The notes beneath the pieces were generated by a model that searched no databases, had not been told where the DNA came from, and was given only the letters and a program-made list of their open reading frames with translations. From Candidatus Thorarchaeota archaeon (lineage in GTDB: Archaea > Asgardarchaeota > Thorarchaeia > Thorarchaeales > Thorarchaeaceae): DNA of 64,000 bases. The position numbers and the translations under genes are program-made. Where the stretch lies: assembly GCA_011364985.1 (NCBI GenBank), contig RDOC01000004.1, positions 62,001-126,000 on the forward strand, written 5' to 3'. This document shows, in pieces, positions 1 through 64,000 of this stretch; the stretch's first letter is position 1; every line of letters starts with the position of its first letter.

Positions 1-608
1 GCGATACTGCCATCTTTGAAATCGACCCTCCATTCCTTCGCATACTCAGGGGGTGCAACTTTCTTAATCAGGGCATTCACTTTGGCCATGATGACATCAA
101 TACGTTCGTATACCTTCTTTGGCGGGAGTTTCAGTTCGTTGATAAGACGGTCCACTTTATTCACGAATAGAACAGGCTTGCATGCTTCACCGCCGACAGC
201 CAGACGGATGTTTGTTTCAGTCTGTGTCATGACTCCTTCAAGTGCATCAACTAGGATTACTGCGCCATCGCTGGCACGAAGTGCCCTTGAAACCTCACCC
301 GTGAAGGAAAGGTGTCCTGGAGTGTCAGAGAGCTGAACTAGATACTCCTGCCCGTCAATCTCGAAGTTGAGCATCACCACTGAAGTGAATATGGTAATGC
401 CACGCTCTTGCTCTTCCTCATCACTATCTGTCATCAATGCCTGTCCTGCAGCTGCATCACTCATGAGGCCAGCACGACGCATTAGATAGTCGGTTGTCGT
501 GGTCTTTCCGTGGTCAATATGAGCACTGATTGATATGATTCGCTTATGCCTGAAATCATCGCTCATTATCAAGCGCTTAATTTGCTCTGGCTCCTTTACT
601 TTAACCAT
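1..608 (-). CDS. fusA: Translation elongation factor 2 (N-terminal part, runs off the window)
   Basis: GTPase that drives ribosomal translocation. The visible 202 codons hold the GTP-binding domain: P-loop AHIDHGKTT (about residues 29-37), switch I RGITI, G3 DTPGH and G4 NKVD. The ATG at 606-608 gives MVKVKEPEQIK, the usual length before the P-loop. The gene is 3'-truncated by the window edge, so the diphthamide loop cannot be seen. Odd: G3 is followed by LSFTGEV where archaeal and eukaryotic EF-2 have VDF(G/S)xEV, so the normally conserved Asp after the G3 box is Ser. Several Asgard lineages are known to carry EF-2 paralogues, so this could be either the canonical factor or a paralogue. It is certainly an EF-2-family translational GTPase; which copy is unclear. 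Confidence 0.93.
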   Translation of the reverse strand, partial: MVKVKEPEQIKRLIMSDDFRHKRIISISAHIDHGKTTTTDYLMRRAGLMSDAAAGQALMTDSDEEEQERGITIFTSVVMLNFEIDGQEYLVQLSDTPGHLSFTGEVSRALRASDGAVILVDALEGVMTQTETNIRLAVGGEACKPVLFVNKVDRLINELKLPPKKVYERIDVIMAKVNALIKKVAPPEYAKEWRVDFKDGSI

Positions 609-754
609 TTGTCATCATCACCTAGCTCCGCTGTCTATCGGTCTATTATGACCTGAGGTTTTAATGTAATAGAAGGGCGGAGTCACCGAGAAAGTCATCG
701 GTGGTCTGGGCCAGCACTTTTTCTGATTCTTAAAAGATTATCGTCATAGTCATA

Positions 755-1534
755 CTACCTAGTGGCAATAACAACCATCCTGTCAGAATTGGCTGCGTAT
801 GGCATACGTGGAAGCTTATTCTGTCCATAGAACTCGGTCTTCAGAAACCCAACATCATGAAGCATCGATTGTATTTCATGTGAGGTGTACATTCGAATGT
901 CATTATTTGCCATTGCATCCTCATTCATTTCCACAATGAGGGCTTCTTCAGTATCAATGAAAGTTGCTGGTCGACCGCGTAGCACTCCAGCTGTTGCATC
1001 GATTGAATGTGGCTCGTTCAGTAGATAGCCGCCTTCCATAGCGGTCCAGCTCTTGTAGAACCGTGGAAGGTTGTACGGATTCATGAGGTCAAGTAGGAGT
1101 CGGCCGCCCGATGAAAGGACCTTGTAGGACCCCTCAAGAACTTTCAGATTCTCTTCATGATCGAAGAAACCAAAACTATGACTCAGAATAACTGCAGCAT
1201 CGAAGGTGTGGTCTGATGTCATGGAGCGCATATCACCAGTATAGAAGTCAGCATCAACATGTGCATCACGGGCTCTCTCCTTTGCCACTTCAATGAGAGT
1301 TGAGGACAGGTCGAAGCCCGAAACCTTCAACTTGCGTTTAGCAAAGAGTACCCCCTGGTCACCGGCTCCGCATGCAATATCAAGAAGTCTATCACCCTTC
1401 TTAAGACCCAGTACCTCAATACAGAAGTCGACCACAAATTCGTCATATTGATGGATGCCCTGAATCGATTGACGGTGTTTCACTCGAAAGGTTTCTGCCC
1501 AAAAGTCGTCCCAGCCACGTTCAATTCGTTCCAT
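755..1534 (-). CDS. Class I SAM-dependent methyltransferase
   Basis: A 259-residue Rossmann-fold methyltransferase of unknown substrate. Motif I is LLDIACGAGDQG (about residues 51-62), followed by the acidic loop GFDLSS at the end of strand 2 and a DAAVILSHSFGFF motif IV-like segment. The frame stays open upstream to 1726, but that stretch (Cys-rich, low similarity to any domain) overlaps a stable RNA fold and is unlikely to be translated. I start at the ATG at 1532-1534, giving MERIERGWDDFWAE, a normal beginning for this family. A TATA-like box at 1733-1740 predicts a 5' leader of about 175 nt containing the three-way junction at 1624-1701. A small-molecule methyltransferase is most likely. 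Confidence 0.85.
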   Translation of the reverse strand: MERIERGWDDFWAETFRVKHRQSIQGIHQYDEFVVDFCIEVLGLKKGDRLLDIACGAGDQGVLFAKRKLKVSGFDLSSTLIEVAKERARDAHVDADFYTGDMRSMTSDHTFDAAVILSHSFGFFDHEENLKVLEGSYKVLSSGGRLLLDLMNPYNLPRFYKSWTAMEGGYLLNEPHSIDATAGVLRGRPATFIDTEEALIVEMNEDAMANNDIRMYTSHEIQSMLHDVGFLKTEFYGQNKLPRMPYAANSDRMVVIATR

Positions 1535-1623
1535 ATGATGCACATCCAACTCACTTTGTAGAATACCAACGATATGAAGATTCTCATTGTGAGAAAGAAG
1601 GAAAGAATTTAGAAATAATGGAG

Positions 1624-1701
1624 AAGACCCGCAGCCTGTTAGTTCATCGCCGGGAGGGACGCAGTTGAAGCAACAGGAAACTCTGTGAGTACGCGGGCCT
1701 T
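1624..1701 (-). ncRNA. Candidate structured RNA or leader element (three-way junction)
   Basis: Read on the minus strand, 1693-1701 pairs with 1624-1632 (9 bp including one G-U, AAGGCCCGC with GCGGGUCUU). Inside lie a small hairpin at 1680-1690 (ACUC/GAGU, 3-nt loop) and a 6-bp helix between 1672-1677 and 1635-1640 (CCUGUU/AACAGG), making a closed three-way junction. The G-U pair favours the minus strand. It begins about 10 nt after the start site predicted from the TATA box at 1733-1740 and ends about 90 nt before the methyltransferase ATG. It could be a leader element or a stand-alone small RNA. I could not match it to the conserved cores of TPP, SAM, cobalamin, fluoride or c-di-GMP riboswitches, nor to SRP RNA or RNase P RNA. 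Confidence 0.45.
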
Positions 1702-1732
1702 GCGTCTCCAAACTATTAACAGGCAATATCGC

Positions 1733-1740
1733 CTATAAAT
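1733..1740 (-). promoter_or_regulatory. TATA box for the leader RNA and methyltransferase
   Basis: Minus-strand ATTTATAG. At the usual archaeal spacing of about 25 nt it would start transcription near 1711, just upstream of the structured leader. A second TATA-like run lies further up at 1803-1815. Confidence 0.45.
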
Positions 1741-1845
1741 CTATAGATTGTCCGCAAAAACGGCAACCTTTCCAAAAAAGCGAATTATAGCCGAAAAACT
1801 GGAATATAAATAAATAGAAGCTATTTTCACATAAGAGAAATGAGT

Positions 1846-1949
1846 TGGTAGCCCCGCCAGGACTCGAACCTGGGTCCAGCGGGCCAGAACCGCTGATGAT
1901 GGACCAGTTTGCATAGATCCCAAGGGATCCTACTCTACACCACGGGGCT
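1846..1949 (-). tRNA. tRNA-Gln (CUG) with a 26-nt intron in the D-loop, CCA encoded
   Basis: Acceptor AGCCCCG (1943-1949) pairs with CGGGGCT, followed by discriminator A and an encoded CCA (1846-1848). The anticodon arm AGCGG-TTCTGGC-CCGCT gives anticodon CTG, and the T-arm CCAGG-TTCGAGT-CCTGG is intact with a 4-nt variable region. The D-arm is interrupted: removing about 1906-1931 restores GTG/CAT pairing, a D-loop with GG, and a 75-nt body. The putative intron contains a perfect GATCCC/GGGATC hairpin, and one placement of its ends leaves a 4-bp GGAU/GUCC helix between the junctions, as expected of a bulge-helix-bulge substrate. Exact ends are ambiguous by 1-2 nt because GG occurs at both junctions. 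Confidence 0.92.
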
Positions 1950-2089
1950 TTTTTGAAGGCCTAAGAGGGTCAGCGACTCAGCACTCTGTTATCTTCTAAT
2001 TACCTTTTCGCTCAGGGAGTGGTTGCTTCTGAAAAACGGAACTACCAGCAAATAGAAATTGGGGAAATTTCTCTGCAAGACGAACATCA

Positions 2090-2833
2090 ATGCCTCTATG
2101 GTCCGAACTAACCCGAAGGGAATTCCAAAAGGCTTCAAGAAACACTCACGTTGTTCTGATGGTCACTGGGGCACTTGAACCCCATGGAATGCACATGGCA
2201 TTGGGAACAGACATCATCTTACCCACATACTTAGCAGAGAAGATAGCCAAGAGAACGGAAGCCATGGTATTACCAGCCATCCCATTTGGAGACAGCTGGA
2301 GCTTTGACCTCTATGAGGGAACAGTATCTGTATCACCAGAAACCCTTGTGAGTCTCTACGCAGATGTGATGACTTCGGTCTTTAGAAACGGGTTCAGATA
2401 CCTTGTTGCTTTGAACGGCCATGGCCCTAATGCAACCCTCCTTGAACAGGCAGCGAAAAAGGCCACGATGGCTGGAGAGCGAGTGGTCATAATAGTAAAC
2501 TGGTGGATTGATCTAGCAAAGGATGTGAGGAAGATTGTGCTTGAATCACCTGAAGGCCATGCCGCAGAAGACGAAACTTCAGAGCTCATGTTCATTAGGC
2601 CGGATCTAGTTGATATCTCAGCAGCTATGAAAAAGAGCGTCAAGACGAAATACCGAATTGTGTCGGCTGGGTACAGAGAGGAGCTTTATCCGGCCGCGAT
2701 TCTTGGAGATCCAACTCTAGCATCAGAAGAGAAAGGAAGGCTGATAATTGAACAGGCGGAGACCGAACTGGTTGAACTCATCTCCCAACTCGAACGCGGC
2801 GAAGTTCCTCTTGAGAAAGAGCCACGATCTTGA
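2090..2833 (+). CDS. Creatininase-family amidohydrolase
   Basis: A 247-residue metal-dependent hydrolase of the creatininase/MftE/ArfB superfamily. Metal-binding signatures are visible: GALEPHGMHMALGTD (about residues 28-42, supplying Glu, His and Asp), NGHGPN (about 108-113) and GHAAEDETSELMF with the downstream Glu (about 165). Length is normal. The family includes creatininase, formamide hydrolase of archaeal riboflavin/F420 synthesis (ArfB) and mycofactocin peptidase; no neighbour decides between them. It stands alone, downstream of the divergently placed tRNA-Gln and convergent with the MglA-like GTPase gene 11 bp away. Confidence 0.88.
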   Translation: MPLWSELTRREFQKASRNTHVVLMVTGALEPHGMHMALGTDIILPTYLAEKIAKRTEAMVLPAIPFGDSWSFDLYEGTVSVSPETLVSLYADVMTSVFRNGFRYLVALNGHGPNATLLEQAAKKATMAGERVVIIVNWWIDLAKDVRKIVLESPEGHAAEDETSELMFIRPDLVDISAAMKKSVKTKYRIVSAGYREELYPAAILGDPTLASEEKGRLIIEQAETELVELISQLERGEVPLEKEPRS

Positions 2834-2844
2834 GATTCTGAATA

Positions 2845-3708
2845 CTAGATTCCCATCTTGAAAATGAGTGAGTCACGGAGAACCCGCTGGAACATCCTCA
2901 AGAGATTCTTCCCTTCAGTTGCGATTGTTGGAAATACTGGATACCCTTGGACACCTAGCATGTCTACCATATAGTCAACTGGTAAGGCGTTTGGGAGGTC
3001 TCTCTTGTTTAGAGATACAATGATTGGCAATGTTGCCATCCTATCTGTTCCAAGCGCAATTCTCAATTCCTGGATTGAGGCAAGATTCTCGTTCATCTGC
3101 TCAGGGGTGGAATCAGCCATGAAGATTATTCCATCGACATTGCGAAGGACATTGATGCGTTGAGTTGCATGCCTTCGCTGTCCGGCCACTGTAAACACAT
3201 CAAACACAACATTTTCACTGGCAGACACCGGAATGAAATCGAAATATGTTGTACGTCCCAGTTCGTCGGAGATCTCAACGATCTTTCCCTTGGAGAGAGA
3301 CTTCACATTGGCAAACAGCCATCTCAAGGCAGTTGTCTTTCCAGACAGGGAGGGGCCATAGAATACGATCTTGATATGTATACGTCCCATCTCATCTCGT
3401 TTGAGATCCTCACCTGCAACAATCTCTTGTACTTTCTGAGGACCAATTTTCGCTCTACTAGCCAGCCTTTTCGTTCCCTCTTCATCAACTCGCAGCTCCG
3501 CTGATGAGGCCACAAGAGTCCCTTCAGGTTGCGGATGCAGTATCTCAGCTGATAGGGTCTCCTCAGTGCCAATAGGCGCATCACCCTCTGCTGCCCCCAC
3601 CTTAGCAGAGGATTCGACGTGTGTAGTATCGGGTTCTGGTATAGATTCTAATGCCGGGGATTCCTTCTTTTTGGTTCTTCTGAACCTTGACGTCAGCCTC
3701 CGTAGCAA
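2845..3708 (-). CDS. MglA-like small GTPase with charged N-terminal extension
   Basis: A 287-residue protein. About 110 low-complexity charged residues, beginning with an Arg/Lys-rich patch, precede a GTPase domain: P-loop GPSLSGKTT, then GRTTYFDFIPV, G3-region TVAGQRRH and G4 NKRD. The pattern GP-x-x-x-GKTT plus RT-x-(F/Y)-FDF is typical of the MglA/Rup1 branch, cytoplasmic switches that work with Roadblock-domain partners. The start is TTG at 3706-3708, with a purine-rich GGAGAGAGG just upstream. It is transcribed divergently from the aminotransferase gene across about 90 bp. The N-terminal tail may bind membranes or partners (inference). The substrate pathway is unknown. Confidence 0.88.
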   Translation of the reverse strand: MLRRLTSRFRRTKKKESPALESIPEPDTTHVESSAKVGAAEGDAPIGTEETLSAEILHPQPEGTLVASSAELRVDEEGTKRLASRAKIGPQKVQEIVAGEDLKRDEMGRIHIKIVFYGPSLSGKTTALRWLFANVKSLSKGKIVEISDELGRTTYFDFIPVSASENVVFDVFTVAGQRRHATQRINVLRNVDGIIFMADSTPEQMNENLASIQELRIALGTDRMATLPIIVSLNKRDLPNALPVDYMVDMLGVQGYPVFPTIATEGKNLLRMFQRVLRDSLIFKMGI

Positions 3709-3799
3709 AGAGAACCTCTCTCCAAAGAGAAACGAATATGCAACCCGACTTAAATCTTAGGGGGATAGTATCCGCAGTGACCTTTATCAGCAATTGGGC

Positions 3800-4939
3800 A
3801 TGGAATGTAGCATCATGCCATACCCGATTACTAAGGACTTCATTGAAAGCAACTTTCCGACACTCTCGACAATGACCTACCTAAACAACGCATCAACAGG
3901 AATCCCTCCAGTGTCTGCAATAAACGCAATGAAGCAGTACTTGGATGACAAAATACATGCAAAAGGCAGCTTTGAGGAAACCCTGCAGAACTTCAAAGCC
4001 GTCCGCGAGTCACTTGCAGAACTTCTTGGAGGACGGGAAGATCAGTATGCGTTCGTTTCCAGTACGTCTGCGGGAATCAACTCCTTTGCTCACAGCATCC
4101 AGTATCCTGAAGGATCCAACATTGTAATATGCGACTTGGAATTTCCTTCAAACTACATTCCTTGGCAAAATGCTAGTCGGCTTTACGGTGTTGAGTTACG
4201 TGTTGCCGATTCTCGAAATGGAGAAGCTCCTCTCGAAATCTTTGAAGAGCTTGTAGATGAGAACACCCGAGTGCTGTCGATCAGCCAAACGCAATTTGGC
4301 TCAGGATTTCGAGCAGACCTTAGGGGGTTGGCGAAGATTGTTCATGATGTCAATGGGTACCTAGTTGCCGATATAATACAGGCCGCAGGATGGGCTGATA
4401 CTGATCTCTCCAAGGAGAATGTAGACTTTGCCTCTGGCCAGGCGGCTAAGTGGCTTATCGGCCCAATTGGTGCGGGATACATCTACGTTGCAGACCAAAT
4501 TCTGGATAAGGTAACACCAAGATTCCTGTCGTGGTGGGGAGTCAAGGACATTATGAATTTCAGCTATGCCGATAGAGAACCCTTGCCGGATGCAAAGATG
4601 TTTCAGGTTGGGTCGCCAGCCATGATCTCGTATGTTGGGTTTATGGAGTCGCTCAAGCTGCTACTTGATATGCCGGCTGCAACAAGAGAGCGTATCACAC
4701 TCGAAAATGCAGAATATCTAAGGAAAAGACTTGCCGAAGAAGAAATCGGATTCTATGACTTTCCTGAGAAGAACAGATCACCAATCGTATCATGCAAACC
4801 AGACGATGTGGAAGAACTGCAAAAAAGGCTTCAGAATAGGAATATCCATTGTTCTGTTAGAAATGGAAGACTACGTATATCTCCACATTTTTATAATACG
4901 CATGAGGACATCGATGCACTTCTTGACTCTCTGAGGTGA
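3800..4939 (+). CDS. Class V PLP-dependent aminotransferase (cysteine desulfurase-like fold)
   Basis: A protein of about 379 residues of the aspartate-aminotransferase superfamily, class V. Seen: N-terminal TYLNNASTGIPP, a central ADIIQAAGWAD segment, and a presumed Schiff-base Lys in GQAAKWLIGP (class V enzymes usually have a His before this Lys; here it is Ala). No cysteine-rich desulfurase loop is evident, so it may act on a substrate such as kynurenine, isopenicillin or another amino acid rather than supply sulfur. TTG 3794, ATG 3800 and ATG 3815 are all possible starts; a TATA-like TTAAAT near 3750 fits the later two. The MBL gene follows after 4 bp, so the two are probably co-translated. 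Confidence 0.88.
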   Translation: MECSIMPYPITKDFIESNFPTLSTMTYLNNASTGIPPVSAINAMKQYLDDKIHAKGSFEETLQNFKAVRESLAELLGGREDQYAFVSSTSAGINSFAHSIQYPEGSNIVICDLEFPSNYIPWQNASRLYGVELRVADSRNGEAPLEIFEELVDENTRVLSISQTQFGSGFRADLRGLAKIVHDVNGYLVADIIQAAGWADTDLSKENVDFASGQAAKWLIGPIGAGYIYVADQILDKVTPRFLSWWGVKDIMNFSYADREPLPDAKMFQVGSPAMISYVGFMESLKLLLDMPAATRERITLENAEYLRKRLAEEEIGFYDFPEKNRSPIVSCKPDDVEELQKRLQNRNIHCSVRNGRLRISPHFYNTHEDIDALLDSLR

Positions 4940-4943
4940 TTTC

Positions 4944-5624
4944 TTGTTCAGACATGTTGCAGGTTCAGTGTATTTCAGAGTCAGCAACTCAATGGACTCG
5001 AATATTGGTTTCATTGATGGAGAGGACTCAAAGATCCTGATTGATGCAGGGACTGGCATCTACCATGGAAATCTGGAGAAGGATCTGCAAAGCATTGGAT
5101 CCTCGGCCGAAGAGATCACAGACATCATATTCACGCATAGTCACATTGACCATATTGGAGGCGTACTCCCTTTTCTTGAACTGCAATCATCAAGACTATA
5201 CCTACATCGTTCCGAGGGAGAACTCATCAATTCCGGAAATATGATGCTGACACTGGGAAATACATTTGGGGTGGACCTCCCACCATTCAAGATCCATCAT
5301 CTTCTTGAAGAAGGAGATACTATCACGTTTGGTGATGTAAATCTCGAAGTATACAATACACCAGGTCACTCCATAGGAAGCATTTGCCTACATATTGAAG
5401 ACCTACGGCTCATCTTCACAGGCGATACCATGTTTCCAGGAGGCAGTTTTGGCAGGGTCGATTTTCCAACAGGAAGTCCGAAGGATCTTGTGACTTCACT
5501 CAAGAGAATCAGTGAGATGGACTTCGAGACTGCGTTACCAGGACATATGAATGCAATATACAGCAATGCAAAAAAGCACGCAATATCCTCTTACAAAACG
5601 GCTCAAAGCTGGTTTAAGACTTAG
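4944..5624 (+). CDS. MBL-fold metallohydrolase (glyoxalase II-like)
   Basis: A 226-residue zinc hydrolase of the metallo-beta-lactamase superfamily. The metal motif HSHIDH (about residues 66-71), NTPGHSIGS (about 138), GDT (about 160) and PGH (about 202) are all present in order, as in glyoxalase II and persulfide dioxygenase relatives. The TTG start lies 4 bp after the aminotransferase stop, indicating translational coupling. The last 11 bp overlap the convergent panE gene. Pairing of a class V aminotransferase with an MBL thioesterase-like enzyme suggests consecutive steps in one small pathway, but no substrate can be named. Confidence 0.88.
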   Translation: MFRHVAGSVYFRVSNSMDSNIGFIDGEDSKILIDAGTGIYHGNLEKDLQSIGSSAEEITDIIFTHSHIDHIGGVLPFLELQSSRLYLHRSEGELINSGNMMLTLGNTFGVDLPPFKIHHLLEEGDTITFGDVNLEVYNTPGHSIGSICLHIEDLRLIFTGDTMFPGGSFGRVDFPTGSPKDLVTSLKRISEMDFETALPGHMNAIYSNAKKHAISSYKTAQSWFKT

Positions 5625-6603
5625 TCATCGATTCGTGCAGCTCCTTAGCGGACAGGGGAGCTATCTCTGAACAAGATTCAGAGAGCTGCAGGAGCCTTGC
5701 CTCTAATCCTCTTACGAGTGCATAGACTGCTTCGCTAAATGGCGTTTCAATTCCCAATGCCTTTCCATTTCTGATTACTTCTCCAGTAATGGCCTCAATT
5801 TCAGTTCGCTTGCAGGCATTGATATCCTGAAGCATGGAATTCGTGTTCTCAGAGGTTGCCTTTGCTGTGCCCAGAGCGTAACGAATTGGATCAGGTGTGG
5901 TCAGTTCAATACCCATGGCGGCCGCCACTTCTGCAGCCTCCTCTACGAGACGAATCACTAGTTTTCTCAACAGGGGATCATTATAGATTTCTCCGTTCGT
6001 CAATCCTGTGAGCGCCCCAATCGGGTTTATTCCACAATTCACAATGGTCTTTGTCCAGACAACGCCTTCAATGTTATCAGACGCCCGAACATCGAAGCCT
6101 GCACGTTGAAGCAGACCAACAACCTTCTTGACTATCTCTTCGTTCTCTGGATAATGAGAGCCAATTTCAGTAACACCTGTTCCAGTGATAGTGACTTCAC
6201 CCGGGGATGTCATGATGGCACCCATACATGTTGTAGCCCTTAGCACCCTTCGTGATCTCAGTTGTTCAGCAACAATCTTCTCAGTGCCAATTCCATTCTG
6301 AATAACTAGGAGATACGCGCCTCCATCAATCAAGTGCCCAACACGCATAGCTGCTTCTATTGAATCGTGTGTCTTTGTAGTAAGCAGAACCAAGTCAGCC
6401 TGGTCCACATCCATAGGGTCAATAGCTGCCTTCAGTGGAAAGGTATGATTTCCAAGGACACCTTTCACCGTCAAGCCGCGCGTATTAATCATATTAACAT
6501 GCTCTGGTCGGCCAACCAGCAACATGACATCTTCACCAGCTTTACTTAGAAGAGCACCGTAAAGGCTTCCAATTGCGCCAGCACCCATAACAACGATCTT
6601 CAC
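5614..6603 (-). CDS. panE: 2-dehydropantoate 2-reductase (ketopantoate reductase)
   Basis: Makes (R)-pantoate from ketopantoate with NAD(P)H, feeding coenzyme A synthesis. The N-terminal Rossmann motif is GAGAIGSLYGALL (residues 7-19). LLTTKTHD contains the conserved Lys, QNGIGTE is the family signature near residue 100, and the C-terminal helical domain has TIVNCGINPIGALTGL. Its 329 residues are normal. It is the last gene of a three-gene operon: its ATG overlaps the phosphopantothenate synthetase stop by 4 bp. Ketopantoate reductase, pantoate kinase and phosphopantothenate synthetase together make the archaeal route to 4'-phosphopantothenate. Confidence 0.95.
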   Translation of the reverse strand: MKIVVMGAGAIGSLYGALLSKAGEDVMLLVGRPEHVNMINTRGLTVKGVLGNHTFPLKAAIDPMDVDQADLVLLTTKTHDSIEAAMRVGHLIDGGAYLLVIQNGIGTEKIVAEQLRSRRVLRATTCMGAIMTSPGEVTITGTGVTEIGSHYPENEEIVKKVVGLLQRAGFDVRASDNIEGVVWTKTIVNCGINPIGALTGLTNGEIYNDPLLRKLVIRLVEEAAEVAAAMGIELTTPDPIRYALGTAKATSENTNSMLQDINACKRTEIEAITGEVIRNGKALGIETPFSEAVYALVRGLEARLLQLSESCSEIAPLSAKELHESMTKS

Positions 6604-7376
6604 TGCAGTTCCTCCCTAGCTTTCGTTTCCAGATGCTTCATCATTAGACGTATAGCTTTACTCAAGTTCTTCTTATTGTCAAAGCTGGAAGCGATGGACA
6701 GAAGCCGATCACTTTGCATACCCTTCATCTCATGAGCACACTTCACCATCAATGGTAGTGCTCTCACAATATTGTCAACAATAGTGATATCGGAATGCAC
6801 AGCAGTCCTTGAGATTGGGTTAAGGTCAATGGTAATCACCTTCTTTCCAATAGCTTTCAAGGCTTCAGTGCGGTCACCATCTTCTAGGGGAACAAGCACA
6901 ATGTCGGCTTTGGCAATTCCCTCCGAGTCCACCTTACGGCGATTGCTGCTCAATTCAGGGATTATTTCTGATGGCCGCTCCATGGTTCCGTATACTTCCT
7001 TTGCGCCTGCATCTGTTAGAACTGAGAGAATGGCAGCTTCTCGCTCCTTCCGATAATAGAATAAGTTAATTTCAAGAGGGGCACCTGTCAGCTCAGAAAG
7101 AGCGACCAATTCTTTGGGAACAAGTGCACAGGCGTTGCCATTGACACTAATCATAGGATGTTTGGCAGTAAGCATTGCAGCAACAGCTGCTCTGCATGCC
7201 GCCTTAGCCTGCGAATTGGTTTCTTCACCGATGAGATAATCAAAAGCTTCGCCGCGACCGTGAGCCAGAAGCCCTGCAATCGCTACAACTTGCTTTCGAT
7301 GGCCATCTATGATCTTCTCTCGGACATCTAGAGACACTTTTCTCGGATGATCCTCAGGCACGTGGAGTGAAGTCAT
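6600..7376 (-). CDS. 4-phosphopantoate--beta-alanine ligase (phosphopantothenate synthetase)
   Basis: Archaea-specific enzyme that joins 4-phosphopantoate to beta-alanine using ATP, replacing bacterial PanC. The 258-residue sequence shows the DUF137 family pattern: an early RKQVVAIAGLLAHGRGEAFD block, AKHPMISVNGNACALVP near residue 90, LFYYRKEREA, and IVLVPLEDGDRTEAL followed by ITIDLNPISRTA. The ATG abuts the TAG stop of the pantoate kinase gene, and its own stop overlaps the panE start, so the three form a tight operon. Regulation is probably shared through the promoter upstream of pantoate kinase. Confidence 0.94.
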   Translation of the reverse strand: MTSLHVPEDHPRKVSLDVREKIIDGHRKQVVAIAGLLAHGRGEAFDYLIGEETNSQAKAACRAAVAAMLTAKHPMISVNGNACALVPKELVALSELTGAPLEINLFYYRKEREAAILSVLTDAGAKEVYGTMERPSEIIPELSSNRRKVDSEGIAKADIVLVPLEDGDRTEALKAIGKKVITIDLNPISRTAVHSDITIVDNIVRALPLMVKCAHEMKGMQSDRLLSIASSFDNKKNLSKAIRLMMKHLETKAREELQ

Positions 7377-8306
7377 CTAGACCAACCGCCCCCCGTCTGA
7401 AGTGACCGAAGTTACTAGAATTTGATCCTGTGTCCAGAAGTGAGTCAAAATATCAACTACCGATCTGCTCTCCGATTCACTGCAGAACGAAAAGACTGAA
7501 TCACCAAGCATCACCATGCTGCATTCCTTGAAGCCAGAGGATTGAAGCTCAAGAAGCGCTGATTCCGTGCGCTCAGTCATTAGACCAGTTCTTCTGGAGA
7601 ATTCCCTAGCGGCAATAATGAAGTTGTCAAAATCGGGGCTAGCCAGTAGTCCTTCCAGAAGATCATCCCCTACACGGTTTATTCGCTCGCGTTTTTCCGG
7701 ATTAGTCAGGATTTCCTTCGTTTCCAGACCAGGGCTGCCAGCCAGCACAACCTGCTTCGAGTGATCGTAAGGGATTTTCACGACTTCGCCAATGCCAGGA
7801 GCACCAGGCTTTGTCCTCATCTCGAACCCTCCATGGCATTGTGCAATCACATCACCCAGACCAGTATGATTCACAACCTCAGCATAATGAGCATGCACGC
7901 CAGTTGTTTGGACACCAGTATCGTTGCCTATTAGTGATGAGAGAGCAAGGGCGGTTCCCAAAGCTCCTGCTCCAGAGGCACCGAATCCAATACCGATTGG
8001 AAGTTGGGATTCATGGGCAATCTCGATGTTGAATGTCGTATCATGATCTTCTAGCAATCTAAGGATCACCGCTGATGTTACTGGGGCATCAATCAGTTCA
8101 TTGTTGTACACTATGCGCATTTTCAGTGAACTACTTTCAGAGATTCTCACAGTTGTGAGCGTTCCAGCAGCAATAGAAAACCCAGCGCCAACGGAACCAC
8201 GGAAAAGAAGATTCTCAGCTTCATCATGGATTCTGAAAATCCCCGTTATGTGCCCCGGCACAAAAGCATAGGCTTCTTTCGATGTGGAATCGCCTTGTGA
8301 GGTCAA
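7377..8306 (-). CDS. Pantoate kinase (archaeal GHMP kinase)
   Basis: Phosphorylates pantoate to 4-phosphopantoate, the first committed step of archaeal CoA synthesis. The 309 residues show the GHMP pattern: an N-terminal AYAFVPGHITGIF block, VGAGFSIAAG, and the ATP loop LPIGIGFGASGAGALG (about residues 103-118). The C-terminal half is divergent, as is usual for the family. The start is TTG at 8304-8306; no ATG lies near. It is the first gene of the operon with phosphopantothenate synthetase and PanE. A TATA box at 8338-8346 predicts a leader of only about 10 nt. Confidence 0.93.
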   Translation of the reverse strand: MTSQGDSTSKEAYAFVPGHITGIFRIHDEAENLLFRGSVGAGFSIAAGTLTTVRISESSSLKMRIVYNNELIDAPVTSAVILRLLEDHDTTFNIEIAHESQLPIGIGFGASGAGALGTALALSSLIGNDTGVQTTGVHAHYAEVVNHTGLGDVIAQCHGGFEMRTKPGAPGIGEVVKIPYDHSKQVVLAGSPGLETKEILTNPEKRERINRVGDDLLEGLLASPDFDNFIIAAREFSRRTGLMTERTESALLELQSSGFKECSMVMLGDSVFSFCSESESRSVVDILTHFWTQDQILVTSVTSDGGRLV

Positions 8307-8337
8307 CTTGTCCGATATTGGCTCTCTGCAGAAGCAG

Positions 8338-8346
8338 GTATAAAGT
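8338..8346 (-). promoter_or_regulatory. TATA box for the pantoate kinase operon
   Basis: Minus-strand ACTTTATAC, about 32 nt from the TTG start. It lies at the edge of a very AT-rich stretch (8341-8405) containing the near-palindrome TATATACGTGTATATA, a possible regulator site. Confidence 0.4.
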
Positions 8347-8433
8347 AATCTAATGCAACATATATTCTTCTTTATTCACTATATACGTGTATATACATTA
8401 TGTATCTGTGTTGAATACAAGAAGGCTGGAACC

Positions 8434-9408
8434 CTACTCCTTTCTGAGAGGGACAAGACTTGTGTATTGCTTCACTCGTGGGTCATTGCTTCGTGGCGCA
8501 GGATACGCCCAGCGGGCGTCAATATCACGACCACTTAGGTCGTAGATTCTGAAGCTCCCAGAGGACCAAGTAAGAGGACTGAACCCAAGAAGCAGAGTCT
8601 GTGTGCGCCAACTTGTGACTACCATATGACGATTCATTCCAGCAGTCGGAACCACGAGAAATACGTTTGAGAGTTCCATCAAGAGAGAGGTGCTAATTCG
8701 ATAGAAGAAGCTGTATGTCTTTCTGTGCTCCTCAGTGCCTTGTTCTCGCAGGTCATTTAAGTACCTTGAGATCGTTTCATCGTGAACGGCAGGGTCCATC
8801 ACATCGGAGAGCTCCTCAACATCTACAACAACTGCGGTTTCGAAGTAGTATGCTAAAGGAAATTCAGTTATGTGGAATAGAACAAACTTGTCCTTCGTAA
8901 TTATGTTGTACAGCTGCTGGAAGATAGACTGCTTGGAGTAGAGCATGCTGGGATCAAGAGCAGCCGGTTCGAAATCCTTTGACGAATCAGAAATGACTAG
9001 CCTGAACATATCGTCTAGCATGTCACCATCATAGCCAATTCGAACAATGTGGTAGGGCAGGTTTCTTGACCCTTCCTCCATTCGCCCGGTGCTAGCAAGA
9101 AACTCATTGAAATCGTTCCGAAATGTGTCCACTTCATTATCATTGTCAAGAACAAAAAGGGATTGTGTAGGAGTTCCAAAGGAGTTTAACACTCTATCGT
9201 ACGTGAGAAAACGAGCCCTCTTCTCGGGATCAAACTGACTAAAGAGGTTGTCAGGATTGGGAGAAGAGTCTGTCAAGGATACACACCTACAATTATCGTT
9301 ATGTACGGGTCGATAACCTATTCTTGAATAGAGTCTAGGCCAATTTGCGATTATGTTACTCAATGCAGAGAGACCTATATTGGTCTCGTTATTGACACCA
9401 CCGGACAT
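8434..9408 (-). CDS. Protein of unknown function, 324 residues
   Basis: I do not recognise this family. It is soluble, with no signal peptide, membrane segment or nucleotide-binding loop. The sequence is rich in aromatics and acidic residues; the middle (about 95-215) alternates hydrophobic strands and helices such as LPYHIVRIGYDGDMLDDMF and KFVLFHITEFPLAYYFETAV. An N-terminal CRC pair is the only cysteine cluster. The ATG at 9406-9408 may be leaderless: a TATA-like TAAAGAATATATTA lies 12-25 nt upstream. It sits between the pantoate kinase operon and the divergent coaBC gene, but nothing in it suggests a CoA role. Confidence 0.8.
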   Translation of the reverse strand: MSGGVNNETNIGLSALSNIIANWPRLYSRIGYRPVHNDNCRCVSLTDSSPNPDNLFSQFDPEKRARFLTYDRVLNSFGTPTQSLFVLDNDNEVDTFRNDFNEFLASTGRMEEGSRNLPYHIVRIGYDGDMLDDMFRLVISDSSKDFEPAALDPSMLYSKQSIFQQLYNIITKDKFVLFHITEFPLAYYFETAVVVDVEELSDVMDPAVHDETISRYLNDLREQGTEEHRKTYSFFYRISTSLLMELSNVFLVVPTAGMNRHMVVTSWRTQTLLLGFSPLTWSSGSFRIYDLSGRDIDARWAYPAPRSNDPRVKQYTSLVPLRKE

Positions 9409-9535
9409 TAAGAACAGCTAATATATTCTTTACCCACCTGTTGTCCAAGAGGATTTGGCCCCATCTTTGATGAATAGGGCATAAGTTTCGTTCACTTTAT
9501 CAACGTATTATGACTGGAAAACACAGGTGAAGAAG

Positions 9536-10774
9536 ATGGAACACACATCGAAGCTCATCATTGGCAGTCGAAGTCAAAATCTTCAAGGCCGCAAGATAGC
9601 ACTCTGCGTGACAGGAAGTGTGGCCGCCGTTGAATGTGTGGCGATCGCTAGGCTATTGATGCGTCATGGAGCGGAGGTATATTGCATGATGAGCCCGATG
9701 GCACACAAAATCATCCATCCATACCTTCTGGAATGGGCCACAGGTAATCCATGCATTACAGAGCTTACTGGCCAAATCGAACATGTCACTCTCGCGGGGA
9801 AGCACAAGAATCGTGTTGACTTGGTTCTAATCGCACCTTCAACTGCAAATACAATCGGGAAAATCGCGAACGGAATCGATGACACAACAGTTACAACAAC
9901 AGCATCATCAGCAATTGGAGCAGGAATTCCCTTGGTCATCGTTCCTGCGATGCACGAGTCAATGTATGAGCACCCATCAGTAATCGAGAACATTGAGAAG
10001 CTAAAAGAGATGGGCATTCATGTCATGTCTCCAAGGAGGGAAGAAGCAAAGGCAAAGATTCCCACCCCTGAATCGATTGTTGAGCATGTGATTGGATTAC
10101 TGGGTTCAAGAGACTTCGAAGGAAAACGGCTCGTAATTACAGCTGGACCGACCCGTGGTTGGATTGATAGGGTCCGCTTTGTGACAAATCCGTCCTCTGG
10201 GAAGATGGGCATCGAACTTGCACGAGAGGCGCTTGCCAGAGGAGCCATTGTGGAGCTCATATTGGGACCAACAGCTGAACAGCCTCCTGAAGAAGCAATC
10301 ATGAGAAGAGTTGATACGCCAGACGATATGTTGGCTGCCGTGCGGAACGCGTTAGCAGACGTGAAGGCAGATGCCTTCATCTCATCCGCAGCCGTACTTG
10401 ACTATATGCCTCCGAAGAAACTTGAAGAAAAAACTCCTTCTGGACGGGATAAGCTTGTTGTAGAGTTTTTGCCTACACAAAAGATAATCGAGGTAGTGCG
10501 AAAAGAAAACAAGGGGATGTACATAGTCGGCTTTAAAGTGGAATCAGAGGTCACAGATGAAGAACTTGAGAGACGAGCTCGCACCAAGATAGACGCGGGA
10601 ACCTGTGATCTTATGGTGGCTAATGACGCTGCTAGAAGTGGTGTTGCCTTTGGGGGCGATACAAACGAAATACTGATTATAGATGCCACAGGGATTGTGG
10701 ATAAAGTCGGTCTGACTTCCAAGCGAGAGGCTGCAAGAAGAATTCTAGATGTTGTGGCATCGAAACTTGAATAA
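9536..10774 (+). CDS. coaBC: Bifunctional phosphopantothenoylcysteine decarboxylase / phosphopantothenate-cysteine ligase
   Basis: Adds cysteine to 4'-phosphopantothenate and decarboxylates it, giving 4'-phosphopantetheine. The N-terminal FMN-dependent CoaC part (about residues 15-190) has LCVTGSVAAVE, the LLEWATGNP segment, IAPSTANTIGK and VPAMHESMY (the PAMN-like motif). The CoaB part (about 200-410) has ITAGPTRGWID, VRFVTNPSSGKMG, SSAAVLDY and the dimer-loop Lys segment. GTG 9527 is also possible, but ATG 9536 has a clean AGGTGA site 5 nt upstream. It is divergent from the PanE/pantoate kinase region and completes the pathway from pantoate to phosphopantetheine within 5 kb. Confidence 0.95.
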   Translation: MEHTSKLIIGSRSQNLQGRKIALCVTGSVAAVECVAIARLLMRHGAEVYCMMSPMAHKIIHPYLLEWATGNPCITELTGQIEHVTLAGKHKNRVDLVLIAPSTANTIGKIANGIDDTTVTTTASSAIGAGIPLVIVPAMHESMYEHPSVIENIEKLKEMGIHVMSPRREEAKAKIPTPESIVEHVIGLLGSRDFEGKRLVITAGPTRGWIDRVRFVTNPSSGKMGIELAREALARGAIVELILGPTAEQPPEEAIMRRVDTPDDMLAAVRNALADVKADAFISSAAVLDYMPPKKLEEKTPSGRDKLVVEFLPTQKIIEVVRKENKGMYIVGFKVESEVTDEELERRARTKIDAGTCDLMVANDAARSGVAFGGDTNEILIIDATGIVDKVGLTSKREAARRILDVVASKLE

Positions 10775-10782
10775 TCGCGGCT

Positions 10783-11145
10783 CTACAGAATCTCAAGCAG
10801 CGATTCAGCCATTCTTTTCATATCCACAAAGATGAGACCAAGCTGTGCATCCGCCTTGGCTAGTACTAGGAAAAGAGCACTGTCACCAACAGATGTAAGG
10901 AGGGTATATCCTTTGTCCCCCTTAACGTAAATTTCCAACAAAGTACCACGGTCGAGTTCACTTGTGGCTTTCTCACCAAGAGATAACATTGCAGCGCTAA
11001 TGGCAGCAACACGCTCTTGCTCACTTTCTGGAAGCGCTGATGAAATCATCAGCCCATCAAGTGAAACCAAGGCTGCACCTTCGACTCCGGGAACTGTTTC
11101 GAAATCCCGAATGATTTGGTTAATTGTATCGACACGACTTGACAT
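10783..11145 (-). CDS. Roadblock/LC7 domain protein
   Basis: A single-domain, 120-residue Roadblock/LC7 protein. Pattern seen: an N-terminal helix (INQIIRDFETVPGVEG), strands AALVSLDGLMI, the central helix RVAAISAAMLSLGEKA, then IYVKGDKGYTLLTSV and ALFLVLAKADAQLGLI, ending in a helix. Such proteins (MglB, Ragulator and dynein light-chain relatives) dimerise and act as GTPase partners or GAPs. The ATG at 1145 bp past 10 kb has GAGAGG 8 nt upstream. It is convergent with coaBC (8-bp gap) and follows the large protease gene on the same strand. MglA-like and COG2229 GTPases elsewhere in the window are possible partners (inference). Confidence 0.92.
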   Translation of the reverse strand: MSSRVDTINQIIRDFETVPGVEGAALVSLDGLMISSALPESEQERVAAISAAMLSLGEKATSELDRGTLLEIYVKGDKGYTLLTSVGDSALFLVLAKADAQLGLIFVDMKRMAESLLEIL

Positions 11146-11244
11146 CGATAGGCCTCTCTTTGGTCGAATCGGATGAGAATCATAATTGGACTCTATAAAA
11201 TGTTGTTGTCAGACATGCTCTTCATGTTCCTATTTTTGCGCAAT

Positions 11245-14200
11245 TCAGGACACACCAAAGAACTCCTTAGGATCGAATCGCTCATCCTCCTGTCTTTGCC
11301 GCTCTCTCTCATCTTTGGTTTTCTTGTCCCGTTTATTGCTCCAAGAAACAGTATCATCGCGACGGCGCCTTAGATAGAAGTAACCTACCGTAGAAACCAA
11401 GATGACACCACCAAGAATCACTATTGCAGCTAGTGGAAACGGACGAATAGTAATGAATCCAACTAGGACAAGAGAGAGCGTATCATATCCGTCCCTTTGG
11501 GCATGAATCACTATGTCGAAAGTGCCTACCTGACCTTGTGTCCAATCCTCCGACAGAGTCACTGAGTATTGGCCCGAACCCAGAGGAATAACTTCAACGG
11601 AGGTATTGCCGACTAGGATGTCTAAAGAAACATCAGGTATTCCGACTCCAACACGATCAGTAATATCTATGGTAATCACTACTCTGTCGCCCTCCCAGAT
11701 TATGTACTGATTCATCTGAATTGAATTTAGACTGAGTGAGGGCGCGGCACCCCAGTTGATCGCATTCTCTATCATATTGGTCCTTGTTTGTCCAGTCGGG
11801 TCAATCGTCGTTATGGCGATTTTTCCAGAATCTACAACACCAGCCAACATGACAGGATTGCCACTGCCCTCAGCAAGAACGGTGAGGTTCTGCCAATACG
11901 ATGAGAAGTAGCCCTGATAGCTAGCAGTCTCTTCCAGTAGATTTGGAATTGATACAAGAGGATGACCTTCGTCGGAGAGACTTATTGAATAGCCAGACTG
12001 AGAAGTGTCTACAACCAAAGGCCATGGAGACCAGCTCAAGTTTCCAGAAACACCCAAAATGACGAAAGTCCCTCCGTCTCTCACGTATTGATTTATGCTC
12101 GGCGAGGAGTCCGACAGCGATAGTGCAAATGCCTGAATCGTTCCTGGTTCAACCAAAACCGTTCTGGCAAGTGGGAATAGGATTTCGAACGTGGAGAAGT
12201 TGGATGACTCATAATACTCGAAGTCAGCACCTAAACTCACTAGAGGCACAGTTAGATAGTCAGTTGCACCAAACGCCAATACAGAAGGAACACCTCGTGC
12301 AGGAGAATGGCCATCCAAGGCAAGAGAAGTGGGATTCAAAGCAGGGATTCGAGGAGCATCATCTGGAAGGTACAGCTTTATGCTTGGGTCCCCAAATAGT
12401 ACCTGTTGGTTCGCATAGTCCCTTGGATCCCGCGATTCAAGTGGGTCAGTAAAGTCCGATGAAACGAGCGATAGTGCTCTGCTAAGAGCAACTCCAGTGG
12501 CATTTCCCTCGCATAATGCCTGCGTGAATAGAATTGAAAGCATTCCGGCTGGCTGGAAATACACTGTTCGTGGAGAGGCTGTCACGCCGACTGCACCATG
12601 CTCCATCAGCGCAACTGGTAAGCGAGAACCACCAAGCAGACAGGCAGTTAGGATGACGATAGGCGAGCCAATGTTGCCTAATACAGCCTCCAAGTCATCA
12701 GTCGTTCGTGTGATGTGATGAATGGCCTCGGTTTCAAACTGGACAGGATTTACGAGGTGGTCATTGTTATAGTCGCGGACGGATTCGCTGTGCTCGTAAC
12801 CATAGTTGGTGTCAACATCTCTCAAGGAAAAGATACCAAGACCGTTGGGTCTATCAGGAGGATCTCTAGGAGCTGCAGTAAGTGTCCCATGTGTGCTGAA
12901 CGACCAAAGTGCTATTTGTGATGTGAGTGTATCAAAGACCTCCTGAAAGCCAACGTGCGTTGAAACGGAGAACCCACCGTCTTGAATGGCTGTAAGACTA
13001 TCCTCAATCTGATTAATCTCATAGCCATTATAGAAGTTGTCAACAAAGGGCATGCCCTCAGTATAGGCATAGAGCGAGAGGAGGGCTTCACCTGCACTGT
13101 CCGCCGTCATGAATAGAAATCGATGCAGTGCTGCACGATTCACAAACACACTGGCCAAGGCAGAATCAGACGCTGGAATTCGACCCGGGCTGAAGTGACT
13201 TTGAAGAGCCCTATCGAAGCTGACCTTTAGGAGGCAAGTAGGAGAAAAGATAAGCACTTCTTGGGAGACATTGCTAACATACGCACCCCGCTCAATGGCA
13301 AATGTTCTAAAACGGTCAGCACAGGATTTCATTGTGTATCTATTTGGTATTCGTTCATCATACCAACCATTCTCCGTTCTCGTTGTCCATCTTTGCTGTA
13401 CGTAAATGTCAATCTCAGGTCCCACGAAATAGGAGGCCCAAGTTTCCTCGGCAAAGGTAGTCATTTGATTATCACTACCTGTCAGCGAAAATACTGGTGC
13501 TCCATGATATGCGCCGGAGAATGCAGCAGATCCAAACAACTCGTCTCCAGTGCCAATCGGAACAGCCACCACCAAGTCATGTTGGCCAGAGATTGAGTGT
13601 ATGGCATGGGTCACGGCAGAGTAGTTGTTGAGTAAATGAACAGAAGAAACTAGTCCGGAAAGTTGTGATTCCAATTGCGCTGAATGAATATCCAATGGAT
13701 CAACTAACAGAATGTCTGTGGCGCCAAGGCGTGACAGCGTCCAAGATGTAATCTCCGGAACCGCATCGGCACCTACATAGAGTAGCGGTGCATTCAAGAG
13801 CGACGCAAGTACTGCACCATTTGCGGCGGATTCTAGGTATGCTTGTAAATCACTAGGGAGAGAAGAAACGGACCAGGAGAGTTGCACATTGTTTTGCTCT
13901 GACTCCGGGTTCATCCATGCCCCGATGATTGTCCATTCTCCCGGAGAAGGGTAGGGAACATTCATTGAGCTAGAGAGAGGACCGGCGATAAGGCTTTCTG
14001 CCGGAGCCCAAGTCACAAGCCGCCCTTCAGGATTTACCAATGCAAAATTCAAGTCAGTACCGCTATTGTCCCAAGTCGCACTAACGTTAAGCCACTTTGC
14101 ATTATTCGGCACCGTCACAGACTGCGATAAACCAGGATGATAGTTGATGGAATAGCTGACTGGTGTGCTTCCTTGTGATAGACGTTGAAGCGCCATTGTC

Positions 14201-15066
14201 CATACTCCTTCTGTCGAGCAGGGATACCAGAAGTAAAGAGGCACCAGAGCAGATACATAAGCGGTGTTTCTTTCAAAGAAGACTTGAGTGTATACAGAAT
14301 AATCTACTGGGGTGCCCAACGGATCATACAATGTGTGCGTCAATAGTTCTGTGCCCTCCCAATCAAATGTCCCAACCATCCAGCCTGCTGAAGTCGGTGG
14401 TGTGAAGGTCACATTCTGCGTTGTCCCGTAGGTAACTGATGTGCTAGAGACAATTGGGATTATGGAAGGACTGTCGAAGGTATGGGTGGCACTACCAGAA
14501 GTCACCAGCAAGTCCTGAAAATCATCTTTTGAAAGCGCAACTACCACATTGGTGGACGATGTCCAATCCATCAGAGCAAGCTGCGCTGCGATTTCCGCAG
14601 AATCCGATGATTTGATGCGGGGAAAGAGTCTGGTTCCGATTTGATACTGAATCGCCTTGATTTCAAAGTCGGAAAAATCACCTATGCTAATTGCCTGTGT
14701 AACAGGTTCGGACACCCCCAAGTAATCGACCCAATCTGAAATCAACCATTCTTCTGAGTCGGATCCTCCTGAATGGATTAGCGGAGATATATATTGAGTC
14801 CCATTGTATAGATACACAGAAGTGGGAACGGCAGCCATATAGGCAAAATCATCCACGTAGGAAGAGGGGTCATATGAAACAAAGGCTGCACGCCGCAGTG
14901 GTGTTGGCTCATCTGGAAGACCAGCAGAGAGAGAATGGATGTTTTCACTTGGACCAAGCGATTGATCATCCATAGAACGAATGGAGCTAGTTGCTGTGAA
15001 TGACAAGGTAAGAAGCAGAACCAGTAGTAGTGCGGTAGCGACTCGGTTTTTTGTGTCAGTGTTCAA
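11245..15066 (-). CDS. Secreted, membrane-anchored gingipain/caspase-like (C25-type) protein
   Basis: A 1273-residue surface protein. An N-terminal signal peptide (hydrophobic core about residues 12-26) and a single C-terminal membrane span (about 1207-1230) followed by a basic, charged tail indicate an outward-facing type I topology. The middle shows a caspase-like catalytic dyad: His in SFSTHGTL near 725 and Cys in IVILTACLLGG near 807, with YGDPSIKLYLP-like FGDPSIKLY after it, as in peptidase C25 (gingipain) domains. Upstream, LLYVGADAVPEITSWTLSR resembles cell-wall-binding repeats; beta-rich Ig-like parts flank it. The start is TTG at 15064-15066 with AAGGAG upstream. It may process or adhere to surface proteins. 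The Roadblock gene follows it on the same strand. Confidence 0.83.
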   Translation of the reverse strand: MNTDTKNRVATALLLVLLLTLSFTATSSIRSMDDQSLGPSENIHSLSAGLPDEPTPLRRAAFVSYDPSSYVDDFAYMAAVPTSVYLYNGTQYISPLIHSGGSDSEEWLISDWVDYLGVSEPVTQAISIGDFSDFEIKAIQYQIGTRLFPRIKSSDSAEIAAQLALMDWTSSTNVVVALSKDDFQDLLVTSGSATHTFDSPSIIPIVSSTSVTYGTTQNVTFTPPTSAGWMVGTFDWEGTELLTHTLYDPLGTPVDYSVYTQVFFERNTAYVSALVPLYFWYPCSTEGVWTMALQRLSQGSTPVSYSINYHPGLSQSVTVPNNAKWLNVSATWDNSGTDLNFALVNPEGRLVTWAPAESLIAGPLSSSMNVPYPSPGEWTIIGAWMNPESEQNNVQLSWSVSSLPSDLQAYLESAANGAVLASLLNAPLLYVGADAVPEITSWTLSRLGATDILLVDPLDIHSAQLESQLSGLVSSVHLLNNYSAVTHAIHSISGQHDLVVAVPIGTGDELFGSAAFSGAYHGAPVFSLTGSDNQMTTFAEETWASYFVGPEIDIYVQQRWTTRTENGWYDERIPNRYTMKSCADRFRTFAIERGAYVSNVSQEVLIFSPTCLLKVSFDRALQSHFSPGRIPASDSALASVFVNRAALHRFLFMTADSAGEALLSLYAYTEGMPFVDNFYNGYEINQIEDSLTAIQDGGFSVSTHVGFQEVFDTLTSQIALWSFSTHGTLTAAPRDPPDRPNGLGIFSLRDVDTNYGYEHSESVRDYNNDHLVNPVQFETEAIHHITRTTDDLEAVLGNIGSPIVILTACLLGGSRLPVALMEHGAVGVTASPRTVYFQPAGMLSILFTQALCEGNATGVALSRALSLVSSDFTDPLESRDPRDYANQQVLFGDPSIKLYLPDDAPRIPALNPTSLALDGHSPARGVPSVLAFGATDYLTVPLVSLGADFEYYESSNFSTFEILFPLARTVLVEPGTIQAFALSLSDSSPSINQYVRDGGTFVILGVSGNLSWSPWPLVVDTSQSGYSISLSDEGHPLVSIPNLLEETASYQGYFSSYWQNLTVLAEGSGNPVMLAGVVDSGKIAITTIDPTGQTRTNMIENAINWGAAPSLSLNSIQMNQYIIWEGDRVVITIDITDRVGVGIPDVSLDILVGNTSVEVIPLGSGQYSVTLSEDWTQGQVGTFDIVIHAQRDGYDTLSLVLVGFITIRPFPLAAIVILGGVILVSTVGYFYLRRRRDDTVSWSNKRDKKTKDERERQRQEDERFDPKEFFGVS

Positions 15067-15187
15067 GCAACGGGCACTCCTTGGGAGAATCCTAAGGTCA
15101 GTTCAGATGGAGATAGGACATTTTCGCAGATTAGACCTGACCCTGCATGTTTTTGTAATGAAGAAACCCATATAATCGAACCTGCGA

Positions 15188-16066
15188 TTACTCCTCAAAG
15201 TCGAGGGAGTCCTCATCAAACTCCTCATCGAATTCCTCGTCATCCTGTTCCTCGACTTCTTCTTCCTCGGGTAATGCATCCTGCAGGTCGTCTAGTATCT
15301 TCCTCAGTCGACGACGTGTAGCCTTGGGGACATCCCACATTTTCTGTTCGGCGCGCTCGACCACCTCTCTGGCAATATCATAGATTTCAGCCTCAAGATA
15401 GTATTGCGCAGCCTCTACAAAGTGCTCTGCTGATTTTCTCTGATTCCCATTCATCTCTGCGATATCTCCAAGCAAAGACAATGCATCAGCAATACCAGCT
15501 TTGTCATCAATATCACGGTAGATTTTTAGTGCCTTTTTGAACTCCTTTTCAGCCGAGTCCCAATCTTCACGGTCTGCATAGGCATTGCCCACATCCATAA
15601 CGGTGCTTGCTACACCTTGATGATTTCCAGAGGACTTGTATGCGCTTTGCGCATGTCTAAAGTACTCAAGCGCTTTATCAAACTCACCAAGGCCGTGCTT
15701 TGCTAAGCCTAAGGCATACATTGCGTCCGCTTCGCCATCTGGATTCTTGACCTCTTTGAAAAGATTCATAGCCTTCTCGCATGACGTGGCTGCATCGGCC
15801 CATCGTTCAAGATTAATCTGAGCTACTCCAAGATTGTACATGGCATCGCTAATGCCCGTCTCATCCTTAAGGTCCTCATAAATCCCTAGCGCCTGTTCAA
15901 AACAGCCCAATGCCTCATCGTATTCTGCGACGGACATGTATACGTTACCAACTGCATTCATAATTCTAGCCGCAGTGTCTTTGTCCCCGGCAGCCAAAGC
16001 TTCGTCAGCCTGATCAAGTAGCTCTGCTGGATCCATGTCCTCAAAGGAATCATCTTCGTCGCTCAT
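15188..16066 (-). CDS. TPR-repeat protein with acidic C-terminus
   Basis: A 292-residue cytoplasmic scaffold. About five tetratricopeptide repeats run from residue 25 to 215, with clear YDEALGCFEQALGIYEDL, WADAATSCEKAMNLFKE, FDKALEYFRHAQSAYK and WDSAEKEFKKALKIYRD helices, then a helical end and a Glu/Asp-rich tail of about 40 residues. The frame is open upstream to a TTG at 16099, but the ATG at 16064-16066 has a strong TGAGGAATG ribosome site. It lies downstream of, and on the same strand as, the COG2229 GTPase gene (64-bp gap), so the two may be co-transcribed. The partner is unknown. Confidence 0.9.
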   Translation of the reverse strand: MSDEDDSFEDMDPAELLDQADEALAAGDKDTAARIMNAVGNVYMSVAEYDEALGCFEQALGIYEDLKDETGISDAMYNLGVAQINLERWADAATSCEKAMNLFKEVKNPDGEADAMYALGLAKHGLGEFDKALEYFRHAQSAYKSSGNHQGVASTVMDVGNAYADREDWDSAEKEFKKALKIYRDIDDKAGIADALSLLGDIAEMNGNQRKSAEHFVEAAQYYLEAEIYDIAREVVERAEQKMWDVPKATRRRLRKILDDLQDALPEEEEVEEQDDEEFDEEFDEDSLDFEE

Positions 16067-16130
16067 AAGGCATTCCTCAGCCAGTGAGAAATGATGCAAA
16101 CTATCTCTCTTTTGAGCCTTTCTGAATCCC

Positions 16131-16832
16131 TTATTTGCTCATGATTAGATTGGGATTCTTCAAGAATTTCTTGACCTTCTCATTCACTTGGAACCGCTCA
16201 TCGCCGACCTGCACTTCCAAGAGTTTTCGAAGCTCGAATCGCCGGAGGTATCCAACAGCCTGATCTCGAGAAACATTGAGGTCTTTCATCAAGTGCTTTA
16301 GTCCGTTCTCAGATCCACTATACTGGGCAAATTTGGTGAACACATTACTCCATTGCATCATTGCCAAGAACAATAGAGTTCGCAAGACCCGGTCAACATT
16401 CTCACCGGTTTCAGCGGAACAAGGCATTACTGCTTGACCCACCAAGAATTTCATTCGATCCCTCAATTGGTCAACTCGCCGCGCTTCTGCAAGGTCCTGT
16501 TTATTTGCAGCAACGACACAGGGCACACCAGGAAGAAAGAATGCAATCTCCCTAAAGAAGAGCTTTGCACGTGCATCAGATTCAGGATCGGAAGAGTCAA
16601 CCACAAGAATAATCCCATCAGCACCTGAGCTGAGTATCTTCCTCATTGTCCTAAACCGCAGAAGACCTGGAGTACCAAATAGGAATACGCTCATTCCATC
16701 CACATTTGTCAGTCCATGGTCCATCGCAATCGTTGTCCCTCTTCTCTCAATATTGATGCAGGCACCGTTTGTGAGATGATGGATTATTCTGCTCTTGCCT
16801 GATTCATATGGTCCTGTCACTATGATCTTCAT
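16131..16832 (-). CDS. COG2229-type small GTPase with C-terminal winged-helix-like segment
   Basis: A 233-residue protein. The GTPase core occupies residues 1-170: P-loop GPYESGKS, switch I RRGTTIAMDHG, G3-region LFGTPGLLRF, VVDSSDP, G4 NKQD and a CSAETGE G5-like motif. The G3 region FGTPG rather than DxxGQ is typical of COG2229/Arf-like archaeal GTPases. Residues 175-233 form a basic helical domain (NVSRDQAVGYLRRFELRKLL then VGDERFQV) that looks like a small winged helix. The ATG has AGGTGGAG upstream. It heads a short operon with the TPR gene. Confidence 0.9.
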   Translation of the reverse strand: MKIIVTGPYESGKSRIIHHLTNGACINIERRGTTIAMDHGLTNVDGMSVFLFGTPGLLRFRTMRKILSSGADGIILVVDSSDPESDARAKLFFREIAFFLPGVPCVVAANKQDLAEARRVDQLRDRMKFLVGQAVMPCSAETGENVDRVLRTLLFLAMMQWSNVFTKFAQYSGSENGLKHLMKDLNVSRDQAVGYLRRFELRKLLEVQVGDERFQVNEKVKKFLKNPNLIMSK

Positions 16833-16971
16833 AGCACTCCACCTGCATTCTTCATACCTTGGTGCTGGATTCAGAGTTGAGCTTCACGCGTTAAATGGTT
16901 TGTCGTACTGAATCCCAATAATATTCCTATGCGGTGTAGAGTAGAATGAAAAATAGTTTCAAACCCATTGG

Positions 16972-16978
16972 TTTATAT
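16972..16978 (+). promoter_or_regulatory. TATA box upstream of the hairpin-rich region
   Basis: TTTATAT, predicting a transcription start near 17000, about 30 nt before the small open frame at 17029 and before the first strong hairpin at 17062. It supports plus-strand transcription of this otherwise gene-poor stretch. Confidence 0.45.
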
Positions 16979-17028
16979 CGGCAATTAACGAACTGCTATA
17001 TGAAAGCTCGTTTAGAAGTGAACCTCAA

Positions 17029-17193
17029 ATGGCTCAGGTTGAGAAAACACATGAGAAGGAATTCTGGCTCTTTCGCGAGGAGCCAGAACCAGGGGATATT
17101 GAATTCATTAGGTCTGTAGAACCAAACATTGACTTTTCGTCCATGGAAGGAATTACAGAACTGATTGACAGACTTTACCATATACTGGATTAG
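17029..17193 (+). CDS. Possible small acidic protein, 54 residues
   Basis: ATG to TAG encodes an acidic peptide beginning MAQVEKTHEKEFWLFREE and ending ELIDRLYHILD. It has the composition of a folded or partner-binding small protein (amphipathic C-terminal helix), and a TATA box is correctly placed upstream. Against it: the frame contains a perfect 9-bp inverted repeat (17062-17070 with 17080-17088) and continues into a hairpin-rich non-coding stretch, so it may be an accidental frame inside an RNA gene. No family is recognised. Confidence 0.35.
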   Translation: MAQVEKTHEKEFWLFREEPEPGDIEFIRSVEPNIDFSSMEGITELIDRLYHILD

Positions 17194-17339
17194 GAATGAC
17201 ATCTTGTCATTCACGCGAGAAGAGGATGAAAACACTTGCTCGCGACGACAGTACTCTTCCGAATTAAGGTCAACTTGCCCTATGAGTAGCTCGTTTCGAG
17301 ATTGTCTCATATTTTCAGCGAAACGAGAACGATGTTCTC
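17062..17339 (+). ncRNA. Hairpin-rich non-coding stretch between GTPase and rtcB
   Basis: Five perfect inverted repeats lie in 278 bp: 17062-17070 with 17080-17088 (9 bp), 17194-17201 with 17205-17212 (8 bp, 3-nt loop), 17214-17219 with 17239-17244 (6 bp), 17290-17298 with 17319-17327 (9 bp), and 17325-17330 with 17334-17339 (6 bp, 3-nt loop, competing with the previous one). The strand is set only by the TATA box at 16972 and the rtcB direction. I see no RNase P, SRP or tRNA core. It may be an rtcB leader or a separate RNA. Confidence 0.4.
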
Positions 17340-17466
17340 CAGCAGCTTCCAGCTTCGCTAGAAATTGAACGGCAGAGCCCCATTTCAAGATGAATCTGCC
17401 TTCTTTTTCACAAGCCTTATAGCCAATGGCAAGAGTCAGTACATGTCGAGCAAAGGGATGCAGCAT

Positions 17467-18912
17467 ATGGAAATCAAGAGGATAAATGAGAATCTTTACG
17501 AAATACCAGATACCACCCAAGCATGCATGAGAGTGCCTGTGAGAATACATGCATCAAAGGCACTTCTGGATAAGATGAAGCATGACAAGACATTTGCGCA
17601 AGGAGTAAATGTAGCATGCTTGCCCGGAATCTACTCGCATAGTATTATTCTCCCCGATGGGCATCAAGGTTACGGATTCCCAATTGGGGGTGTTGCTGCA
17701 ACGGATTACGAAGATGGAGTGATAAGTCCGGGAGGAGTTGGGTATGACATTAACTGTGGAGTGAGAGTTCTCACCACAAATCTTGATGAGGAGGATGTCA
17801 GACCAAAACTAAGGACGCTCATCGACCGTCTCTTTTCAGAGGTGCCTACCGGAGTTGGAAAAACAGGGAAGATCATGCTCGGTTCTCAGAGAGGAGTAGA
17901 TGAAGTTCTGGACGAGGGAGCAAAATGGGCTGTAGAACAGGGTTATGGCTGGGAGAAAGATCTAGAGCACATAGAGGCAGGAGGCACACTCGATATTGCG
18001 GATGCCTCAAAGGTTTCCCCAGAGGCAAAGAAGCGTGGACAGAAGCAAGTCGGAACCCTTGGCTCAGGCAATCATTTCCTTGAAATCCAGCTTGTCGACG
18101 ACATATATGACGAAAGAGCTGCAAGAGCCATGGGAATCACTCGAGAGGGGCAGGTCACAGTCATGATTCATAGTGGTTCGAGAGGACTTGGACACCAGGT
18201 ATGCGGCGATTACATTAGAACGATGACTCATGCTATGAGAAAATACAATATCGAAGTTCCTGATCGAGAGCTCTGCAGTGTGCCAACAACCTCAGATGAG
18301 GGCCAAGCATACTTGGGAGCAATGAGTGCCGCTGCCAACTTCGCATGGGTAAACAGGCAGGCCATGATGCATTGGACACGGGAGGCATTCTCAAAGGTGA
18401 TGGGGCAATCACCCGAAGATCTAGATATGAATCTAGTCTATGATGTAGCCCACAATATGGGAAAAGTGGAGGAACACGAAATAGAGGGCCGTAGACGAAA
18501 AGTGGTTGTACACAGAAAAGGAGCGACAAGAGCATTTCCACCGAGCCATCCCGAAACGCCTGCAGCATATTCCGAAATTGGTCAACCTGTGTTGATCCCC
18601 GGCACTATGGGAACTGCCTCATACATACTGGTGGGAAATCAGAGAGGGATGGACCTCACATTCGGATCAACAGCACACGGCGCTGGACGGTTCATGAGCA
18701 GAAGCAAAGCAAAAAAGGAGTTCTTCGGGAAAGACGTTCAGCGAAACCTTGCAGAGGAAGGGATTATTGTCAGGTCAACCTCTGCAGTTGTGATTGCGGA
18801 GGAAGCACCCGGTGCATACAAAGATGTTGACGAAGTAGTGAAGGTTTCTGACGTGCTTGGGATTGCCACAAAAGCGGTCAGACTACGTCCCATTGGAGTC
18901 ATCAAGGGATAG
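17467..18912 (+). CDS. rtcB: RtcB, tRNA-splicing RNA ligase
   Basis: GTP- and Mn2+-dependent ligase that joins 2',3'-cyclic phosphate (3'-phosphate) and 5'-OH RNA ends after tRNA intron removal. The 481 residues are full length. Hallmarks in order: LPDGHQGYGFPIGGVAA, GGVGYDINCGVR (metal-binding Asp and Cys), GSGNHFLE, HSGSRGLGHQV, YDVAHNMGK, and the C-terminal STAHGAGR with the guanylylation His. The frame is open to 17365, but MEIKRINENLYEIP at ATG 17467 is the normal N-terminus, with AAAGGGATG just upstream and a TTATAG box near 17417. It follows the hairpin-rich stretch. The last 30 bp overlap the convergent transporter gene. It fits with the intron-containing tRNA-Gln here. Confidence 0.97.
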   Translation: MEIKRINENLYEIPDTTQACMRVPVRIHASKALLDKMKHDKTFAQGVNVACLPGIYSHSIILPDGHQGYGFPIGGVAATDYEDGVISPGGVGYDINCGVRVLTTNLDEEDVRPKLRTLIDRLFSEVPTGVGKTGKIMLGSQRGVDEVLDEGAKWAVEQGYGWEKDLEHIEAGGTLDIADASKVSPEAKKRGQKQVGTLGSGNHFLEIQLVDDIYDERAARAMGITREGQVTVMIHSGSRGLGHQVCGDYIRTMTHAMRKYNIEVPDRELCSVPTTSDEGQAYLGAMSAAANFAWVNRQAMMHWTREAFSKVMGQSPEDLDMNLVYDVAHNMGKVEEHEIEGRRRKVVVHRKGATRAFPPSHPETPAAYSEIGQPVLIPGTMGTASYILVGNQRGMDLTFGSTAHGAGRFMSRSKAKKEFFGKDVQRNLAEEGIIVRSTSAVVIAEEAPGAYKDVDEVVKVSDVLGIATKAVRLRPIGVIKG

Positions 18913-19836
18913 TTGTTTCTTCCACTCATGTTGGACAATATCCGCAAGAACAAGTGCGATTCCTAGAAGTATTACGCAGAACCCAGTGAAGGCTAATGTC
19001 CGGGGAATCTCTGAAGGGCCAATGAAGATAATGGCTAGCAGTGTTGCGCCAATTGGTTCTCCTAAGACAGCCGAAGACACAACATAGGCAGGAACCAGAG
19101 TCAATAGGTAGTTGTTGACCGAATGGCCCAAGGCTGTTGGGAAGATTGCCAATGCCAAGAAAATCGCGATTTCGCTGGGTTCAAGGACAATGAAATTGAG
19201 ACCCATCGGAATTCCAAAAAGGAGACTGACCAAGGCCGCCACAAAGTAGACGATAGAAGTGTAGACAGTTATTGGAATCCCCTGCGCATACCTCCGTCCC
19301 CCAATGAAATACACTGCAAGAGTGAATGCACTTAGAAGAGCCAGCATATCACCATGAACGGCTCCAAGACCTTGTGTCACAAGGTCATCCCACGCAAGAA
19401 TCAATGCTCCTGAAACGGCTATGAGAACTCCAGCCCAAGATTCTCTTCGTAACGACTCTCCTAAGACCATGGTTGAGATAATCGCAGTGAAAATTGGTGA
19501 TGTATTAACAAGCACAACACTGGCAGCCACAGTGGTTTCGAAGAGTGATGTGAACCATGTTGAGAAATGAAATGAGAGCACGGCACCAATCGCCACTAGC
19601 CAGGGCCAAGTTCTTTTTACTTGCGCAATCCGAGTTCGAGCAAAATCACCACGAATTGCACCCACGCTGGCCATCAGAATTGCACCAAGCAGAGTTCGCC
19701 AGAAGACAATGACTAGAGGTGGAGAAACGCTGAATTTTATGAGAACGCTCGCACTGGACACCATTGATACTGAGAGCACAAGAAGGGGTAGTACTTTCGA
19801 TCGGTTTGTTGTTTGGTCAATCTGCAGTGGGCCCAT
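18883..19836 (-). CDS. EamA/DMT-family transporter
   Basis: A 317-residue inner-membrane protein of the drug/metabolite transporter superfamily with about ten hydrophobic spans arranged as two EamA repeats (about residues 15-145 and 160-305). ESWAGVLIAVSGALILAWDD closes the first repeat and PRTLAFTGFCVILLGIALV the second. Substrate unknown; relatives export amino acids, purines or drugs. ATG 19836 has GTGAGG upstream and is preferred to TTG 19842. It is the last gene of a run with the deoxyribosyltransferase-like and OB-fold genes (16-bp gap), and overlaps rtcB tail-to-tail. Confidence 0.9.
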   Translation of the reverse strand: MGPLQIDQTTNRSKVLPLLVLSVSMVSSASVLIKFSVSPPLVIVFWRTLLGAILMASVGAIRGDFARTRIAQVKRTWPWLVAIGAVLSFHFSTWFTSLFETTVAASVVLVNTSPIFTAIISTMVLGESLRRESWAGVLIAVSGALILAWDDLVTQGLGAVHGDMLALLSAFTLAVYFIGGRRYAQGIPITVYTSIVYFVAALVSLLFGIPMGLNFIVLEPSEIAIFLALAIFPTALGHSVNNYLLTLVPAYVVSSAVLGEPIGATLLAIIFIGPSEIPRTLAFTGFCVILLGIALVLADIVQHEWKKQLSLDDSNGT

Positions 19837-19852
19837 TCGCAATCCTCACTCA

Positions 19853-20341
19853 TCAAGAAATTCTTTTTCCGCACCGGACACACCAGTATATGTCATTCTC
19901 TCTCGCTGCAATATGGGAAGGGCATCCAGAGCATTTCTTGAGAACTAGCTCACTGAGGTTCATAGATTGAAGAATCGCCGCCACTTCATCCACAGACGCG
20001 TATTCAAAAATGGCGGAACCGGAGGCTCCAATTACCATTTTGGACAAGTACAATTCATCCTTACGGTGAAATAGGATAAGCGGCTTCTTCAATTCTATTG
20101 CTAACATAATCTCCATGCCAACACCATGGGAAGGATCTGATATCTCTGCGATCACCATACTCGATTTTCGAAGGGCATCAACATCCCTTCGGTAAATGAT
20201 TGTCGCATCTGCTGGAGGAAGAAACTGAGGAGCGAATACCTCAACACTGCGCAATTGAAGAACTTCAATTACTGTCTTGTAGAAGGCATCTTTCCGATTC
20301 TCAGAAATTATTATCGGACCAGACAGATATGCAAGAACCAT
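19853..20341 (-). CDS. Nucleoside 2-deoxyribosyltransferase-like protein with C-terminal zinc ribbon
   Basis: A 162-residue protein. Residues 1-120 match the nucleoside 2-deoxyribosyltransferase/DNPH1 fold: AYLSGPII at the N-terminus, RRDVDALRKSSMVIAEISDPSHGVGMEI with the catalytic-type Glu near residue 78. Residues 133-160 add a CSGC...CVRC four-cysteine ribbon, an unusual fusion. It could hydrolyse or exchange N-glycosidic bonds of (deoxy)nucleotides, as in nucleotide-pool cleaning. The ATG has GGGGAG upstream. It lies between the OB-fold gene (34 bp upstream) and the transporter gene, probably in one transcript. Confidence 0.82.
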   Translation of the reverse strand: MVLAYLSGPIIISENRKDAFYKTVIEVLQLRSVEVFAPQFLPPADATIIYRRDVDALRKSSMVIAEISDPSHGVGMEIMLAIELKKPLILFHRKDELYLSKMVIGASGSAIFEYASVDEVAAILQSMNLSELVLKKCSGCPSHIAARENDIYWCVRCGKRIS

Positions 20342-20375
20342 TGAATCTCCCCTCTCACTTCTGATGTGCCAGCAT

Positions 20376-20735
20376 TCATTCGTCGGTTTGGGAGGACTGA
20401 GACATAGTACTTAGTTCTGAAATTGATGGCAATGTCCCGTCATCATCGACTATCTCCAACTTTCCTGACCGACCAAGTGATAACTGTATTTTTCCTTGCC
20501 ACTCTTTTGCCCAGCCATCACGGATTCTGGCAATCATGCCAGCGGATATATCGGATCCTTCTCCAAACCCCCATAGACTCAAAATGACTGTTCCAGTATC
20601 ATCAGCGACTAGTACCTCGGTCAGTTGTGTCTTGCGACCTCCTCTTGTTTGGACTATGCGAGGTGGAGCAACTGATACAACACGAACGACTACTTCATCG
20701 ACATTTGTACCGGCTTCAATTTCGTTTATTTTCAT
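20376..20735 (-). CDS. OB-fold nucleic-acid-binding protein (RPA/SOSS-B-like)
   Basis: A 119-residue protein with one OB fold, residues 1-100: VDEVVVRVVSVAPPRIVQTRGG, QLTEVLVADDTGTVILSLWG and GKIQLSLGRSGKLEIV match the single-OB ssDNA-binding proteins of archaea and human SOSS-B. A short acidic, Ser-rich tail follows, as in many SSBs. The ATG has GCGAGGT upstream. It probably binds single-stranded DNA or RNA during repair; genes for a deoxyribosyltransferase-like enzyme and a transporter follow on the same strand. Confidence 0.88.
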   Translation of the reverse strand: MKINEIEAGTNVDEVVVRVVSVAPPRIVQTRGGRKTQLTEVLVADDTGTVILSLWGFGEGSDISAGMIARIRDGWAKEWQGKIQLSLGRSGKLEIVDDDGTLPSISELSTMSQSSQTDE

Positions 20736-20839
20736 TCTTGTAACCTCGCTGTATTAGAACCAGAATGGACATCCTTGCTAGAGAAGCATTAGCAAATCAG
20801 TCTTGCCCCTTTGCAAACATGAAATCGGATGATAGTGGA

Positions 20840-22717
20840 TTATTCTTGCGAATCGGATTTCGTTTCCTTGGCTTTTCGATCAAGTATCGCGTCCAGTTCT
20901 GTAATTGTGTCAGTATCCAAGTCACGTGGTCTATTATCAGCTTCCTCGGATCCATTTTCCCGGGAATCATCTTCGTGTTCTCCGAGGGCCAAGGTAAGCT
21001 CCCGCTTGGTTTCTTCATCTATGCTGCTTGTAGTATCAGGCTCATCTTCAAGCGGGAGCACTTCCTCGCTTGAAAAGGCCTCTAGAGCGGTACCTATGTC
21101 CTCTTTCGATACTTCCTCAATTGCCGCCGATACTAAGTCGTCAGCTTCGAGTGCCTCCGCTATTAAATCCAAGGCCATTTTTGTACCATTTTCATTGGGA
21201 ATAGATGGCATTTCTGGTCGAGAAATCTCGGTTGTACCTGCGCTGAATTCTCCGTCTTTGATTTCAGATTCTTCCTGACCTTCCATGATTTCCGCCTCTT
21301 CATCATTCCCCGATTCTGCAGGACCAACTGCAATTACAGCCGCTTCTGCTTCTTCTTCCGCTGAGTCTATTATGGATTTCTCGCCTGTTTTCTGAGATCC
21401 ACCAAAGTCAATTTCCACTGATGAAACATACTGAAAGGCGTCTTTGTCTCTTTCAGAAGCAACCTTAAGCTGAAATTCTGGTGCCTCATCGATGGCTATG
21501 GCCAAATGACTTTCCTCACCTGTAACTGGTGCTTCCTCAGGTTTGGAAGGAGGCTTTTTGATGGTCCCTAGAGATTCGATGGAATCTAGCGCTTCAGCGA
21601 AATCAGAATCGGAAAAGACATCTTCAATCTCTTCCACCACTTCTTCAACAATCTCATACTCATCTGAATCTTCAATGATATGGCCATTTTCGTCAACGAA
21701 AACCTCTTCAACGACCTCAATGGTTTCGAATTCTGAACTTACTTCCTCTTCCGCTTCTAGTTGTCGTACACGGGCATCAACTTCGGCAATGGCTTCCTCG
21801 GCTGCTTCGTCGGCAAATCGAAGGAGCTGCTTCGCAGGGAGATCAGGAAGAGTAACACCAACATAGTGAGCAGCAGCGTCCATGAGAATTCTCAACATCT
21901 CGTCACGTCTGCTCTTGTCAATAGCCACCATGCTGTATGTTGGAACACCCAAGATCTTCTGGACAACTTCTGGTTTCATGACGTTGGGCTTGTCCTGTTT
22001 GTTCGCAATGGCAAAGACAGGAACCTTTGGCGCATCACGACGAATAAGTTTCAAGATATCCTTGCTGATGATTACATTCCGTAGTGATGAATCGCAGACC
22101 AAGAAGATGACGTCTGCACCATGGAAGTAGAAGCGCCAGAGCTTTCGAAATCGTTCCTGACCAGCAAAGTCCCAGAGCACAAGGGAGTAGTTGCCAAACT
22201 TGATGTTTTCAACGGTTTCAAGATTCAGTGCAATTGTTGGCACGTATTGGGTAGGGGGCGTGTCACCAAGTAGCAGGTGAAGTGTAGTTGTTTTACCAAC
22301 CCCGCCCTCTCCAACAAGTGCAATCTTTAATTTCGTTGTGACTGATGACTCGATAATTGCAGCAAAACTGTCAATTGCTGCCTTGAGACCCTCCCCTGAG
22401 ATGTATTTCCTCAATGCAGCAGCTCCATTCCTCAATCTGTCCGTAGTAGAACGCTCATCTTCTCGGGTGTCGGTGACAAATACCAGGAGTAGATCCCCAA
22501 CCACATCAGCTGCCAGAAACTTATCATCCTCAAGAATCAGTGGAAGCTCCTGGAATTCATCTCCCGAAGCCGACTTGATTTCTTCCCTCGTTGACAGAAA
22601 CTCCTGTAATTTGCTGTCTTCAGTTTCTATGGGCCAGTATTTGGTTTTCGCAATAATGGCACCGGTCGAAGGTCGCACGAGGTATGTGTTTATGATCATG
22701 GGATTCTCACCAGCCAT
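20840..22717 (-). CDS. Longin-like/small GTPase fusion with long acidic tail
   Basis: A 625-residue protein. Residues 1-115 (NTYLVRPSTGAIIAKTKYWP ... LLLVFVTDT) have a longin/Roadblock-like alternation of strands and helices. Residues 130-300 are a complete Ras/Arf-type GTPase: P-loop GEGGVGKTT, PTIALNLE, G3 WDFAGQERFR, and G4 NKQD. Residues 305-625 form a low-complexity tail very rich in Glu, Asp and Ser. ATG 22717 is preferred to TTG 22723. Eukaryotic trafficking GTPases work with longin-domain regulators; a fusion of the two in one archaeal chain suggests a self-contained membrane or cytoskeletal switch (inference). It lies downstream of a structured non-coding region and 104 bp before the OB-fold gene. 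Confidence 0.88.
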   Translation of the reverse strand: MAGENPMIINTYLVRPSTGAIIAKTKYWPIETEDSKLQEFLSTREEIKSASGDEFQELPLILEDDKFLAADVVGDLLLVFVTDTREDERSTTDRLRNGAAALRKYISGEGLKAAIDSFAAIIESSVTTKLKIALVGEGGVGKTTTLHLLLGDTPPTQYVPTIALNLETVENIKFGNYSLVLWDFAGQERFRKLWRFYFHGADVIFLVCDSSLRNVIISKDILKLIRRDAPKVPVFAIANKQDKPNVMKPEVVQKILGVPTYSMVAIDKSRRDEMLRILMDAAAHYVGVTLPDLPAKQLLRFADEAAEEAIAEVDARVRQLEAEEEVSSEFETIEVVEEVFVDENGHIIEDSDEYEIVEEVVEEIEDVFSDSDFAEALDSIESLGTIKKPPSKPEEAPVTGEESHLAIAIDEAPEFQLKVASERDKDAFQYVSSVEIDFGGSQKTGEKSIIDSAEEEAEAAVIAVGPAESGNDEEAEIMEGQEESEIKDGEFSAGTTEISRPEMPSIPNENGTKMALDLIAEALEADDLVSAAIEEVSKEDIGTALEAFSSEEVLPLEDEPDTTSSIDEETKRELTLALGEHEDDSRENGSEEADNRPRDLDTDTITELDAILDRKAKETKSDSQE

Positions 22718-22859
22718 TATCAAGAAGTGGAATACAGACCCAAGCCTATTCTTGTCCCAATATGGATTAAAACATATTCAGGGTAGACCCGTTAGGTCCA
22801 TTATTCCACTTATAGAATATGAAGACGGCATAACACATTCGGATAGAGATTTTCAGCCA

Positions 22860-23241
22860 AGAAATGAGGGGGGACGCAGAGTTCCGCCAGAGCAGCACTC
22901 CGCATCCGTCGTGCCTTCAAGCCGAACGCACAACAGAATTCAGTTATGTGCAAGTCTCGTTTGCAAGGGGATTCATCCCCTCGGAAGCAAAGCTCCGAGA
23001 GTCCAATGCTAGAACTCGTGAATAGGGACCGTGTGTTGCGAATTCGAGTTCTTATGACGGGGAATTGCACGTTCAGCCTATGCTGAAGGCATTCGTTCAA
23101 AGGAAAGACAGCATAAGAAGATTTCTGGTCCCCGATATTCCGAAAAGACGTTTCATAGAGTGCAAGGCTAGTCCAAAAAAGACTCTAATGTTTCTTGTCT
23201 TGTGAAAAGGAGAGGGGTCGAACCATTTGGCCTAGCCTTGC
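22860..23241 (+). ncRNA. Large structured non-coding stretch, family unknown
   Basis: About 540 bp (22718-23255) hold no convincing gene but many perfect inverted repeats: 22966-22971 with 22976-22981 (6 bp, 4-nt loop); 22980-22999 (8 bp with one bulged A); 23011-23018 with 23045-23052 (8 bp); 23072-23077 with 23082-23087 (6 bp, 4-nt loop); 23162-23171 with 23232-23241 (10 bp). A TATA-like run at 22811-22820 would start plus-strand transcription near 22840, but the strand is not proven. Conserved cores of RNase P, SRP RNA and tRNA were looked for and not found. It may be an uncharacterised RNA gene. Confidence 0.4.
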
Positions 23242-23258
23242 GAAAGAAAGCAAGGCTA
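23162..23258. repeat. Mutually exclusive inverted repeats at the end of the winged-helix gene
   Basis: The element at 23232-23241 (CTAGCCTTGC) can pair perfectly with 23162-23171 (10 bp) or, from 23233, with 23250-23258 (9 bp, 8-nt loop). The second hairpin overlaps the TAG stop at 23256-23258 of the minus-strand gene. This may be a terminator or processing structure, or a two-state switch. Confidence 0.5.
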
Positions 23259-24395
23259 CCTCGGGAAATTGTCCCTGAGTAATCTGAGATGATGGTGGAC
23301 CATCTCCATGGCCCTCGGGTCATCAGGATCCTTTTCCAAGTCTGTCACAAGGGTCTGAAGGAAGTATTCTGGGAAGAAGAGCCGTACTCTGATATCATTA
23401 AGCAGGAACAGCCATTTATCGTATTCGCCAGAGGGCCCCTTTCGTCTTCTTTCTGATACTACTCTGAACTTCTTCAAGTTCTGAATGGCCTCCTTAAGCT
23501 CCTTTGGCGGAATTCCAAGAGTCGCCTCCAACTCTGAGATGTTTACAGGGCGCCTTCTTAACTCACTGAGTACATCATAGCTGTCTGGGTCTGCAAGAAT
23601 CTGAGCCACTGAAACGGTGTCCTCAGGCGTTTTCTGCCATTCTGTGAGAAATTCAAGGACTTCAGATTTATATTCGGCAGCAAGTTCGGGGTCAAGTATG
23701 GAGCTGGCAGCTTCCATTGCGAGCAGAGGAGGCGCACGAAATACCTCAATGTCCTTGATCATAAAGATGCAGGTTCGGCCAATCTCATCGACCCATTCCG
23801 CTTTCACGAGTCCAAGTTCTTCGAATGGGGAGAGAATGGAATCCACGCTCACACTAGGAAGACCGGTTACCATCTTGAGCCACTCCTCCAAATCCTCTTT
23901 CGAGATTCCACCCTTCCAGAGTTTCGGAAAGACTGCACGGGAAATTTCGTCAGAGAATAATCGTGCCAATCTTGACTCATCCGTCATTCCAGCTAGACGG
24001 ATGATTCTTCGGTATGTATTATCAAGTTCCGTTTGAAACTCGGCATCTGTCATTGAAACAACAGCATTGGTCAATGGGGAAACGATAGAAGTAATGGCAG
24101 CCTCATAGGTCTTGGGATCTTCCGACGGTGTAAGCAATAAAGAAACGCAATATTGCTCTTCCTCTCTGACGATTCCAGTGTAATAAGAGGCCACATTGTA
24201 CTCCTCACCCCCAATTCTAACGCTCAGCGATGAGAATCCAGCAGTGGCATCACCCATGGCATGAGAGGTGAAGATACGCATAATCTCCGTGTTAAGATCT
24301 TCCCTGTAGTAATCTGCAAAATCGGATGGAACCTTTGCTTTTAACACAGCACCGATCTTACTATCCCAGTCAATTAGGAGCATCGCGACAGGCAT
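23256..24395 (-). CDS. Longin-like N-terminus plus winged-helix protein, unknown function
   Basis: A 379-residue protein not matched to a named family. Residues 1-110 (VAMLLIDWDSKIGAVLKAKVP ... VSLLLTPSED) look like a longin/Roadblock-type domain, echoing the N-terminus of the next gene's GTPase protein. A helical middle is followed by DVLSELRRRPVNISELEATLG with LKEAIQNLKKFRVVSERRR (about residues 275-330), an ArsR-like winged helix. It could be a DNA-binding or partner-binding regulator linked to GTPase signalling. ATG 24395 has GGAGAGAAGG upstream; TTG 24410 is less likely. It lies 117 bp after thymidylate kinase on the same strand. Confidence 0.78.
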   Translation of the reverse strand: MPVAMLLIDWDSKIGAVLKAKVPSDFADYYREDLNTEIMRIFTSHAMGDATAGFSSLSVRIGGEEYNVASYYTGIVREEEQYCVSLLLTPSEDPKTYEAAITSIVSPLTNAVVSMTDAEFQTELDNTYRRIIRLAGMTDESRLARLFSDEISRAVFPKLWKGGISKEDLEEWLKMVTGLPSVSVDSILSPFEELGLVKAEWVDEIGRTCIFMIKDIEVFRAPPLLAMEAASSILDPELAAEYKSEVLEFLTEWQKTPEDTVSVAQILADPDSYDVLSELRRRPVNISELEATLGIPPKELKEAIQNLKKFRVVSERRRKGPSGEYDKWLFLLNDIRVRLFFPEYFLQTLVTDLEKDPDDPRAMEMVHHHLRLLRDNFPR

Positions 24396-24512
24396 TTTCC
24401 TTCTCTCCAATCCCTACTTGAGGCAGCCCTGTTTCATTAGGTTTCGCGCTGTCGTACTAAAAAACCTTGTCACTAGGGGATTCGCACAATAATGAAAAGG
24501 GCATTTAACACA

Positions 24513-25175
24513 TCAGTTCTTACCTCTTTCGAGGTGTTTTTCATTGCCAATATACCTTATGATTTGTTGTAACACATCAAAGTAGACAACCTCAAGGTCT
24601 CTTGAAGCATCCACTAGGACAAGATTTCCAGTATCACGTTCAACCATCTCAAGATACGCCTGCCGAACACGCAAAAGACGATCGTACTGCTCGAACTGCT
24701 GGTTCAGGTCCTCCTCTCTTCCGCCAATCCGCCTTAGTCCAATTTCAACTGAAACGTCCAGGATGAAGACCATATCAGGTTCGGGCGCATGAATCTCCTC
24801 TCGATTTCGCTTCAGAATATCTTCCCATGGAATACCGGTACTAGTGGTCTGATAGGCTCCTGTCGCAAAGAAGTATCTGTCCATTATGACGACCTTGCCT
24901 TCGGCCAGAGCTGGAGATATTCGGTTCTTGGCATTCCATTCCCTGTCTTTGATGAAGAGAGTCAGTTCCTCGTCCGGAGTCAACTCGCCTTTTGGTGACC
25001 TTAATCTAATCTCTTGACCCCATTTGCTTTCGCTTGTTGGTTCTCTAAGGTGGATCACATGCACACCTTCTTTTCGCAGGGCTTCTACAACCATGAGGCA
25101 AACCGTAGTCTTCCCCGAACCATCAATGCCCTCTACTACAAAAAGATAACCAGTTCTACCTAGGTCGAAATTCAA
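24513..25175 (-). CDS. tmk: Thymidylate kinase
   Basis: Phosphorylates dTMP to dTDP. The 220 residues have the P-loop VEGIDGSGKTT (about residues 14-24), the LREPTSE loop that binds the dTMP phosphate, the DRY-containing VIMDRYFFATGAYQ motif (about 97-110) and the LID region GLRRIGGREE. The start is TTG at 25173-25175, as often in this window. It lies upstream of the longin/winged-helix gene; no clear operon partner in nucleotide synthesis is adjacent. Confidence 0.94.
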   Translation of the reverse strand: MNFDLGRTGYLFVVEGIDGSGKTTVCLMVVEALRKEGVHVIHLREPTSESKWGQEIRLRSPKGELTPDEELTLFIKDREWNAKNRISPALAEGKVVIMDRYFFATGAYQTTSTGIPWEDILKRNREEIHAPEPDMVFILDVSVEIGLRRIGGREEDLNQQFEQYDRLLRVRQAYLEMVERDTGNLVLVDASRDLEVVYFDVLQQIIRYIGNEKHLERGKN

Positions 25176-25319
25176 CTACATTTGACTCCTGCATTATTGA
25201 GCAGCTAGTTTCGAATCTATGAATGTAATAGGTTCATCGGTAATACGGTAATACCGGGATACTGACAATTCCTGTCCATACAATACTTATTAGTCTCTGT
25301 AGAGAAGATAGATTGAGGA

Positions 25320-25501
25320 CCCAGGGGATCTATTGTCTATGTGAGACTGGGGCACGTGAAGTGGAAAATCGGTTGGGCATCCCTCCCATGTAACCAACTG
25401 CGATAGCGACTTGCGTCCAACCGCGTTCGTTCTTAAGATCCCCTTAAGCGGGGGATGGTCCCCTTGCAGAGTTCTTATGCCCTCGATCCACAAGTCACGT
25501 G
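25320..25501 (+). ncRNA. Structured non-coding stretch upstream of the DUF4430/ECF operon
   Basis: In the 430-bp gap before the operon, long-range perfect complementarities occur: 25323-25331 with 25436-25444 (9 bp), 25353-25359 with 25495-25501 (7 bp) and 25370-25376 with 25417-25423 (7 bp). A local hairpin 25438-25443 with 25451-25456 competes with the first. The first two cross, so together they would be a pseudoknot. A minus-strand frame of 71 codons here looks accidental. The position suggests an operon leader or an RNA gene, but a TATA box and palindrome at 25563-25598 mean the operon has its own promoter. No known riboswitch core, including cobalamin, was recognised. Confidence 0.4.
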
Positions 25502-25562
25502 TCATCCTCTTATCGCCCAGTGCGCTTTACACCTTACAATCCAATGAGATTCGGACAATCAG

Positions 25563-25598
25563 TTTTATATAGGAGATAGGATAGGATAACCTATCCTA
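25563..25598 (+). promoter_or_regulatory. TATA box with perfect 9-4-9 palindromic operator
   Basis: TATA box TTTTATAT (25563-25570) predicts transcription from about 25592. Directly over the start lies a perfect inverted repeat, TAGGATAGG (25577-25585), 4-nt spacer, CCTATCCTA (25590-25598). A dimeric repressor bound there would block initiation of the DUF4430/ECF operon. The regulator is not identified; the RHH protein at 32235 and the PadR protein at 41022 are in the window but not adjacent. Confidence 0.6.
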
Positions 25599-25609
25599 CG
25601 GTGTTGTGG

Positions 25610-26113
25610 ATGAGAACATATCTTTGCATAACCTTGATGCTTGCCATTATTCTTCAATGCGTTTCGGCAGTGTCCACAGTGGCAGTGACCCAAAATGATG
25701 GGTCTTACTTCTTGTCCAGCAACAACTTGACCTTGAAGGTAGACTTTGGCAATGGAACAGTTCTCAGCTTTCAGAATCTGAATGGAAGTGATGTCTATAA
25801 TGTCACGAATTCTGCTACAGATGTTGAGGTTGAGTGGTATGGGGATTTGGTCTTTGTTACATCCATTGCTGGGGTATCTAATGATCCTGATGCAGGCCTA
25901 TGGTGGCAATACTGGGTCAATGATGAACTTGGATCAGTAGCTGCAAATAAGTATCAAGTGAATAATGGAGACCTCATCGAATGGAAGCGTCTAGATCCCG
26001 GAACCACATCCATTGCTCCAAGTAATGGATTGATCGAAGGGATAGTAATTGTAGGAGCGTTTGGAATTGCTTTCTTGCTAATTCTGATGATACTAAACAG
26101 GAGAAGACAATAA
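25610..26113 (+). CDS. Membrane-anchored DUF4430-like (transcobalamin-type) protein
   Basis: A 167-residue exported protein: signal peptide (MRTYLCITLMLAIILQCVSA), an extracytoplasmic domain and a C-terminal membrane span (about residues 138-162). The DAGLWWQYWVNDELGSVAANKY segment with following NNGDLIEWKR is the characteristic core of DUF4430, a beta-grasp-like domain also found at the C-terminus of intrinsic factor/transcobalamin. GTG 25601 is an alternative start. It is the first gene of an operon with another anchored protein and an ECF S component, an arrangement that in bacteria is linked to vitamin (often corrinoid) uptake. The ligand is inferred, not shown. Confidence 0.8.
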   Translation: MRTYLCITLMLAIILQCVSAVSTVAVTQNDGSYFLSSNNLTLKVDFGNGTVLSFQNLNGSDVYNVTNSATDVEVEWYGDLVFVTSIAGVSNDPDAGLWWQYWVNDELGSVAANKYQVNNGDLIEWKRLDPGTTSIAPSNGLIEGIVIVGAFGIAFLLILMILNRRRQ

Positions 26114-26860
26114 TTGAAATGCAGAAAAATACTCACCATATTCCTCTTACTACAGATCATGGCGCTATCTGTGGCTGTGGCATCTACGAACTACTATGAA
26201 GCTCTATCTCCCACATTAACAGAGCGAACAAGATTGTCATGGAGTGTGCTTGAAAGCCCCTCTGTTGCAGTTGAGTGGGGATGGAGTGGAGAAGGTTCTT
26301 GGATTATAGGTGAAGGAGAAGAAGTCTCATTTCTCGTTCAGAGGATTCATGATGATGTGGAAGGACAGCTGACTCTTGGCAATTTCTCGATACTGGCGAA
26401 TAATACGGACATTGCAAGAGAACTCGTCTTTGGAATCTGGGGTCTACCACCCTTCTTTCCTGGCCTAGTTGTAGAAACTGGCCAGAGTAGCATGAACAAA
26501 TTAAATGAAACAGCATACGCTTCAGCAGAGAGAGTATCCGGAAATTACCTCAATGGAACCATGGAGTCATCATATAACCAAGTTATAATTGGTGAAACGA
26601 CATACAATTGTATCATATTCAATTATGAGCAAGACCCAACTGGTTTTAGTGAACCCCAAATCACGGAGCTTGCTTATGACCTAGACACCGGAGTCTTGGT
26701 CAGAGCTAATACAAGCTATTCCTTTGGAACACCATACATATTGACCTTGGAACTTGCGTCGATAGCTAAAGAACCATCTCAGTTTACAATCCTACTATTG
26801 GCAGGAATATCGGGAATCATTGCCCTAGTTGTTGTGATGATTCTTCTCAAGCGGAGATAA
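26114..26860 (+). CDS. Exported membrane-anchored protein, unknown function
   Basis: A 248-residue protein with a signal peptide (KILTIFLLLQIMALSVAVAS), a beta-rich extracytoplasmic region rich in Ser, Asn and Gly with several N-glycosylation-type NxS/T sites (NFS, NNT, NET, NGT, NTS), and a C-terminal span (about residues 222-244) ending in basic residues. No named domain was recognised. The TTG start immediately follows the stop of the DUF4430 gene and an ECF transporter gene follows after 14 bp, so it probably serves the same uptake system. Confidence 0.82.
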   Translation: MKCRKILTIFLLLQIMALSVAVASTNYYEALSPTLTERTRLSWSVLESPSVAVEWGWSGEGSWIIGEGEEVSFLVQRIHDDVEGQLTLGNFSILANNTDIARELVFGIWGLPPFFPGLVVETGQSSMNKLNETAYASAERVSGNYLNGTMESSYNQVIIGETTYNCIIFNYEQDPTGFSEPQITELAYDLDTGVLVRANTSYSFGTPYILTLELASIAKEPSQFTILLLAGISGIIALVVVMILLKRR

Positions 26861-26874
26861 ACGGGGGAATAAGA

Positions 26875-27462
26875 ATGAACGATTCAAGTGCAAGGAAGAA
26901 GATTAGTCCAAGTCGATGGATTTCCATTGCATCAATGATGACTGCCCTTGCACTTGTAGGGAATTATGCGTTTGTGGCAATTCCAAATGTAGAGCTCGGA
27001 TCAACAATACTGCTCATAACGTCGTATATTTTTGGGTTCAAGATGGGAATTTGGGTCACCCTAATAATGGCAGCGATTTTTGGCTCAATCAATCCTTGGG
27101 GAACTCTTATTCCTCAGATATGGATTACCCAAGTCATTGGTTGGATCTATATCGCTCTCTCCGGGGGAATCATGAGCAGGAATCTTGATACAAGGTTGAC
27201 AGATCGATGGAGTCCATTCGAGTTTGGAGTTGTGGGTCTCATTGCTACTCTCTTTTTTGACCTTATAACAAACATAGGATACTCCTGGGCGTTTTCTGTA
27301 CCTTTTTGGATAGCACTTGTTTTGGGGTTGCCATTCTTACTGATACATGTCACTTCGAATATGATTCTCTTTGCAGCTGCAATACCTAGGATTAGTTCGA
27401 TTATCGGAAAGCAGTTTGCTCCATATATCTGGCAAACAGACGAACTACTGAGCGAAGAGTAA
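26875..27462 (+). CDS. ECF transporter S component (vitamin-binding membrane subunit)
   Basis: A 195-residue integral membrane protein with five to six hydrophobic spans. The pattern ISIASMMTALALVGNYAFVAIPNVELGS near the N-terminus, IFGFKMGIWVTLIMAAIFGSINPWG in the middle and a C-terminal LPFLLIHVTSNMILFA helix is typical of energy-coupling-factor substrate-binding subunits, which pair with a shared EcfT permease and EcfA ATPases (not in this window). The substrate is uncertain; the co-transcribed DUF4430 protein points to a corrinoid or related vitamin. The ATG is preceded by CGGGGG and lies 14 bp after the previous gene. Confidence 0.85.
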   Translation: MNDSSARKKISPSRWISIASMMTALALVGNYAFVAIPNVELGSTILLITSYIFGFKMGIWVTLIMAAIFGSINPWGTLIPQIWITQVIGWIYIALSGGIMSRNLDTRLTDRWSPFEFGVVGLIATLFFDLITNIGYSWAFSVPFWIALVLGLPFLLIHVTSNMILFAAAIPRISSIIGKQFAPYIWQTDELLSEE

Positions 27463-27489
27463 AAAGACAAACGAATACTGGTGTAGTGA

Positions 27490-28131
27490 GTGTGTTCCGG
27501 ATTGTCATGGAAAGAAGAGATTGTGCATCTTGCAGAACCAGCTGATGGTCGTGTAGCACCAGCGTTTAAACCACATCACGCTGCTGTTGCCTTAGTCATG
27601 ATTGGCCGCGAGCAACCTCTAGGACGATATGACCTTTGTGCGGCGATGTCTATCGGAGAAGGCAGTGCGCGAACTCTTCTAAAACGACTTGGAGAAGCTG
27701 GTTTGATCACTGCTGAAGGCAGACAAGGCCAAAGATTGACACATGCCGGGCAAGCCCTGTTTGATGCAATCTCAAAAGATATCCCAAGAGGTTTCTTCCT
27801 CGACCTCCGAAAAGCCGTAACTCATGAATCAGCATTTGCCAATCTGGTGAAAGGACGAGCTGACAGGGTAAAGGATGGGATTAGACAACGCGACGAAGCC
27901 ATCATTCAGGGAGGCTATGGAATGGCAGGTGCTACCACTCTGATTATCAAGAATGGGGCATTGTTAATGCCTCCGGATGATTTCCACATGCTCCGAGAAT
28001 ATCAAGAGGAAGCCCTTCTATTAATGGGTAGTCTGAGACCCGAGGAAAAGGACGTGATTGTCATTGGTTCTGCAGATGATGAGCGGCTTGCGAGAGAGGT
28101 TTCGATGGCGGCAGTTCTAACACTCTTTTGA
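27490..28131 (+). CDS. DUF4443-type winged-helix protein
   Basis: A 213-residue archaeal protein. An N-terminal ADGRVAPAFKPHHAAVAL block and the segment GRYDLCAAMSIGEGSARTLLKRLGEAGLI (about residues 45-73) form a winged helix, followed by a GRQGQRLTHAG wing. The C-terminal half is a mixed alpha/beta domain (ATTLIIKNGALLMPP, DVIVIGSADDERLA) assigned to DUF4443. It may be a transcriptional regulator that senses a ligand. GTG 27490 is given as start; a later one is possible. It overlaps the XPF-nuclease frame region slightly upstream and is probably co-transcribed with it. Confidence 0.78.
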   Translation: MCSGLSWKEEIVHLAEPADGRVAPAFKPHHAAVALVMIGREQPLGRYDLCAAMSIGEGSARTLLKRLGEAGLITAEGRQGQRLTHAGQALFDAISKDIPRGFFLDLRKAVTHESAFANLVKGRADRVKDGIRQRDEAIIQGGYGMAGATTLIIKNGALLMPPDDFHMLREYQEEALLLMGSLRPEEKDVIVIGSADDERLAREVSMAAVLTLF

Positions 28132-28142
28132 GAGGGTTCACA

Positions 28143-28976
28143 ATGCAAATGGATCTCTTCGGCAATGTTCCCGAGATAGTGATTGACATTCACGAAACAA
28201 AAGGAAGACGAATCAATTCGGTAAAGCATCTCATTTCGATGCTGGAGAAGGAAAGAATCCACTATACTGTACAGAAAATCCCAATTGGTGATGTTCTGGG
28301 TCCCAACGGAATAGCGATTGAGAGAAAGACCATCAACGATCTAGTCAATACTCTGAAAGGCAGTGCATCTGGAGTCCCGCGATTTACGAAACAAATGAAT
28401 GCTCTCTTGGAGTATGAAAAGCCGTACCTCCTTATCGAGAACTACTTAGCGATACGGCGGGATCCAATGAAGGGCTGCATATACGTTCCCTTCAAGACAA
28501 AGCAGACCAAAGGAAGACCGTACGTTGTAACTATGGAGAGAGTAAGTTACATCCATCCTTCGGCCCTAGATGCTCTGATAGACAGCATCAGAGAACAAGG
28601 CATAGAGATACTCTCAGGATTCAATGCTCTACATTCTGCAGGTCTTTTGTATGGAGTTCTAAGAGATGATGGTACACTCTCCCATGATGCCAAAGAGAAG
28701 AGGCTGCCGGTAATCAGAACTCGGAAGGGTCTGAATTCAGTATTTGATGAACAGGAATTCCTTGTTGCAGGATTTCCTTGTGTCAATGTTGTTAGAGCAA
28801 GAAGCCTTCTGGAAAAATTCGGAACACCTTTTGAGGTTCTGAGCCGAACTGATGAATGGACAAAGGTTTCAGGGATTGGCCCCAAGACTGTTGAATCTGC
28901 AAGAAAGATCCTTTATTCGGATTATTCGCCGATAAGAAAGGAAGAAGCCCCTGAAAGTGAATCGGAAACAGAATAG
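28143..28976 (+). CDS. XPF/ERCC4-type structure-specific endonuclease
   Basis: A 277-residue nuclease of the XPF/Mus81 family, short archaeal type without helicase. The ERCC4 catalytic motif GD(x)nERK(x)3D is seen as IGDVLGPNGIAIERKTINDL (about residues 47-66) with an earlier IDIHETKG. The C-terminal helix-hairpin-helix DNA-binding part includes VNVVRARSLLEKFG and VSGIGPKTVESARKIL. It cuts 3' flaps and branched DNA in repair and recombination. ATG 28143 with GAGAGGG upstream is preferred to TTG 28128. The N-terminal QMDLFG resembles a short PCNA-interacting motif. It follows the DUF4443 gene with an 11-bp gap. Confidence 0.92.
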   Translation: MQMDLFGNVPEIVIDIHETKGRRINSVKHLISMLEKERIHYTVQKIPIGDVLGPNGIAIERKTINDLVNTLKGSASGVPRFTKQMNALLEYEKPYLLIENYLAIRRDPMKGCIYVPFKTKQTKGRPYVVTMERVSYIHPSALDALIDSIREQGIEILSGFNALHSAGLLYGVLRDDGTLSHDAKEKRLPVIRTRKGLNSVFDEQEFLVAGFPCVNVVRARSLLEKFGTPFEVLSRTDEWTKVSGIGPKTVESARKILYSDYSPIRKEEAPESESETE

Positions 28977-29048
28977 GCTTAGCTCGCAAGTTTTAAAAGC
29001 TGTAACTATTCTATGGCCAGAGAATACTACTCGGATGGTGTCAACCAG

Positions 29049-30137
29049 ATGAGCGACGTACGAATAGCAATTGCAGGACTTGGAAACTGCGCATCAGCTC
29101 TTATTCAAGGAACGCATTATTATCGAAATGCCAGGGCTGATGAAGAAGTACCAGGACTAATGCACGTAGATTTTGGTGGATACTACCCCAAGGACCTGAA
29201 ATTTGTAGCAGCTTTTGAGGCTAACAACAGGAAGATTGGGCTAGATATTGCCGACGCAATGTGGGCTGAACCAAACTGTTGCTGGAAATTTGCGCCTGAT
29301 GTTCCAAAGACTGGAGTTAAAGTTCTGCCAGGTCCAGTGTCTGATGGTGTCGCACCTCACATGAGAGAGCCATTTTTCGCTTACAATGAGAGCGAAATCG
29401 AACCTGTGAATGTGGCTGAGGAATTGAGGAAGGCCAAGGCAGACATGTTGGTTAGCTACCTACCAGTAGGAAGTGCAAAGGCAGCAAGACTGTACGCAGG
29501 AGCAGCGCTTGAGGCAGAGATTGGATTCATAAATGCCATTCCTGAATTCATTGTGTCAGATCCCAATGATCCTATTGCTCAGGAGTTTCAGAAGAAAGGA
29601 CTGCCTGCAGCTGGAGACGATATCAAAAGCCAGCTTGGAGCTACAATTCTTCATCGAGTCTTAGCTCAGCTCTTTGACAAACGTGGACTCATTCTTCAAA
29701 ATACATACCAGCTGAACATTGGAGGTAACACAGACTTCGAGAATATGCAAGTAGAGAACAGACTGAGCTCGAAAAGAATCAGCAAGACAGAGGCGGTCAC
29801 CAGTTGCGTCGATTATGAATTGCCAACCAAGATTGGGCCTAGCGATTACGTCCCATTTCTTCAAGACAATAAGGTCTGTTATATCAGCATGAGATCAAAA
29901 GCATTCGGAGACCTTCCAATTGATTTGGACCTGAAGCTCTCAGTCCAAGACTCACCGAATAGTGGTGGAGTTATCATTGACGTAGCAAGAGCTGTGAAGA
30001 TAGCTCTGGATCGAGGCATTGGCGGAGAGCTCTCTAGCATTAGCTCATATAGCTTCAAGCATCCTCGATACCAGATAGATGACTTCGAAGCAAGAAAGAG
30101 AGTAGATGAGTTCATCGAGGGAAAAAGAGAACGTTAG
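29049..30137 (+). CDS. ino1: Myo-inositol-1-phosphate synthase
   Basis: NAD-dependent cyclisation of glucose 6-phosphate to inositol 1-phosphate, the first step of archaeal inositol phospholipid (and compatible solute) synthesis. The 362 residues are archaeal length. The Rossmann loop IAGLGNCASALIQG opens the protein; VSYLPVGSAKAARLYAGAAL, FINAIPEFIVS, GDDIKSQLGATILHRVL and LNIGGNTDFENM are family hallmarks with the active-site Lys and Asp. The frame opens at ATG 29013, but a TATA box (TTTTAAAA near 28990) puts the start site after it, and MSDVRIAI at 29049 aligns with the family. The CDP-alcohol phosphotransferase at 41443 probably uses its product. Confidence 0.95.
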   Translation: MSDVRIAIAGLGNCASALIQGTHYYRNARADEEVPGLMHVDFGGYYPKDLKFVAAFEANNRKIGLDIADAMWAEPNCCWKFAPDVPKTGVKVLPGPVSDGVAPHMREPFFAYNESEIEPVNVAEELRKAKADMLVSYLPVGSAKAARLYAGAALEAEIGFINAIPEFIVSDPNDPIAQEFQKKGLPAAGDDIKSQLGATILHRVLAQLFDKRGLILQNTYQLNIGGNTDFENMQVENRLSSKRISKTEAVTSCVDYELPTKIGPSDYVPFLQDNKVCYISMRSKAFGDLPIDLDLKLSVQDSPNSGGVIIDVARAVKIALDRGIGGELSSISSYSFKHPRYQIDDFEARKRVDEFIEGKRER

Positions 30138-30161
30138 CCAATCCAGAGAAAATGAGAGTCT

Positions 30162-30184
30162 TGGTCCAGCAAGCAGCCGGACCA
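30162..30184. terminator. Hairpin between convergent ino1 and peptidase genes
   Basis: Perfect inverted repeat TGGTCC (30162-30167) with GGACCA (30179-30184), 11-nt loop, between the 3' ends of two convergent genes. A role in 3'-end formation or mRNA stability is inferred from position only; no U-tract follows. Confidence 0.3.
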
Positions 30185-30201
30185 GATTCTTTGAGGCATT
30201 G

Positions 30202-31344
30202 TTAGAGTTCGGTGAAGCTTCTCGCTGTATCCTCATCCAGCCTCTTGACCACTTCAACTAAGAGATTAACGGCACTCTCAACATCAGTCATGTCGAGCAT
30301 TGCATGATGTGAATGGATATGTCGAGTAGGAATTCCGATGAACAGAGATGGCACACCCATTCCGGTGAGGTGAATTGCACCAGCATCAGTGCTTCCAGCC
30401 TTTAGAAAAGCTGGCTGATGTCTAATGCCCATCTCCTCTGCAATGTCAAGGACAAATCTGCGGAAGCGTGGATTTGGTATCATTGAACCATCCCCTGCAG
30501 AGATAGAAACACCCCTGCCCATCTTTTGAACAAGACCATCAACACCAGGAACATCACCTGAAATGTCAACATCCAAAGCGAATCCAATGTCAGGAAGAAT
30601 CATCTGAGCTGCTGTCCGGGCTCCGCGCAGACCCACCTCTTCTTGAGTCGTGGAGACTGTATAGATAGTGTTGGGGTGATCTGTTTTCTCTTCGGAAAGC
30701 CTACGCAGAACCTCAAGAGCAATGAATACGCCAATTCGGTCGTCAAAGGCTTTGGCAACAGCAATTGTGACGTCACGAACAACTTCTTCTGAGTCCTTCA
30801 TCTCCTCGTCTTTCTTCTCCTTTCTCTTGCGCTGCATTGTACGAAAGGAAGCTAAAGGTACAGCAGGATCTCCGACACTGATGCCAAGCGCTTCAACTTC
30901 CCTCTTGGAGCTACAGCCGATATCGAAGAACATCTTCTCCTTCGTAACGACCTTATTCCGATCTTCAGGGCTTAGAACATGTGGAGGTGGTGCTCCAATC
31001 ACACCAACTACTTTTTCACTGCCCGATGAGGGACTGATCAAAACCTCCTGCGCTAGCAGTGTCTGATCCCACCAACCGCCGAGTTGATGAAATCGAAGAC
31101 ATCCATTCTTCTCAATGTTGGTTATTACAAAGCCGATTTCATCTACATGACCTGCAAGCATTATCTTCGGGCCTTGGTCTCCTTTTCGAAACACGACCGA
31201 TCCCATCCGATCATATAGAGTTTCATCAGCATACTTCTGCCCATGATCTCGGACAATCTTTTGAGCCTCATGTTCATGTCCACTAGGCCCAAATGCATTG
31301 CAGAGCTTCTCTAGTAGGGCAATGTCAAGCTCCTTTCCAGCCAT
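30202..31344 (-). CDS. M42-family metallo-aminopeptidase
   Basis: A 380-residue cobalt/zinc aminopeptidase of the M42 (TET-like) family, normally a large tetrahedral oligomer finishing protein breakdown. Metal ligands are visible: AGHVDEIGF (His, Asp), AFDDRIG (bridging Asp), TTQEEVGLRG (catalytic and binding Glu), ALDVDISGD, and the C-terminal IHSHHAMLD. An extra Lys/Glu-rich insertion (about residues 172-188) is unusual. ATG 31344 with GTGAGGA upstream is preferred to the TTG-type start at 31365. It is convergent with ino1 and follows the Rab-like GTPase gene on the same strand. Confidence 0.93.
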   Translation of the reverse strand: MAGKELDIALLEKLCNAFGPSGHEHEAQKIVRDHGQKYADETLYDRMGSVVFRKGDQGPKIMLAGHVDEIGFVITNIEKNGCLRFHQLGGWWDQTLLAQEVLISPSSGSEKVVGVIGAPPPHVLSPEDRNKVVTKEKMFFDIGCSSKREVEALGISVGDPAVPLASFRTMQRKRKEKKDEEMKDSEEVVRDVTIAVAKAFDDRIGVFIALEVLRRLSEEKTDHPNTIYTVSTTQEEVGLRGARTAAQMILPDIGFALDVDISGDVPGVDGLVQKMGRGVSISAGDGSMIPNPRFRRFVLDIAEEMGIRHQPAFLKAGSTDAGAIHLTGMGVPSLFIGIPTRHIHSHHAMLDMTDVESAVNLLVEVVKRLDEDTARSFTEL

Positions 31345-31445
31345 AATCCTCACTTCAGCCTGCATTTGTCAGATGACTGCAGAAGAAGCACCATGTATAG
31401 TAGTTTCGGTCAATGCAGTAGAAGCGCAAATGGCTGCTTTTCTAT

Positions 31446-31985
31446 CTAAGAAATGGAGAATTCGGCCAGTCGGCGAAAGGCTTCTTCCACGTTCTTGCCT
31501 GTCAGTGCACTCGTTTCTAGGTAGCCATTCAGGCCATGTTCTTCAGCAAATGCCATCCCCATCTCTGTGGTAATAACACGCTCATCTACGAGATCTACTT
31601 TATTTGCCAGAAGAATGATTGGGATGCGTTCGCCCAGTGCATTCTGTGTTTCTTCAATCCACTTTGGAAGCTCCATATACGTGGACTTACGCGTAGTGTC
31701 GAAAACTAGCAGGGCACCTTTGCTTCCGCGATAGTAGCTTCCACGAATGAAATCAAATCGCTGTTGTCCAGCAAGGTCCCAGACCAGAAGCTTCACGACG
31801 ACTTGTCGACCATCAGCTTCATCAACCGCAACGGTCTTCACAGCAAACTGAGAGCCAATTGTAACAATATACTGCTCAGAAAACTTCTGCGTAAGAAATC
31901 TGTTGACCAGAGCCGTCTTCCCACTACCTCCGGCCCCAATCATAACGACCTTTCGCATGAAATCAAATTCCGCAGTTCTTGCCAA
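31446..31985 (-). CDS. Rab/Ras-like small GTPase
   Basis: A compact 179-residue GTPase of the Ras superfamily, Rab-like. All five G motifs are present: P-loop GAGGSGKTAL (17-26), switch I TIGSQF (Thr near 42), G3 WDLAGQQRFDF, G4 NKVD and G5 ETSALTG. The C-terminus ends FSIS with no prenylation cysteine, so membrane attachment must differ from eukaryotic Rabs. Such GTPases are expanded in Asgard archaea. It lies 100 bp upstream of the M42 peptidase gene. Likely partners are the longin- and Roadblock-type proteins in the window (inference). Confidence 0.93.
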   Translation of the reverse strand: MARTAEFDFMRKVVMIGAGGSGKTALVNRFLTQKFSEQYIVTIGSQFAVKTVAVDEADGRQVVVKLLVWDLAGQQRFDFIRGSYYRGSKGALLVFDTTRKSTYMELPKWIEETQNALGERIPIILLANKVDLVDERVITTEMGMAFAEEHGLNGYLETSALTGKNVEEAFRRLAEFSIS

Positions 31986-32234
31986 TTTGGTCCCTCGTAC
32001 ATCAAATACTGAATGTAGGGGTAGTAGCTGGCTTTCCCTGTCCGAGAAAAAACTAACTACCCAGTCCGTCGTTTGGCAAGTGCTACCCTAGCCTATTTAG
32101 CCTTTTTCGGCATTTAGTGACTGCTGTTTCGCGTGAGATTATATCATGGCGCCCTTCAGGAAGACCGAAGCCTGCAGTTGCAAGGGATTATAACAAGTAG
32201 CACTGGGGTGTTACGATAGCGGGAGGATAATGTC

Positions 32235-32423
32235 TTGCGACTAATTACAGTGAAAATGAGTGACATCTATGTGAACGGACTCGATAGACTGGTTGAGTTG
32301 GGGATGTATCCGTCGCGCAGTGAGGCTATCAGGGTTGCCATAAGAGACCTCTTGCGTAGGGAGCTTTGGCCAGCAGAAGGCAGTCCGCTAAGTATTGAGA
32401 AAGAAACAGAGCAAAGGTATTAG
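32235..32423 (+). CDS. Ribbon-helix-helix DNA-binding protein
   Basis: A 62-residue CopG/NikR-like transcription factor. The N-terminal strand RLITVKMSDIYVNGLDRLVE, then a helix beginning PSRSEAIRVAIRDLLRREL, is the classic RHH dimer fold; a short tail follows. The TTG start (32235) keeps the DNA-contacting strand and has GGGAGG 9 nt upstream; a start at the internal ATG would delete part of it. The target is unknown; the ABC/permease pair is directly downstream. Confidence 0.87.
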   Translation: MRLITVKMSDIYVNGLDRLVELGMYPSRSEAIRVAIRDLLRRELWPAEGSPLSIEKETEQRY

Positions 32424-32513
32424 GGTTTGACAGCACAATTTCCATAAGGCACATTAACATATGATGACGCATTCAACCTACGTAGGGCCCGTAAAAGGGA
32501 GGTTAACACGCCG

Positions 32514-33035
32514 TTGAATTTCAGAGTCTTATTCAAGAGCATCCGGTTTGCTTTCCGCGCCAAGAAACGTGTCATCACGTTCATTCTAATCTACGCATTT
32601 CTGATAGTGATGGTTTCACGTGGACTAATGTTCCAAGGAGATGAACTACTTTGGATTCTTGCCGCGTTTGTACTGGCAACGCTATATGCCATACTCATCG
32701 CGCAGTCTAGGTCCAAAGACATTGCTATTCTCAAATGCGTTTCGTGGAATAACTCGGATGTTTTCCTGTTACTTGTTGGAGAAGTTGTGCTCGTATCCCT
32801 CGCCGCATTTCTACTTGTGTTTCAGGTGAGCGTAGAGATCATGGGATTGGTAGCCTATTTCAGAGATGTGTTTGGGGTCGAGCTGCTGGAATTTCTTCAG
32901 GAAAGTCTAGCCGTAGAGGTGACACCACTCCTAACCACTTTGTTCGTAATCGTCGTTCTGCAGTTGCCAGGTTTATTCTTGGCACAGCGCAGGGCAATGC
33001 TGATTGCTCCAATGAGAGCCCTAAGGGAGGAATAG
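32514..33035 (+). CDS. Short FtsX-like permease
   Basis: A 173-residue membrane protein with three to four hydrophobic spans (about residues 20-36, 45-65, 82-102, 137-157). The AQSRSKDIAILKCVSWNNSDVF segment after the second span is typical of FtsX/MacB permeases (where ...K-D-I-A-I-L-K-A-x-G recurs), though the large extracytoplasmic domain is missing, so this is about half of a normal permease. The ATPase gene follows after 3 bp. TTG start with GGGAGG upstream. The pair may form a reduced MacB/LolDE-like mechanotransmission complex. Confidence 0.8.
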   Translation: MNFRVLFKSIRFAFRAKKRVITFILIYAFLIVMVSRGLMFQGDELLWILAAFVLATLYAILIAQSRSKDIAILKCVSWNNSDVFLLLVGEVVLVSLAAFLLVFQVSVEIMGLVAYFRDVFGVELLEFLQESLAVEVTPLLTTLFVIVVLQLPGLFLAQRRAMLIAPMRALREE

Positions 33036-33038
33036 ACT

Positions 33039-33716
33039 ATGGCTAATGCAATTGTCCAACTTGAAGATGTAAACAAAGAATACGGAAGAGGAAAGAAGAC
33101 AGTAGCTGCCCTCAAAGATATCAATTTGGAGATAAGAAAGGGAGAATTCATCGCGGTGGTTGGTCCCTCAGGATGTGGGAAGTCGACTCTGCTTCATGTG
33201 ATGGCCGGACTTGAACAGCCAACATCTGGCAGAGTTCTATTGGACGGAGTGGATGTGACCCTAATCAGTGAAAGAGACTTGCCAAAGGTGAGAGCTCAGA
33301 AGATTGGATTCGTATTTCAAGCCTTTCTTCTAATCGAAGACTTGACGGCCTACGAGAACGTGGAGGCGGTTCTTTGGCCCAGTGTGGACCACACGAAGGA
33401 GAAACAAGAAGCAATGACACTGGAGGTCTTGCGTGAAGTGGATATGCTGGAGCGAAGGGATCACTTCCCTCGACAGATGTCGGGAGGAGAACAACAAAGA
33501 ATAGCAATTGCAAGAGCTCTTGTGAATAATCCTCCTGTCCTATTCTGCGATGAACCAACGGGAAATCTTGACAGCAAGACTGGTGAAACCATTATGAAGT
33601 TCATCTCCAAGCTTGCTAAGGAGAAGAACATGACAGTGGTGTTGGTCACTCATAATGACGAGCTAACGAAATACGCCGGCAAAGTCTTGAACATGAGAGA
33701 TGGAGCCATTAGATAG
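33039..33716 (+). CDS. ABC transporter ATP-binding protein (MacB/LolD/FtsE type)
   Basis: A 225-residue ATPase of the MacB/LolD/FtsE class. Walker A GPSGCGKST (about residues 40-48), Q-loop FVFQAF, signature MSGGEQQRIAIARAL, Walker B LFCDEPTGNLD and the switch His in VLVTHND are all present, so it should be active. It follows the short FtsX-like permease after 3 bp and shares its promoter. The substrate is unknown. Confidence 0.95.
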   Translation: MANAIVQLEDVNKEYGRGKKTVAALKDINLEIRKGEFIAVVGPSGCGKSTLLHVMAGLEQPTSGRVLLDGVDVTLISERDLPKVRAQKIGFVFQAFLLIEDLTAYENVEAVLWPSVDHTKEKQEAMTLEVLREVDMLERRDHFPRQMSGGEQQRIAIARALVNNPPVLFCDEPTGNLDSKTGETIMKFISKLAKEKNMTVVLVTHNDELTKYAGKVLNMRDGAIR

Positions 33717-33817
33717 GCAACTCCGACTATGGAATTATGCCGCTCCCTCTTTCCAAGAAGCAAACCTTTAGGGAACAAGAAACCACATTGAGTCAGAAGC
33801 AAGGAGTACACACTGGG

Positions 33818-34651
33818 ATGGCACATTCTGACTGCAACGACTATGAGGACCGTGCTGAGAAGCACGGTGAGAAGGGTGAGAACGAAGAAGCCAAGAACTT
33901 GTTTATTGGAGCAGCCGAGTGCTGGAGGCGATGGGAATCCTTTGGAAAGAGCGCCAAATGCTATGAGCGTGCATACGAACACGCTATGCTGCAGCAAGAC
34001 TATGCGACTGCTGCAGATGTGATGCTAAAGGGGGGGAATGCTTGGACTAAGGAAGGTCATTATGATAGGCTTGAAATCGACTACCAAATTGCCGCGGAGG
34101 CGTATATCCTTGCTGCTGAAAAAGAGAAAGACCCCAACTGCTTTGTGAAGGGTGCCTTTTGCGCCATAACAGGGGGTGACCTAGAACTTGCGAAGCAGCT
34201 GGTCCACGCCGCAGCAGAAACCGCCCGGGGCCACTTCAAGGAACTGGTGATTCTTGCCTTGATGCTGACTGAATATCAATTCGGTGACGGCTACAAGTAC
34301 ATTGAAGAGGTGTTGAGGGACGAAGTATCAGGGCAGACTGTGAATGAAGCCCAGAGATACTTCTACTTGATCTTCACAGGCTTTGTCAGAACGACTCTAG
34401 AATCAGAGGCTGCAGTGACAATAAAGAGTCTTGTTGAGAGCACTGGTCTTGAGAAGACAAAGCTTGTGGAGCTTGTTGAAAAGGGAATTCAGGAGGGCCA
34501 CATTCCAGCCCTTCACGACAGCGATTCAGGTGAGCTCGTTGTCGACACAGACCGATACGACATAGACACGTTGTCGCTACGGAAAGGGCCCATTCTAAGC
34601 AGGGATCTTGAGGACCCAGGTGTATGGGATCTAGATTTGAATGACGAATGA
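33818..34651 (+). CDS. SNAP/TPR-like helical protein with winged-helix (PCI-like) C-terminus
   Basis: A 277-residue protein. The first 180 residues are TPR/alpha-SNAP-like helical pairs (AKNLFIGAAECWRRWESFG, SAKCYERAYEHAMLQQDY, AAEAYILAAEKEKDP). Residues 205-245 (VTIKSLVESTGLEKTKLVEL then GIQEGHIPALHD) resemble the winged helix of PCI domains in the proteasome lid, COP9 and eIF3, and a short acidic end follows. ATG 33818 with AAGGAG upstream is preferred to ATG 33737. The combination suggests a scaffold subunit of a larger assembly. It follows the ABC genes on the same strand. Confidence 0.78.
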   Translation: MAHSDCNDYEDRAEKHGEKGENEEAKNLFIGAAECWRRWESFGKSAKCYERAYEHAMLQQDYATAADVMLKGGNAWTKEGHYDRLEIDYQIAAEAYILAAEKEKDPNCFVKGAFCAITGGDLELAKQLVHAAAETARGHFKELVILALMLTEYQFGDGYKYIEEVLRDEVSGQTVNEAQRYFYLIFTGFVRTTLESEAAVTIKSLVESTGLEKTKLVELVEKGIQEGHIPALHDSDSGELVVDTDRYDIDTLSLRKGPILSRDLEDPGVWDLDLNDE

Positions 34652-34820
34652 CTCAGGACCTAAGTAGCGGCCATTGAGTCTATGCATGGAACATTGAAAA
34701 CCATTAACGAGCTACTTCATAGCATAACCGACTAGCATAATAGACATTGCTCAGCGATAGTATTTTTAGTACGATTGCTGAAGCTGTGACTTGCCAGCGC
34801 CAAGATAAAGGGTGATTCAG

Positions 34821-35039
34821 ATGGCTGAAGGGCTGAAATGGCTGCAATGCCCCGTCTGCAAGAAGACAATATTCTGGGAAGTTCCAAATGAGGCATTGAA
34901 GAGAGCTAAACGCTTCCCAGTTGCGGTCGTTATTAGTCATCAGGACCATCACTTTATATGCTACATCGACAGTCATCATCAGCTTGCAGACACCGAAATT
35001 GCCATTGCATATCTTGAAGGTAAATCAAGAGAAGAGTGA
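34821..35039 (+). CDS. Small CxxC protein, unknown function
   Basis: A 72-residue protein opening with a single CPVCKKTIFW knuckle followed by an alpha/beta region (RFPVAVVISHQDHHFICYIDSHH) and a short helical end. With only one CxxC pair plus several His residues it might bind a metal alone or as a dimer. ATG 34821 is chosen because GGTGAT lies 5 nt upstream; the frame is open to 34812. It has the size and strand pattern of small Asgard proteins found near Roadblock genes, but I cannot assign a family. Confidence 0.75.
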   Translation: MAEGLKWLQCPVCKKTIFWEVPNEALKRAKRFPVAVVISHQDHHFICYIDSHHQLADTEIAIAYLEGKSREE

Positions 35040-35059
35040 GTGCGGTTCCTACCGAGTTT

Positions 35060-35578
35060 TCAACAAGGTGATGAATCAAGACCTTGATCGATTGCCCACT
35101 CCAGTACTCGTGATGCTTGAGCGCTTGCCATATTCCAAGTTCGTAGCTTAGCAACAAGATTCCTGATTCCTGCAATCCAGTCATGCAACAACGGTCGAAT
35201 CCGGCCGCAGAGAGCCGGGTCCTCTGCATTGCGAAGATGTGGTAGCAGTTTGTCAACCAGTGTCTGAGAGAGAACCAGTATCGTTTCGAGTCTGGCAATC
35301 CACTCCTGTCGGGGAAGGCCAGTCAGAGTCTGTGCAACTGCGAGATGATAGTCATATTGCGTGGTGAAATACCTCAACCGCCAGCTGAGAACCTCTAGCA
35401 GGATTGTCTTGTATGCCTCGCTCGGAGAAGTCTTGATTAGAAGAGTCAGAAATCGCTGGCACATTTCGTCAGCTGATTGACTTGCATCATAGTACAATGC
35501 CATAGCCTTCTGGTGCTGCTCATTGTTCAGGCTATCCTCTGCATCACTTACCGCCTTAGAGAATCTCTCAAGGAGCAT
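35060..35578 (-). CDS. Helical protein, unknown function
   Basis: An all-helical soluble protein of about 172 residues, unrecognised. Its N-terminal pair of helices (SKAVSDAEDSLNNEQHQKAM then ALYYDASQSADEM) is reminiscent of MIT/TPR-like helical hairpins; the rest is long amphipathic helices without motifs. The frame is open to GTG 35635, but a minus-strand TATA box (TTTATAAA at 35639-35646) predicts transcription from about 35618, favouring the ATG at 35578. It is convergent with the CxxC gene (20-bp gap). An inverted repeat lies upstream at 35661-35697. Confidence 0.7.
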   Translation of the reverse strand: MLLERFSKAVSDAEDSLNNEQHQKAMALYYDASQSADEMCQRFLTLLIKTSPSEAYKTILLEVLSWRLRYFTTQYDYHLAVAQTLTGLPRQEWIARLETILVLSQTLVDKLLPHLRNAEDPALCGRIRPLLHDWIAGIRNLVAKLRTWNMASAQASRVLEWAIDQGLDSSPC

Positions 35579-35660
35579 CTTTGTGAATCCGTCTCGACCG
35601 ACTTGTTCACTTTCTCTTTCTGTCACAAGCACCACCGGTTTATAAAGGGCTGCAGGGAGC

Positions 35661-35697
35661 GTGCCTCAAGACTTCTTCAGCCTGATTATGGAGGCAC
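35661..35697. repeat. Inverted repeat in the gap upstream of the helical-protein gene
   Basis: GTGCCTC (35661-35667) and GAGGCAC (35691-35697) pair perfectly (7 bp, 23-nt loop). It lies between the TATA box of the helical-protein gene and the 3' end of the UPF0282 gene, so it could terminate the UPF0282 transcript or be a regulator site. The rest of 35700-35830 shows nothing clear apart from the palindrome CCTCATGAGG. Confidence 0.35.
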
Positions 35698-35830
35698 CAA
35701 TCCGAGAGTCACGTTGTTCCCAGCCTCATGAGGTATCCTTTCAGATATCTATTATAGTAATACATCTGATTGTGGTTTAAACGCCCTAAAAGATGTCTGT
35801 GATGTAGTAATATCCATGGAAAGGTCAAAA

Positions 35831-36805
35831 TCAGAGGGGAGGAAGATGGTGTGCCTTGTACTCGTCAGTGGCCTTGGTCCAACCTACAAAAGCCTCACAA
35901 GGGGGTGACTTCCGATATAGCTCTTTTCGGTCTGCCTCCAAGCATTCATTCTCTAATCCTGCCACTTCCGCCATGGATAGTATACTGTGATTATGGTAAT
36001 GAGCAAAATCCAGTGCAGAAGCAATCCATTCTGAGCAATTTGATGATCGCATAAGATGATGGTCAACAATCAGCATAGGAATTCTCGAAGCTAAGGCATG
36101 AAGCGAGTGTAACGCAGCAGTCTTGTGATGATCTTCGAACTTGTTCAAGTAGATGGGAGGCCCTCCGATTATTGCTGCATCTGGAGAGAGAGACAGAATG
36201 TAGTCTAGTGATTCCTGTGCGACCGGGCCTTGAACGTCTGGGGCGAAAAGGACACGTTTACCATCATATTCTATCAGAGTTGTAAGGACAAAACCAAGCC
36301 TTGTGTCCTTTGGACCATGAGGAAGTGCAGGAGAATAAAGGAGATCGGTATTTCCAAAGGAATATCTTCTGCTGTCGCTCCAACGAATCTCCGTCACCAA
36401 GTCTTTGACATCTTTCTCGAAATAGAACCCCCTCCTTCTCTGGGAAGCGTTTATCTTGTCACGATAATCCTTTGCCAGTACTATTTTGCCCTGACAGAGC
36501 CTCTGCAGTTCCTCTCTTGAGGACAGAGTGTATCGATAGTCCGTAAAGCCTGGGCGTACATGGTCAAAATGGTAGTGCGAAATTGAGAGAACATCAGCAG
36601 TTCTTGCGGATACGAAGATTCTTTCAAGGACTTTCAGCAATCGACGATATTCCATTGGATGTGGTTCCAGCTGATATCGCATTGATAGGGATGCAGAAGG
36701 ATCCATGAGAATAGCTATATCAGGTGTCCGAATCAGCGTACATAGTGAACGCACACCCATGCTTTCTGCTGCAATGGGCTCAATGGAAATGCTCCCGATG
36801 TTCAT
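35831..36805 (-). CDS. UPF0282-family MBL-fold protein
   Basis: A 324-residue archaeal metallo-beta-lactamase-fold protein of the UPF0282 family. The metal motif is SHYHFDHVRPG (about residues 76-86); LPHGPKDTRLGFVL, FAPDVQGP and VDHHLMRSSNCSEW supply the remaining family-conserved His and Asp. Length is normal. Substrate unknown; a nuclease or phosphodiesterase role is plausible from the fold. Its ATG overlaps the Nudix stop by 4 bp (coupled translation), and the Nudix start is the head of the pair. Confidence 0.88.
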   Translation of the reverse strand: MNIGSISIEPIAAESMGVRSLCTLIRTPDIAILMDPSASLSMRYQLEPHPMEYRRLLKVLERIFVSARTADVLSISHYHFDHVRPGFTDYRYTLSSREELQRLCQGKIVLAKDYRDKINASQRRRGFYFEKDVKDLVTEIRWSDSRRYSFGNTDLLYSPALPHGPKDTRLGFVLTTLIEYDGKRVLFAPDVQGPVAQESLDYILSLSPDAAIIGGPPIYLNKFEDHHKTAALHSLHALASRIPMLIVDHHLMRSSNCSEWIASALDFAHYHNHSILSMAEVAGLENECLEADRKELYRKSPPCEAFVGWTKATDEYKAHHLPPL

Positions 36806-37353
36806 TCTGAAACCGTCCTGTAGTAATTCAGTCTGTATTTGCTACCTGCCTGAACAAGCTCTGCTTCGTACAGCTTGGGGAACTCCACTAGGTTCATGAA
36901 GCCATTGAACATGAACAAGTCAGACGGGAGGAAATTGTCTCTTTTGACGCCCACTTCATCCAAGTCGAACAAGGCAAGATGGCCCTCTCGATGATCTGCT
37001 TGGAAGTTGGCTATTCTGGCATAGCTTACAAATATCAGGAAGTGAGAAAGCAGAGTTCCATTTTGCCCAACTAACCGTTCTGATACGAAGCCGCGGTAGG
37101 AATAATCTTCCACTGAATCACAGCCAGTTTCCTCAATGATTTCTCGGATGGTGGCATCACGAACGTGTTCTCCAAGACCTATTTTCCCTCCAATCAAGCT
37201 CCATAATCCTTCATAAGGAGCACTCCTCCTTCGTATGAACAGAAACTTGCCTCCGCACTGTAGAATAGCTATCGCTACTGGTACAAGACTAGGCATATCG
37301 ATTCGCTCCTCCAGATAATCTAGTGTACAATCACCCTGTTTCTTCGTCTTCAT
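36802..37353 (-). CDS. Nudix hydrolase
   Basis: A 183-residue Nudix (MutT-like) hydrolase. The Nudix box GX5EX7REUXEEXGU is fully conserved as GKIGLGEHV followed by RDATIREIIEETGCD (about residues 56-79). Substrates of such enzymes are nucleoside diphosphates linked to another moiety (for example oxidised dNTPs, ADP-ribose or CoA). A second start at Met20 is possible. It overlaps the UPF0282 gene by 4 bp, suggesting that the two hydrolases act together. Confidence 0.92.
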   Translation of the reverse strand: MKTKKQGDCTLDYLEERIDMPSLVPVAIAILQCGGKFLFIRRRSAPYEGLWSLIGGKIGLGEHVRDATIREIIEETGCDSVEDYSYRGFVSERLVGQNGTLLSHFLIFVSYARIANFQADHREGHLALFDLDEVGVKRDNFLPSDLFMFNGFMNLVEFPKLYEAELVQAGSKYRLNYYRTVSE

Positions 37354-37444
37354 TCCTTTAAAGCTAGAGGAAGGACAAGCTTATTCCATTTGAGAGACGA
37401 AGATTATTAGCAGACAGCAATGCAGTTTCAACAAGGTTGGCAAG

Positions 37445-38908
37445 TTGACGAGATTTCTTGATGAAGAGATAAGGAAGAGCATACTAGCGGAAATTCGCCC
37501 AACGGAAGAGGAAATCAAGAAACAGAAAAAGCAAGTGTCCAGAATTACTGAGAGTCTGAAGAAATTCGCGCATTCTGAATGGAAATACACACGCATTCAG
37601 GCGGAGGGTTCTACAGGCAAGAAACAGACACAGCTGAGAGGAGCGTCCGATCTTGATATCTTTGTGATATTGAATCCTGAAGACTATGGAGACGTACTCG
37701 CAAAGAACCCAAGAGCAAGAATGAATGCAGTTAATAGCATAATGGAAGCAGTTGTTGACGAATGGTTCATCCCAGCCTTGAGGAAGCTGAAACCAAGCAG
37801 CTGTCAAAAGACATACTCACAACACCCGTATCTCAGTGTCAAACTGAACGGTTTTGACGTTGATATCGTCGGATGCTTTGAAGTCTCTCCACAGGAACTT
37901 CTGGCTTCGGGACCAATTAGTGCGATGGACAGAACTATTCACCACTCTGAATATGTAAATCTTCATCTTTGTCAAGAGACCCGAGATGATGTTAGAATAC
38001 TGAAATCCTTTGCCAGAGCAAGCTATGCATACGCTGATACTTGTGCAGTAGGCAGGATGGGATTCACGGGGTATGCTTTGGAACTGCTAATCATTCGAGG
38101 CGGCGGTCTTGAACAAGCACTAAAGTACATTATTGATCTTGAAAGGACACCATTGGATCCTGAAGGTAGAAGCCTTGCCAAGCTCAAAGAAGACCCTTCC
38201 TTCAGAGATGATTTTGTATTCATTATTGATCCGATAGATCCAAATAGAAATGTCTCGTCGAGCTTTGATGAAAGAACAGTCAGGCTTCTTAGAATGCGAG
38301 CCGAAAAACTTCTTGAAGAGTTTGAAGAAGGAAATATTAACAGAATAATGAAGATGGTAATAGAGAAGCCAATTTCTCTAAGTCCCTTGCCATCGTGGAT
38401 AGTGCGGCATTCAATAGTATTCGAGTTCAAAGAGGAGAAATCATACCACTATTCTGTATTCAGAGATAAGCTATACAGTCTAGGAAAATTGGTCGCAGGG
38501 CAGCTTCAGCATGAGCAAACCGGAGAAATAAGATTTGGGGCTACACTCTTTGAAGTATATTTCGAAGCAGAATCATACAGCCTAGCGTTTCTAGTGGAGA
38601 ATATGATGATTTCGAACGTGTATTCCTACAAAGGACCTCCCCTGAATTTGTCTACTGCGGTTGAAGATTTCAGAAGAGTGCACGCAGACACCGTTGAGAA
38701 AGCAGGCTATATCTGGACGACCAAGGAGCGCGAGTTTACTTCGGCTAGGAGTCTTGCAGAAACACTCATTGACCACTATGGTATTAAGGGACTTAGCAGA
38801 AAGGAACCAGGAGAAACCTCAACCAAGCTTCTCAGAGTCATTCTGGACCACGTGCTTCCTGTTGAGCATGGCTTTCCCGTCGATAGTATTAGAAATAAAC
38901 CTAAATGA
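37445..38908 (+). CDS. cca: CCA-adding enzyme (archaeal class I tRNA nucleotidyltransferase)
   Basis: Adds or repairs the 3' CCA of tRNAs. The 487 residues match the archaeal class I enzyme: the polymerase signature GSTGKKTQLRG-like AEGSTGKKQTQLRGASDLDI with catalytic DLD (about residues 55-75), a third carboxylate in FDVDIVGC (about 138-145), the helical neck, and a C-terminal body. The tRNA-Gln in this window already encodes CCA, so repair may be a main role for some tRNAs. The start is TTG 37445 with AAGG upstream. The HDAC-family gene follows after 13 bp, in the same direction. Confidence 0.94.
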   Translation: MTRFLDEEIRKSILAEIRPTEEEIKKQKKQVSRITESLKKFAHSEWKYTRIQAEGSTGKKQTQLRGASDLDIFVILNPEDYGDVLAKNPRARMNAVNSIMEAVVDEWFIPALRKLKPSSCQKTYSQHPYLSVKLNGFDVDIVGCFEVSPQELLASGPISAMDRTIHHSEYVNLHLCQETRDDVRILKSFARASYAYADTCAVGRMGFTGYALELLIIRGGGLEQALKYIIDLERTPLDPEGRSLAKLKEDPSFRDDFVFIIDPIDPNRNVSSSFDERTVRLLRMRAEKLLEEFEEGNINRIMKMVIEKPISLSPLPSWIVRHSIVFEFKEEKSYHYSVFRDKLYSLGKLVAGQLQHEQTGEIRFGATLFEVYFEAESYSLAFLVENMMISNVYSYKGPPLNLSTAVEDFRRVHADTVEKAGYIWTTKEREFTSARSLAETLIDHYGIKGLSRKEPGETSTKLLRVILDHVLPVEHGFPVDSIRNKPK

Positions 38909-38921
38909 GGGAGTAAGAGAA

Positions 38922-39998
38922 TTGCCAGAATACGAAATCGGATTCGTCACCACGGAACAAGATGTAAACCATTGTCAACCATTTCAAAAACCGAATCTGG
39001 AAGCCTTGGAAACACCTCTTAGGATTGAAATGGCACTGGATTATCTTGAGAAATCCGGAGCACTTACTGGACTGAAGAGCATCCGAAGCAAGGAAGCGAC
39101 CTTGGAAGACGTATTTGTGGTGCACTCACCATATCTAATTGACACCGTTCGCTTGATGTCAGACTTGGGATGCGGCTACCTTGCGGAGTCTGCGTATGCT
39201 AGTGCTGACCTTTTATTTTCCTCACTATGTGCTGTGGGAGGTGCGCTGGCTGCATCAAGAGAGATTCTTAGTGGAGGATCTAAACACGCATTCGCACTGA
39301 TTCGTCCGCCAGGGCATCATGCTTCCACCTCCAGTCCCGGGGGTCTGTGCTACTTTAACAATGTTGCAATTGCTGTAAAACATGCCATGCAAGACGAAAG
39401 CATCAAAAGAGTTTCAATCATTGACTTCGATAACCATTTCGGCAATGGAACAGCAGAGATATTCTATGCCGACCCCTCGGTACAATACATATCTCTTCAC
39501 GAATATGACTATACCAGTCTTGGAATCGGGCACTACGAAGAAGTGGGGTATGGAGAGGGCATAGGAACAAACATCAATATTCCACTCTTGGAATCGACCT
39601 CAGATTCTAGTTATTCCGCGGCACTTGATAAGATTGTCAAGAAAGCTGTCATGAGTTTTCGCCCAGATATCATAGCAGTCTCTGCGGGATACGATCCGCA
39701 CTATGCCGACCCTGTGGGCAATATGGACATCGACTCACGAACCTTTTGGAAGATTGGCTCAACGATAAGAAGCCTGGTTGATTCACTGAAATTGAAGGGA
39801 TCCTTTTGGGTTCTTGAGGGAGGGTATAATCTCTTCACGATCGGTCCTTCAATTCATGGTAGTCTTTCCGGATTGAAGGGAGAATCAATGCCTAGACTTC
39901 AAGACCAAATAGAAAGGGAAATCTGCGAGGCACTTGAAGAAGGTAATGAAGAAGTGATAGAAAGAGTTCTGGAAACAGTATCGCCGTTTCTTGAGTAG
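38922..39998 (+). CDS. Histone deacetylase-family protein
   Basis: A 358-residue zinc-dependent deacetylase of the arginase/HDAC superfamily. Active-site elements are all present: RPPGHHAS (tandem His), IIDFDNHFGNG (DxH metal ligands), SAGYDPHYADP (third metal ligand Asp) and the transition-state Tyr in LEGGYN. Substrates could be acetyl-lysine (histones or other proteins such as Alba), acetylpolyamines or acetoin. The open frame extends back inside cca, but the TTG at 38922 has GAGGGAG 9 nt upstream. It sits in the same run as cca and eS26 and may be co-transcribed with both. Confidence 0.92.
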   Translation: MPEYEIGFVTTEQDVNHCQPFQKPNLEALETPLRIEMALDYLEKSGALTGLKSIRSKEATLEDVFVVHSPYLIDTVRLMSDLGCGYLAESAYASADLLFSSLCAVGGALAASREILSGGSKHAFALIRPPGHHASTSSPGGLCYFNNVAIAVKHAMQDESIKRVSIIDFDNHFGNGTAEIFYADPSVQYISLHEYDYTSLGIGHYEEVGYGEGIGTNINIPLLESTSDSSYSAALDKIVKKAVMSFRPDIIAVSAGYDPHYADPVGNMDIDSRTFWKIGSTIRSLVDSLKLKGSFWVLEGGYNLFTIGPSIHGSLSGLKGESMPRLQDQIEREICEALEEGNEEVIERVLETVSPFLE

Positions 39999-40013
39999 AC
40001 GAGATGCACAATG

Positions 40014-40020
40014 TTTTAAG
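40014..40020 (+). promoter_or_regulatory. TATA box for eS26
   Basis: TTTTAAG, predicting a start near 40042, 27 nt before the TTG of eS26. It gives eS26 its own promoter even though it lies only 70 bp after the HDAC-family gene. Confidence 0.4.
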
Positions 40021-40068
40021 TTAAGCCGAGCTGAGCGTTGTAAGAACCCTAAAGGATGGAAAACGGAC

Positions 40069-40341
40069 TTGGGTAAAAAGAGAAAATCAGGTGGCCGAAG
40101 TAAGGGCAAATCTGGAAAGACTGGAACAGTTCAATGCTCGAAGTGCGGCCGCTTGGTACCAGCAGACAAGGCCAAGAAATACACAAAGCGAATTTCGGCC
40201 GTTGACCCTCAGCTCGCTCGCGAACTTCGGCAGCAAGGCAGCTACATTCAAACTCGGAGAGTGACCCAGTACTACTGCATTAGTTGTGCAGTTCACTCAG
40301 GCAAAGTCCAGATTCGGCAAGCTACCGACCGCCGAGATTGA
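40069..40341 (+). CDS. rps26e: Ribosomal protein eS26
   Basis: A 90-residue small-subunit ribosomal protein found in eukaryotes and some archaea (for example Crenarchaeota and Asgard), not in bacteria. Seen: a basic Gly/Lys-rich N-terminus (GKKRKSGGRSKGKSG), a zinc ribbon made by CSKCG and YYCISCAVHSG about 45 residues apart, and a basic C-terminus. In eukaryotes it lies at the mRNA exit site. The frame is open upstream to 39991, but the TTG at 40069 gives the usual length and N-terminus, has AAAGGATGG upstream, and a TATA box fits. trmY follows. Confidence 0.93.
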   Translation: MGKKRKSGGRSKGKSGKTGTVQCSKCGRLVPADKAKKYTKRISAVDPQLARELRQQGSYIQTRRVTQYYCISCAVHSGKVQIRQATDRRD

Positions 40342-40428
40342 GACCATCGCCAATTCAAACACAAGATGTTTGTCAACACGCTCGGAATCCTGCTTGAGGC
40401 TGTTCTCTCAGAATAGACGGTAGTCCGC

Positions 40429-41019
40429 ATGACATGTCAACCAAGTCTACTTCGATTCGTTTTCCTGCTTCCCCGGTTATCTGTTAAGGGAGATTTCAAC
40501 CTGAAGGATCTTCCCGGTTCAGGGGAAAGAGTCGACATCTTGTGCAGGGCATTATCAGCTTGTTTTGGATGGGGGCCCTCAACATGGAATAAGGACAACC
40601 TAGAGCTTGCGGCAGTGATTGATGACAAAGTGACTCTTACATTTTCAAATCCAACCTGTGGTGTCCATGACGGGGAAACAGCGTGGGCGAAGGAAATCAG
40701 ACGTGCGCTACAGGGAAATCCACCTTCATTCATTCAGAGAAGAGAGATCGGACTGGAAACGTTAATTGAGGAGATGATTTCCTCATGCAATTCACAGACT
40801 TGGGCATTGGATGAAAACGGCACTGTTTTCGATGACATTCGCGCCCTGATTCCTGCACAGGAGAACTACATTATCATTGGGGACCATAAGGGATACGATA
40901 AAAAGGCAAAGAGAATTTTCGCAAAACATAGCATTTATCGCATTTCACTTGGTGAAATCAGCTATCTTGGAAGTCACTGCGTGGCCGCCATGATTTCTAT
41001 GTTTGAAAGGATGAAATAA
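40429..41019 (+). CDS. trmY: tRNA (pseudouridine54-N1)-methyltransferase TrmY
   Basis: SPOUT-class methyltransferase that makes N1-methylpseudouridine at position 54 in the tRNA T-loop of archaea. The 196 residues match TrmY: FNLKDLPGSGERVDILCRALSACF near the N-terminus, and the knotted C-terminal part with IIIGDHKGYD and SLGEISYLGSHCVAAMI forming the SAM-binding knot. ATG 40429; the first 20 residues could be part of a longer N-terminus than usual. The PadR gene starts 2 bp after its stop, and eS26 and cca lie upstream, a local cluster of translation functions. Confidence 0.9.
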   Translation: MTCQPSLLRFVFLLPRLSVKGDFNLKDLPGSGERVDILCRALSACFGWGPSTWNKDNLELAAVIDDKVTLTFSNPTCGVHDGETAWAKEIRRALQGNPPSFIQRREIGLETLIEEMISSCNSQTWALDENGTVFDDIRALIPAQENYIIIGDHKGYDKKAKRIFAKHSIYRISLGEISYLGSHCVAAMISMFERMK

Positions 41020-41021
41020 CA

Positions 41022-41381
41022 ATGTCCCAGAATCCAGAGCACAACCCACAAGGAGAACCACCAAAAGCGATGCTAAGGCTCCATAACAAGCTAACCAAGG
41101 AAATGCTTTGGATGTATATTCTTCGACTGCTGCAAGAGAGACCGCACTACGGTTACGAGATCAAAGAATTGGTAACAGAAAGATTCGGATTCTCACCGGC
41201 CACGGTTAGTGGATATGCAATCCTCTATCGGTTAACTAAGGATGGTCTAATTGCTGGGCAGAGAAAGGATGACTCTCCCCGAAAATACTACGAGATTACT
41301 GAGGAAGGACGAGATGCCATGAAGAGCGCAAAAGAGTTTCTCTCTGAAACACTCCACAGAGTGTTTGATCTCACAGAGTAG
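41022..41381 (+). CDS. PadR-family winged-helix transcriptional regulator
   Basis: A 119-residue PadR-type regulator. After a 25-residue polar N-terminus, LWMYILRLLQERPHYGYEIKELV, TVSGYAILYRLTKDGLIAGQ (recognition helix region) and the wing RKYYEITEEGRDAMK match the family. It lacks the long C-terminal dimerisation arm, so it is subfamily 1. Its ATG is 2 bp after trmY, so it is co-transcribed, though its target need not be trmY. Confidence 0.9.
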   Translation: MSQNPEHNPQGEPPKAMLRLHNKLTKEMLWMYILRLLQERPHYGYEIKELVTERFGFSPATVSGYAILYRLTKDGLIAGQRKDDSPRKYYEITEEGRDAMKSAKEFLSETLHRVFDLTE

Positions 41382-41442
41382 GTAGTGTTATTTGACCTGC
41401 ACTCTTGCGAACAACATGGGACATCTATCAAGCATAACGGAT

Positions 41443-42183
41443 TCATGTGCTTTGGCCTTCATTTGATCGAACTGCACCGATGATTTTTCGTGCATAGAGC
41501 AGGCGTTGAGCCACGGTGACGTGAGATAAGACACCAACGAGAAAGATGCAAACTGCGAGTATATTTGTCAGATTCAGCAATACAAAGAAATCCATCACAT
41601 CTGCTGGCATAATGGCTAGGAAGTCCAACCAGATATTCGTAGGAGGCAATGCCAGCAGCAAAATGCCAATCATAGTCAGAATCATCTTCTCTTGACGCTC
41701 AGCAATACCTACTGTGCAGCTTTCCATTCCGCCGACTGATTCTGCCTTGGCGCGAGTGAAGCTTGCCATAATCATACCAACGAGTGCGAAGAAGCCCCAG
41801 AACCAATGAACATAGCTATCACCGAGAGAGTAAGGCCACCAGAGAATAGGGATTATGCTTGTTGGGCCAAGCATAAGACCTAACATGAAGAAATACTCGG
41901 CATATCTGTCAAGGGTATGATCCAAGGTAGCGCCAAAAGGTGTCGCCAGACCTGCAGCTCTAGCCACGGCACCATCAAGCATATCCAGAACAACAGAAAG
42001 GATCATGAAAGCAAGTCCAAGCAGAAGGTCGCCAAGGAAAAAGATGTATGCGGTTATCATCGCAATAACCACTGTGAGTCCTGTAATCATGTTGGGTGTG
42101 ATTCCTGTCCTTGCCAGAATTTCTCCTACGGGTTTCATGGCCCTTTGGTAACGTTCTCTCAGTTTTCCAAGCATGAGCTTCAC
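41443..42183 (-). CDS. CDP-alcohol phosphatidyltransferase, probably archaetidylinositol-phosphate synthase
   Basis: A 246-residue membrane enzyme of archaeal phospholipid head-group synthesis. The CDP-alcohol phosphotransferase motif DG-x2-AR-x8-G-x3-D-x3-D is complete: LDGAVARAAGLATPFGATLD then HTLDR (about residues 71-95). About six membrane helices flank it. Family members of this type join CDP-archaeol to inositol 1-phosphate; ino1 in the same window supplies that substrate, so AIP synthase is the favoured call, though another alcohol is possible. The start is GTG 42183 or ATG 42174. Confidence 0.87.
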   Translation of the reverse strand: MKLMLGKLRERYQRAMKPVGEILARTGITPNMITGLTVVIAMITAYIFFLGDLLLGLAFMILSVVLDMLDGAVARAAGLATPFGATLDHTLDRYAEYFFMLGLMLGPTSIIPILWWPYSLGDSYVHWFWGFFALVGMIMASFTRAKAESVGGMESCTVGIAERQEKMILTMIGILLLALPPTNIWLDFLAIMPADVMDFFVLLNLTNILAVCIFLVGVLSHVTVAQRLLYARKIIGAVRSNEGQST

Positions 42184-42247
42184 TTTTCCAAGACCCAGGG
42201 TCGGCTTCGCCCAAATTCAGTGCACTAATAAACGTGTTGTGAAGCAG

Positions 42248-43933
42248 TCACAGCACACTATTGATGCGTTTTAGTACCCACTCATTTCCTAGAAGATTTA
42301 GAAATCCGCCCAGTCTGGGACCTGACTTTCGAGAAATCAGAATACGGTATAACACAACAAAAGCTCTCTTGTCCTTCATTCCAACGGCGCGTGCCGTTTC
42401 AAAGACTTTGCTCTGTAATTCCTCATCATCAAGTGATTCTCCCTTTAGGACTTCACAAAATTTTGTGAGAAACTTGCGGTCGTTATCGGTAATAGTGTCC
42501 ATAATCTCTTCTCGCACAGAATCCGGAACCTCAACCTTGTCCCTATCAGATCCAAACTCCTGAGCCCAAGTCCTTGCTCTATTGAGCCTTATCGGAATAA
42601 GCTTCTTTGCTTCGGTGGAAATCTCATTAAGCCCAAATTGTTTCTTCAGAACCTGCTCGCATCGTTCAAGAATGGTCGTAAAGCCAAGAATGCCCTCCAT
42701 TTGAGAGGTTATGATTGCGAACTTGTACGGCAGTTTCGGAACGTATTTCTCCGAAACCTCGCCATTCAGACATAGAGGATACAGTAGTCGAATTAGGTCC
42801 ATCTTTTCCTCTGGAGCGTCCTCAAGACCGTAGAACGTTCTCTCAAACCTATCAAATTCATCTACCATGTCAGGTATTCGCTCTGGATGCAAATCAATAG
42901 CTCTCTCAAGAGGCGGTGTCAACATTAAGTACCGATATAGCTCTGGAGGCGCAATTGAAAGCCATACCTTTGGACTGAACACAATTCCCTCTGATGTTGA
43001 CATGTCTCGGCCCCCAATGCGGACCCATTCAAAGGGCACTTTCACTGGACCTTCCATTCCAAAGACACGTCGGGATATCTCTAGACCAGTGTCAAATGAA
43101 CCACCCTTTACTGAGTGGTCCTTTCCTGCTGGCTCGCATGTCACATTCAGGACGAACCACTTCGCAGGCCAATCAATACGCCAAGAGAGTTTCACTTGGA
43201 GTTCGTTAAGAGACACTTCATCACTGTGGCCACAGGAAGGGCATGAAAAGGAAACCTTGTCGGTGACAGGATCATAGCCTGTGATTCTATTAACAACAAT
43301 TTCGCCCTTTGCACCTGCCTGAATACGTCCGCAAGAAGGACAGAATACAGAGGCTGGAAACCAATTCTTCATAGATTCTAAATAGTCAGCTTTCTGCGCA
43401 TCATTGAAGTCTCGCGCTACATATTCGATGAGTATCTCACGAATGGTTTCTGTATTCCTCAGACAGATTCGGGTCGCTTCCTGCATCTTACCTGATTCGT
43501 ACAATTTGCTTTGCCAAACCACCTCAGGGCTGACACCAAATTCTGGAAATGTTTTGATGAACTCATTTGTGGCATGTGCTCCGAAACTTTCACAGCATCC
43601 AAACTCGTCTGGCACCTTAGAGTATGGGATTCCGAGCCACTCGTCGAGCGAGAGTGAAACACTGGAAGGAAATGAACGAACTGGATCGTAATCATCTGCA
43701 ACAAAAAGTGTGCGTGTCTTCTTGCCGGCTTCGAGGAGTTTTCGCTTAATTACATCGGCTATGATAAGCTCACGGTAGAAACTGATGGGAATACTGCCAC
43801 TTATGCTCTTACCCGTAGAAACGATATACTCATCAGCTTCACGTTCCAATACACGCTCAAGTAGGTCATTTATCCAGTGAATGCTATATTCGAACTCAGA
43901 GGCTTCATCTGACACGCAATGGTCACCGGTCAT
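42248..43933 (-). CDS. lysS: Class I lysyl-tRNA synthetase (or paralogue), with changed active-site motifs
   Basis: A 561-residue class I LysRS by length and architecture: HWINDLLER at the N-terminus, FVADDYDPVR, a CCESFG segment, four-cysteine zinc ribbon CPSC ... CPSC (about residues 198-240), LSWRIDWPAKWF, the EPAGKDHSVKGGSFDTG block and a C-terminal helical anticodon domain with GPRLGGFL. Odd: the HIGH-equivalent, normally SG-x2-HxGN-xRE, reads SGSIPISFYRE, so the His and Gly are lost; the KMSKS-equivalent reads RDMSTSEG, where the usual second Lys is Glu. An enzyme with altered kinetics, or a non-canonical paralogue, is possible. No other LysRS is in the window. Confidence 0.88.
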   Translation of the reverse strand: MTGDHCVSDEASEFEYSIHWINDLLERVLEREADEYIVSTGKSISGSIPISFYRELIIADVIKRKLLEAGKKTRTLFVADDYDPVRSFPSSVSLSLDEWLGIPYSKVPDEFGCCESFGAHATNEFIKTFPEFGVSPEVVWQSKLYESGKMQEATRICLRNTETIREILIEYVARDFNDAQKADYLESMKNWFPASVFCPSCGRIQAGAKGEIVVNRITGYDPVTDKVSFSCPSCGHSDEVSLNELQVKLSWRIDWPAKWFVLNVTCEPAGKDHSVKGGSFDTGLEISRRVFGMEGPVKVPFEWVRIGGRDMSTSEGIVFSPKVWLSIAPPELYRYLMLTPPLERAIDLHPERIPDMVDEFDRFERTFYGLEDAPEEKMDLIRLLYPLCLNGEVSEKYVPKLPYKFAIITSQMEGILGFTTILERCEQVLKKQFGLNEISTEAKKLIPIRLNRARTWAQEFGSDRDKVEVPDSVREEIMDTITDNDRKFLTKFCEVLKGESLDDEELQSKVFETARAVGMKDKRAFVVLYRILISRKSGPRLGGFLNLLGNEWVLKRINSVL

Positions 43934-43963
43934 CCTGTCGAATGGATGCTAAAGAAGATTGCT

Positions 43964-45814
43964 CTAAACAGAGAATTCGGATACGCGAAGGTCTGTCCTG
44001 CTGTTGAAAATGATATAGACTGGAATTGCAGCAAGAACCACCACAAGCAGTAGAGCGACAATGGTTATCATCATGGTGAAAGGAAGATACAGAAGTGATG
44101 GCACCGCGGCTTCAGGGACGAGGAAGTAAATACTGAAGATAGCCGCAAATACAACTCCGGGAAATCCTGCTTGAAGACCGATACTCACTCCTTCTGCTAT
44201 CATAGTTCTTGCTATGAAAGCGGGCTTTGCTCCGATGGAACGCATTATGACATAATCGCGGAATCTGCCAAAAACTGATACAAGCAAGTAGTTCATTAGC
44301 GATAGGAAAGCACCAAACAGGGCGATAAGAGGCAACGGCTGTAGCAGCGCCCAAAAGGAGCCAACAACTTGTAGGTTCTCCTCGATGACTGACTCTTGTT
44401 CGAAGATTCTCAGTCCATAGCTAGAAGCTAGTGATTCAATTGTACTGATAGAGGACCTATCATTCTGATAGAGCTGCAAGAGGAGCAGATTTGGTCCTGA
44501 GATAGGATACAGCTCCTGCATTTTCCCATAGCTGATAAAAGCCACATCTCCGCCGTTAATGACATCAAAAGCAATGGCCGTGATATCAAAAGCTGAGCCC
44601 TCAACTCCAATGCTCTGAATCAATGGATCAGTAAAAAGCCTTGAAGCCAATTCTCCACCAATCCAGGCATGATATGATGCATTTGCGCGATTGCCCTCAT
44701 AATACCAGTCGGATATTGTGTTCTGCCAATTAATGCCAACCACAAGAGCGCTTCCCGAACGTTCTTCACCGATCAATTCCCAATCACCAATTGTCGGATT
44801 CCATAGAATTCCGGCACCTTCCGTGACTGCTGAATATGTCACAATACGGGATTCTATTGCTTGGACATTCGACAGCTCCTCAAGATCTGCTATGAGAGAA
44901 GAGGGAATTCTATAAGAGTCATACGCGAAATCGAAACTATTGTTTAGCTTTGACCCGCTAAGTGAGTATGCGTTGTAATATTGCTTGAGGAGATCGCCAT
45001 TCCCAATGGCGATGACATCAGAACCCATAGAGCGGATAATGTATGCATCTGTGGTGGCTTCAACAACTCCACCACCAATCCAAAGCACTGACGCAAGAGA
45101 AATACTCAGAAAGAGTGAAAGAAGTGTGCGTCGTGCGCCTTTGATTCTCCGTCCAGAAGCCTTAGTGGCAATTCTAAAGGGCAGTCCAAATGAATCGAGG
45201 AAGCCAACTCTGCGTACCTTCGACCCAACTTCAGGATTAAGGGCATCAATAGGAGATTCGTGTACTGTGTCATAAATTGGCTTTTGCGCAGCGAAGAATC
45301 CGGTTATCAAAAAGATTGCCGCAAGGAACACAACCTGAAGAATTGGAAAATTAAAGGTGAATGCTATAGTAGGAACAACAGACGCCAACCAAACAAGGCC
45401 GGCCAAGTAAATCACAGTACCTATTCCGATTCCCAGAATAACGCTTGCTCCCAAGAGCATCACTGCTTGAGCCATAAAATGGTCAAACAGGGTGTCCATT
45501 AAGGTCCCTACAGCCTTCATCAATCCAATATCCTTGCGCCGAGCAACCATCTCCAAGGATATTGTACTTGAAACAACTACAGCTCCAAGAATTAGGACGA
45601 GGATTAAAGTTGCCCAGATGAAGGTTTCCAGGAAGACACCAAGAGAGGTGGTGGTTCCCGTTGACGTCACAAATGATGTAACATCAAGAAGTACATTTCC
45701 GAAAAGGAACAAGAAGGTTGTTGCTGCCACAACAGAAACCATTGAGAGGAGTATGAGGGTGCTCCTGAAAGGCCTCCGCTTTAAGTCCTTGGAAGCATAG
45801 TCTTGTTCAGACAT
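43964..45814 (-). CDS. FtsX-like ABC transporter permease
   Basis: A 616-residue permease with the double-FtsX layout: one N-terminal span, then an N-terminal FtsX unit (about residues 60-180 with VARRKDIGLMKAVGTLMDTLF), a second start span near 235, a large extracytoplasmic MacB-like domain (about 260-480) and a C-terminal three-span FtsX unit with RFRDYVIMRSIGAKPAFIAR. It partners with the ATPase gene upstream (8-bp overlap), giving a MacB/LolCD-like exporter or lipoprotein extractor. A membrane-bound winged-helix gene lies just upstream of the pair. Substrate unknown. Confidence 0.92.
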   Translation of the reverse strand: MSEQDYASKDLKRRPFRSTLILLSMVSVVAATTFLFLFGNVLLDVTSFVTSTGTTTSLGVFLETFIWATLILVLILGAVVVSSTISLEMVARRKDIGLMKAVGTLMDTLFDHFMAQAVMLLGASVILGIGIGTVIYLAGLVWLASVVPTIAFTFNFPILQVVFLAAIFLITGFFAAQKPIYDTVHESPIDALNPEVGSKVRRVGFLDSFGLPFRIATKASGRRIKGARRTLLSLFLSISLASVLWIGGGVVEATTDAYIIRSMGSDVIAIGNGDLLKQYYNAYSLSGSKLNNSFDFAYDSYRIPSSLIADLEELSNVQAIESRIVTYSAVTEGAGILWNPTIGDWELIGEERSGSALVVGINWQNTISDWYYEGNRANASYHAWIGGELASRLFTDPLIQSIGVEGSAFDITAIAFDVINGGDVAFISYGKMQELYPISGPNLLLLQLYQNDRSSISTIESLASSYGLRIFEQESVIEENLQVVGSFWALLQPLPLIALFGAFLSLMNYLLVSVFGRFRDYVIMRSIGAKPAFIARTMIAEGVSIGLQAGFPGVVFAAIFSIYFLVPEAAVPSLLYLPFTMMITIVALLLVVVLAAIPVYIIFNSRTDLRVSEFSV

Positions 45815-46556
45815 CTTGCGTTAGCACTCCATTCTCCATTCTGAACTGTTTGGCTCCCTTTGTGTTCACAATCTTCTCGTCATGAGTCATTGTTATGACT
45901 GCCTTACCATCTCGATGTGCTTTTCTTAGAATATCTCGGACCATCTCTGCACTCACAGCATCAAGATTGGCGGTCGGCTCATCGGCTAGTATTATAGGAG
46001 GGTCGTTTGCCAGGGCTCGTGCAATGGCTACCCGCTGCTGTTCGCCTGCAGACAGCTGCCAAGGTAAATGATCTGCCCGTTCATCCAGTTTCACAAGCTT
46101 AAGCAATGCAAGGGCATCTTCCTCAAGCTCCTTTATCGGACGGTCAGTCAGCTGCATTGGGAACATTACATTCTCCAAAGCAGTTAATGTGGAAACTAAA
46201 TTATAGTTTTGAAAGATGAAGCCGGTATTCGCAAGTCGGAAAGTGGCCCTGAAAGACTCATCATAGTCGCCAATGGTGACATCCATGACAAAGACGGTTC
46301 CAGATGTGACATAGTCAATTGCACCAATGACATTCAAAAGAGTGGTCTTGCCAGACCCTGAAGGCCCAGATACTGCAACAAATTCGCCAGGGCGGATTTC
46401 CAAATTCACGTTTCTTAGTGCAGAAATCTCCCTGTTGCCAATGGTATAATTCCTTGACACATCGACCAGCCGCACTGCAAAATTCACAGATTCGTCATCG
46501 TCGACTTCAACTTCGTCGTAGGGGATATCATCATCCCAAGAATCATCACCGGCCAT
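45807..46556 (-). CDS. ABC transporter ATP-binding protein (MacB/LolD type)
   Basis: A 249-residue ATPase that energises the adjacent FtsX-like permease. Walker [11 protein letters not shown]-loop FIFQNYNLV, signature [15 protein letters not shown], Walker [13 protein letters not shown] and the switch His TMTHDE are complete. A 20-residue acidic N-terminal lead ([19 protein letters not shown]) is unusual for the class and may contact the permease. ATG 46556 is preferred to a start at 46598. It overlaps the permease gene by 8 bp. Confidence 0.94.
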
Positions 46557-46654
46557 AGTCAGTATCAACTCAGCAAATCTGATTCTGTCCCTATTCAAGG
46601 AGGGCGCTGCTTTGGGCAGCGTTCACTAACAAGATAAGGATAGAGGTTAGGCAG

Positions 46655-47416
46655 TCATTGTACTAGTAATCCATTAACAGTAATAGCTGATTTTGCCCAA
46701 TCGGTCAATACAAGCGGCTTTTCTCTTCCAAAGACCTTGATGGTTCTTAGGACATCTTCCTCCAACAGACCACCGACATAGTATGACACAAGGCTCTTTT
46801 CAATCGAGAGCGTTCGGCTTAGTTCAGCCTGAGTGATTCTACCATTTGCCATGCATGCATCAAGAATCGATTTGATTGTAGGATTAGTGAACATTGATGC
46901 CAGTTTCAGAACTTGATCATCGGGGGAGTAGCCCCTGATAAAGAGATGGCGGGCATTTCCATTTCTAACTGATAGTACAGATCCATCTCGTTCAAGATTT
47001 CTTAGATGATACTGCAGTGCACCCATGGCACATCCAACCTGCCTATGAAGTTCCCTCAGATGGATTCCTGGATTCTGGGAGATTTCTTCTACAATACGGT
47101 CACGTAACTTCAGGACTTTTTCTTCACGACGTTCCAGAGAAATCGTGCCAAGAGCCAGAAAGATGGCACCTGCAGATAGTTTGATGTTATATTCCATAGG
47201 CAGAACAACCAGCGTTCCACCAATCACACTCATACCGGCACTTGTTGTTCCATTCAAGCTTATCTGGGATAGAAAGCTATCTGACCACGACAAATCCTGA
47301 ACAAGAAGCTGATCACTTCCTTGGCCGACGCCAGACATTGCAAGACTGGCCATACCTGAGAACAGAAACAGGAATGAGAGTGCAATTAGAGATTTTCGTA
47401 CTCTTGTAGATGGCAT
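46655..47416 (-). CDS. Membrane-bound winged-helix regulator
   Basis: A 253-residue protein. An N-terminal signal-anchor (SLIALSFLFLFSGMASLAM) and a second span near residue 75-92 enclose a short outer segment; the cytoplasmic part has two winged helices. The first is GIHLRELHRQVGCAMGALQYHLRNLERDGSV (about 115-145), the second ITQAELSRTLSIEKSLVSYYVGGLLEEDVL (about 195-224), both ArsR-like. It could sense an envelope signal and regulate genes from the membrane. It is 98 bp upstream of the ABC exporter genes on the same strand, the likeliest target. ATG with GGAGAGAAGG upstream. Confidence 0.86.
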   Translation of the reverse strand: MPSTRVRKSLIALSFLFLFSGMASLAMSGVGQGSDQLLVQDLSWSDSFLSQISLNGTTSAGMSVIGGTLVVLPMEYNIKLSAGAIFLALGTISLERREEKVLKLRDRIVEEISQNPGIHLRELHRQVGCAMGALQYHLRNLERDGSVLSVRNGNARHLFIRGYSPDDQVLKLASMFTNPTIKSILDACMANGRITQAELSRTLSIEKSLVSYYVGGLLEEDVLRTIKVFGREKPLVLTDWAKSAITVNGLLVQ

Positions 47417-47494
47417 GGCCTTCTCTCCATTATGATACTCTTGTGGAGTACATAGTTAAGCAATATGTATGAAGAACAGTTGTACTAATGAATC

Positions 47495-48043
47495 CTATCC
47501 TCTGGGTGGATAGGACAAGGTGATCTTGAACCTGCAGGCATCAGCTTTGACAGACATGCATGTTTCTTCGGTAACCACTAGTTTCTCATATTGAATTCTA
47601 TTAAAGTCAGTTAGGTACTCCATAACTGCTTCAATGAAACCTCTCAAGAAATAGCAGGAGGGTTCTTCACTCTCATAACCAGATGCATACGGATTGTCCT
47701 TGATTCTAATAACAGCCTCTTCGTCAAGGAAGAGCTTGTACAAGTTCTCAATCTCCACATCCCCAAATGGAACGATTAGGGTTCCTAGAGCTGTCTTGAT
47801 GAACTCGACGATTCCCTTGAAGTCACCGGGCGGCTTCTGCTTACCAATCTTGAAGTACTCGCGTTGTGCTTCGAGACCCGCAAGACGACCGGCGCTGTAA
47901 TAGAGATCTTTCACACGGTCTGGAAACATAACTGCTATTCGCGAACCAATCTTGTTCCAAGTCTTGGAGAAAAACGCCGACATTAATTCACGTTCCTTAA
48001 GGCGACCTTGCCACCAAGGTATAATATCGTCCGGTTTAGACAT
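47495..48043 (-). CDS. V4R/Bet3-fold protein, first of three
   Basis: A 182-residue protein with the V4R/Bet3-like C-terminal pattern: PSCYFLRGFIEAVMEYLTDF, then VTEETCMSVKADACRFKI, matching the Cys-containing core of V4R (4-vinyl reductase) domains, which share a fold with eukaryotic TRAPP Bet3 subunits. A basic, helical N-terminal half precedes it. The presence of related proteins in the next genes suggests a common assembly. It is the last (downstream) gene of the Bet3/Roadblock block, after a 60-bp gap. Confidence 0.72.
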   Translation of the reverse strand: MSKPDDIIPWWQGRLKERELMSAFFSKTWNKIGSRIAVMFPDRVKDLYYSAGRLAGLEAQREYFKIGKQKPPGDFKGIVEFIKTALGTLIVPFGDVEIENLYKLFLDEEAVIRIKDNPYASGYESEEPSCYFLRGFIEAVMEYLTDFNRIQYEKLVVTEETCMSVKADACRFKITLSYPPRG

Positions 48044-48103
48044 CTAATCGACTCCGAAGAACGAAATACAGAGAGGAGTTAAGTGCTTTGTGTTGATTCC
48101 CCT

Positions 48104-48574
48104 CTATAAGCGAATATTCCATGTGCAGCTGCCCGCTCCTGTTGCTCTGCACGATTCCTGGAACACTTCTGCCTCCACCCCTTTGAAACGTAGAATAGCC
48201 TCAACTATCCCACTAAAGCCTTCACAATATCCAAATCCACGCATGCCTTCCAATGTGACATCTTGACACCATACGCACTCATCATCTGTTACACGAACAG
48301 ACCCTCGCGCAGTCTTCATGTCAATATCTGTTGGCTTCTTGTTGAAGAGCACCTTGTATATGGTTTCAACTAGCTTCGATACATCCTCGCGTGTCATGAC
48401 GGTATCTTTCGTTTTTTCTGCAATCTCAGTATTTAGATAAATGTGGGACCCCATTTCACGCCCCAGTTCCCGCAGTCGTTCATTTGCGTCCTCAATATTG
48501 TCTGTTTCTGCAAGAATTCCATCGACCCATTGCGCGTAGAGACTCAAGAGCAACGGATTTTCGATTTTCGCCAT
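48104..48574 (-). CDS. Bet3/V4R-fold (TRAPP-like) protein, second of three
   Basis: A 156-residue protein. The order matches Bet3: ANERLRELGREMGSHIYL (the helix that in Bet3 reads VN..L...GY.IG.RL), then YCEGFSGIVEAILRFKG and EVFQESCRATGAGSCTWNIRL, matching the YxxxLCGxxRGAL and later strand of Bet3 proteins. CVWC, SC and SC cysteines could bind a metal, as in V4R domains. ATG 48574 with GGAGGTCC upstream replaces the frame's earlier start. It lies 13 bp downstream of the Roadblock-winged-helix gene, so the pair is co-translated or nearly so. Confidence 0.8.
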   Translation of the reverse strand: MAKIENPLLLSLYAQWVDGILAETDNIEDANERLRELGREMGSHIYLNTEIAEKTKDTVMTREDVSKLVETIYKVLFNKKPTDIDMKTARGSVRVTDDECVWCQDVTLEGMRGFGYCEGFSGIVEAILRFKGVEAEVFQESCRATGAGSCTWNIRL

Positions 48575-48587
48575 TTCTAAGGACCTC

Positions 48588-49580
48588 CTAAACAGTCTTA
48601 CCAATCAACTTGATTCCATACTTCTTGTTTCTGGCTATCGCTTGAATGACCTTAGCATGAGGGATATTCATTGCTTCAGCAATCTCTTCTGTCGTTTTCG
48701 TGCCATCACAGTGACGAATAATGTCAGCGTCTGGTCCTCTGATTTTGCTGATATCGCCTTCGAACTCAGGGCATTTTACGAACTTGCCTATTTTGGAATC
48801 TGCAGTCTGGGAAACTTCGACAACTTCTGGAACTTCAACAATGCTTTGCCCAGCCGCCCACTTTAGAAGCTCGATTACACGTTCGTTTGGTTGAAACATA
48901 GTATCAGCAATCTGAGTGGCAGATTTTGTGCCGTCAACAAGCATCAATACATCAAATCCAAAGTTTCGGTACATGCTCTTCATCTCCTTGTAGAGGGGAG
49001 AGTCAAGAGACAAAGCCGTTGAGTAGGTAGATCCTCTTTTGGGTATCGTTGCAGGTAGAATGTTATAGTCGGCGGGGGTCTTGGCCTCGGCTGGTGTATC
49101 CGCAACCTCTGCAACAGGTTCATATGATGCGTTCTCTATCGAATTCGTTACATCCACAACCGGTTCAGTCGAAGCTGTCGATGCAGCTTCCAAAGCAATA
49201 CTCTCCAAGACCTGAAGGTTTGATTCCGCGGATTCTTCAAAATCATCTGGGGGTGGAGGCAGTTCGATTCCCTCTAATAACCTGAGAACATTCTTTGTTT
49301 TTGCAATAGCAAGCCCCAGCTGAAGCTCTGGGACATATAGCACTGTGAGAATCCAGTTTTCGTCAACCGGTGATAGAACCACAAGTCCTTTTTCGGTATC
49401 AATTGTCATCAGTCGCAAGTCGCTTTTGTAGAGGGTAATACTATCCTTGACTCTGGGAAAGAGGTCATCTGGAAAAGAAAAGCTGACAAAGGGACGACCA
49501 GTCTTTGTCATCAAGGAATAGCCTAGAACTTGATCATCAAATCGGAGCTTCGATAAAGCTCGTTCCAAATCGGTTGCCAT
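48588..49580 (-). CDS. Roadblock-like domain plus tandem winged-helix-like domains, first copy
   Basis: A 330-residue protein. Residues 1-115 form a Roadblock/LC7-like domain (YSLMTKTGRPFVSFSFPDDL, LVVLSPVDENWILTVLYVPEL). A flexible linker of Pro/Glu/Ala follows, then two similar units, VDGTKSATQIADTMFQPNERVIELLKWA and CDGTKTTEEIAEAMNIPHAKVIQAIAR, each helix-turn-helix-like. ATG 49580 has GAGGT upstream; the frame's earlier Met-65 codons are non-coding. It directly precedes a Bet3-like gene by 13 bp, and a second pair with the same order is encoded at 51002-52474. Confidence 0.82.
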   Translation of the reverse strand: MATDLERALSKLRFDDQVLGYSLMTKTGRPFVSFSFPDDLFPRVKDSITLYKSDLRLMTIDTEKGLVVLSPVDENWILTVLYVPELQLGLAIAKTKNVLRLLEGIELPPPPDDFEESAESNLQVLESIALEAASTASTEPVVDVTNSIENASYEPVAEVADTPAEAKTPADYNILPATIPKRGSTYSTALSLDSPLYKEMKSMYRNFGFDVLMLVDGTKSATQIADTMFQPNERVIELLKWAAGQSIVEVPEVVEVSQTADSKIGKFVKCPEFEGDISKIRGPDADIIRHCDGTKTTEEIAEAMNIPHAKVIQAIARNKKYGIKLIGKTV

Positions 49581-49799
49581 ACTTGGGTACCTCACTGTCA
49601 CTGCGGATTGAGAAAGACCTGCTGGACATGTTATTCTTTCTTGGTGGTCTGAAAAGCATTTTGGTGGCATATGTTCCCACAGCAATGCCGTATTTGCAGT
49701 CTGGGTGCGTTTGCTACGTGAGGAATCCAAAATGGCAGAAAGCATTAAGAGAGGATTTGATAGCTCAACCATAGAGCGAGTTACTAGGAAGTTTGCACA

Positions 49800-50327
49800 A
49801 TGAGAAACATTGTCGGAGGAGCAGCTGCTGCCTTGATTGGGTCACTGATTCTAGGAGGAATTTTCATTGGCGCTGATATTCTGAGACGGACCTACCCTCT
49901 GATTCTTGAAACCGACTTTACGCTTCCCTTGGTACTTACATGGTTGCTTCTCGGATCTGTTTCAGGTCTGTTTTCCAATTCACCTTGGAACACTGTGCGT
50001 ACAGCCGTTTGGATAGGCACCTGTCTTGGTTTACTTTCAGTCATTAGCATTCTCTCTGTCACTCCAGAGTTCTGGACAAGTCCAGATAGAAACCTCGCAC
50101 TTCTACTAATCTTCATCAGTGCAATAGTGACATCCCTTCTGACAATCCCGACAGCCATTGCAATCATTCTGGTTAAGAGAAGACTCTTTAGGGACCAAGA
50201 AAAACCGCCTCCGGAGAAGATAGAATCGGTCTGCTCCGCGTGCGGTGCAGTCTTCAAGTCAGTACCCATTTTATGTTCGGAATGTGGTGCCTTGATGGAA
50301 AACGAACAACGGCCGCAGACGAAATAG
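49800..50327 (+). CDS. Four-span membrane protein with zinc ribbon
   Basis: A 175-residue protein with about four hydrophobic spans (residues 4-24, 43-58, 68-87, 97-123) and a cytoplasmic zinc ribbon at the C-terminus (CSACGAVFK...CSECGALM, two CxxC pairs). Function unknown. It is divergent from the first Roadblock-winged-helix gene and convergent with the next membrane-protein gene, which ends 2 bp away. Confidence 0.83.
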   Translation: MRNIVGGAAAALIGSLILGGIFIGADILRRTYPLILETDFTLPLVLTWLLLGSVSGLFSNSPWNTVRTAVWIGTCLGLLSVISILSVTPEFWTSPDRNLALLLIFISAIVTSLLTIPTAIAIILVKRRLFRDQEKPPPEKIESVCSACGAVFKSVPILCSECGALMENEQRPQTK

Positions 50328-50328
50328 A

Positions 50329-50895
50329 CTAGCGTTCTCTGGTTATGCCACCACCAAGAAGACCACCAATCACCGCAGCAATTCCAGGATAGAGCAGCCC
50401 TTCAAGTGCTGCTTGGAGGATGAGCATTGAGCCTCCACCGAACAAAAGCTCAATGTCACCAGACTGAATAAAGAAGAAGAGAAGCCAAGTCAGAAATGCA
50501 CCGATTATGACAGCAAACACAGCAGCAAGGATTCCTTGCAAGAAGTCTCTGGCTAGAAGACCAGCAATCAGTCCACCGGCCCCCCAAGCCAATGCCATAA
50601 GGACAGTAGCGCTTTGAGCACCATAGGTTAAGATCTGTCCAAGACTTGTGGATCCAAGAGTTGAGGGATAGAGAACAGTTCCGACCACCGCAAGTCTTGC
50701 CTCCAAATCCATATGCAGGTAGAAGTCGTCTACAATGGCGCTGGATATGAGATCTTCCGGCATGGAACCTCCAAAGGTCAGAATTACAAAAGCAATTGCA
50801 AATGCGGCAATCAATCCAGCAATAGTTCCTGCACCTTGACCCAAGGGATGACCTCCATCTGAACCGTATCTTCTAGTTTGTTTCCGATTGGGCAT
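50329..50895 (-). CDS. Membrane protein, unknown function
   Basis: A 188-residue protein with a basic N-terminus and about four Gly/Ala-rich hydrophobic spans (residues 24-45, 92-112, 118-140, 155-180). The glycine-rich helices (GGLIAGLLARDFLQGILAA, GIAAVIGGLLGGG) suggest a small channel-like or scaffold protein. The gene lies in the 100-bp gap downstream of the second Bet3 gene and convergent with the zinc-ribbon membrane protein. Confidence 0.82.
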   Translation of the reverse strand: MPNRKQTRRYGSDGGHPLGQGAGTIAGLIAAFAIAFVILTFGGSMPEDLISSAIVDDFYLHMDLEARLAVVGTVLYPSTLGSTSLGQILTYGAQSATVLMALAWGAGGLIAGLLARDFLQGILAAVFAVIIGAFLTWLLFFFIQSGDIELLFGGGSMLILQAALEGLLYPGIAAVIGGLLGGGITRER

Positions 50896-51001
50896 ATTTT
50901 AACATATGCACTACGGCTTCTTCCGATCTGGATCCTTGGCATACTCATTGTAAGCTTAGGCAACCAGTCATATTGGATATGTTTGAACTCTGGGTAGTTC
51001 A

Positions 51002-51508
51002 CTATCTCAATCGGAGAATCCATGTACAGACGGCATCGCCCAGTGCCTTGCAGGATTCTTGGTAGGCTTCGGCATTGAAGCCTCTCAGCTCCATTACGGC
51101 ATCGAAGACCCCACTGAGAATTGCGCAGTACTGAAGACCAGGCATATCAGTGATTTCGACTCCAGCACATATTGGGCAGTTGGCATCTGTGAATTTTATG
51201 ACACGTTGGTCATCACTTATCCAAATACTAGTAAATTCCTGACCTGAGTTGACCTTGTAGGCTAGCTGAAGTGTATTTGCAAATTCCACGAATTCACCAG
51301 CATGCTCACGTATCTTGTCGGCATAGTCCATCAGTAGTGTCTCGCCAACTTTGAAGCCAATGCTTTGCATAGCCCTATTAACTTCATCAACATTGCTGCT
51401 CTGAGTCATTAAGTTGTTCATTAGCTCACGATAGGTTGCTTGGAAAAGCGTCTTCGAAACCTTATCGATTTTGAGATGCCATCCCATCTTCCCCTTGATT
51501 CCCATCAT
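51002..51508 (-). CDS. Bet3/V4R-fold (TRAPP-like) protein, third of three
   Basis: A 168-residue protein closely paralleling the second copy. VNRAMQSIGFKVGETLLMD matches the Bet3 N-terminal helix, YCAILSGVFDAVMELRGF the central helix, and YQESCKALGDAVCTWILRL the C-terminal strand. A CPIC pair plus SC and VC give the V4R-type cysteine set. ATG 51508 has AAGAGGT upstream. It is the downstream partner of the second Roadblock-winged-helix gene (15-bp gap), repeating the order seen at 48104-49580. Confidence 0.8.
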   Translation of the reverse strand: MMGIKGKMGWHLKIDKVSKTLFQATYRELMNNLMTQSSNVDEVNRAMQSIGFKVGETLLMDYADKIREHAGEFVEFANTLQLAYKVNSGQEFTSIWISDDQRVIKFTDANCPICAGVEITDMPGLQYCAILSGVFDAVMELRGFNAEAYQESCKALGDAVCTWILRLR

Positions 51509-51523
51509 TCATTACCTCTTTTG

Positions 51524-52474
51524 TTATTCTTGAGACCTCTTACTTCGTTTAACAAAGCGAAGCGTCTTTCCGCGATAGGCTACTGTGCTCTGTAAGGCTT
51601 TGAAGTAGGAGATATTGAGTTCTTTCGCTATCTCCTGTAAACTACGCCCACCATTACACAACGCGAGCACAGGTCTATGTTCCTTTTTTGTCTTTTTGAT
51701 GTCGCCTTCAAAGAGTGGGAGTTCAACAATTTCAATGGAGCCTGCTTCTTGCTCTTCAGGGCACTCTGTATCCACGATTTCTTCTGCAAAGCACCATCTA
51801 ATAACCTCAAGGATTTGCTCCACGGACTTGTTCAAGACATCGGCAATCTTGTATACACTTCGCTTCTCATCAGCCATCAACAAGACATCAACTGCCAGAT
51901 TAGAGAACTTGGACTTCAGCTTCTTGTTCAATTCTGTTTCAAGACTCATTGCCTCAGAATAACGTTCACCACGAAGAACAAGACAGCCATGCCTGATCTC
52001 TACTGGTTTGGGCTCCTTTTCGGTCGGAGTTGTATCAGCCGCGCGTATGCCTTCAATCATAAAGGGTTCCATCTGTTCTTGACTGGACTCGTCTGCCTGA
52101 CCAATGGAGGATAACCCTGCTGCGGATGTTGTCGTTTCAGATGGTTTCGGAGGCGGCGGCAGAACGACTTCATCCATTAGATCAACAACGCTTTTTGTCT
52201 TTTGAAGCGCCTCTCCAAGTTGCAGGTCTGCAGAGAATAGAACAGCCAAAACCCAATTCTCATCAACTCTGGCGAGAACTACAATTCCTCTACCTGTCAT
52301 GACATTCATCAGCTTGAATGACGCCGCATGTATCTTCAATGTACCTTGAATCTGCGGTAGAACTTCATCTGGTAGAGAGAACGAGAGAAATGGATGACCG
52401 TCATTTGTAATGAGCGCATATCCACTAACAGCTTCATCGAATTTCAGCTTTGTAAGGACGCGCTCTAGTTCCAT
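51524..52474 (-). CDS. Roadblock-like domain plus tandem winged-helix-like domains, second copy
   Basis: A 316-residue paralogue of the 48588 gene: N-terminal Roadblock/LC7-like domain (YALITNDGHPFLSFSLPDE, IVVLARVDENWVLAVLFSADL), a Pro/Ser/Thr-rich linker, then two helix-turn-helix-like units (DEKRSVYKIADVLNKSVEQI and NGGRSLQEIAKELNISYFKAL). The conserved spacing DG/NGxRS...IA...N in both units supports an internal duplication. It precedes the third Bet3-like gene by 15 bp. It follows the PfkB gene (46 bp) in the same direction. Confidence 0.82.
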   Translation of the reverse strand: MELERVLTKLKFDEAVSGYALITNDGHPFLSFSLPDEVLPQIQGTLKIHAASFKLMNVMTGRGIVVLARVDENWVLAVLFSADLQLGEALQKTKSVVDLMDEVVLPPPPKPSETTTSAAGLSSIGQADESSQEQMEPFMIEGIRAADTTPTEKEPKPVEIRHGCLVLRGERYSEAMSLETELNKKLKSKFSNLAVDVLLMADEKRSVYKIADVLNKSVEQILEVIRWCFAEEIVDTECPEEQEAGSIEIVELPLFEGDIKKTKKEHRPVLALCNGGRSLQEIAKELNISYFKALQSTVAYRGKTLRFVKRSKRSQE

Positions 52475-52520
52475 AGCGGTTCCACACCCACTTTCCTGTT
52501 TGGAGTAGGTTTACAGGATA

Positions 52521-53645
52521 TCAGGCTCTAAGAAGTTTTTCGTCGATGTCCTTCAGTAAGGGTTTCCCTAAGAGAAAGCTGATTACTTCTGATATAGATG
52601 GGTGAATTGCCTTTGGCGAAGCGATATAGAAGGCTGCAACAGCATTGGAGAGAATTAGACGGTCTCTAGCACTCATCTCAGCGAGGGTACCATAGATACT
52701 TCCAGAATTCCACGCGTCGCCTGCTCCGCAGGAAATCTTGGGCTTGGCTTGAAAGGCGGGTTGCACAACCGAAATGTCCTCTACGATTGTTGCCGCAAAA
52801 TCTGGCGTATGAAGATCAACACGTATGCTGGTTTCTTTGGACAAGTATTTTGCAGCCTTTATCCAGCTGGATGGACGAGATGTGTTTGTTCTCCAGCTCA
52901 GGTCTCTTCCTGCTAGAGCCCAAGCCAACCAAAGAACTTCATTTTCGTTAACGCTAAGGATGTCAATCTTGTCGGCGGACAGAACTCTGCCAGCTATAGG
53001 TTCGACAATGCTGGGATTGCTGGATGGATCTCCCATATCTAAGAAGGTGGTTGCTTTTGACTCATCCTTTACATATTCAAACAACTCATCCGCCAAGGTC
53101 GCAGGATCCTTGTTGTGGTTCATATTCAGTAGCGCGACAAGACTGCTTTTGCGGATTGCCTGCAGGTCGGGTTCGGTGAGTTCGGAAAATGTGAAATCTG
53201 CAGCCGAACCACTATCACTCACCATTAGATTCACCTGTCGTCCCCCATACTCAAGCTCAATTGAAACAGTTGAGGATAATCTGCCATCAGTGTGGATATG
53301 GGAGAGATCAAAATCAGGATCTATCAACGCACGGAGGAGCGAAGCGCCGTATTCATCTGTTGTGGCAACAAGGCAGGAATCTATCCCCAGCGAGAACAGA
53401 GCCGCCGCCAGATTTGCAGCATTTCCTCCTCGGCGAATGAACTGTGTAGTGCCCAATAGGTTACCTCCACCCTGTTTGGCCAGATTCTCTAGTCCTTCGA
53501 CCATTCCTTCGAGAGTATCTGCCACAACAAAGTGGTCTATGAAAAAATCGGGAAGAATGACCGGCTTCCCTACTTCCAAAGGAGTTTGTAGGATCTCTAT
53601 GAGCCGGGGGTAATCCAGCTCCAACACCTCCCTTAGCTGATTCAT
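52521..53645 (-). CDS. PfkB-family carbohydrate kinase
   Basis: A 374-residue ribokinase-like sugar or nucleoside kinase. The family signatures are RRGGNAANLAAALFSLG (about residues 70-86, the GG-N-A sugar-binding segment) and the ATP-binding SCGAGDAWNSG (about 310-320, catalytic Asp). It is longer than typical ribokinases by an N-terminal extension. Substrate unknown (ADP- or ATP-dependent sugar or nucleoside kinase). The ATG lies 1 bp after the eL13 stop, so it is co-transcribed with eL13. Confidence 0.87.
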   Translation of the reverse strand: MNQLREVLELDYPRLIEILQTPLEVGKPVILPDFFIDHFVVADTLEGMVEGLENLAKQGGGNLLGTTQFIRRGGNAANLAAALFSLGIDSCLVATTDEYGASLLRALIDPDFDLSHIHTDGRLSSTVSIELEYGGRQVNLMVSDSGSAADFTFSELTEPDLQAIRKSSLVALLNMNHNKDPATLADELFEYVKDESKATTFLDMGDPSSNPSIVEPIAGRVLSADKIDILSVNENEVLWLAWALAGRDLSWRTNTSRPSSWIKAAKYLSKETSIRVDLHTPDFAATIVEDISVVQPAFQAKPKISCGAGDAWNSGSIYGTLAEMSARDRLILSNAVAAFYIASPKAIHPSISEVISFLLGKPLLKDIDEKLLRA

Positions 53646-53646
53646 T

Positions 53647-54105
53647 CTAGATCTTTTTCAGTGCTGCCTTCACCATTAGAGTGATTCGATCTTCATCAAT
53701 ACCAGTCTTCTTGGCGGTCTTCTCTATGTCACAGTAGGCAAGCTCGGAGAGGGATTTGATACCTGCTTCAAGCAGTGCTTGAGCCTCTTCCTTCTTCACT
53801 GCTCGAATTGAAGACAGCTCTGCCATGGCGTCATCGGAGGACACTTCCTTTGCTGCAGGTTTTGCTGCTTCGGCTAAGACTTCGTCGGCAAACTGCTCCA
53901 AGTCTTTAACGTATTGTTTCAGGACCTCAGTATTCTCTGGATAGGCCGTCTTGCGTCTTCTGTCAACAATAACACCCATTCGACGCGCCTCTGTTGCGGC
54001 CAATCCTGCTTCCTTGGTTTCACCAAGACTGAATCCTCGCCCTCTACGAAGTCTTGAGCCCTTTGGAGATTTTACAACAGATTCAGGAACATAATCGAAG
54101 CTCAT
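53647..54105 (-). CDS. rpl13e: Ribosomal protein eL13 (L13e) with helical C-terminal extension
   Basis: A 152-residue large-subunit ribosomal protein shared by eukaryotes and some archaea. The signature is the basic RLRRGRGFSLGETKEAGL block followed by VDRRRKTAYPENTEVL (about residues 20-62). The C-terminal part (IRAVKKEEAQALLEAGIKSL) is a helix-hairpin-helix-like extension (SAP/HhH type), as in other archaeal L13e proteins. ATG 54105 with AGGTGA upstream is preferred to the GTG-type 54129. The PfkB gene follows 1 bp after its stop. Confidence 0.91.
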   Translation of the reverse strand: MSFDYVPESVVKSPKGSRLRRGRGFSLGETKEAGLAATEARRMGVIVDRRRKTAYPENTEVLKQYVKDLEQFADEVLAEAAKPAAKEVSSDDAMAELSSIRAVKKEEAQALLEAGIKSLSELAYCDIEKTAKKTGIDEDRITLMVKAALKKI

Positions 54106-54272
54106 GTAACAGCTCACCTGTCCGGCCACTTGAGCCTGAGTATCGCTTATTAGGCTTTCGAGATGCCATTTTTCTGCGCATTACTCAACAATAATGTGCC
54201 GCAAACTGGTTTCTATCTTCCGACAAAGTAGAAATTCATAAGAAGCTTGACCAACTCAGGATCGGTGAATAA

Positions 54273-54587
54273 ATGATGCAAGCCGACAACGTCAAGGTGG
54301 AATTAGAGCATATGGAGATCCACATGGGGGATTTCAAAGGGTCTAAGCTGAAACTGAAGGGCAATGCAACATACGAAGACCTGATGTTAGTTCTTGACGG
54401 AGGTAAGACAAAGGTTCGGCTACATGCTCGTAACATAGGAAACGTCCATCTTGAGAAAAAAGGAATACGTATCGCTGCTATGAATTTCGAAATCAACGAG
54501 GGTGGCAACATTAGCACTGCAACTGGGTCCATTAGGCTAGAACTGGGATACGATGCAGAGGCATGGTACAAGGAACTCTGGGGATAA
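54273..54587 (+). CDS. Small beta-rich protein, unknown function
   Basis: A 104-residue soluble protein without a recognised family. It is predicted mostly beta (KVELEHMEIHMGDFKGSKLK, TKVRLHARNIGNVHLE, STATGSIRLELG), acidic, with no cysteines except none in motifs. It is divergent from eL13 and just upstream of glutamine synthetase, whose own TATA box lies after its stop. The ATG at 54273 (MMQADNVKVE) is preceded by a GGATCGGTG run. Confidence 0.78.
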   Translation: MMQADNVKVELEHMEIHMGDFKGSKLKLKGNATYEDLMLVLDGGKTKVRLHARNIGNVHLEKKGIRIAAMNFEINEGGNISTATGSIRLELGYDAEAWYKELWG

Positions 54588-54602
54588 AGCGACTCTGGAA
54601 CA

Positions 54603-54610
54603 TTTTTAAA
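54603..54610 (+). promoter_or_regulatory. TATA box for glutamine synthetase
   Basis: TTTTTAAA, predicting a start near 54632 and a 26-nt leader to the ATG at 54658. This supports MSEQIEYIEL as the N-terminus instead of the earlier Met at 54616. Confidence 0.45.
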
Positions 54611-54657
54611 ACGTAATGAATTGGAAAGAACCCCACCAAGGTCAGGGGCATAAAGTA

Positions 54658-55965
54658 ATGTCTGAGCAGATTGAGTACATCGAGCTTCGATTTTCGGACA
54701 TATTAGGGCGCCTAAAGGCGATGATAATTCCATGCAAGGGAGCAGATACAATTGAAGAATTACGAAAAGACCCTGCTCTGAAAAAGGGCACAAGTCTTGA
54801 CGGCAGTTCGGTCACTGGCCTTGCATCAGTTGAGCTCTCAGACCTAAGATTGGTGCCGGATCCAAATTTCCTGTTTGAACTTCCGTATGCCGCTCGCCGG
54901 ACGGCTGCGGTAATGTGCTTTCTAAAAAGAAAGGGAGATGACCCAGACAGCGGTTTCAAGTATCAGAGGGATACGAGAGGAATTCTACATACAGTTTGCG
55001 AAGAATACCTTCCTGGCAAGATGCAGCTGAAAGTGAAAATTGAACCCGAATTTCATTTCATAACCTCAGATAGGAACGTCTTTGACACCGCTGGCTATGC
55101 GGACACATATCCCAGGAATTATGGTGGAGATGTGCTTTTAGAAATCGCTAGCGCCGTCAGAGAGATAGGAATGCAACCACGAGTTATACATCATGAGGCA
55201 GGTGAAGCCCAGCAAGAGATCGAGATAGATTATGTAGATTCGATAAGGATGGCAGATTTCATACTTACCTTCAAGAACTTGGCACAAACACTAGCATTAA
55301 GTCAGGAGATGGATGTGACATTCATGCCAAAACCCTTTGAAGGGGCAGCTGGAAATGGCCTTCACTGTCATCTCCAATTATGGGATGGAAATGCGAATCT
55401 CTTCGGCAGGAACGATGGAAACAGGCTCTCCGATATTGGAAGGAAGTTCATCGCTGGCCTGCTAAAACACGCAAAGGCAATTACTGCTATTGCCAATCCG
55501 TCCGTCAATTCGTATAAACGTCTGGTACCTCATCATGAAGCTCCGGTGTACATTACATGGGGATTCATGAATCGGACAGTTCTGGTCAGGGTTCCGCTAT
55601 TTGAAAAACCAGAGAAAGCTGCGGTAGAGCTCAGGTCACCGGACTCGATGGCGAACCCCTATCTTCTCTTTGCCGCAATCATCGCAGCTGGTATGGACGG
55701 CATAGAAAACGACCTCAGTCCTCCAGACCCAAGAAGCGAGGATATCTTTGCCCTTTCGGATGAAGAACGCATGTCGCTTGCCATTGAGAGCCTCCCTGCA
55801 AACCTAGGTGAGGCTTTGGAGGAACTCAAGAAGGATGAAGTCATCCGAAAGGCGCTGGGCAAAGAGATGGTCGATACTTATGTCAGAATAAAGCGCGATG
55901 AGTGGAGAGAGTACACAAACAGCATTGTGACATTGTGGGAATGGAAGAAATATCACTCCCACTAG
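54658..55965 (+). CDS. glnA: Glutamine synthetase (type I-like)
   Basis: ATP-dependent synthesis of glutamine from glutamate and ammonia. The 435 residues show the GlnA signatures: LDGSSVTGLASVELSDL (about residues 42-58), KIEPEFHF (metal-binding Glu), AGNGLHCHLQLWDG (metal His), NPSVNSYKRLVPHHEAPVYI and a C-terminal RVPLFEKPEKAAVELRSPD segment with the catalytic Arg/Glu. Slightly divergent from textbook GS-I at several of these, so a gamma-glutamyl-ligase specialisation cannot be excluded. The last 4 bp overlap the convergent aminotransferase gene. Confidence 0.9.
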   Translation: MSEQIEYIELRFSDILGRLKAMIIPCKGADTIEELRKDPALKKGTSLDGSSVTGLASVELSDLRLVPDPNFLFELPYAARRTAAVMCFLKRKGDDPDSGFKYQRDTRGILHTVCEEYLPGKMQLKVKIEPEFHFITSDRNVFDTAGYADTYPRNYGGDVLLEIASAVREIGMQPRVIHHEAGEAQQEIEIDYVDSIRMADFILTFKNLAQTLALSQEMDVTFMPKPFEGAAGNGLHCHLQLWDGNANLFGRNDGNRLSDIGRKFIAGLLKHAKAITAIANPSVNSYKRLVPHHEAPVYITWGFMNRTVLVRVPLFEKPEKAAVELRSPDSMANPYLLFAAIIAAGMDGIENDLSPPDPRSEDIFALSDEERMSLAIESLPANLGEALEELKKDEVIRKALGKEMVDTYVRIKRDEWREYTNSIVTLWEWKKYHSH

Positions 55966-57119
55966 CGGTTACGGAAGAATCGAGATAATCTATCAAATGC
56001 CTCATCTACAGCTTCTGGTGTCAATGGGCCAATAGATAATCGGATATAACCCTCACCAGCGTCACCGAATATGCTTCCAGGGAGCACGAGGGTCTTCACG
56101 GATTGAAGGATGTCAAGTGTAAGTGCTCGAGAATCACTGCAATTGGCAACCTTGGGAAATAAGTAGAAAGTCCCAGCAGTCCTAGTGACATCAAGAGACT
56201 CAATCTCACGGATTCGAAGGTAGGCTAGATCTCTAAGGAGGCGTAGACGCTCATACTCAGTTTCAATTGACTCCAAATAACGCTTCAGTATCTCGTAGAC
56301 CAGAATTTGACCTGGAGTTGAAGCACATATCGTGACGGTGTCTTGGACTTTCATGAACTCCCTCATGAAGTTGTCGGGACCAAGAATATAGCCAACTCGC
56401 CAGCCACTCATTCCAAAGGACTTGCTGAAACTGCCAAGCACTATTACATGATCAGCAGCATCGTTCCGGGAACGGGGACTATAATGACTGGCGTTGTCAA
56501 AGACCAGACTGGCATAGGTCTCATCAGAAACCAGTAGTAATTCTCTCTCTATGCAGAGCCCAAGAACAGCATCCATGAAGTTCTCATCATAAACCGCCCC
56601 AGTTGGATTGTTAGGAGTAGCTAAGTAGATAGCCTTGGTCTTGTCGTCAACTGCGGATTCGATTTGCTCAAACTCAGGCTGAAAGCCTTTGGCTACTGGG
56701 ACCTCTGTAATATTGCCACCTGCTAACCGAATGGCCATAGCAGCATTGAAGTAGTAAGGAGAAGGCATTACAACGTTTTCATCTGGATTCAAAATAGTGA
56801 AAATCATACCTGCAAATCCCTGATTTGCACCGGCAGTTATTGCAATCTCGTTCATCGGGTCTGCACGGATTTTCCAGTTGCGATATAAATACAGAGACAA
56901 TTCTTCACGAAGCTCAAGGTGGCCTTGGTCAGGAGTATATCGATGCACGGATGGGTGCGTGATTCGGTCGCTCAACGCCTTCAGCGCACCAGCAGGAGGA
57001 AGGTGGCCAGGGAGACCTTGGCCCAGATTCAGGAACTCGGATGAACCAATATACTTCTGAGCTGCTTCGGAAAGCTTGACAATGGGCGGGTACATTATGT
57101 CTTCTGTACGAAATCTCAT
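55962..57119 (-). CDS. Class I/II PLP-dependent aminotransferase
   Basis: A 385-residue aspartate-aminotransferase-fold enzyme. Seen: TPDQGHLELREEL near the N-terminus, the NPTGAVYDE motif (about residue 165), VSDETYASLVFD, and the PLP Schiff-base Lys in VLGSFSKSFGMSGWRVGYIL (about 230-249). The conserved C-terminal Arg region is GYIRLSIG. Substrate not defined; aspartate, aromatic or alanine-type aminotransferases share it. ATG 57119 has GGTGAT 5 nt upstream and is preferred to GTG 57128. It is tail-to-tail with glnA, so amino-nitrogen metabolism is a plausible theme. Confidence 0.9.
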   Translation of the reverse strand: MRFRTEDIMYPPIVKLSEAAQKYIGSSEFLNLGQGLPGHLPPAGALKALSDRITHPSVHRYTPDQGHLELREELSLYLYRNWKIRADPMNEIAITAGANQGFAGMIFTILNPDENVVMPSPYYFNAAMAIRLAGGNITEVPVAKGFQPEFEQIESAVDDKTKAIYLATPNNPTGAVYDENFMDAVLGLCIERELLLVSDETYASLVFDNASHYSPRSRNDAADHVIVLGSFSKSFGMSGWRVGYILGPDNFMREFMKVQDTVTICASTPGQILVYEILKRYLESIETEYERLRLLRDLAYLRIREIESLDVTRTAGTFYLFPKVANCSDSRALTLDILQSVKTLVLPGSIFGDAGEGYIRLSIGPLTPEAVDEAFDRLSRFFRNR

Positions 57120-57243
57120 TGAAATCACCGTGAAGAGGGAACAGTATTTCTATTTCCATGTGGCAAGAACGAGTTAAAGCAATATTGGCATAGGTGACGA
57201 CTAATTCAACTCAAGCTTAATATCGTGTTCCAGCGTCCTAGAA

Positions 57244-58038
57244 ATGGGTACTATGACTATGAATGAAGAATGTGAAGCCAAAGTACTGGGGTCACCAGAA
57301 GCCCAGGTCGTGCAGACAAAGGAAATGAAGATGAAGAAACCACTTCTGGTATGCTGCTTTCCGTCTGCAGGAGTTGTTGGAACAATTGCAGCAAATACGC
57401 TCATAGATCAGTTCAAGATGGACGAAATAGCTCATGTAAGATCCAGATACATGCCCTCAGCGGCGGTTTTTCTGGACGGCAGGTTAAGACATCCATTCAG
57501 GATTTACGGGTACAAGGAACGGAATCTTCTTGTTGTGACAACAGAGTTGCCAGTTATGGAAGAGGGAATGTATGTTGTCAGCTCTGCTCTACTGGACTGG
57601 GCAGCAGGATTGGGAGTACAGGAAACCGTGGTTCTTGATGGGATTCCTGTTCAAGGCATTCCAGCTGACCGCAAGGTGCTCTACGCCGCTGAGGAGCAGA
57701 AGATTGCAGATCTTGAAGAGGATGAGGACATGGAGATACTGAAGAAAGGAATAATCACAGGAATCGCCGGGTCTATCCTCTCAGAAACGCTATGCAGGGA
57801 CATGGTAGGATTTGCTCTCTTGACTCCTGCTATTCCAATCATGCCCGACCCGGAAGGAGCAATACAGCTGCTTAATGCACTCAACCGTCTTTATGGTGTT
57901 GGTGTAGATGTCAATGAGCTGGAGAAAAGCGCAGAGGAGATACGTCAGAAGATGGAGGAGATGGCACATCAAGTTGAGGGTATTCGACGACAGCAGCCAA
58001 GTATTCCATCCAGGTCCTATGAAAGGATGTACGCATGA
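57244..58038 (+). CDS. PAC2-family protein (proteasome assembly chaperone-like)
   Basis: A 264-residue archaeal PAC2-family protein (COG2047). Recognisable blocks are CCFPSAGVVGTIAANTLIDQF, the GYKERNLLVVTTELP segment, and GFALLTPAIPIMPDPEGAIQLL; the C-terminus is a long coiled-coil-like helix (VNELEKSAEEIRQKMEEMAH). Relatives in eukaryotes help assemble the proteasome; the archaeal role is not settled. It is divergent from the aminotransferase gene and convergent with the PorG-like gene. Confidence 0.88.
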   Translation: MGTMTMNEECEAKVLGSPEAQVVQTKEMKMKKPLLVCCFPSAGVVGTIAANTLIDQFKMDEIAHVRSRYMPSAAVFLDGRLRHPFRIYGYKERNLLVVTTELPVMEEGMYVVSSALLDWAAGLGVQETVVLDGIPVQGIPADRKVLYAAEEQKIADLEEDEDMEILKKGIITGIAGSILSETLCRDMVGFALLTPAIPIMPDPEGAIQLLNALNRLYGVGVDVNELEKSAEEIRQKMEEMAHQVEGIRRQQPSIPSRSYERMYA

Positions 58039-58079
58039 AGCATGTGACGCTTGAAAATGAAGTCAGCCTATGCATAGGC

Positions 58080-58643
58080 CTACTTGCTGCAAACGCAGGT
58101 ATCATAGGCTTCCTTTGCACCTAGAGCATTTCTTTCTCCAGTAGCGCCGGACCACCTGCTTTGTATGACGTTCTGTACGGTTTCCAGTTTGACAAGACCA
58201 GTAGCCTTTGCAAAAGCGCCAAGCATTGTAGTGTTCACAACTGGCAGCCCTGCGACTAAGAGTTTGTGCTTTAGCGCAATACCAGTTCCATCATAGGTAC
58301 ATATCCGTCCTCGTGGGAGGTCAACTTCGGAGGGATTCTTGTCGATATTGATTATTACAATGCCGTTCTCCTTGAGACCCTCGGTCACATCAGTGAGTTC
58401 AATAATGCTAGGGTCAAGAACCGCAACGATGTCAGGTTCGTAGATCTGACTTCGAACATTTATCGGCTCATGTGACATTCTTGTAAAGGCTTTCACAGGA
58501 GCTCCGCGGCGCTCAGCCCCGAAGTATGGAAAAGCCTGTACGCCCTCGTATCCATCAATATACGCAGCCTTGGCGAGGAGCTCTGCTGAGGTCACTCCGC
58601 CCTGTCCGCCTCTTCCGTGCCAGCGAATTTCTATCATAGGCAT
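58080..58643 (-). CDS. porG: 2-oxoacid:ferredoxin oxidoreductase, gamma subunit
   Basis: A 187-residue gamma subunit of a pyruvate/2-oxoacid:ferredoxin oxidoreductase. Signature blocks are EIRWHGRGGQGGVTSAELLAKAA at the N-terminus, QAFPYFGAERRGAPVKAF, and NTTMLGAFAKATG. Only the gamma subunit is encoded here; the alpha, beta and delta subunits must lie elsewhere, which is less usual. ATG 58643 with TAGGAG upstream is chosen over later Met codons; the frame's earlier Met at 58739 is unlikely. Which 2-oxoacid is unknown. Confidence 0.9.
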   Translation of the reverse strand: MPMIEIRWHGRGGQGGVTSAELLAKAAYIDGYEGVQAFPYFGAERRGAPVKAFTRMSHEPINVRSQIYEPDIVAVLDPSIIELTDVTEGLKENGIVIINIDKNPSEVDLPRGRICTYDGTGIALKHKLLVAGLPVVNTTMLGAFAKATGLVKLETVQNVIQSRWSGATGERNALGAKEAYDTCVCSK

Positions 58644-58765
58644 TGGTTCTTGACTCCTATTGGTGCATGCAGTCAAGTTGGGGCGAACATCGGGGAAATA
58701 AAGGACTTTCGCTAAGACTATATGTGCAATGCCATTCATGCCTGTTATCCAGAGGAGTTAGGCAC

Positions 58766-59575
58766 ATGGAGGAATTCGTGAAAGCCAACCGCGATATGTG
58801 GGAAGACCAACTTGACATTCACAAGGATAGTAAGTTCTATGATGTTGAGAGCTTTCTACGAGGAAAACAGACTCTAGACCCAATAGAGCTAGAAGAGGTT
58901 GGCAATGTCGCTGGAAAGTCACTATTGCACCTCCAATGCCACTTTGGATTGGATACGCTCTCGTGGGCAAGATTAGATGCAGAAGTGACCGGCGTAGACT
59001 TCTCAAAGAAGGCAATAGCATTAGCTGAAAAGCTTGCAGACCAGATAGGAGTCAAGGCACGTTTCATCACATCAGACATTTACAAGTTGGGAGATGTGCT
59101 AGAGGAGGAATTTGATATAGTCTTTACTTCAGGTGGAGTATTGACTTGGCTACCAGACCTTAAGACATGGGGAGAAATAGCGGCACGTTACGTAAAGAGA
59201 GGCGGGTTCTTTTACATTCGGGAGTTCCACCCCTTCTCTCTTGTCTTTGATGATGAGAGAGAAGATGACAGTCTTGTGCTTCGCTATCCATATTTCTGCA
59301 GAGGTGAACCGATGGTCTTTCAAAACGACTCGACCTATGTGGACACCTCAAGAAAGATACCCATCAGGACCTCATATGAATGGCCCTACAGCCTCTCAGG
59401 CGTAATTAACGCTCTCATAGGCGCAGGACTAAGAATCAATTTCTTCAATGAGTTCTCCGTAACGACGTGGAAGCAAATGCCATTCTTGATAGAACGTGAT
59501 GACGGAAGGTGGATACTACCTTCACATCAGGATAGCATGCCCTTGATGTTCTCAATAAAGGCAACCAAGGAGTAA
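58766..59575 (+). CDS. SAM-dependent methyltransferase
   Basis: A 269-residue class I methyltransferase. Motif I appears as SLLHLQCHFGLDTLS (about residues 48-62), followed by the acidic VTGVDFSKKAI loop and FDIVFTSGGVLTWLPD (motif IV). The replacement of the usual GxGxG by QCHFG is typical of one branch of small-molecule and lipid/quinone-like methyltransferases. ATG 58766 with AGAGGAG upstream is chosen over an earlier Met. It is divergent from porG and convergent with the FAD oxidoreductase gene 7 bp away. Confidence 0.88.
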   Translation: MEEFVKANRDMWEDQLDIHKDSKFYDVESFLRGKQTLDPIELEEVGNVAGKSLLHLQCHFGLDTLSWARLDAEVTGVDFSKKAIALAEKLADQIGVKARFITSDIYKLGDVLEEEFDIVFTSGGVLTWLPDLKTWGEIAARYVKRGGFFYIREFHPFSLVFDDEREDDSLVLRYPYFCRGEPMVFQNDSTYVDTSRKIPIRTSYEWPYSLSGVINALIGAGLRINFFNEFSVTTWKQMPFLIERDDGRWILPSHQDSMPLMFSIKATKE

Positions 59576-59582
59576 GACGATT

Positions 59583-60950
59583 TCATTTCGCAAATCCCAA
59601 CGCCTTCAGAACTCCCTCAGCTGAATTTGCCGCCTGTTGAAGCCCAACGCCAGCTCCCGCAGTATCAGTGCCCACTATATAGAGTCCCTTGATTGGAGTT
59701 TCTGGTCCAGGTCGGTCAAGGTCCGTTTGTCCGGGAATCAATGCTGCCCGCGTAGCATAGGAGGATTGAACGTGTTCCATCTCAGTGTGCTCTAATACCT
59801 CTGGGTAGTACTTCTTCAGCCCATTCGCCTTGATCTGTTCAACAATCTCCTGTGGAGTCCGACCTTCTGGAAGTATGGCCGCAATTCCAAGGAGTTCCTT
59901 TCCTTCCGGAGCGCAGGATGGGTCGAATGAAGACAAGGAAATCAGCCAAGTCTCAGGTCGTGGATGCACTATCACCCTTGACTTCCTATCGCCAATCACA
60001 ATCTTATCAAGGCCAAGCCAGAGCGTTACACCACGTGTGAACAGCATATGATCCCAGTTTTGAAAGAACCTGATCGCCTCCGGTTTGTCGGATGTGACTA
60101 TCTTTGACATTGACCAGAGCGGAATATCACTCACAATTGTGGAGTGAACCAGTTCAACTCCAGATGCAGTCAAATTATGAACAGATCCATTATGTTCAGT
60201 AATCTTCTCAACTTCAGCATTCAGAACATAATCACCACTGATGGTATCTACAACTCTGTCAACTAGATGCTGCATTCCACCGATAGCGATTCCTTCATCA
60301 TACTCATCCGAACCGAAAAGCAGTTTCTTGGCAGAATCTAGTTTGCTGCTTTCCTTATCCGTGTCTCTAAGAGTGCGAAGAGACTCATATGCCGAGGCAC
60401 GGTCAATGGGAACACCAGCTGCCATGTAAATCGCACTCTGCATGACATCCAGCATGACCTGATTGGTGGCACCACGGGCACGCATGAACTTGAGAAAGGT
60501 AATATCCTTGTATTTCTGCATCTCTTCAAGCTTCATGGTTTTGATTTTTGCTCCGATCTTTGCCAAGCCAAGGCGTCCACGGGTGCCTGTGAGGGGCCAA
60601 CGAAGAGTCCCTCCGATGCTTGTTGGTATTGTGCCAACCTTGTCATGCACTCGGAAGAACCACCCTTCGTGTAGAACGAACTCTGGTACGGGGTCTAAGT
60701 AGTTTCGTAAGAACCTCGCAAAAGCACCACGCTTTACACGTGTGATGACATGAAGACCTTGGTCGACCCTGTAACCATCAACCCAGTAGCCATGCCACAC
60801 ACCTCCAAGTCGATTTTGCTTCTCAAGAATGAGGACCTTCTTACCTTTGCTGGACAAGGCCAAGGCAGTTAGAAGACTGCCAGCGCCTCCACCTGCAATA
60901 ATGACATCATAATTATGGGGGTCGACTTGGTTAATAGTGATTTCTTGCAT
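59583..60950 (-). CDS. FAD-dependent oxidoreductase (phytoene desaturase-like)
   Basis: A 455-residue flavoprotein with an N-terminal Rossmann FAD motif VIIAGGGAGSLLTALALSSKG (read GGGAGS, about residues 14-33), ILEKQNRLGGVWHG and a C-terminal GLYIVGTDTAGAGVGLQQAANSAEGV segment that contacts the flavin. This architecture matches the phytoene desaturase/NAD(P)-binding FAD-oxidoreductase family, often acting on isoprenoids or fatty-acid-like substrates; a geranylgeranyl reductase-like role is possible. ATG 60950 lies about 12 nt after the start predicted from a TATA-like CTTAAG near 60988. It is convergent with the methyltransferase gene. Confidence 0.88.
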   Translation of the reverse strand: MQEITINQVDPHNYDVIIAGGGAGSLLTALALSSKGKKVLILEKQNRLGGVWHGYWVDGYRVDQGLHVITRVKRGAFARFLRNYLDPVPEFVLHEGWFFRVHDKVGTIPTSIGGTLRWPLTGTRGRLGLAKIGAKIKTMKLEEMQKYKDITFLKFMRARGATNQVMLDVMQSAIYMAAGVPIDRASAYESLRTLRDTDKESSKLDSAKKLLFGSDEYDEGIAIGGMQHLVDRVVDTISGDYVLNAEVEKITEHNGSVHNLTASGVELVHSTIVSDIPLWSMSKIVTSDKPEAIRFFQNWDHMLFTRGVTLWLGLDKIVIGDRKSRVIVHPRPETWLISLSSFDPSCAPEGKELLGIAAILPEGRTPQEIVEQIKANGLKKYYPEVLEHTEMEHVQSSYATRAALIPGQTDLDRPGPETPIKGLYIVGTDTAGAGVGLQQAANSAEGVLKALGFAK

Positions 60951-61040
60951 AGTCTGGCTCAAAATCATCTGAAAATCAAACCTACTTAAGGGTGTCCGCA
61001 TGGCATTCTGAAATGAATGTTCAAGAGGGGCAAAGGAGTT

Positions 61041-62144
61041 CTACAGGAGGTCTATAATGCGTTTCCTATTAGATGATGCATAGGCCGCATCAACAATCCT
61101 GTGTGCTTCAATCGCATCCAGAAAATTCGGGCTGGGCTGTTCATCATTTCTTATGGAGTTCAGCAGGGAATAGCTTAATGCAGAATAGCGCTCCATGCCC
61201 ACAGCCGTAAGGGCGTCATATGCTGCTGAACCGATGTTCTTAGCGTGTACTCCCAGTTCTTCTAGCAGAGAGAGATTGGCGGTTTCAGCATGAACCCTAA
61301 CTGGAACTTGATCCTCCAATTGATAGTCGAGCCATGTCTTTCCCGATTCTAGAGTTACTCCAATATACCCTCTCTCAAAGAAGAACTCGATTACGCGCTC
61401 ACTTGAGCGGTCTACATTGTGCCATATGGAATCAAGCGTGCTTACAGCCCCATTCTCATGAGTAATGATGAGAGAAGCATGGTCCTCAATCTCGCGGCTT
61501 GAATAAAAGCCGATTTTTGCAAACACGTTCTTGGCTTCGCCGAAAAACCACCTGAATATATCAATATCATGGATACTATGTTCAATTAGTGTGCCGCCAC
61601 CTGCAACAGATTTGTCACCACGCCACCGAGAATAGTAACCATGGTCTATGGGATAGTGTTGGTCATCACGAATGTGGGCGAGCTTGGGCGGCCCAAAATC
61701 ATGGATGCCAATTAGACGTTTGGCATGAATGAGAAATTGATTATACCGCATTACAAGTCCAACGCCGGCCTTGATACCAGCATCTGATGCTACTGCATAC
61801 ATATCCTGAGCCTGAACGCAACTATGAGCGAGGGGCTTTTCGCAGAATATATTCTTTCCAGCAGTTGTGGCAGCCTTGACCATATCGATGTGTTTACTTG
61901 TTGGCGCGCAGATATAGACTAAGTCAACCGACCCATCAGCAACAAGGTCATTAAAGTCCTCATAGGTTTGTGGTACACTGAATAAATCAGAGGCTTGCAG
62001 CAGTGATTGAGGATCAATATCACAGATGGCAGCAATTTCCGCGTTAATCAGCCTTGCATCCAAAAGAGCAGTCAGGCTAGTAAGATGTGTCCGGCCAATA
62101 TTGCCGGTACCAATCAGCCCCACGCCGATTCGTCCTTTGTTCAA
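61041..62144 (-). CDS. Gfo/Idh/MocA-family oxidoreductase
   Basis: A 367-residue NAD(P)-dependent sugar or inositol dehydrogenase-like enzyme. The N-terminal Rossmann motif is VGLIGTGNIGRTHL (about residues 8-21), followed by the CEKPLAHS motif with the conserved Lys (about 98-105) and a C-terminal alpha/beta domain with the D-H pair (GGGTLIEHSIHDIDIFRWF, about 190-208). Substrate unknown; sugar nucleotides or inositol are family options. The TTG start (62142-62144) is the only one in place. It is on the same strand as, and 90 bp before, the FAD oxidoreductase gene. Confidence 0.9.
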   Translation of the reverse strand: MNKGRIGVGLIGTGNIGRTHLTSLTALLDARLINAEIAAICDIDPQSLLQASDLFSVPQTYEDFNDLVADGSVDLVYICAPTSKHIDMVKAATTAGKNIFCEKPLAHSCVQAQDMYAVASDAGIKAGVGLVMRYNQFLIHAKRLIGIHDFGPPKLAHIRDDQHYPIDHGYYSRWRGDKSVAGGGTLIEHSIHDIDIFRWFFGEAKNVFAKIGFYSSREIEDHASLIITHENGAVSTLDSIWHNVDRSSERVIEFFFERGYIGVTLESGKTWLDYQLEDQVPVRVHAETANLSLLEELGVHAKNIGSAAYDALTAVGMERYSALSYSLLNSIRNDEQPSPNFLDAIEAHRIVDAAYASSNRKRIIDLL

Positions 62145-62274
62145 AGGAATTCAACTACCAAGTGTTTCTTCACAAGCACGTATTTTAGTCTTATGAGAAC
62201 GCCAACTGCATTTTAGAGCGTACAATGAGATTTAATAAGAATCAACAGCCGAAGAGCTGCAAGGAGCAAATGAT

Positions 62275-64000
62275 TTGACATCTGCAGAAGACCTAGTGAG
62301 AAATGCAAGGAGTGCACTTCAAGAGGGGAATAGAAATGAGGCAGCGGAACTGATGAATAGAGCTGCCTCAATCTACGCAGATGAAGGGGACTATGAAACT
62401 GCAACCATACTCTACGAAAGAGCTGCACAGTTCTTCTGTGACACATATCAAGCTGAGAAGTGCTTTGTGGCCTTTGAAAATGCCACGCTGATGTTGGTCA
62501 GACAACCGTCGTCCTCTCAAACTCATGATCAAATCGTGAGAATTAACGAAGAAGCAGCAGATATCGCGTGCCGTGCAACCGAATTTCGACGCGCCGCCAA
62601 TTTTCTGTTTCGAGCTGCAGATTTTGCGGTGGATGACGAGAAGAAACGGCACCTCCAGACAAGAGCTGGTGACTGTCTGGAGAACGTAGCTGATACTCAC
62701 GAGGAGAGAGGTAATCTGGAAGAAGCAGTGGCTGTACTGAAGAAGGTAGGAAGGTTATACTACACAGTTGGTGACATCGAACTTGGTGAAAGAATCAGTA
62801 ACCGAGCAGCCAAGATAGCACTTCGATGGGCAAAGGATGCAAAGGGCAACAAGAACTACTTCTCAGCAGGCAGCGCCATGGCTGAGGCTGCTCAAATAAC
62901 TCACTCACTAGGCGATGCTCCTGAAGCCACGAGAATGATGATGGAAGCTGGAGAGCTGTACGAGGAGGCAGGCCACTTCGAAAGGGCAGGCAATATCTAT
63001 GACGCCGCACAAGAGGCCTATTCACTCCAACGTCTTACAACGGCACGTCGACAGGCCATGGCGAAAGCTGCTGAGGCATATCTGAAGATGGAAGGAACTC
63101 CCGAGGCTATAGCCCCGCTTCTGGTGAAAGGTGGAAACATGTTTCTTGAACTTGGTCGGGACATGAAGGCCAAATGGGCGTTCAAGAGGGCTAGTGAGTT
63201 CTTTAGTGAGCTCGCTGCGAAAGCCTCAGCAGAGGATGATATTGAATCCAAGATGAGATACCTCAGGTTTCAGGCCATGTCCTTGCGAAAATGGGGAAGG
63301 TTTGAAGACGCAGAAGATGTCTACCGTGAGGCCATTGAATACTACATTCATCAGGCACAAATCCATGAAGAAGAAGGAGAGAAAGAGGAACAGGCGATAT
63401 CATTCGAAGCAGTAGCGGAGGTTCTAGAAGAATCAGGTGACAAAGCAGAAGCAGTCGTTCAGCTTGAACGGGCTCTTGCCCTGTATGTTGAACTAGCTAA
63501 CGATTTCTCCTCGACGAACCAAAACGATGAAAGCTCCAAATTCTATAGCAAAGCCGCAGAATGCGCCAAGCGTCTTGGGAACACAGAGCAGAGTCTATCT
63601 TATCATGAAATAGCAAGTGACAAGGCAGAACTTGCAGCCAAATACTATGAGGAAATGGGTGTCAAGGAACTATCAACAATTTGGAAGCGTACAGCAGGCT
63701 TGGAAGCATTGAGAACAGAGAATAATGAGCGCATTGGAAAAGGAATTGACCTTTTGCAGCAATCAGCTGCAGGCTTCAAGGAGATTGAAGAGATGATGGA
63801 TTCCTTTGACGATCTCTTTGCAATCTTTGAAGCCCTCTTCCTCAACTATCCTGACGACCGTGATTCTATTTCCAAAACACTGATGGAAATGGATGATACT
63901 TCTCGAAAGACAGACGATGTGAGAATGGCAGCAATAATGTCTGTGATACATGCTGTTGAGAGCGGAAATCCCACTGCTGCTCTACTAGCTTTGCAAGAGC
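62275..64000 (+). CDS. Large TPR-repeat protein, N-terminal part (runs off the window)
   Basis: At least 575 residues are open to the window end with no stop. The visible part is a long array of helical pairs of about 34-40 residues: AAELMNRAASIYADEGDYET, AATILYERAAQFF, AEAAQITHSLGDAPEATRMM, FEDAEDVYREAIEYYIHQA and SEFYSKAAECAKRLGNTEQS, consistent with TPR/SNAP-like superhelices. The start is TTG 62275 with AAGGAG 8 nt upstream; a TATA-like TTTAATAA near 62230 fits. The partner is unknown. It is the third TPR/SNAP-type protein in the window. Confidence 0.85.
   Translation, partial: MTSAEDLVRNARSALQEGNRNEAAELMNRAASIYADEGDYETATILYERAAQFFCDTYQAEKCFVAFENATLMLVRQPSSSQTHDQIVRINEEAADIACRATEFRRAANFLFRAADFAVDDEKKRHLQTRAGDCLENVADTHEERGNLEEAVAVLKKVGRLYYTVGDIELGERISNRAAKIALRWAKDAKGNKNYFSAGSAMAEAAQITHSLGDAPEATRMMMEAGELYEEAGHFERAGNIYDAAQEAYSLQRLTTARRQAMAKAAEAYLKMEGTPEAIAPLLVKGGNMFLELGRDMKAKWAFKRASEFFSELAAKASAEDDIESKMRYLRFQAMSLRKWGRFEDAEDVYREAIEYYIHQAQIHEEEGEKEEQAISFEAVAEVLEESGDKAEAVVQLERALALYVELANDFSSTNQNDESSKFYSKAAECAKRLGNTEQSLSYHEIASDKAELAAKYYEEMGVKELSTIWKRTAGLEALRTENNERIGKGIDLLQQSAAGFKEIEEMMDSFDDLFAIFEALFLNYPDDRDSISKTLMEMDDTSRKTDDVRMAAIMSVIHAVESGNPTAALLALQE

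Follow-up and report, generated by a model that had tools for sequence, protein, structure and literature searches.

Two Roadblock-winged-helix and TRAPPC3-like gene pairs in a Thorarchaeota genome: a possible TRAPP-like regulator of a small GTPase

Two gene pairs of a Candidatus Thorarchaeota genome (G000), each joining a gene for a Roadblock-winged-helix protein, whose fold is predicted by modelling for partner A and by paralogy for partner B, to a gene for a TRAPPC3 homologue, encode what we consider, at about even chances, to be a TRAPP-like regulator of a small GTPase; the complex, the GTPase and the activity are what we infer. Both subunits occur as A and B paralogues, and the adjacency of their genes is conserved in Asgard archaea. 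Since such pairs recur side by side in several Asgard lineages, partner and TRAPP protein likely form a complex, which would regulate a GTPase. The origin of vesicle-traffic regulators is an open question in eukaryote origins. Structures exist for individual Asgard TRAPPC3, Roadblock and GTPase proteins, and matching GTPases to regulators by genome layout is called difficult in excerpts of Tran et al. 2024 (PMC10933270). The conserved pair, the tandem TRAPP paralogues, the fusions and the GTPase-containing operon described below name specific partners for co-expression and assay.

Locus organization

The pairs lie in a 64,000-nucleotide stretch of contig RDOC01000004.1 (the window). All five genes are found at the positions given in an earlier note on this DNA, and all are on the minus strand:

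51524-52474, minus strand: partner B, 316 aa; Roadblock domain, linker and two winged helices, assigned by paralogy to partner A
51515-51518, minus strand: GAGG, candidate ribosome-binding site of TRAPP B, from the sequence
51002-51508, minus strand: TRAPP B, 168 aa, TRAPPC3/Bet3-like (Pfam TRAPP; TRAPP chains 7b6r_C and 6aq3_A)
48588-49580, minus strand: partner A, 330 aa; predicted Roadblock domain, LPPPP, variable linker and two winged helices
48584-48588, minus strand: GGAGG, candidate ribosome-binding site of TRAPP A, overlapping the partner A stop codon, from the sequence
48104-48574, minus strand: TRAPP A, 156 aa, by similarity an orthologue of crystallised Thor-TRAPPC3 (Pfam TRAPP; 7yh2)
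47495-48043, minus strand: V4R protein (third gene), 182 aa (Pfam V4R)

As the earlier note had described, a Roadblock-like/winged-helix gene is twice followed within 15 bp by a Bet3-fold gene. The gap from the partner B stop (51524-51526) to the TRAPP B start is 15 bases, with GAGG between that stop and the ATG (51508), and 13 bases lie between partner A and TRAPP A. The reading frame of partner A is open to 49772; we chose the 330-aa reading with its start at 49580 because the homologues (120 among the matches listed) cover 99-100% of it. For TRAPP A the listed frame begins at TTG 48604, and the ATG at 48574, after GGAGG, was taken as the start. The block indeed ends with a third gene of the V4R type (6.9e-10, 39.3 bits, cut-off 31), which, by gene-order comparison, follows TRAPP A in Thor genomes as a conserved neighbour. 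The two pairs do not share one operon, however, since a gene on the opposite strand (49800-50327) separates them. Promoter-like sites numbered 4, against a shuffle mean of 7.5, in a scan that models bacterial promoters; terminator-like sites equalled those in shuffles (5 against 4.8).

TRAPP A and TRAPP B are TRAPPC3-type paralogues

The Pfam TRAPP model (PF04051, cut-off 27) matches TRAPP A with 35.0 bits and TRAPP B with 31.9 bits, and these are its sole two matches in the genome (1.7 Mb, 74% complete). Both miss the cut-off of 31 for V4R (PF02830), with 11.7 and 17.3 bits, respectively, and are thus ruled out as ordinary V4R genes. Judged by its match to the crystallised Thorarchaeota TRAPPC3 (7yh2, E 7e-76), TRAPP A is the orthologue of that protein, and the same fold and dimer are expected of it. 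The matches of TRAPP A and TRAPP B to the solved 7yh2/7yh3 (7e-76 and 5e-21), together with the Pfam result, assign the Bet3 fold to both, as previously proposed. TRAPP B also matches the TRAPP chains 7b6r_C (4e-9) and 6aq3_A (subunit 3; 1.3e-7), which by similarity makes it the paralogue closer to eukaryotic TRAPPC3. In the tree the two are paralogues within one clade (support 97/92). Thus, two different Bet3-fold subunits, a trait of TRAPP complexes, are present.

An Asgard relative of TRAPPC3 is already known (Tran et al. 2024, PMC10933270). In the excerpts of that paper the protein is treated alone, and neither TRAPP B nor the gene pair comes up; searching the full text for terms turned up no winged-helix partner. 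The literature consulted, in part as excerpts, described neither the winged-helix partner nor the GTPase linkage.

The earlier note listed the cysteines as CxxC, ESC and xxC and suggested that the complex may sense a ligand. Those motifs are present, but the set comprises five cysteines, in CxxC, YC, ESC and xxC. Zinc-binding Thor-TRAPPC3 (7yh2, 7yh3) shares CxxC, YC and xxC, with serine aligned to the ESC cysteine that the window proteins add. The aligned part of 7yh3 holds exactly four cysteines, which are the CxxC, YC and xxC of both window TRAPP genes and probably the zinc ligands. Because they match the four of the zinc-bound crystallised relatives, a structural zinc site is a more plausible role for these cysteines than a ligand sensor.

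Partners A and B are predicted to combine a Roadblock domain with two winged helices

Partners A and B share 38% identity over ~300 residues, and neither matches anything else in the genome at E<=1, which identifies them as paralogues by sequence. For partner A, a model of pTM 0.35 predicts a Roadblock domain (residues 1-104; helix, two strands, helix, three strands, helix), followed by LPPPP, a variable linker and winged helices at 194-250 and 264-330. The Roadblock fold previously proposed is therefore predicted for this protein. By paralogy, partner B would have the Roadblock domain at ~1-104, a linker, and winged helices at ~181-243 and ~246-310. The Pfam Robl_LC7 cut-off (23) is missed by partner A (12.4 bits), no match is listed for partner B, and the best match of a partner A profile among PDB sequences is a Robl_LC7 protein (7f8m) at an E of only 0.22. 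The VIA rows cover mostly residues 1-111. A winged-helix profile matches partner B at 6.9e-49, partner B being in its training set. In the partner tree, Roadblock proteins of family f12 fall inside partner A on a branch of 2.88, a placement that we did not use.

These winged helices bear on the possibility of a two-part, ligand-responsive transcription regulator, in which the TRAPP/V4R protein would be the sensor of a hydrophobic or redox signal, and its Roadblock-winged-helix partner, dimerised through Roadblock, would bind DNA. MsvR combines V4R with a winged helix; like PoxR, it belongs to the same superfamily as TRAPPC3. We find weak matches to this transcription factor (1.3e-3 and 2.5e-3). 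In the PDB, many DNA-binding regulators are hit by the winged-helix profile, and prokaryotic V4R fusions are primarily with transcription-regulation and signal-transduction domains, according to excerpts of Podar 2008 (PMC2253512). The second winged helix is moreover basic (mean net charge +5.1), in favour of DNA binding as suggested in the earlier note. That suggestion is weakened by other features: the second winged helix is the least conserved folded part (19/67 positions, and 2/10 of its recognition helix, at >=95%), and the first is not basic (-1.1). The TRAPP genes pass the TRAPP rather than the V4R cut-off, and a transcription regulator leaves the longin-like or Ras GTPase partners described below unexplained. 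We therefore regard it as rather unlikely.

The best whole-length Foldseek matches of the partner A model are chains of GATOR1, which we take to be NPRL2/NPRL3. They have the same domain order, a Roadblock/longin-type domain and then winged helices, and the A/B pair could by analogy form a platform that acts on a Rag-like GTPase as a GAP, with TRAPP as accessory ligand sensor. The overall arrangement appears to differ, however (TM-score ~0.2, rmsd 16-20, from the model of pTM 0.35), and GATOR1 is not known to have a TRAPPC3 subunit; we hold this reading to be improbable. Nor are winged helices or a TRAPPC3-like partner known from the Roadblock platforms MglB/MglA and Ragulator.

The gene pair is conserved in Asgard genomes

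Within its own family the partner lies directly upstream of 73 of 75 TRAPP matches, the other two being at contig ends. In a census of 65 further Asgard TRAPP clusters among those listed, 33, from 9 of 17 families, have a winged-helix gene next to them on the same strand, compared to 0 of 385 ORFs elsewhere (p = 3.6e-24, with kinship among genomes ignored). These 65 are the listed places outside the Thor A/B pairs, plus G189, G183, L057 and L058; L108 had no match under the rules of the script and is left out. Training of the winged-helix profile used both partners of the window, the Thor partners L059 and L061, and L053, L089, L055 and L080; the latter four themselves count as positives, and so do some close relatives of theirs (L054, L056, L081, L090). 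In L097, also a positive, the winged-helix gene is 220 bases away. Counted by neighbours, 34 of 116 have a winged-helix domain, including one on the opposite strand (L093). The remaining 32 clusters lack a same-strand winged-helix neighbour, six of them at a contig end; they include L052, whose TRAPP gene is hidden beneath a longer antisense ORF, and every cluster looked at in families f3, f13, f15, f19 and f20. Chance adjacency is ruled out by this conservation. The earlier note had named wrong folds, or pairs nowhere conserved as neighbours, as what would count against it; neither was found.

Could the gene order simply be inherited, the two proteins being functionally unlinked? The flanking memX-like, PfkB and L13e genes are also conserved across Thor genomes, and genus g13 keeps partner B while TRAPP B is a 3' remnant (G220, G224, G225) or has an in-frame stop (G221), hence no strict dependence of partner B on TRAPP B; the clusters without a neighbour fit as well. 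Similar pairs nevertheless occur in otherwise different surroundings (families f2, f4, f12, f14, f17, f24, f25 and f27), fusions exist, and partner and TRAPP gene are jointly absent from G184 and G213. We give unlinked proteins hardly any credence.

Longin-like partners, fusions and GTPase linkage

Other arrangements connect TRAPP genes to longin-like domains and GTPases. In Borrarchaeum the gene order is TRAPP, TRAPP, longin-like-winged-helix, and in two families longin-like-TRAPP or winged-helix-TRAPP fusions occur. A third Thor module, an operon of Ras-like GTPase, winged-helix and TRAPP-like genes, is found in eight Thor genomes; in its 150-aa winged-helix protein no Roadblock/longin domain was recognised and Pfam lists none. 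It was not found in the window's 74% complete genome. The window's pairs have no adjoining GTPase gene, the nearest by motif scan being a Ras-family gene at 31446-31985, >15 kb away.

The Sybindin model (TRAPPC1/C4) has no match at E<=1 in that assembly. Across Asgard archaea it gives weak hits (E<=1) in 134 of 227 genomes, those of f27 being no stronger (best 0.073), and did not pick out longins adjoining TRAPP genes; the Borrarchaeum longin-like partner is present below its cut-off. Because the Sybindin matches are weak, widespread and no better in f27, the BET5 match indicates a longin-like domain rather than orthology. For the Borrarchaeum longin-like-winged-helix protein, whose AlphaFold2 model is poor (mean pLDDT 58.5), Foldseek gave no match at E<=0.001; AP-complex and Mon1-Ccz1 chains rank high, not significantly.

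A further comparison is with the conservons of Streptomyces (cvnA-D), gene sets that, in excerpts of PMC8510531, contain Roadblock, helix-turn-helix (DUF742) and Ras-like GTPase genes; a signalling unit of this kind might have converged on TRAPP without being related to it. DUF742 is matched by 8 of 15 winged helices, but weakly (best 0.004). Conservons have a histidine-kinase-like sensor where Thor has a TRAPPC3-like protein, and a TRAPPC3-like subunit is not among the parts described in those excerpts. The full set (CvnA-type sensor, Roadblock, DUF742 helix-turn-helix, Ras-like GTPase) is not at the window, where no GTPase or kinase-like gene, hence no CvnA, lies beside the pairs. A conservon-like unit is thus very unlikely.

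A possible TRAPP-like regulator and its relation to the eukaryotic core

We return to the proposed TRAPP-like GTPase regulator. Its Roadblock-winged-helix subunits would form a GTPase-binding platform flanked by TRAPPC3-like subunits that hold a hydrophobic ligand. Each partner would bind the TRAPP protein encoded beside it, the winged helices serving as protein-protein modules between the two, and A and B may assemble into a heteromer of two platform and two TRAPP subunits, like TRAPPC1/C4 with two TRAPPC3 in the eukaryotic core. In the manner of MglB, longin and Roadblock platforms, the Roadblock dimer could bind a Ras-like GTPase and alter its nucleotide state, and the zinc-stapled cavity of the TRAPP subunit might make this switch responsive to a lipid-like ligand or membrane.

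The module resembles the eukaryotic core (TRAPPC1/C4 longins, two TRAPPC3, C5, C6) in co-encoding TRAPPC3-type paralogues with a Roadblock/longin-superfamily platform; Borrarchaeum, with two TRAPP genes and a longin-like gene, is similar. It differs in that the Thor platform is Roadblock plus two winged helices, and its GEF activity is putative. The earlier note's TRAPP-like module accordingly gains from the TRAPP-TRAPP-longin-like operons, the fusions and the GTPase of the third Thor module and loses by the Roadblock rather than longin platform; as a whole its interpretation is partly supported.

Several observations count against the TRAPP-like reading: the Roadblock platform itself, the 32 of 65 clusters without a neighbour, partner B without intact TRAPP B in g13, the lack of a GTPase gene beside the window's pairs, the Ras-linked module without a recognised Roadblock/longin domain and not found in this assembly, and the weak Sybindin matches and poor Borrarchaeum model. 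So do two results in excerpts of Tran et al. 2024 (PMC10933270): in MK-D1, GTPase genes as a rule do not share operons with RB, longin or TRAPPC3 genes, and no membrane targeting of Asgard proteins was seen in HeLa cells.

More tentatively, and less probably than not, Asgard archaea may possess a working pre-eukaryotic TRAPP core of Bet3-type subunits and a Roadblock/longin platform with winged helices, in some lineages with a Ras-like GTPase of its own. Eukaryotic TRAPP would have arisen from this core once the pair was duplicated and the winged helices were lost. The conserved pair, the tandem paralogues, the fusions and the GTPase-containing operon yield a testable prediction of how a duplicated pair could become a pseudo-symmetric TRAPP core. 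The C-terminal extension of eukaryotic TRAPPC3 reaches into the core groove, according to excerpts of PMC8204870; beyond the alignment, the C-terminal stretch is 9 residues in TRAPP B and 21 in chain 7b6r_C.

Organisation of the two gene pairs

The source genome (1.70 Mb, 22 contigs, 74% complete), assigned to Thorarchaeota by how its close homologues are named, carries, on the part of contig C17 covered by the window, two pairs of genes in which a predicted Roadblock and winged-helix protein (partner A or B) is encoded beside a TRAPPC3/Bet3-like protein (TRAPP A or B).

Gene pairs and neighbouring genes in the window
51524-52474, - strand: partner B
51002-51508, - strand: TRAPP B
50329-50895, - strand: membrane-protein-like gene between pair B and pair A
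49800-50327, opposite strand: gene between the two pairs
48588-49580, - strand: partner A
48104-48574, - strand: TRAPP A
47495-48043, - strand: V4R gene, after TRAPP A

In both pairs 13-15 bases separate the partner stop from the TRAPP start codon, and each TRAPP start codon is preceded by GGAGG or GAGG, so that coupled translation of partner and TRAPP protein is plausible. Downstream of the V4R gene, window 43964-47416 encodes an HVO_0163-type winged-helix regulator with a hydrophobic N-terminal part, an ABC ATPase and an FtsX-like permease, an order also found in L059, L104 and L105.

Identity and ancestry of the TRAPP proteins

TRAPP A and TRAPP B both pass the Pfam cut-off for TRAPP and miss that for V4R. 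TRAPP A matches the crystallised Thorarchaeota (Thor) TRAPPC3 7yh2 at 7e-76 and its best eukaryotic TRAPP chain at just 1.9e-3. For TRAPP B the values are 5e-21 against 7yh3 and 4e-9 to 1.6e-3 against 13 eukaryotic TRAPP chains. By these match strengths the uncrystallised paralogue, TRAPP B, is the one closer to the eukaryotic protein. Both fall into a single clade (97/92) in a tree of 50 TRAPP-like proteins, with a long TRAPP A branch (1.65); the simplest reading is a duplication in the Thor stem, TRAPP A probably being the faster copy.

The TRAPPC3 homologue itself is already known: the available text of Tran et al. (2024, PMC10933270) gives the solved structure of Thor-TRAPPC3, a homodimer that binds zinc, has an internal cavity and most resembles TRAPPC3. 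Within the aligned part the crystallised relatives have four cysteines (CxxC, YC, xxC), whereas the window proteins have an extra fifth (ESC).

Conservation of the pair in Thorarchaeota

PF04051, searched at E<=0.001 over 227 genomes of the Asgard phylum, matched 48, including 42/47 of the window's own family (f1); the partner A query matched 57 Asgard genomes (44/47 in f1). A partner lies directly upstream, on the same strand, of 73 of the 75 TRAPP matches in f1. The remaining two lie at contig ends (G207 C58, base 7; G199 C239, 87 bases from the end). Both copies share a contig in 31 f1 genomes, and in each of these they lie on one strand at a distance of 2.8-4.7 kb.

Pair B is not always complete. 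In the four genomes of genus g13 that were examined (G220, G221, G224 and G225; loci L139-L142) partner B is intact, and TRAPP B is recognisable only in its last 26-38 codons (G220, G224, G225) or contains an in-frame stop (G221). This decay beside an intact partner counts against a link within the pair. The PF04051 and partner A searches found neither pair B gene in G184 and G213.

TRAPP clusters in other Asgard families

With the partner A query, none of the eight TRAPP matches outside f1 had a partner, and neighbours there were therefore read directly. A TRAPP protein profile (A1) matched 116/227 genomes at E<=1e-5. At 65 clusters other than the Thor A/B pairs we scored immediate same-strand neighbours within 400 bases; the winged-helix profile used for this had Thor A/B, f14 (Jordarchaeia/Freyarchaeota) and f27 (Borrarchaeum) proteins as its training set. 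Such a neighbour occurs at 33 clusters in 9/17 families (f1, in a third Thor module; f2, f4, f12, f14, f17, f24, f25, f27); 29 of these 33 lie outside the training set, some being close relatives of its members. The profile matched 0/385 ORFs away from TRAPP clusters. The other 32 clusters lack a same-strand winged-helix neighbour, which counts against the association; six of them are at a contig end, L074 has the winged helix inside the TRAPP protein itself and L093 has the gene on the opposite strand.

By reading and alignment, the N-terminal part of the partner varies by family: Roadblock-like in f14 and f4 (Baldrarchaeota, as is f3), longin-like in f27, and a CxxC-bearing segment in f12 and the third Thor module. 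Tandem TRAPP gene pairs occur at 21/65 clusters (f3, f13, f15, f16, f17, f20, f27). The Borrarchaeum operon (L055:3817-5545; also L056, L080, L081), whose two TRAPP genes overlap and are accompanied by a longin-like-winged-helix gene, is close in make-up to a minimal TRAPP core. Single proteins combine longin-like and TRAPP parts (L082:3318-4208, f28) or winged helix and TRAPP (L074:321-1736, f29); a Heimdall longin-TRAPPC3 fusion has been predicted (available text of Tran et al., 2024, PMC10933270). That text mentions neither a winged-helix partner nor a TRAPPC3 gene pair, and we found no report of an Asgard TRAPPC3 gene that forms a pair with one for a Roadblock/longin-winged-helix protein in the portion of the open-access literature covered, most subscription papers and all preprints lying outside it. 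In f20 (L102, L129-L131) a 170-175-aa TRAPP-like gene directly precedes the gene for a 489-490-aa protein whose N-terminal domain is TRAPP-like and whose long C-terminal part is uncharacterised.

The f27 and f28 longin-like profile found the TRAPP longin subunit BET5 as its best PDB match (6.1e-4), followed by BET5 (0.0073) and then values above 0.6. In a control search of the 227 genomes, Sybindin matched 134 at E<=1 and just four over the cut-off (f13 G072, G073, G075; f20 G106), none sharing a contig with a TRAPP match among the profile A1 matches listed; the best value in f27 was just 0.073. Given this control, the BET5 match shows, at the level of sequence, a predicted longin-like domain and not a TRAPPC1 orthologue.

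Possible relation to small GTPases

In the accessible parts of PMC10152722 and PMC8204870, the minimal exchange factor comprises the TRAPPC1/C4 longins with two flanking TRAPPC3, and the pseudo-twofold symmetry of the TRAPP core suggests duplication. Parts of this kind would also be provided by a Roadblock and TRAPP pair that has been duplicated. We give the gene pairs an even chance of encoding a TRAPP-like GTPase regulator; the strongest alternative is a transcription regulator that responds to a ligand.

The third Thor module, separate from pairs A and B, was strong in nine loci of 8/47 f1 genomes (L095, two in tandem; L096, L106, L126, L127, L128, L137, L138) and absent from the search result for the source genome (74% complete). 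Its order is a Ras-like GTPase, a winged-helix protein of ~150 aa with an N-terminal CPxC motif and a TRAPP/V4R protein of ~200 aa. Adjacent genes overlap by up to 4 bases or are separated by up to 29, except in L127, where one overlap is predicted to be long. The two GTPases tested match Pfam Ras at 2e-23 and 3e-26; the others were assigned by motif.

The 64 kb of the window contain small-GTPase-type genes, none adjoining either TRAPP pair, and this lack counts against a GTPase regulator. According to the available text of Tran et al. (2024, PMC10933270), MK-D1 GTPase genes generally lie outside operons of RB, longin or TRAPPC3 genes.

Small-GTPase-type genes in the window
31446-31985: Ras, 9e-48
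20840-22723: Arf, 3.6e-21, within a 627-aa protein
16131-16832: Ras, 8e-12
2845-3708: Arf/Gtr1_RagA

The Ras-type gene at 16131-16832 adjoins a gene (15188-16099) for a TPR protein matching SNAP (1.3e-8).
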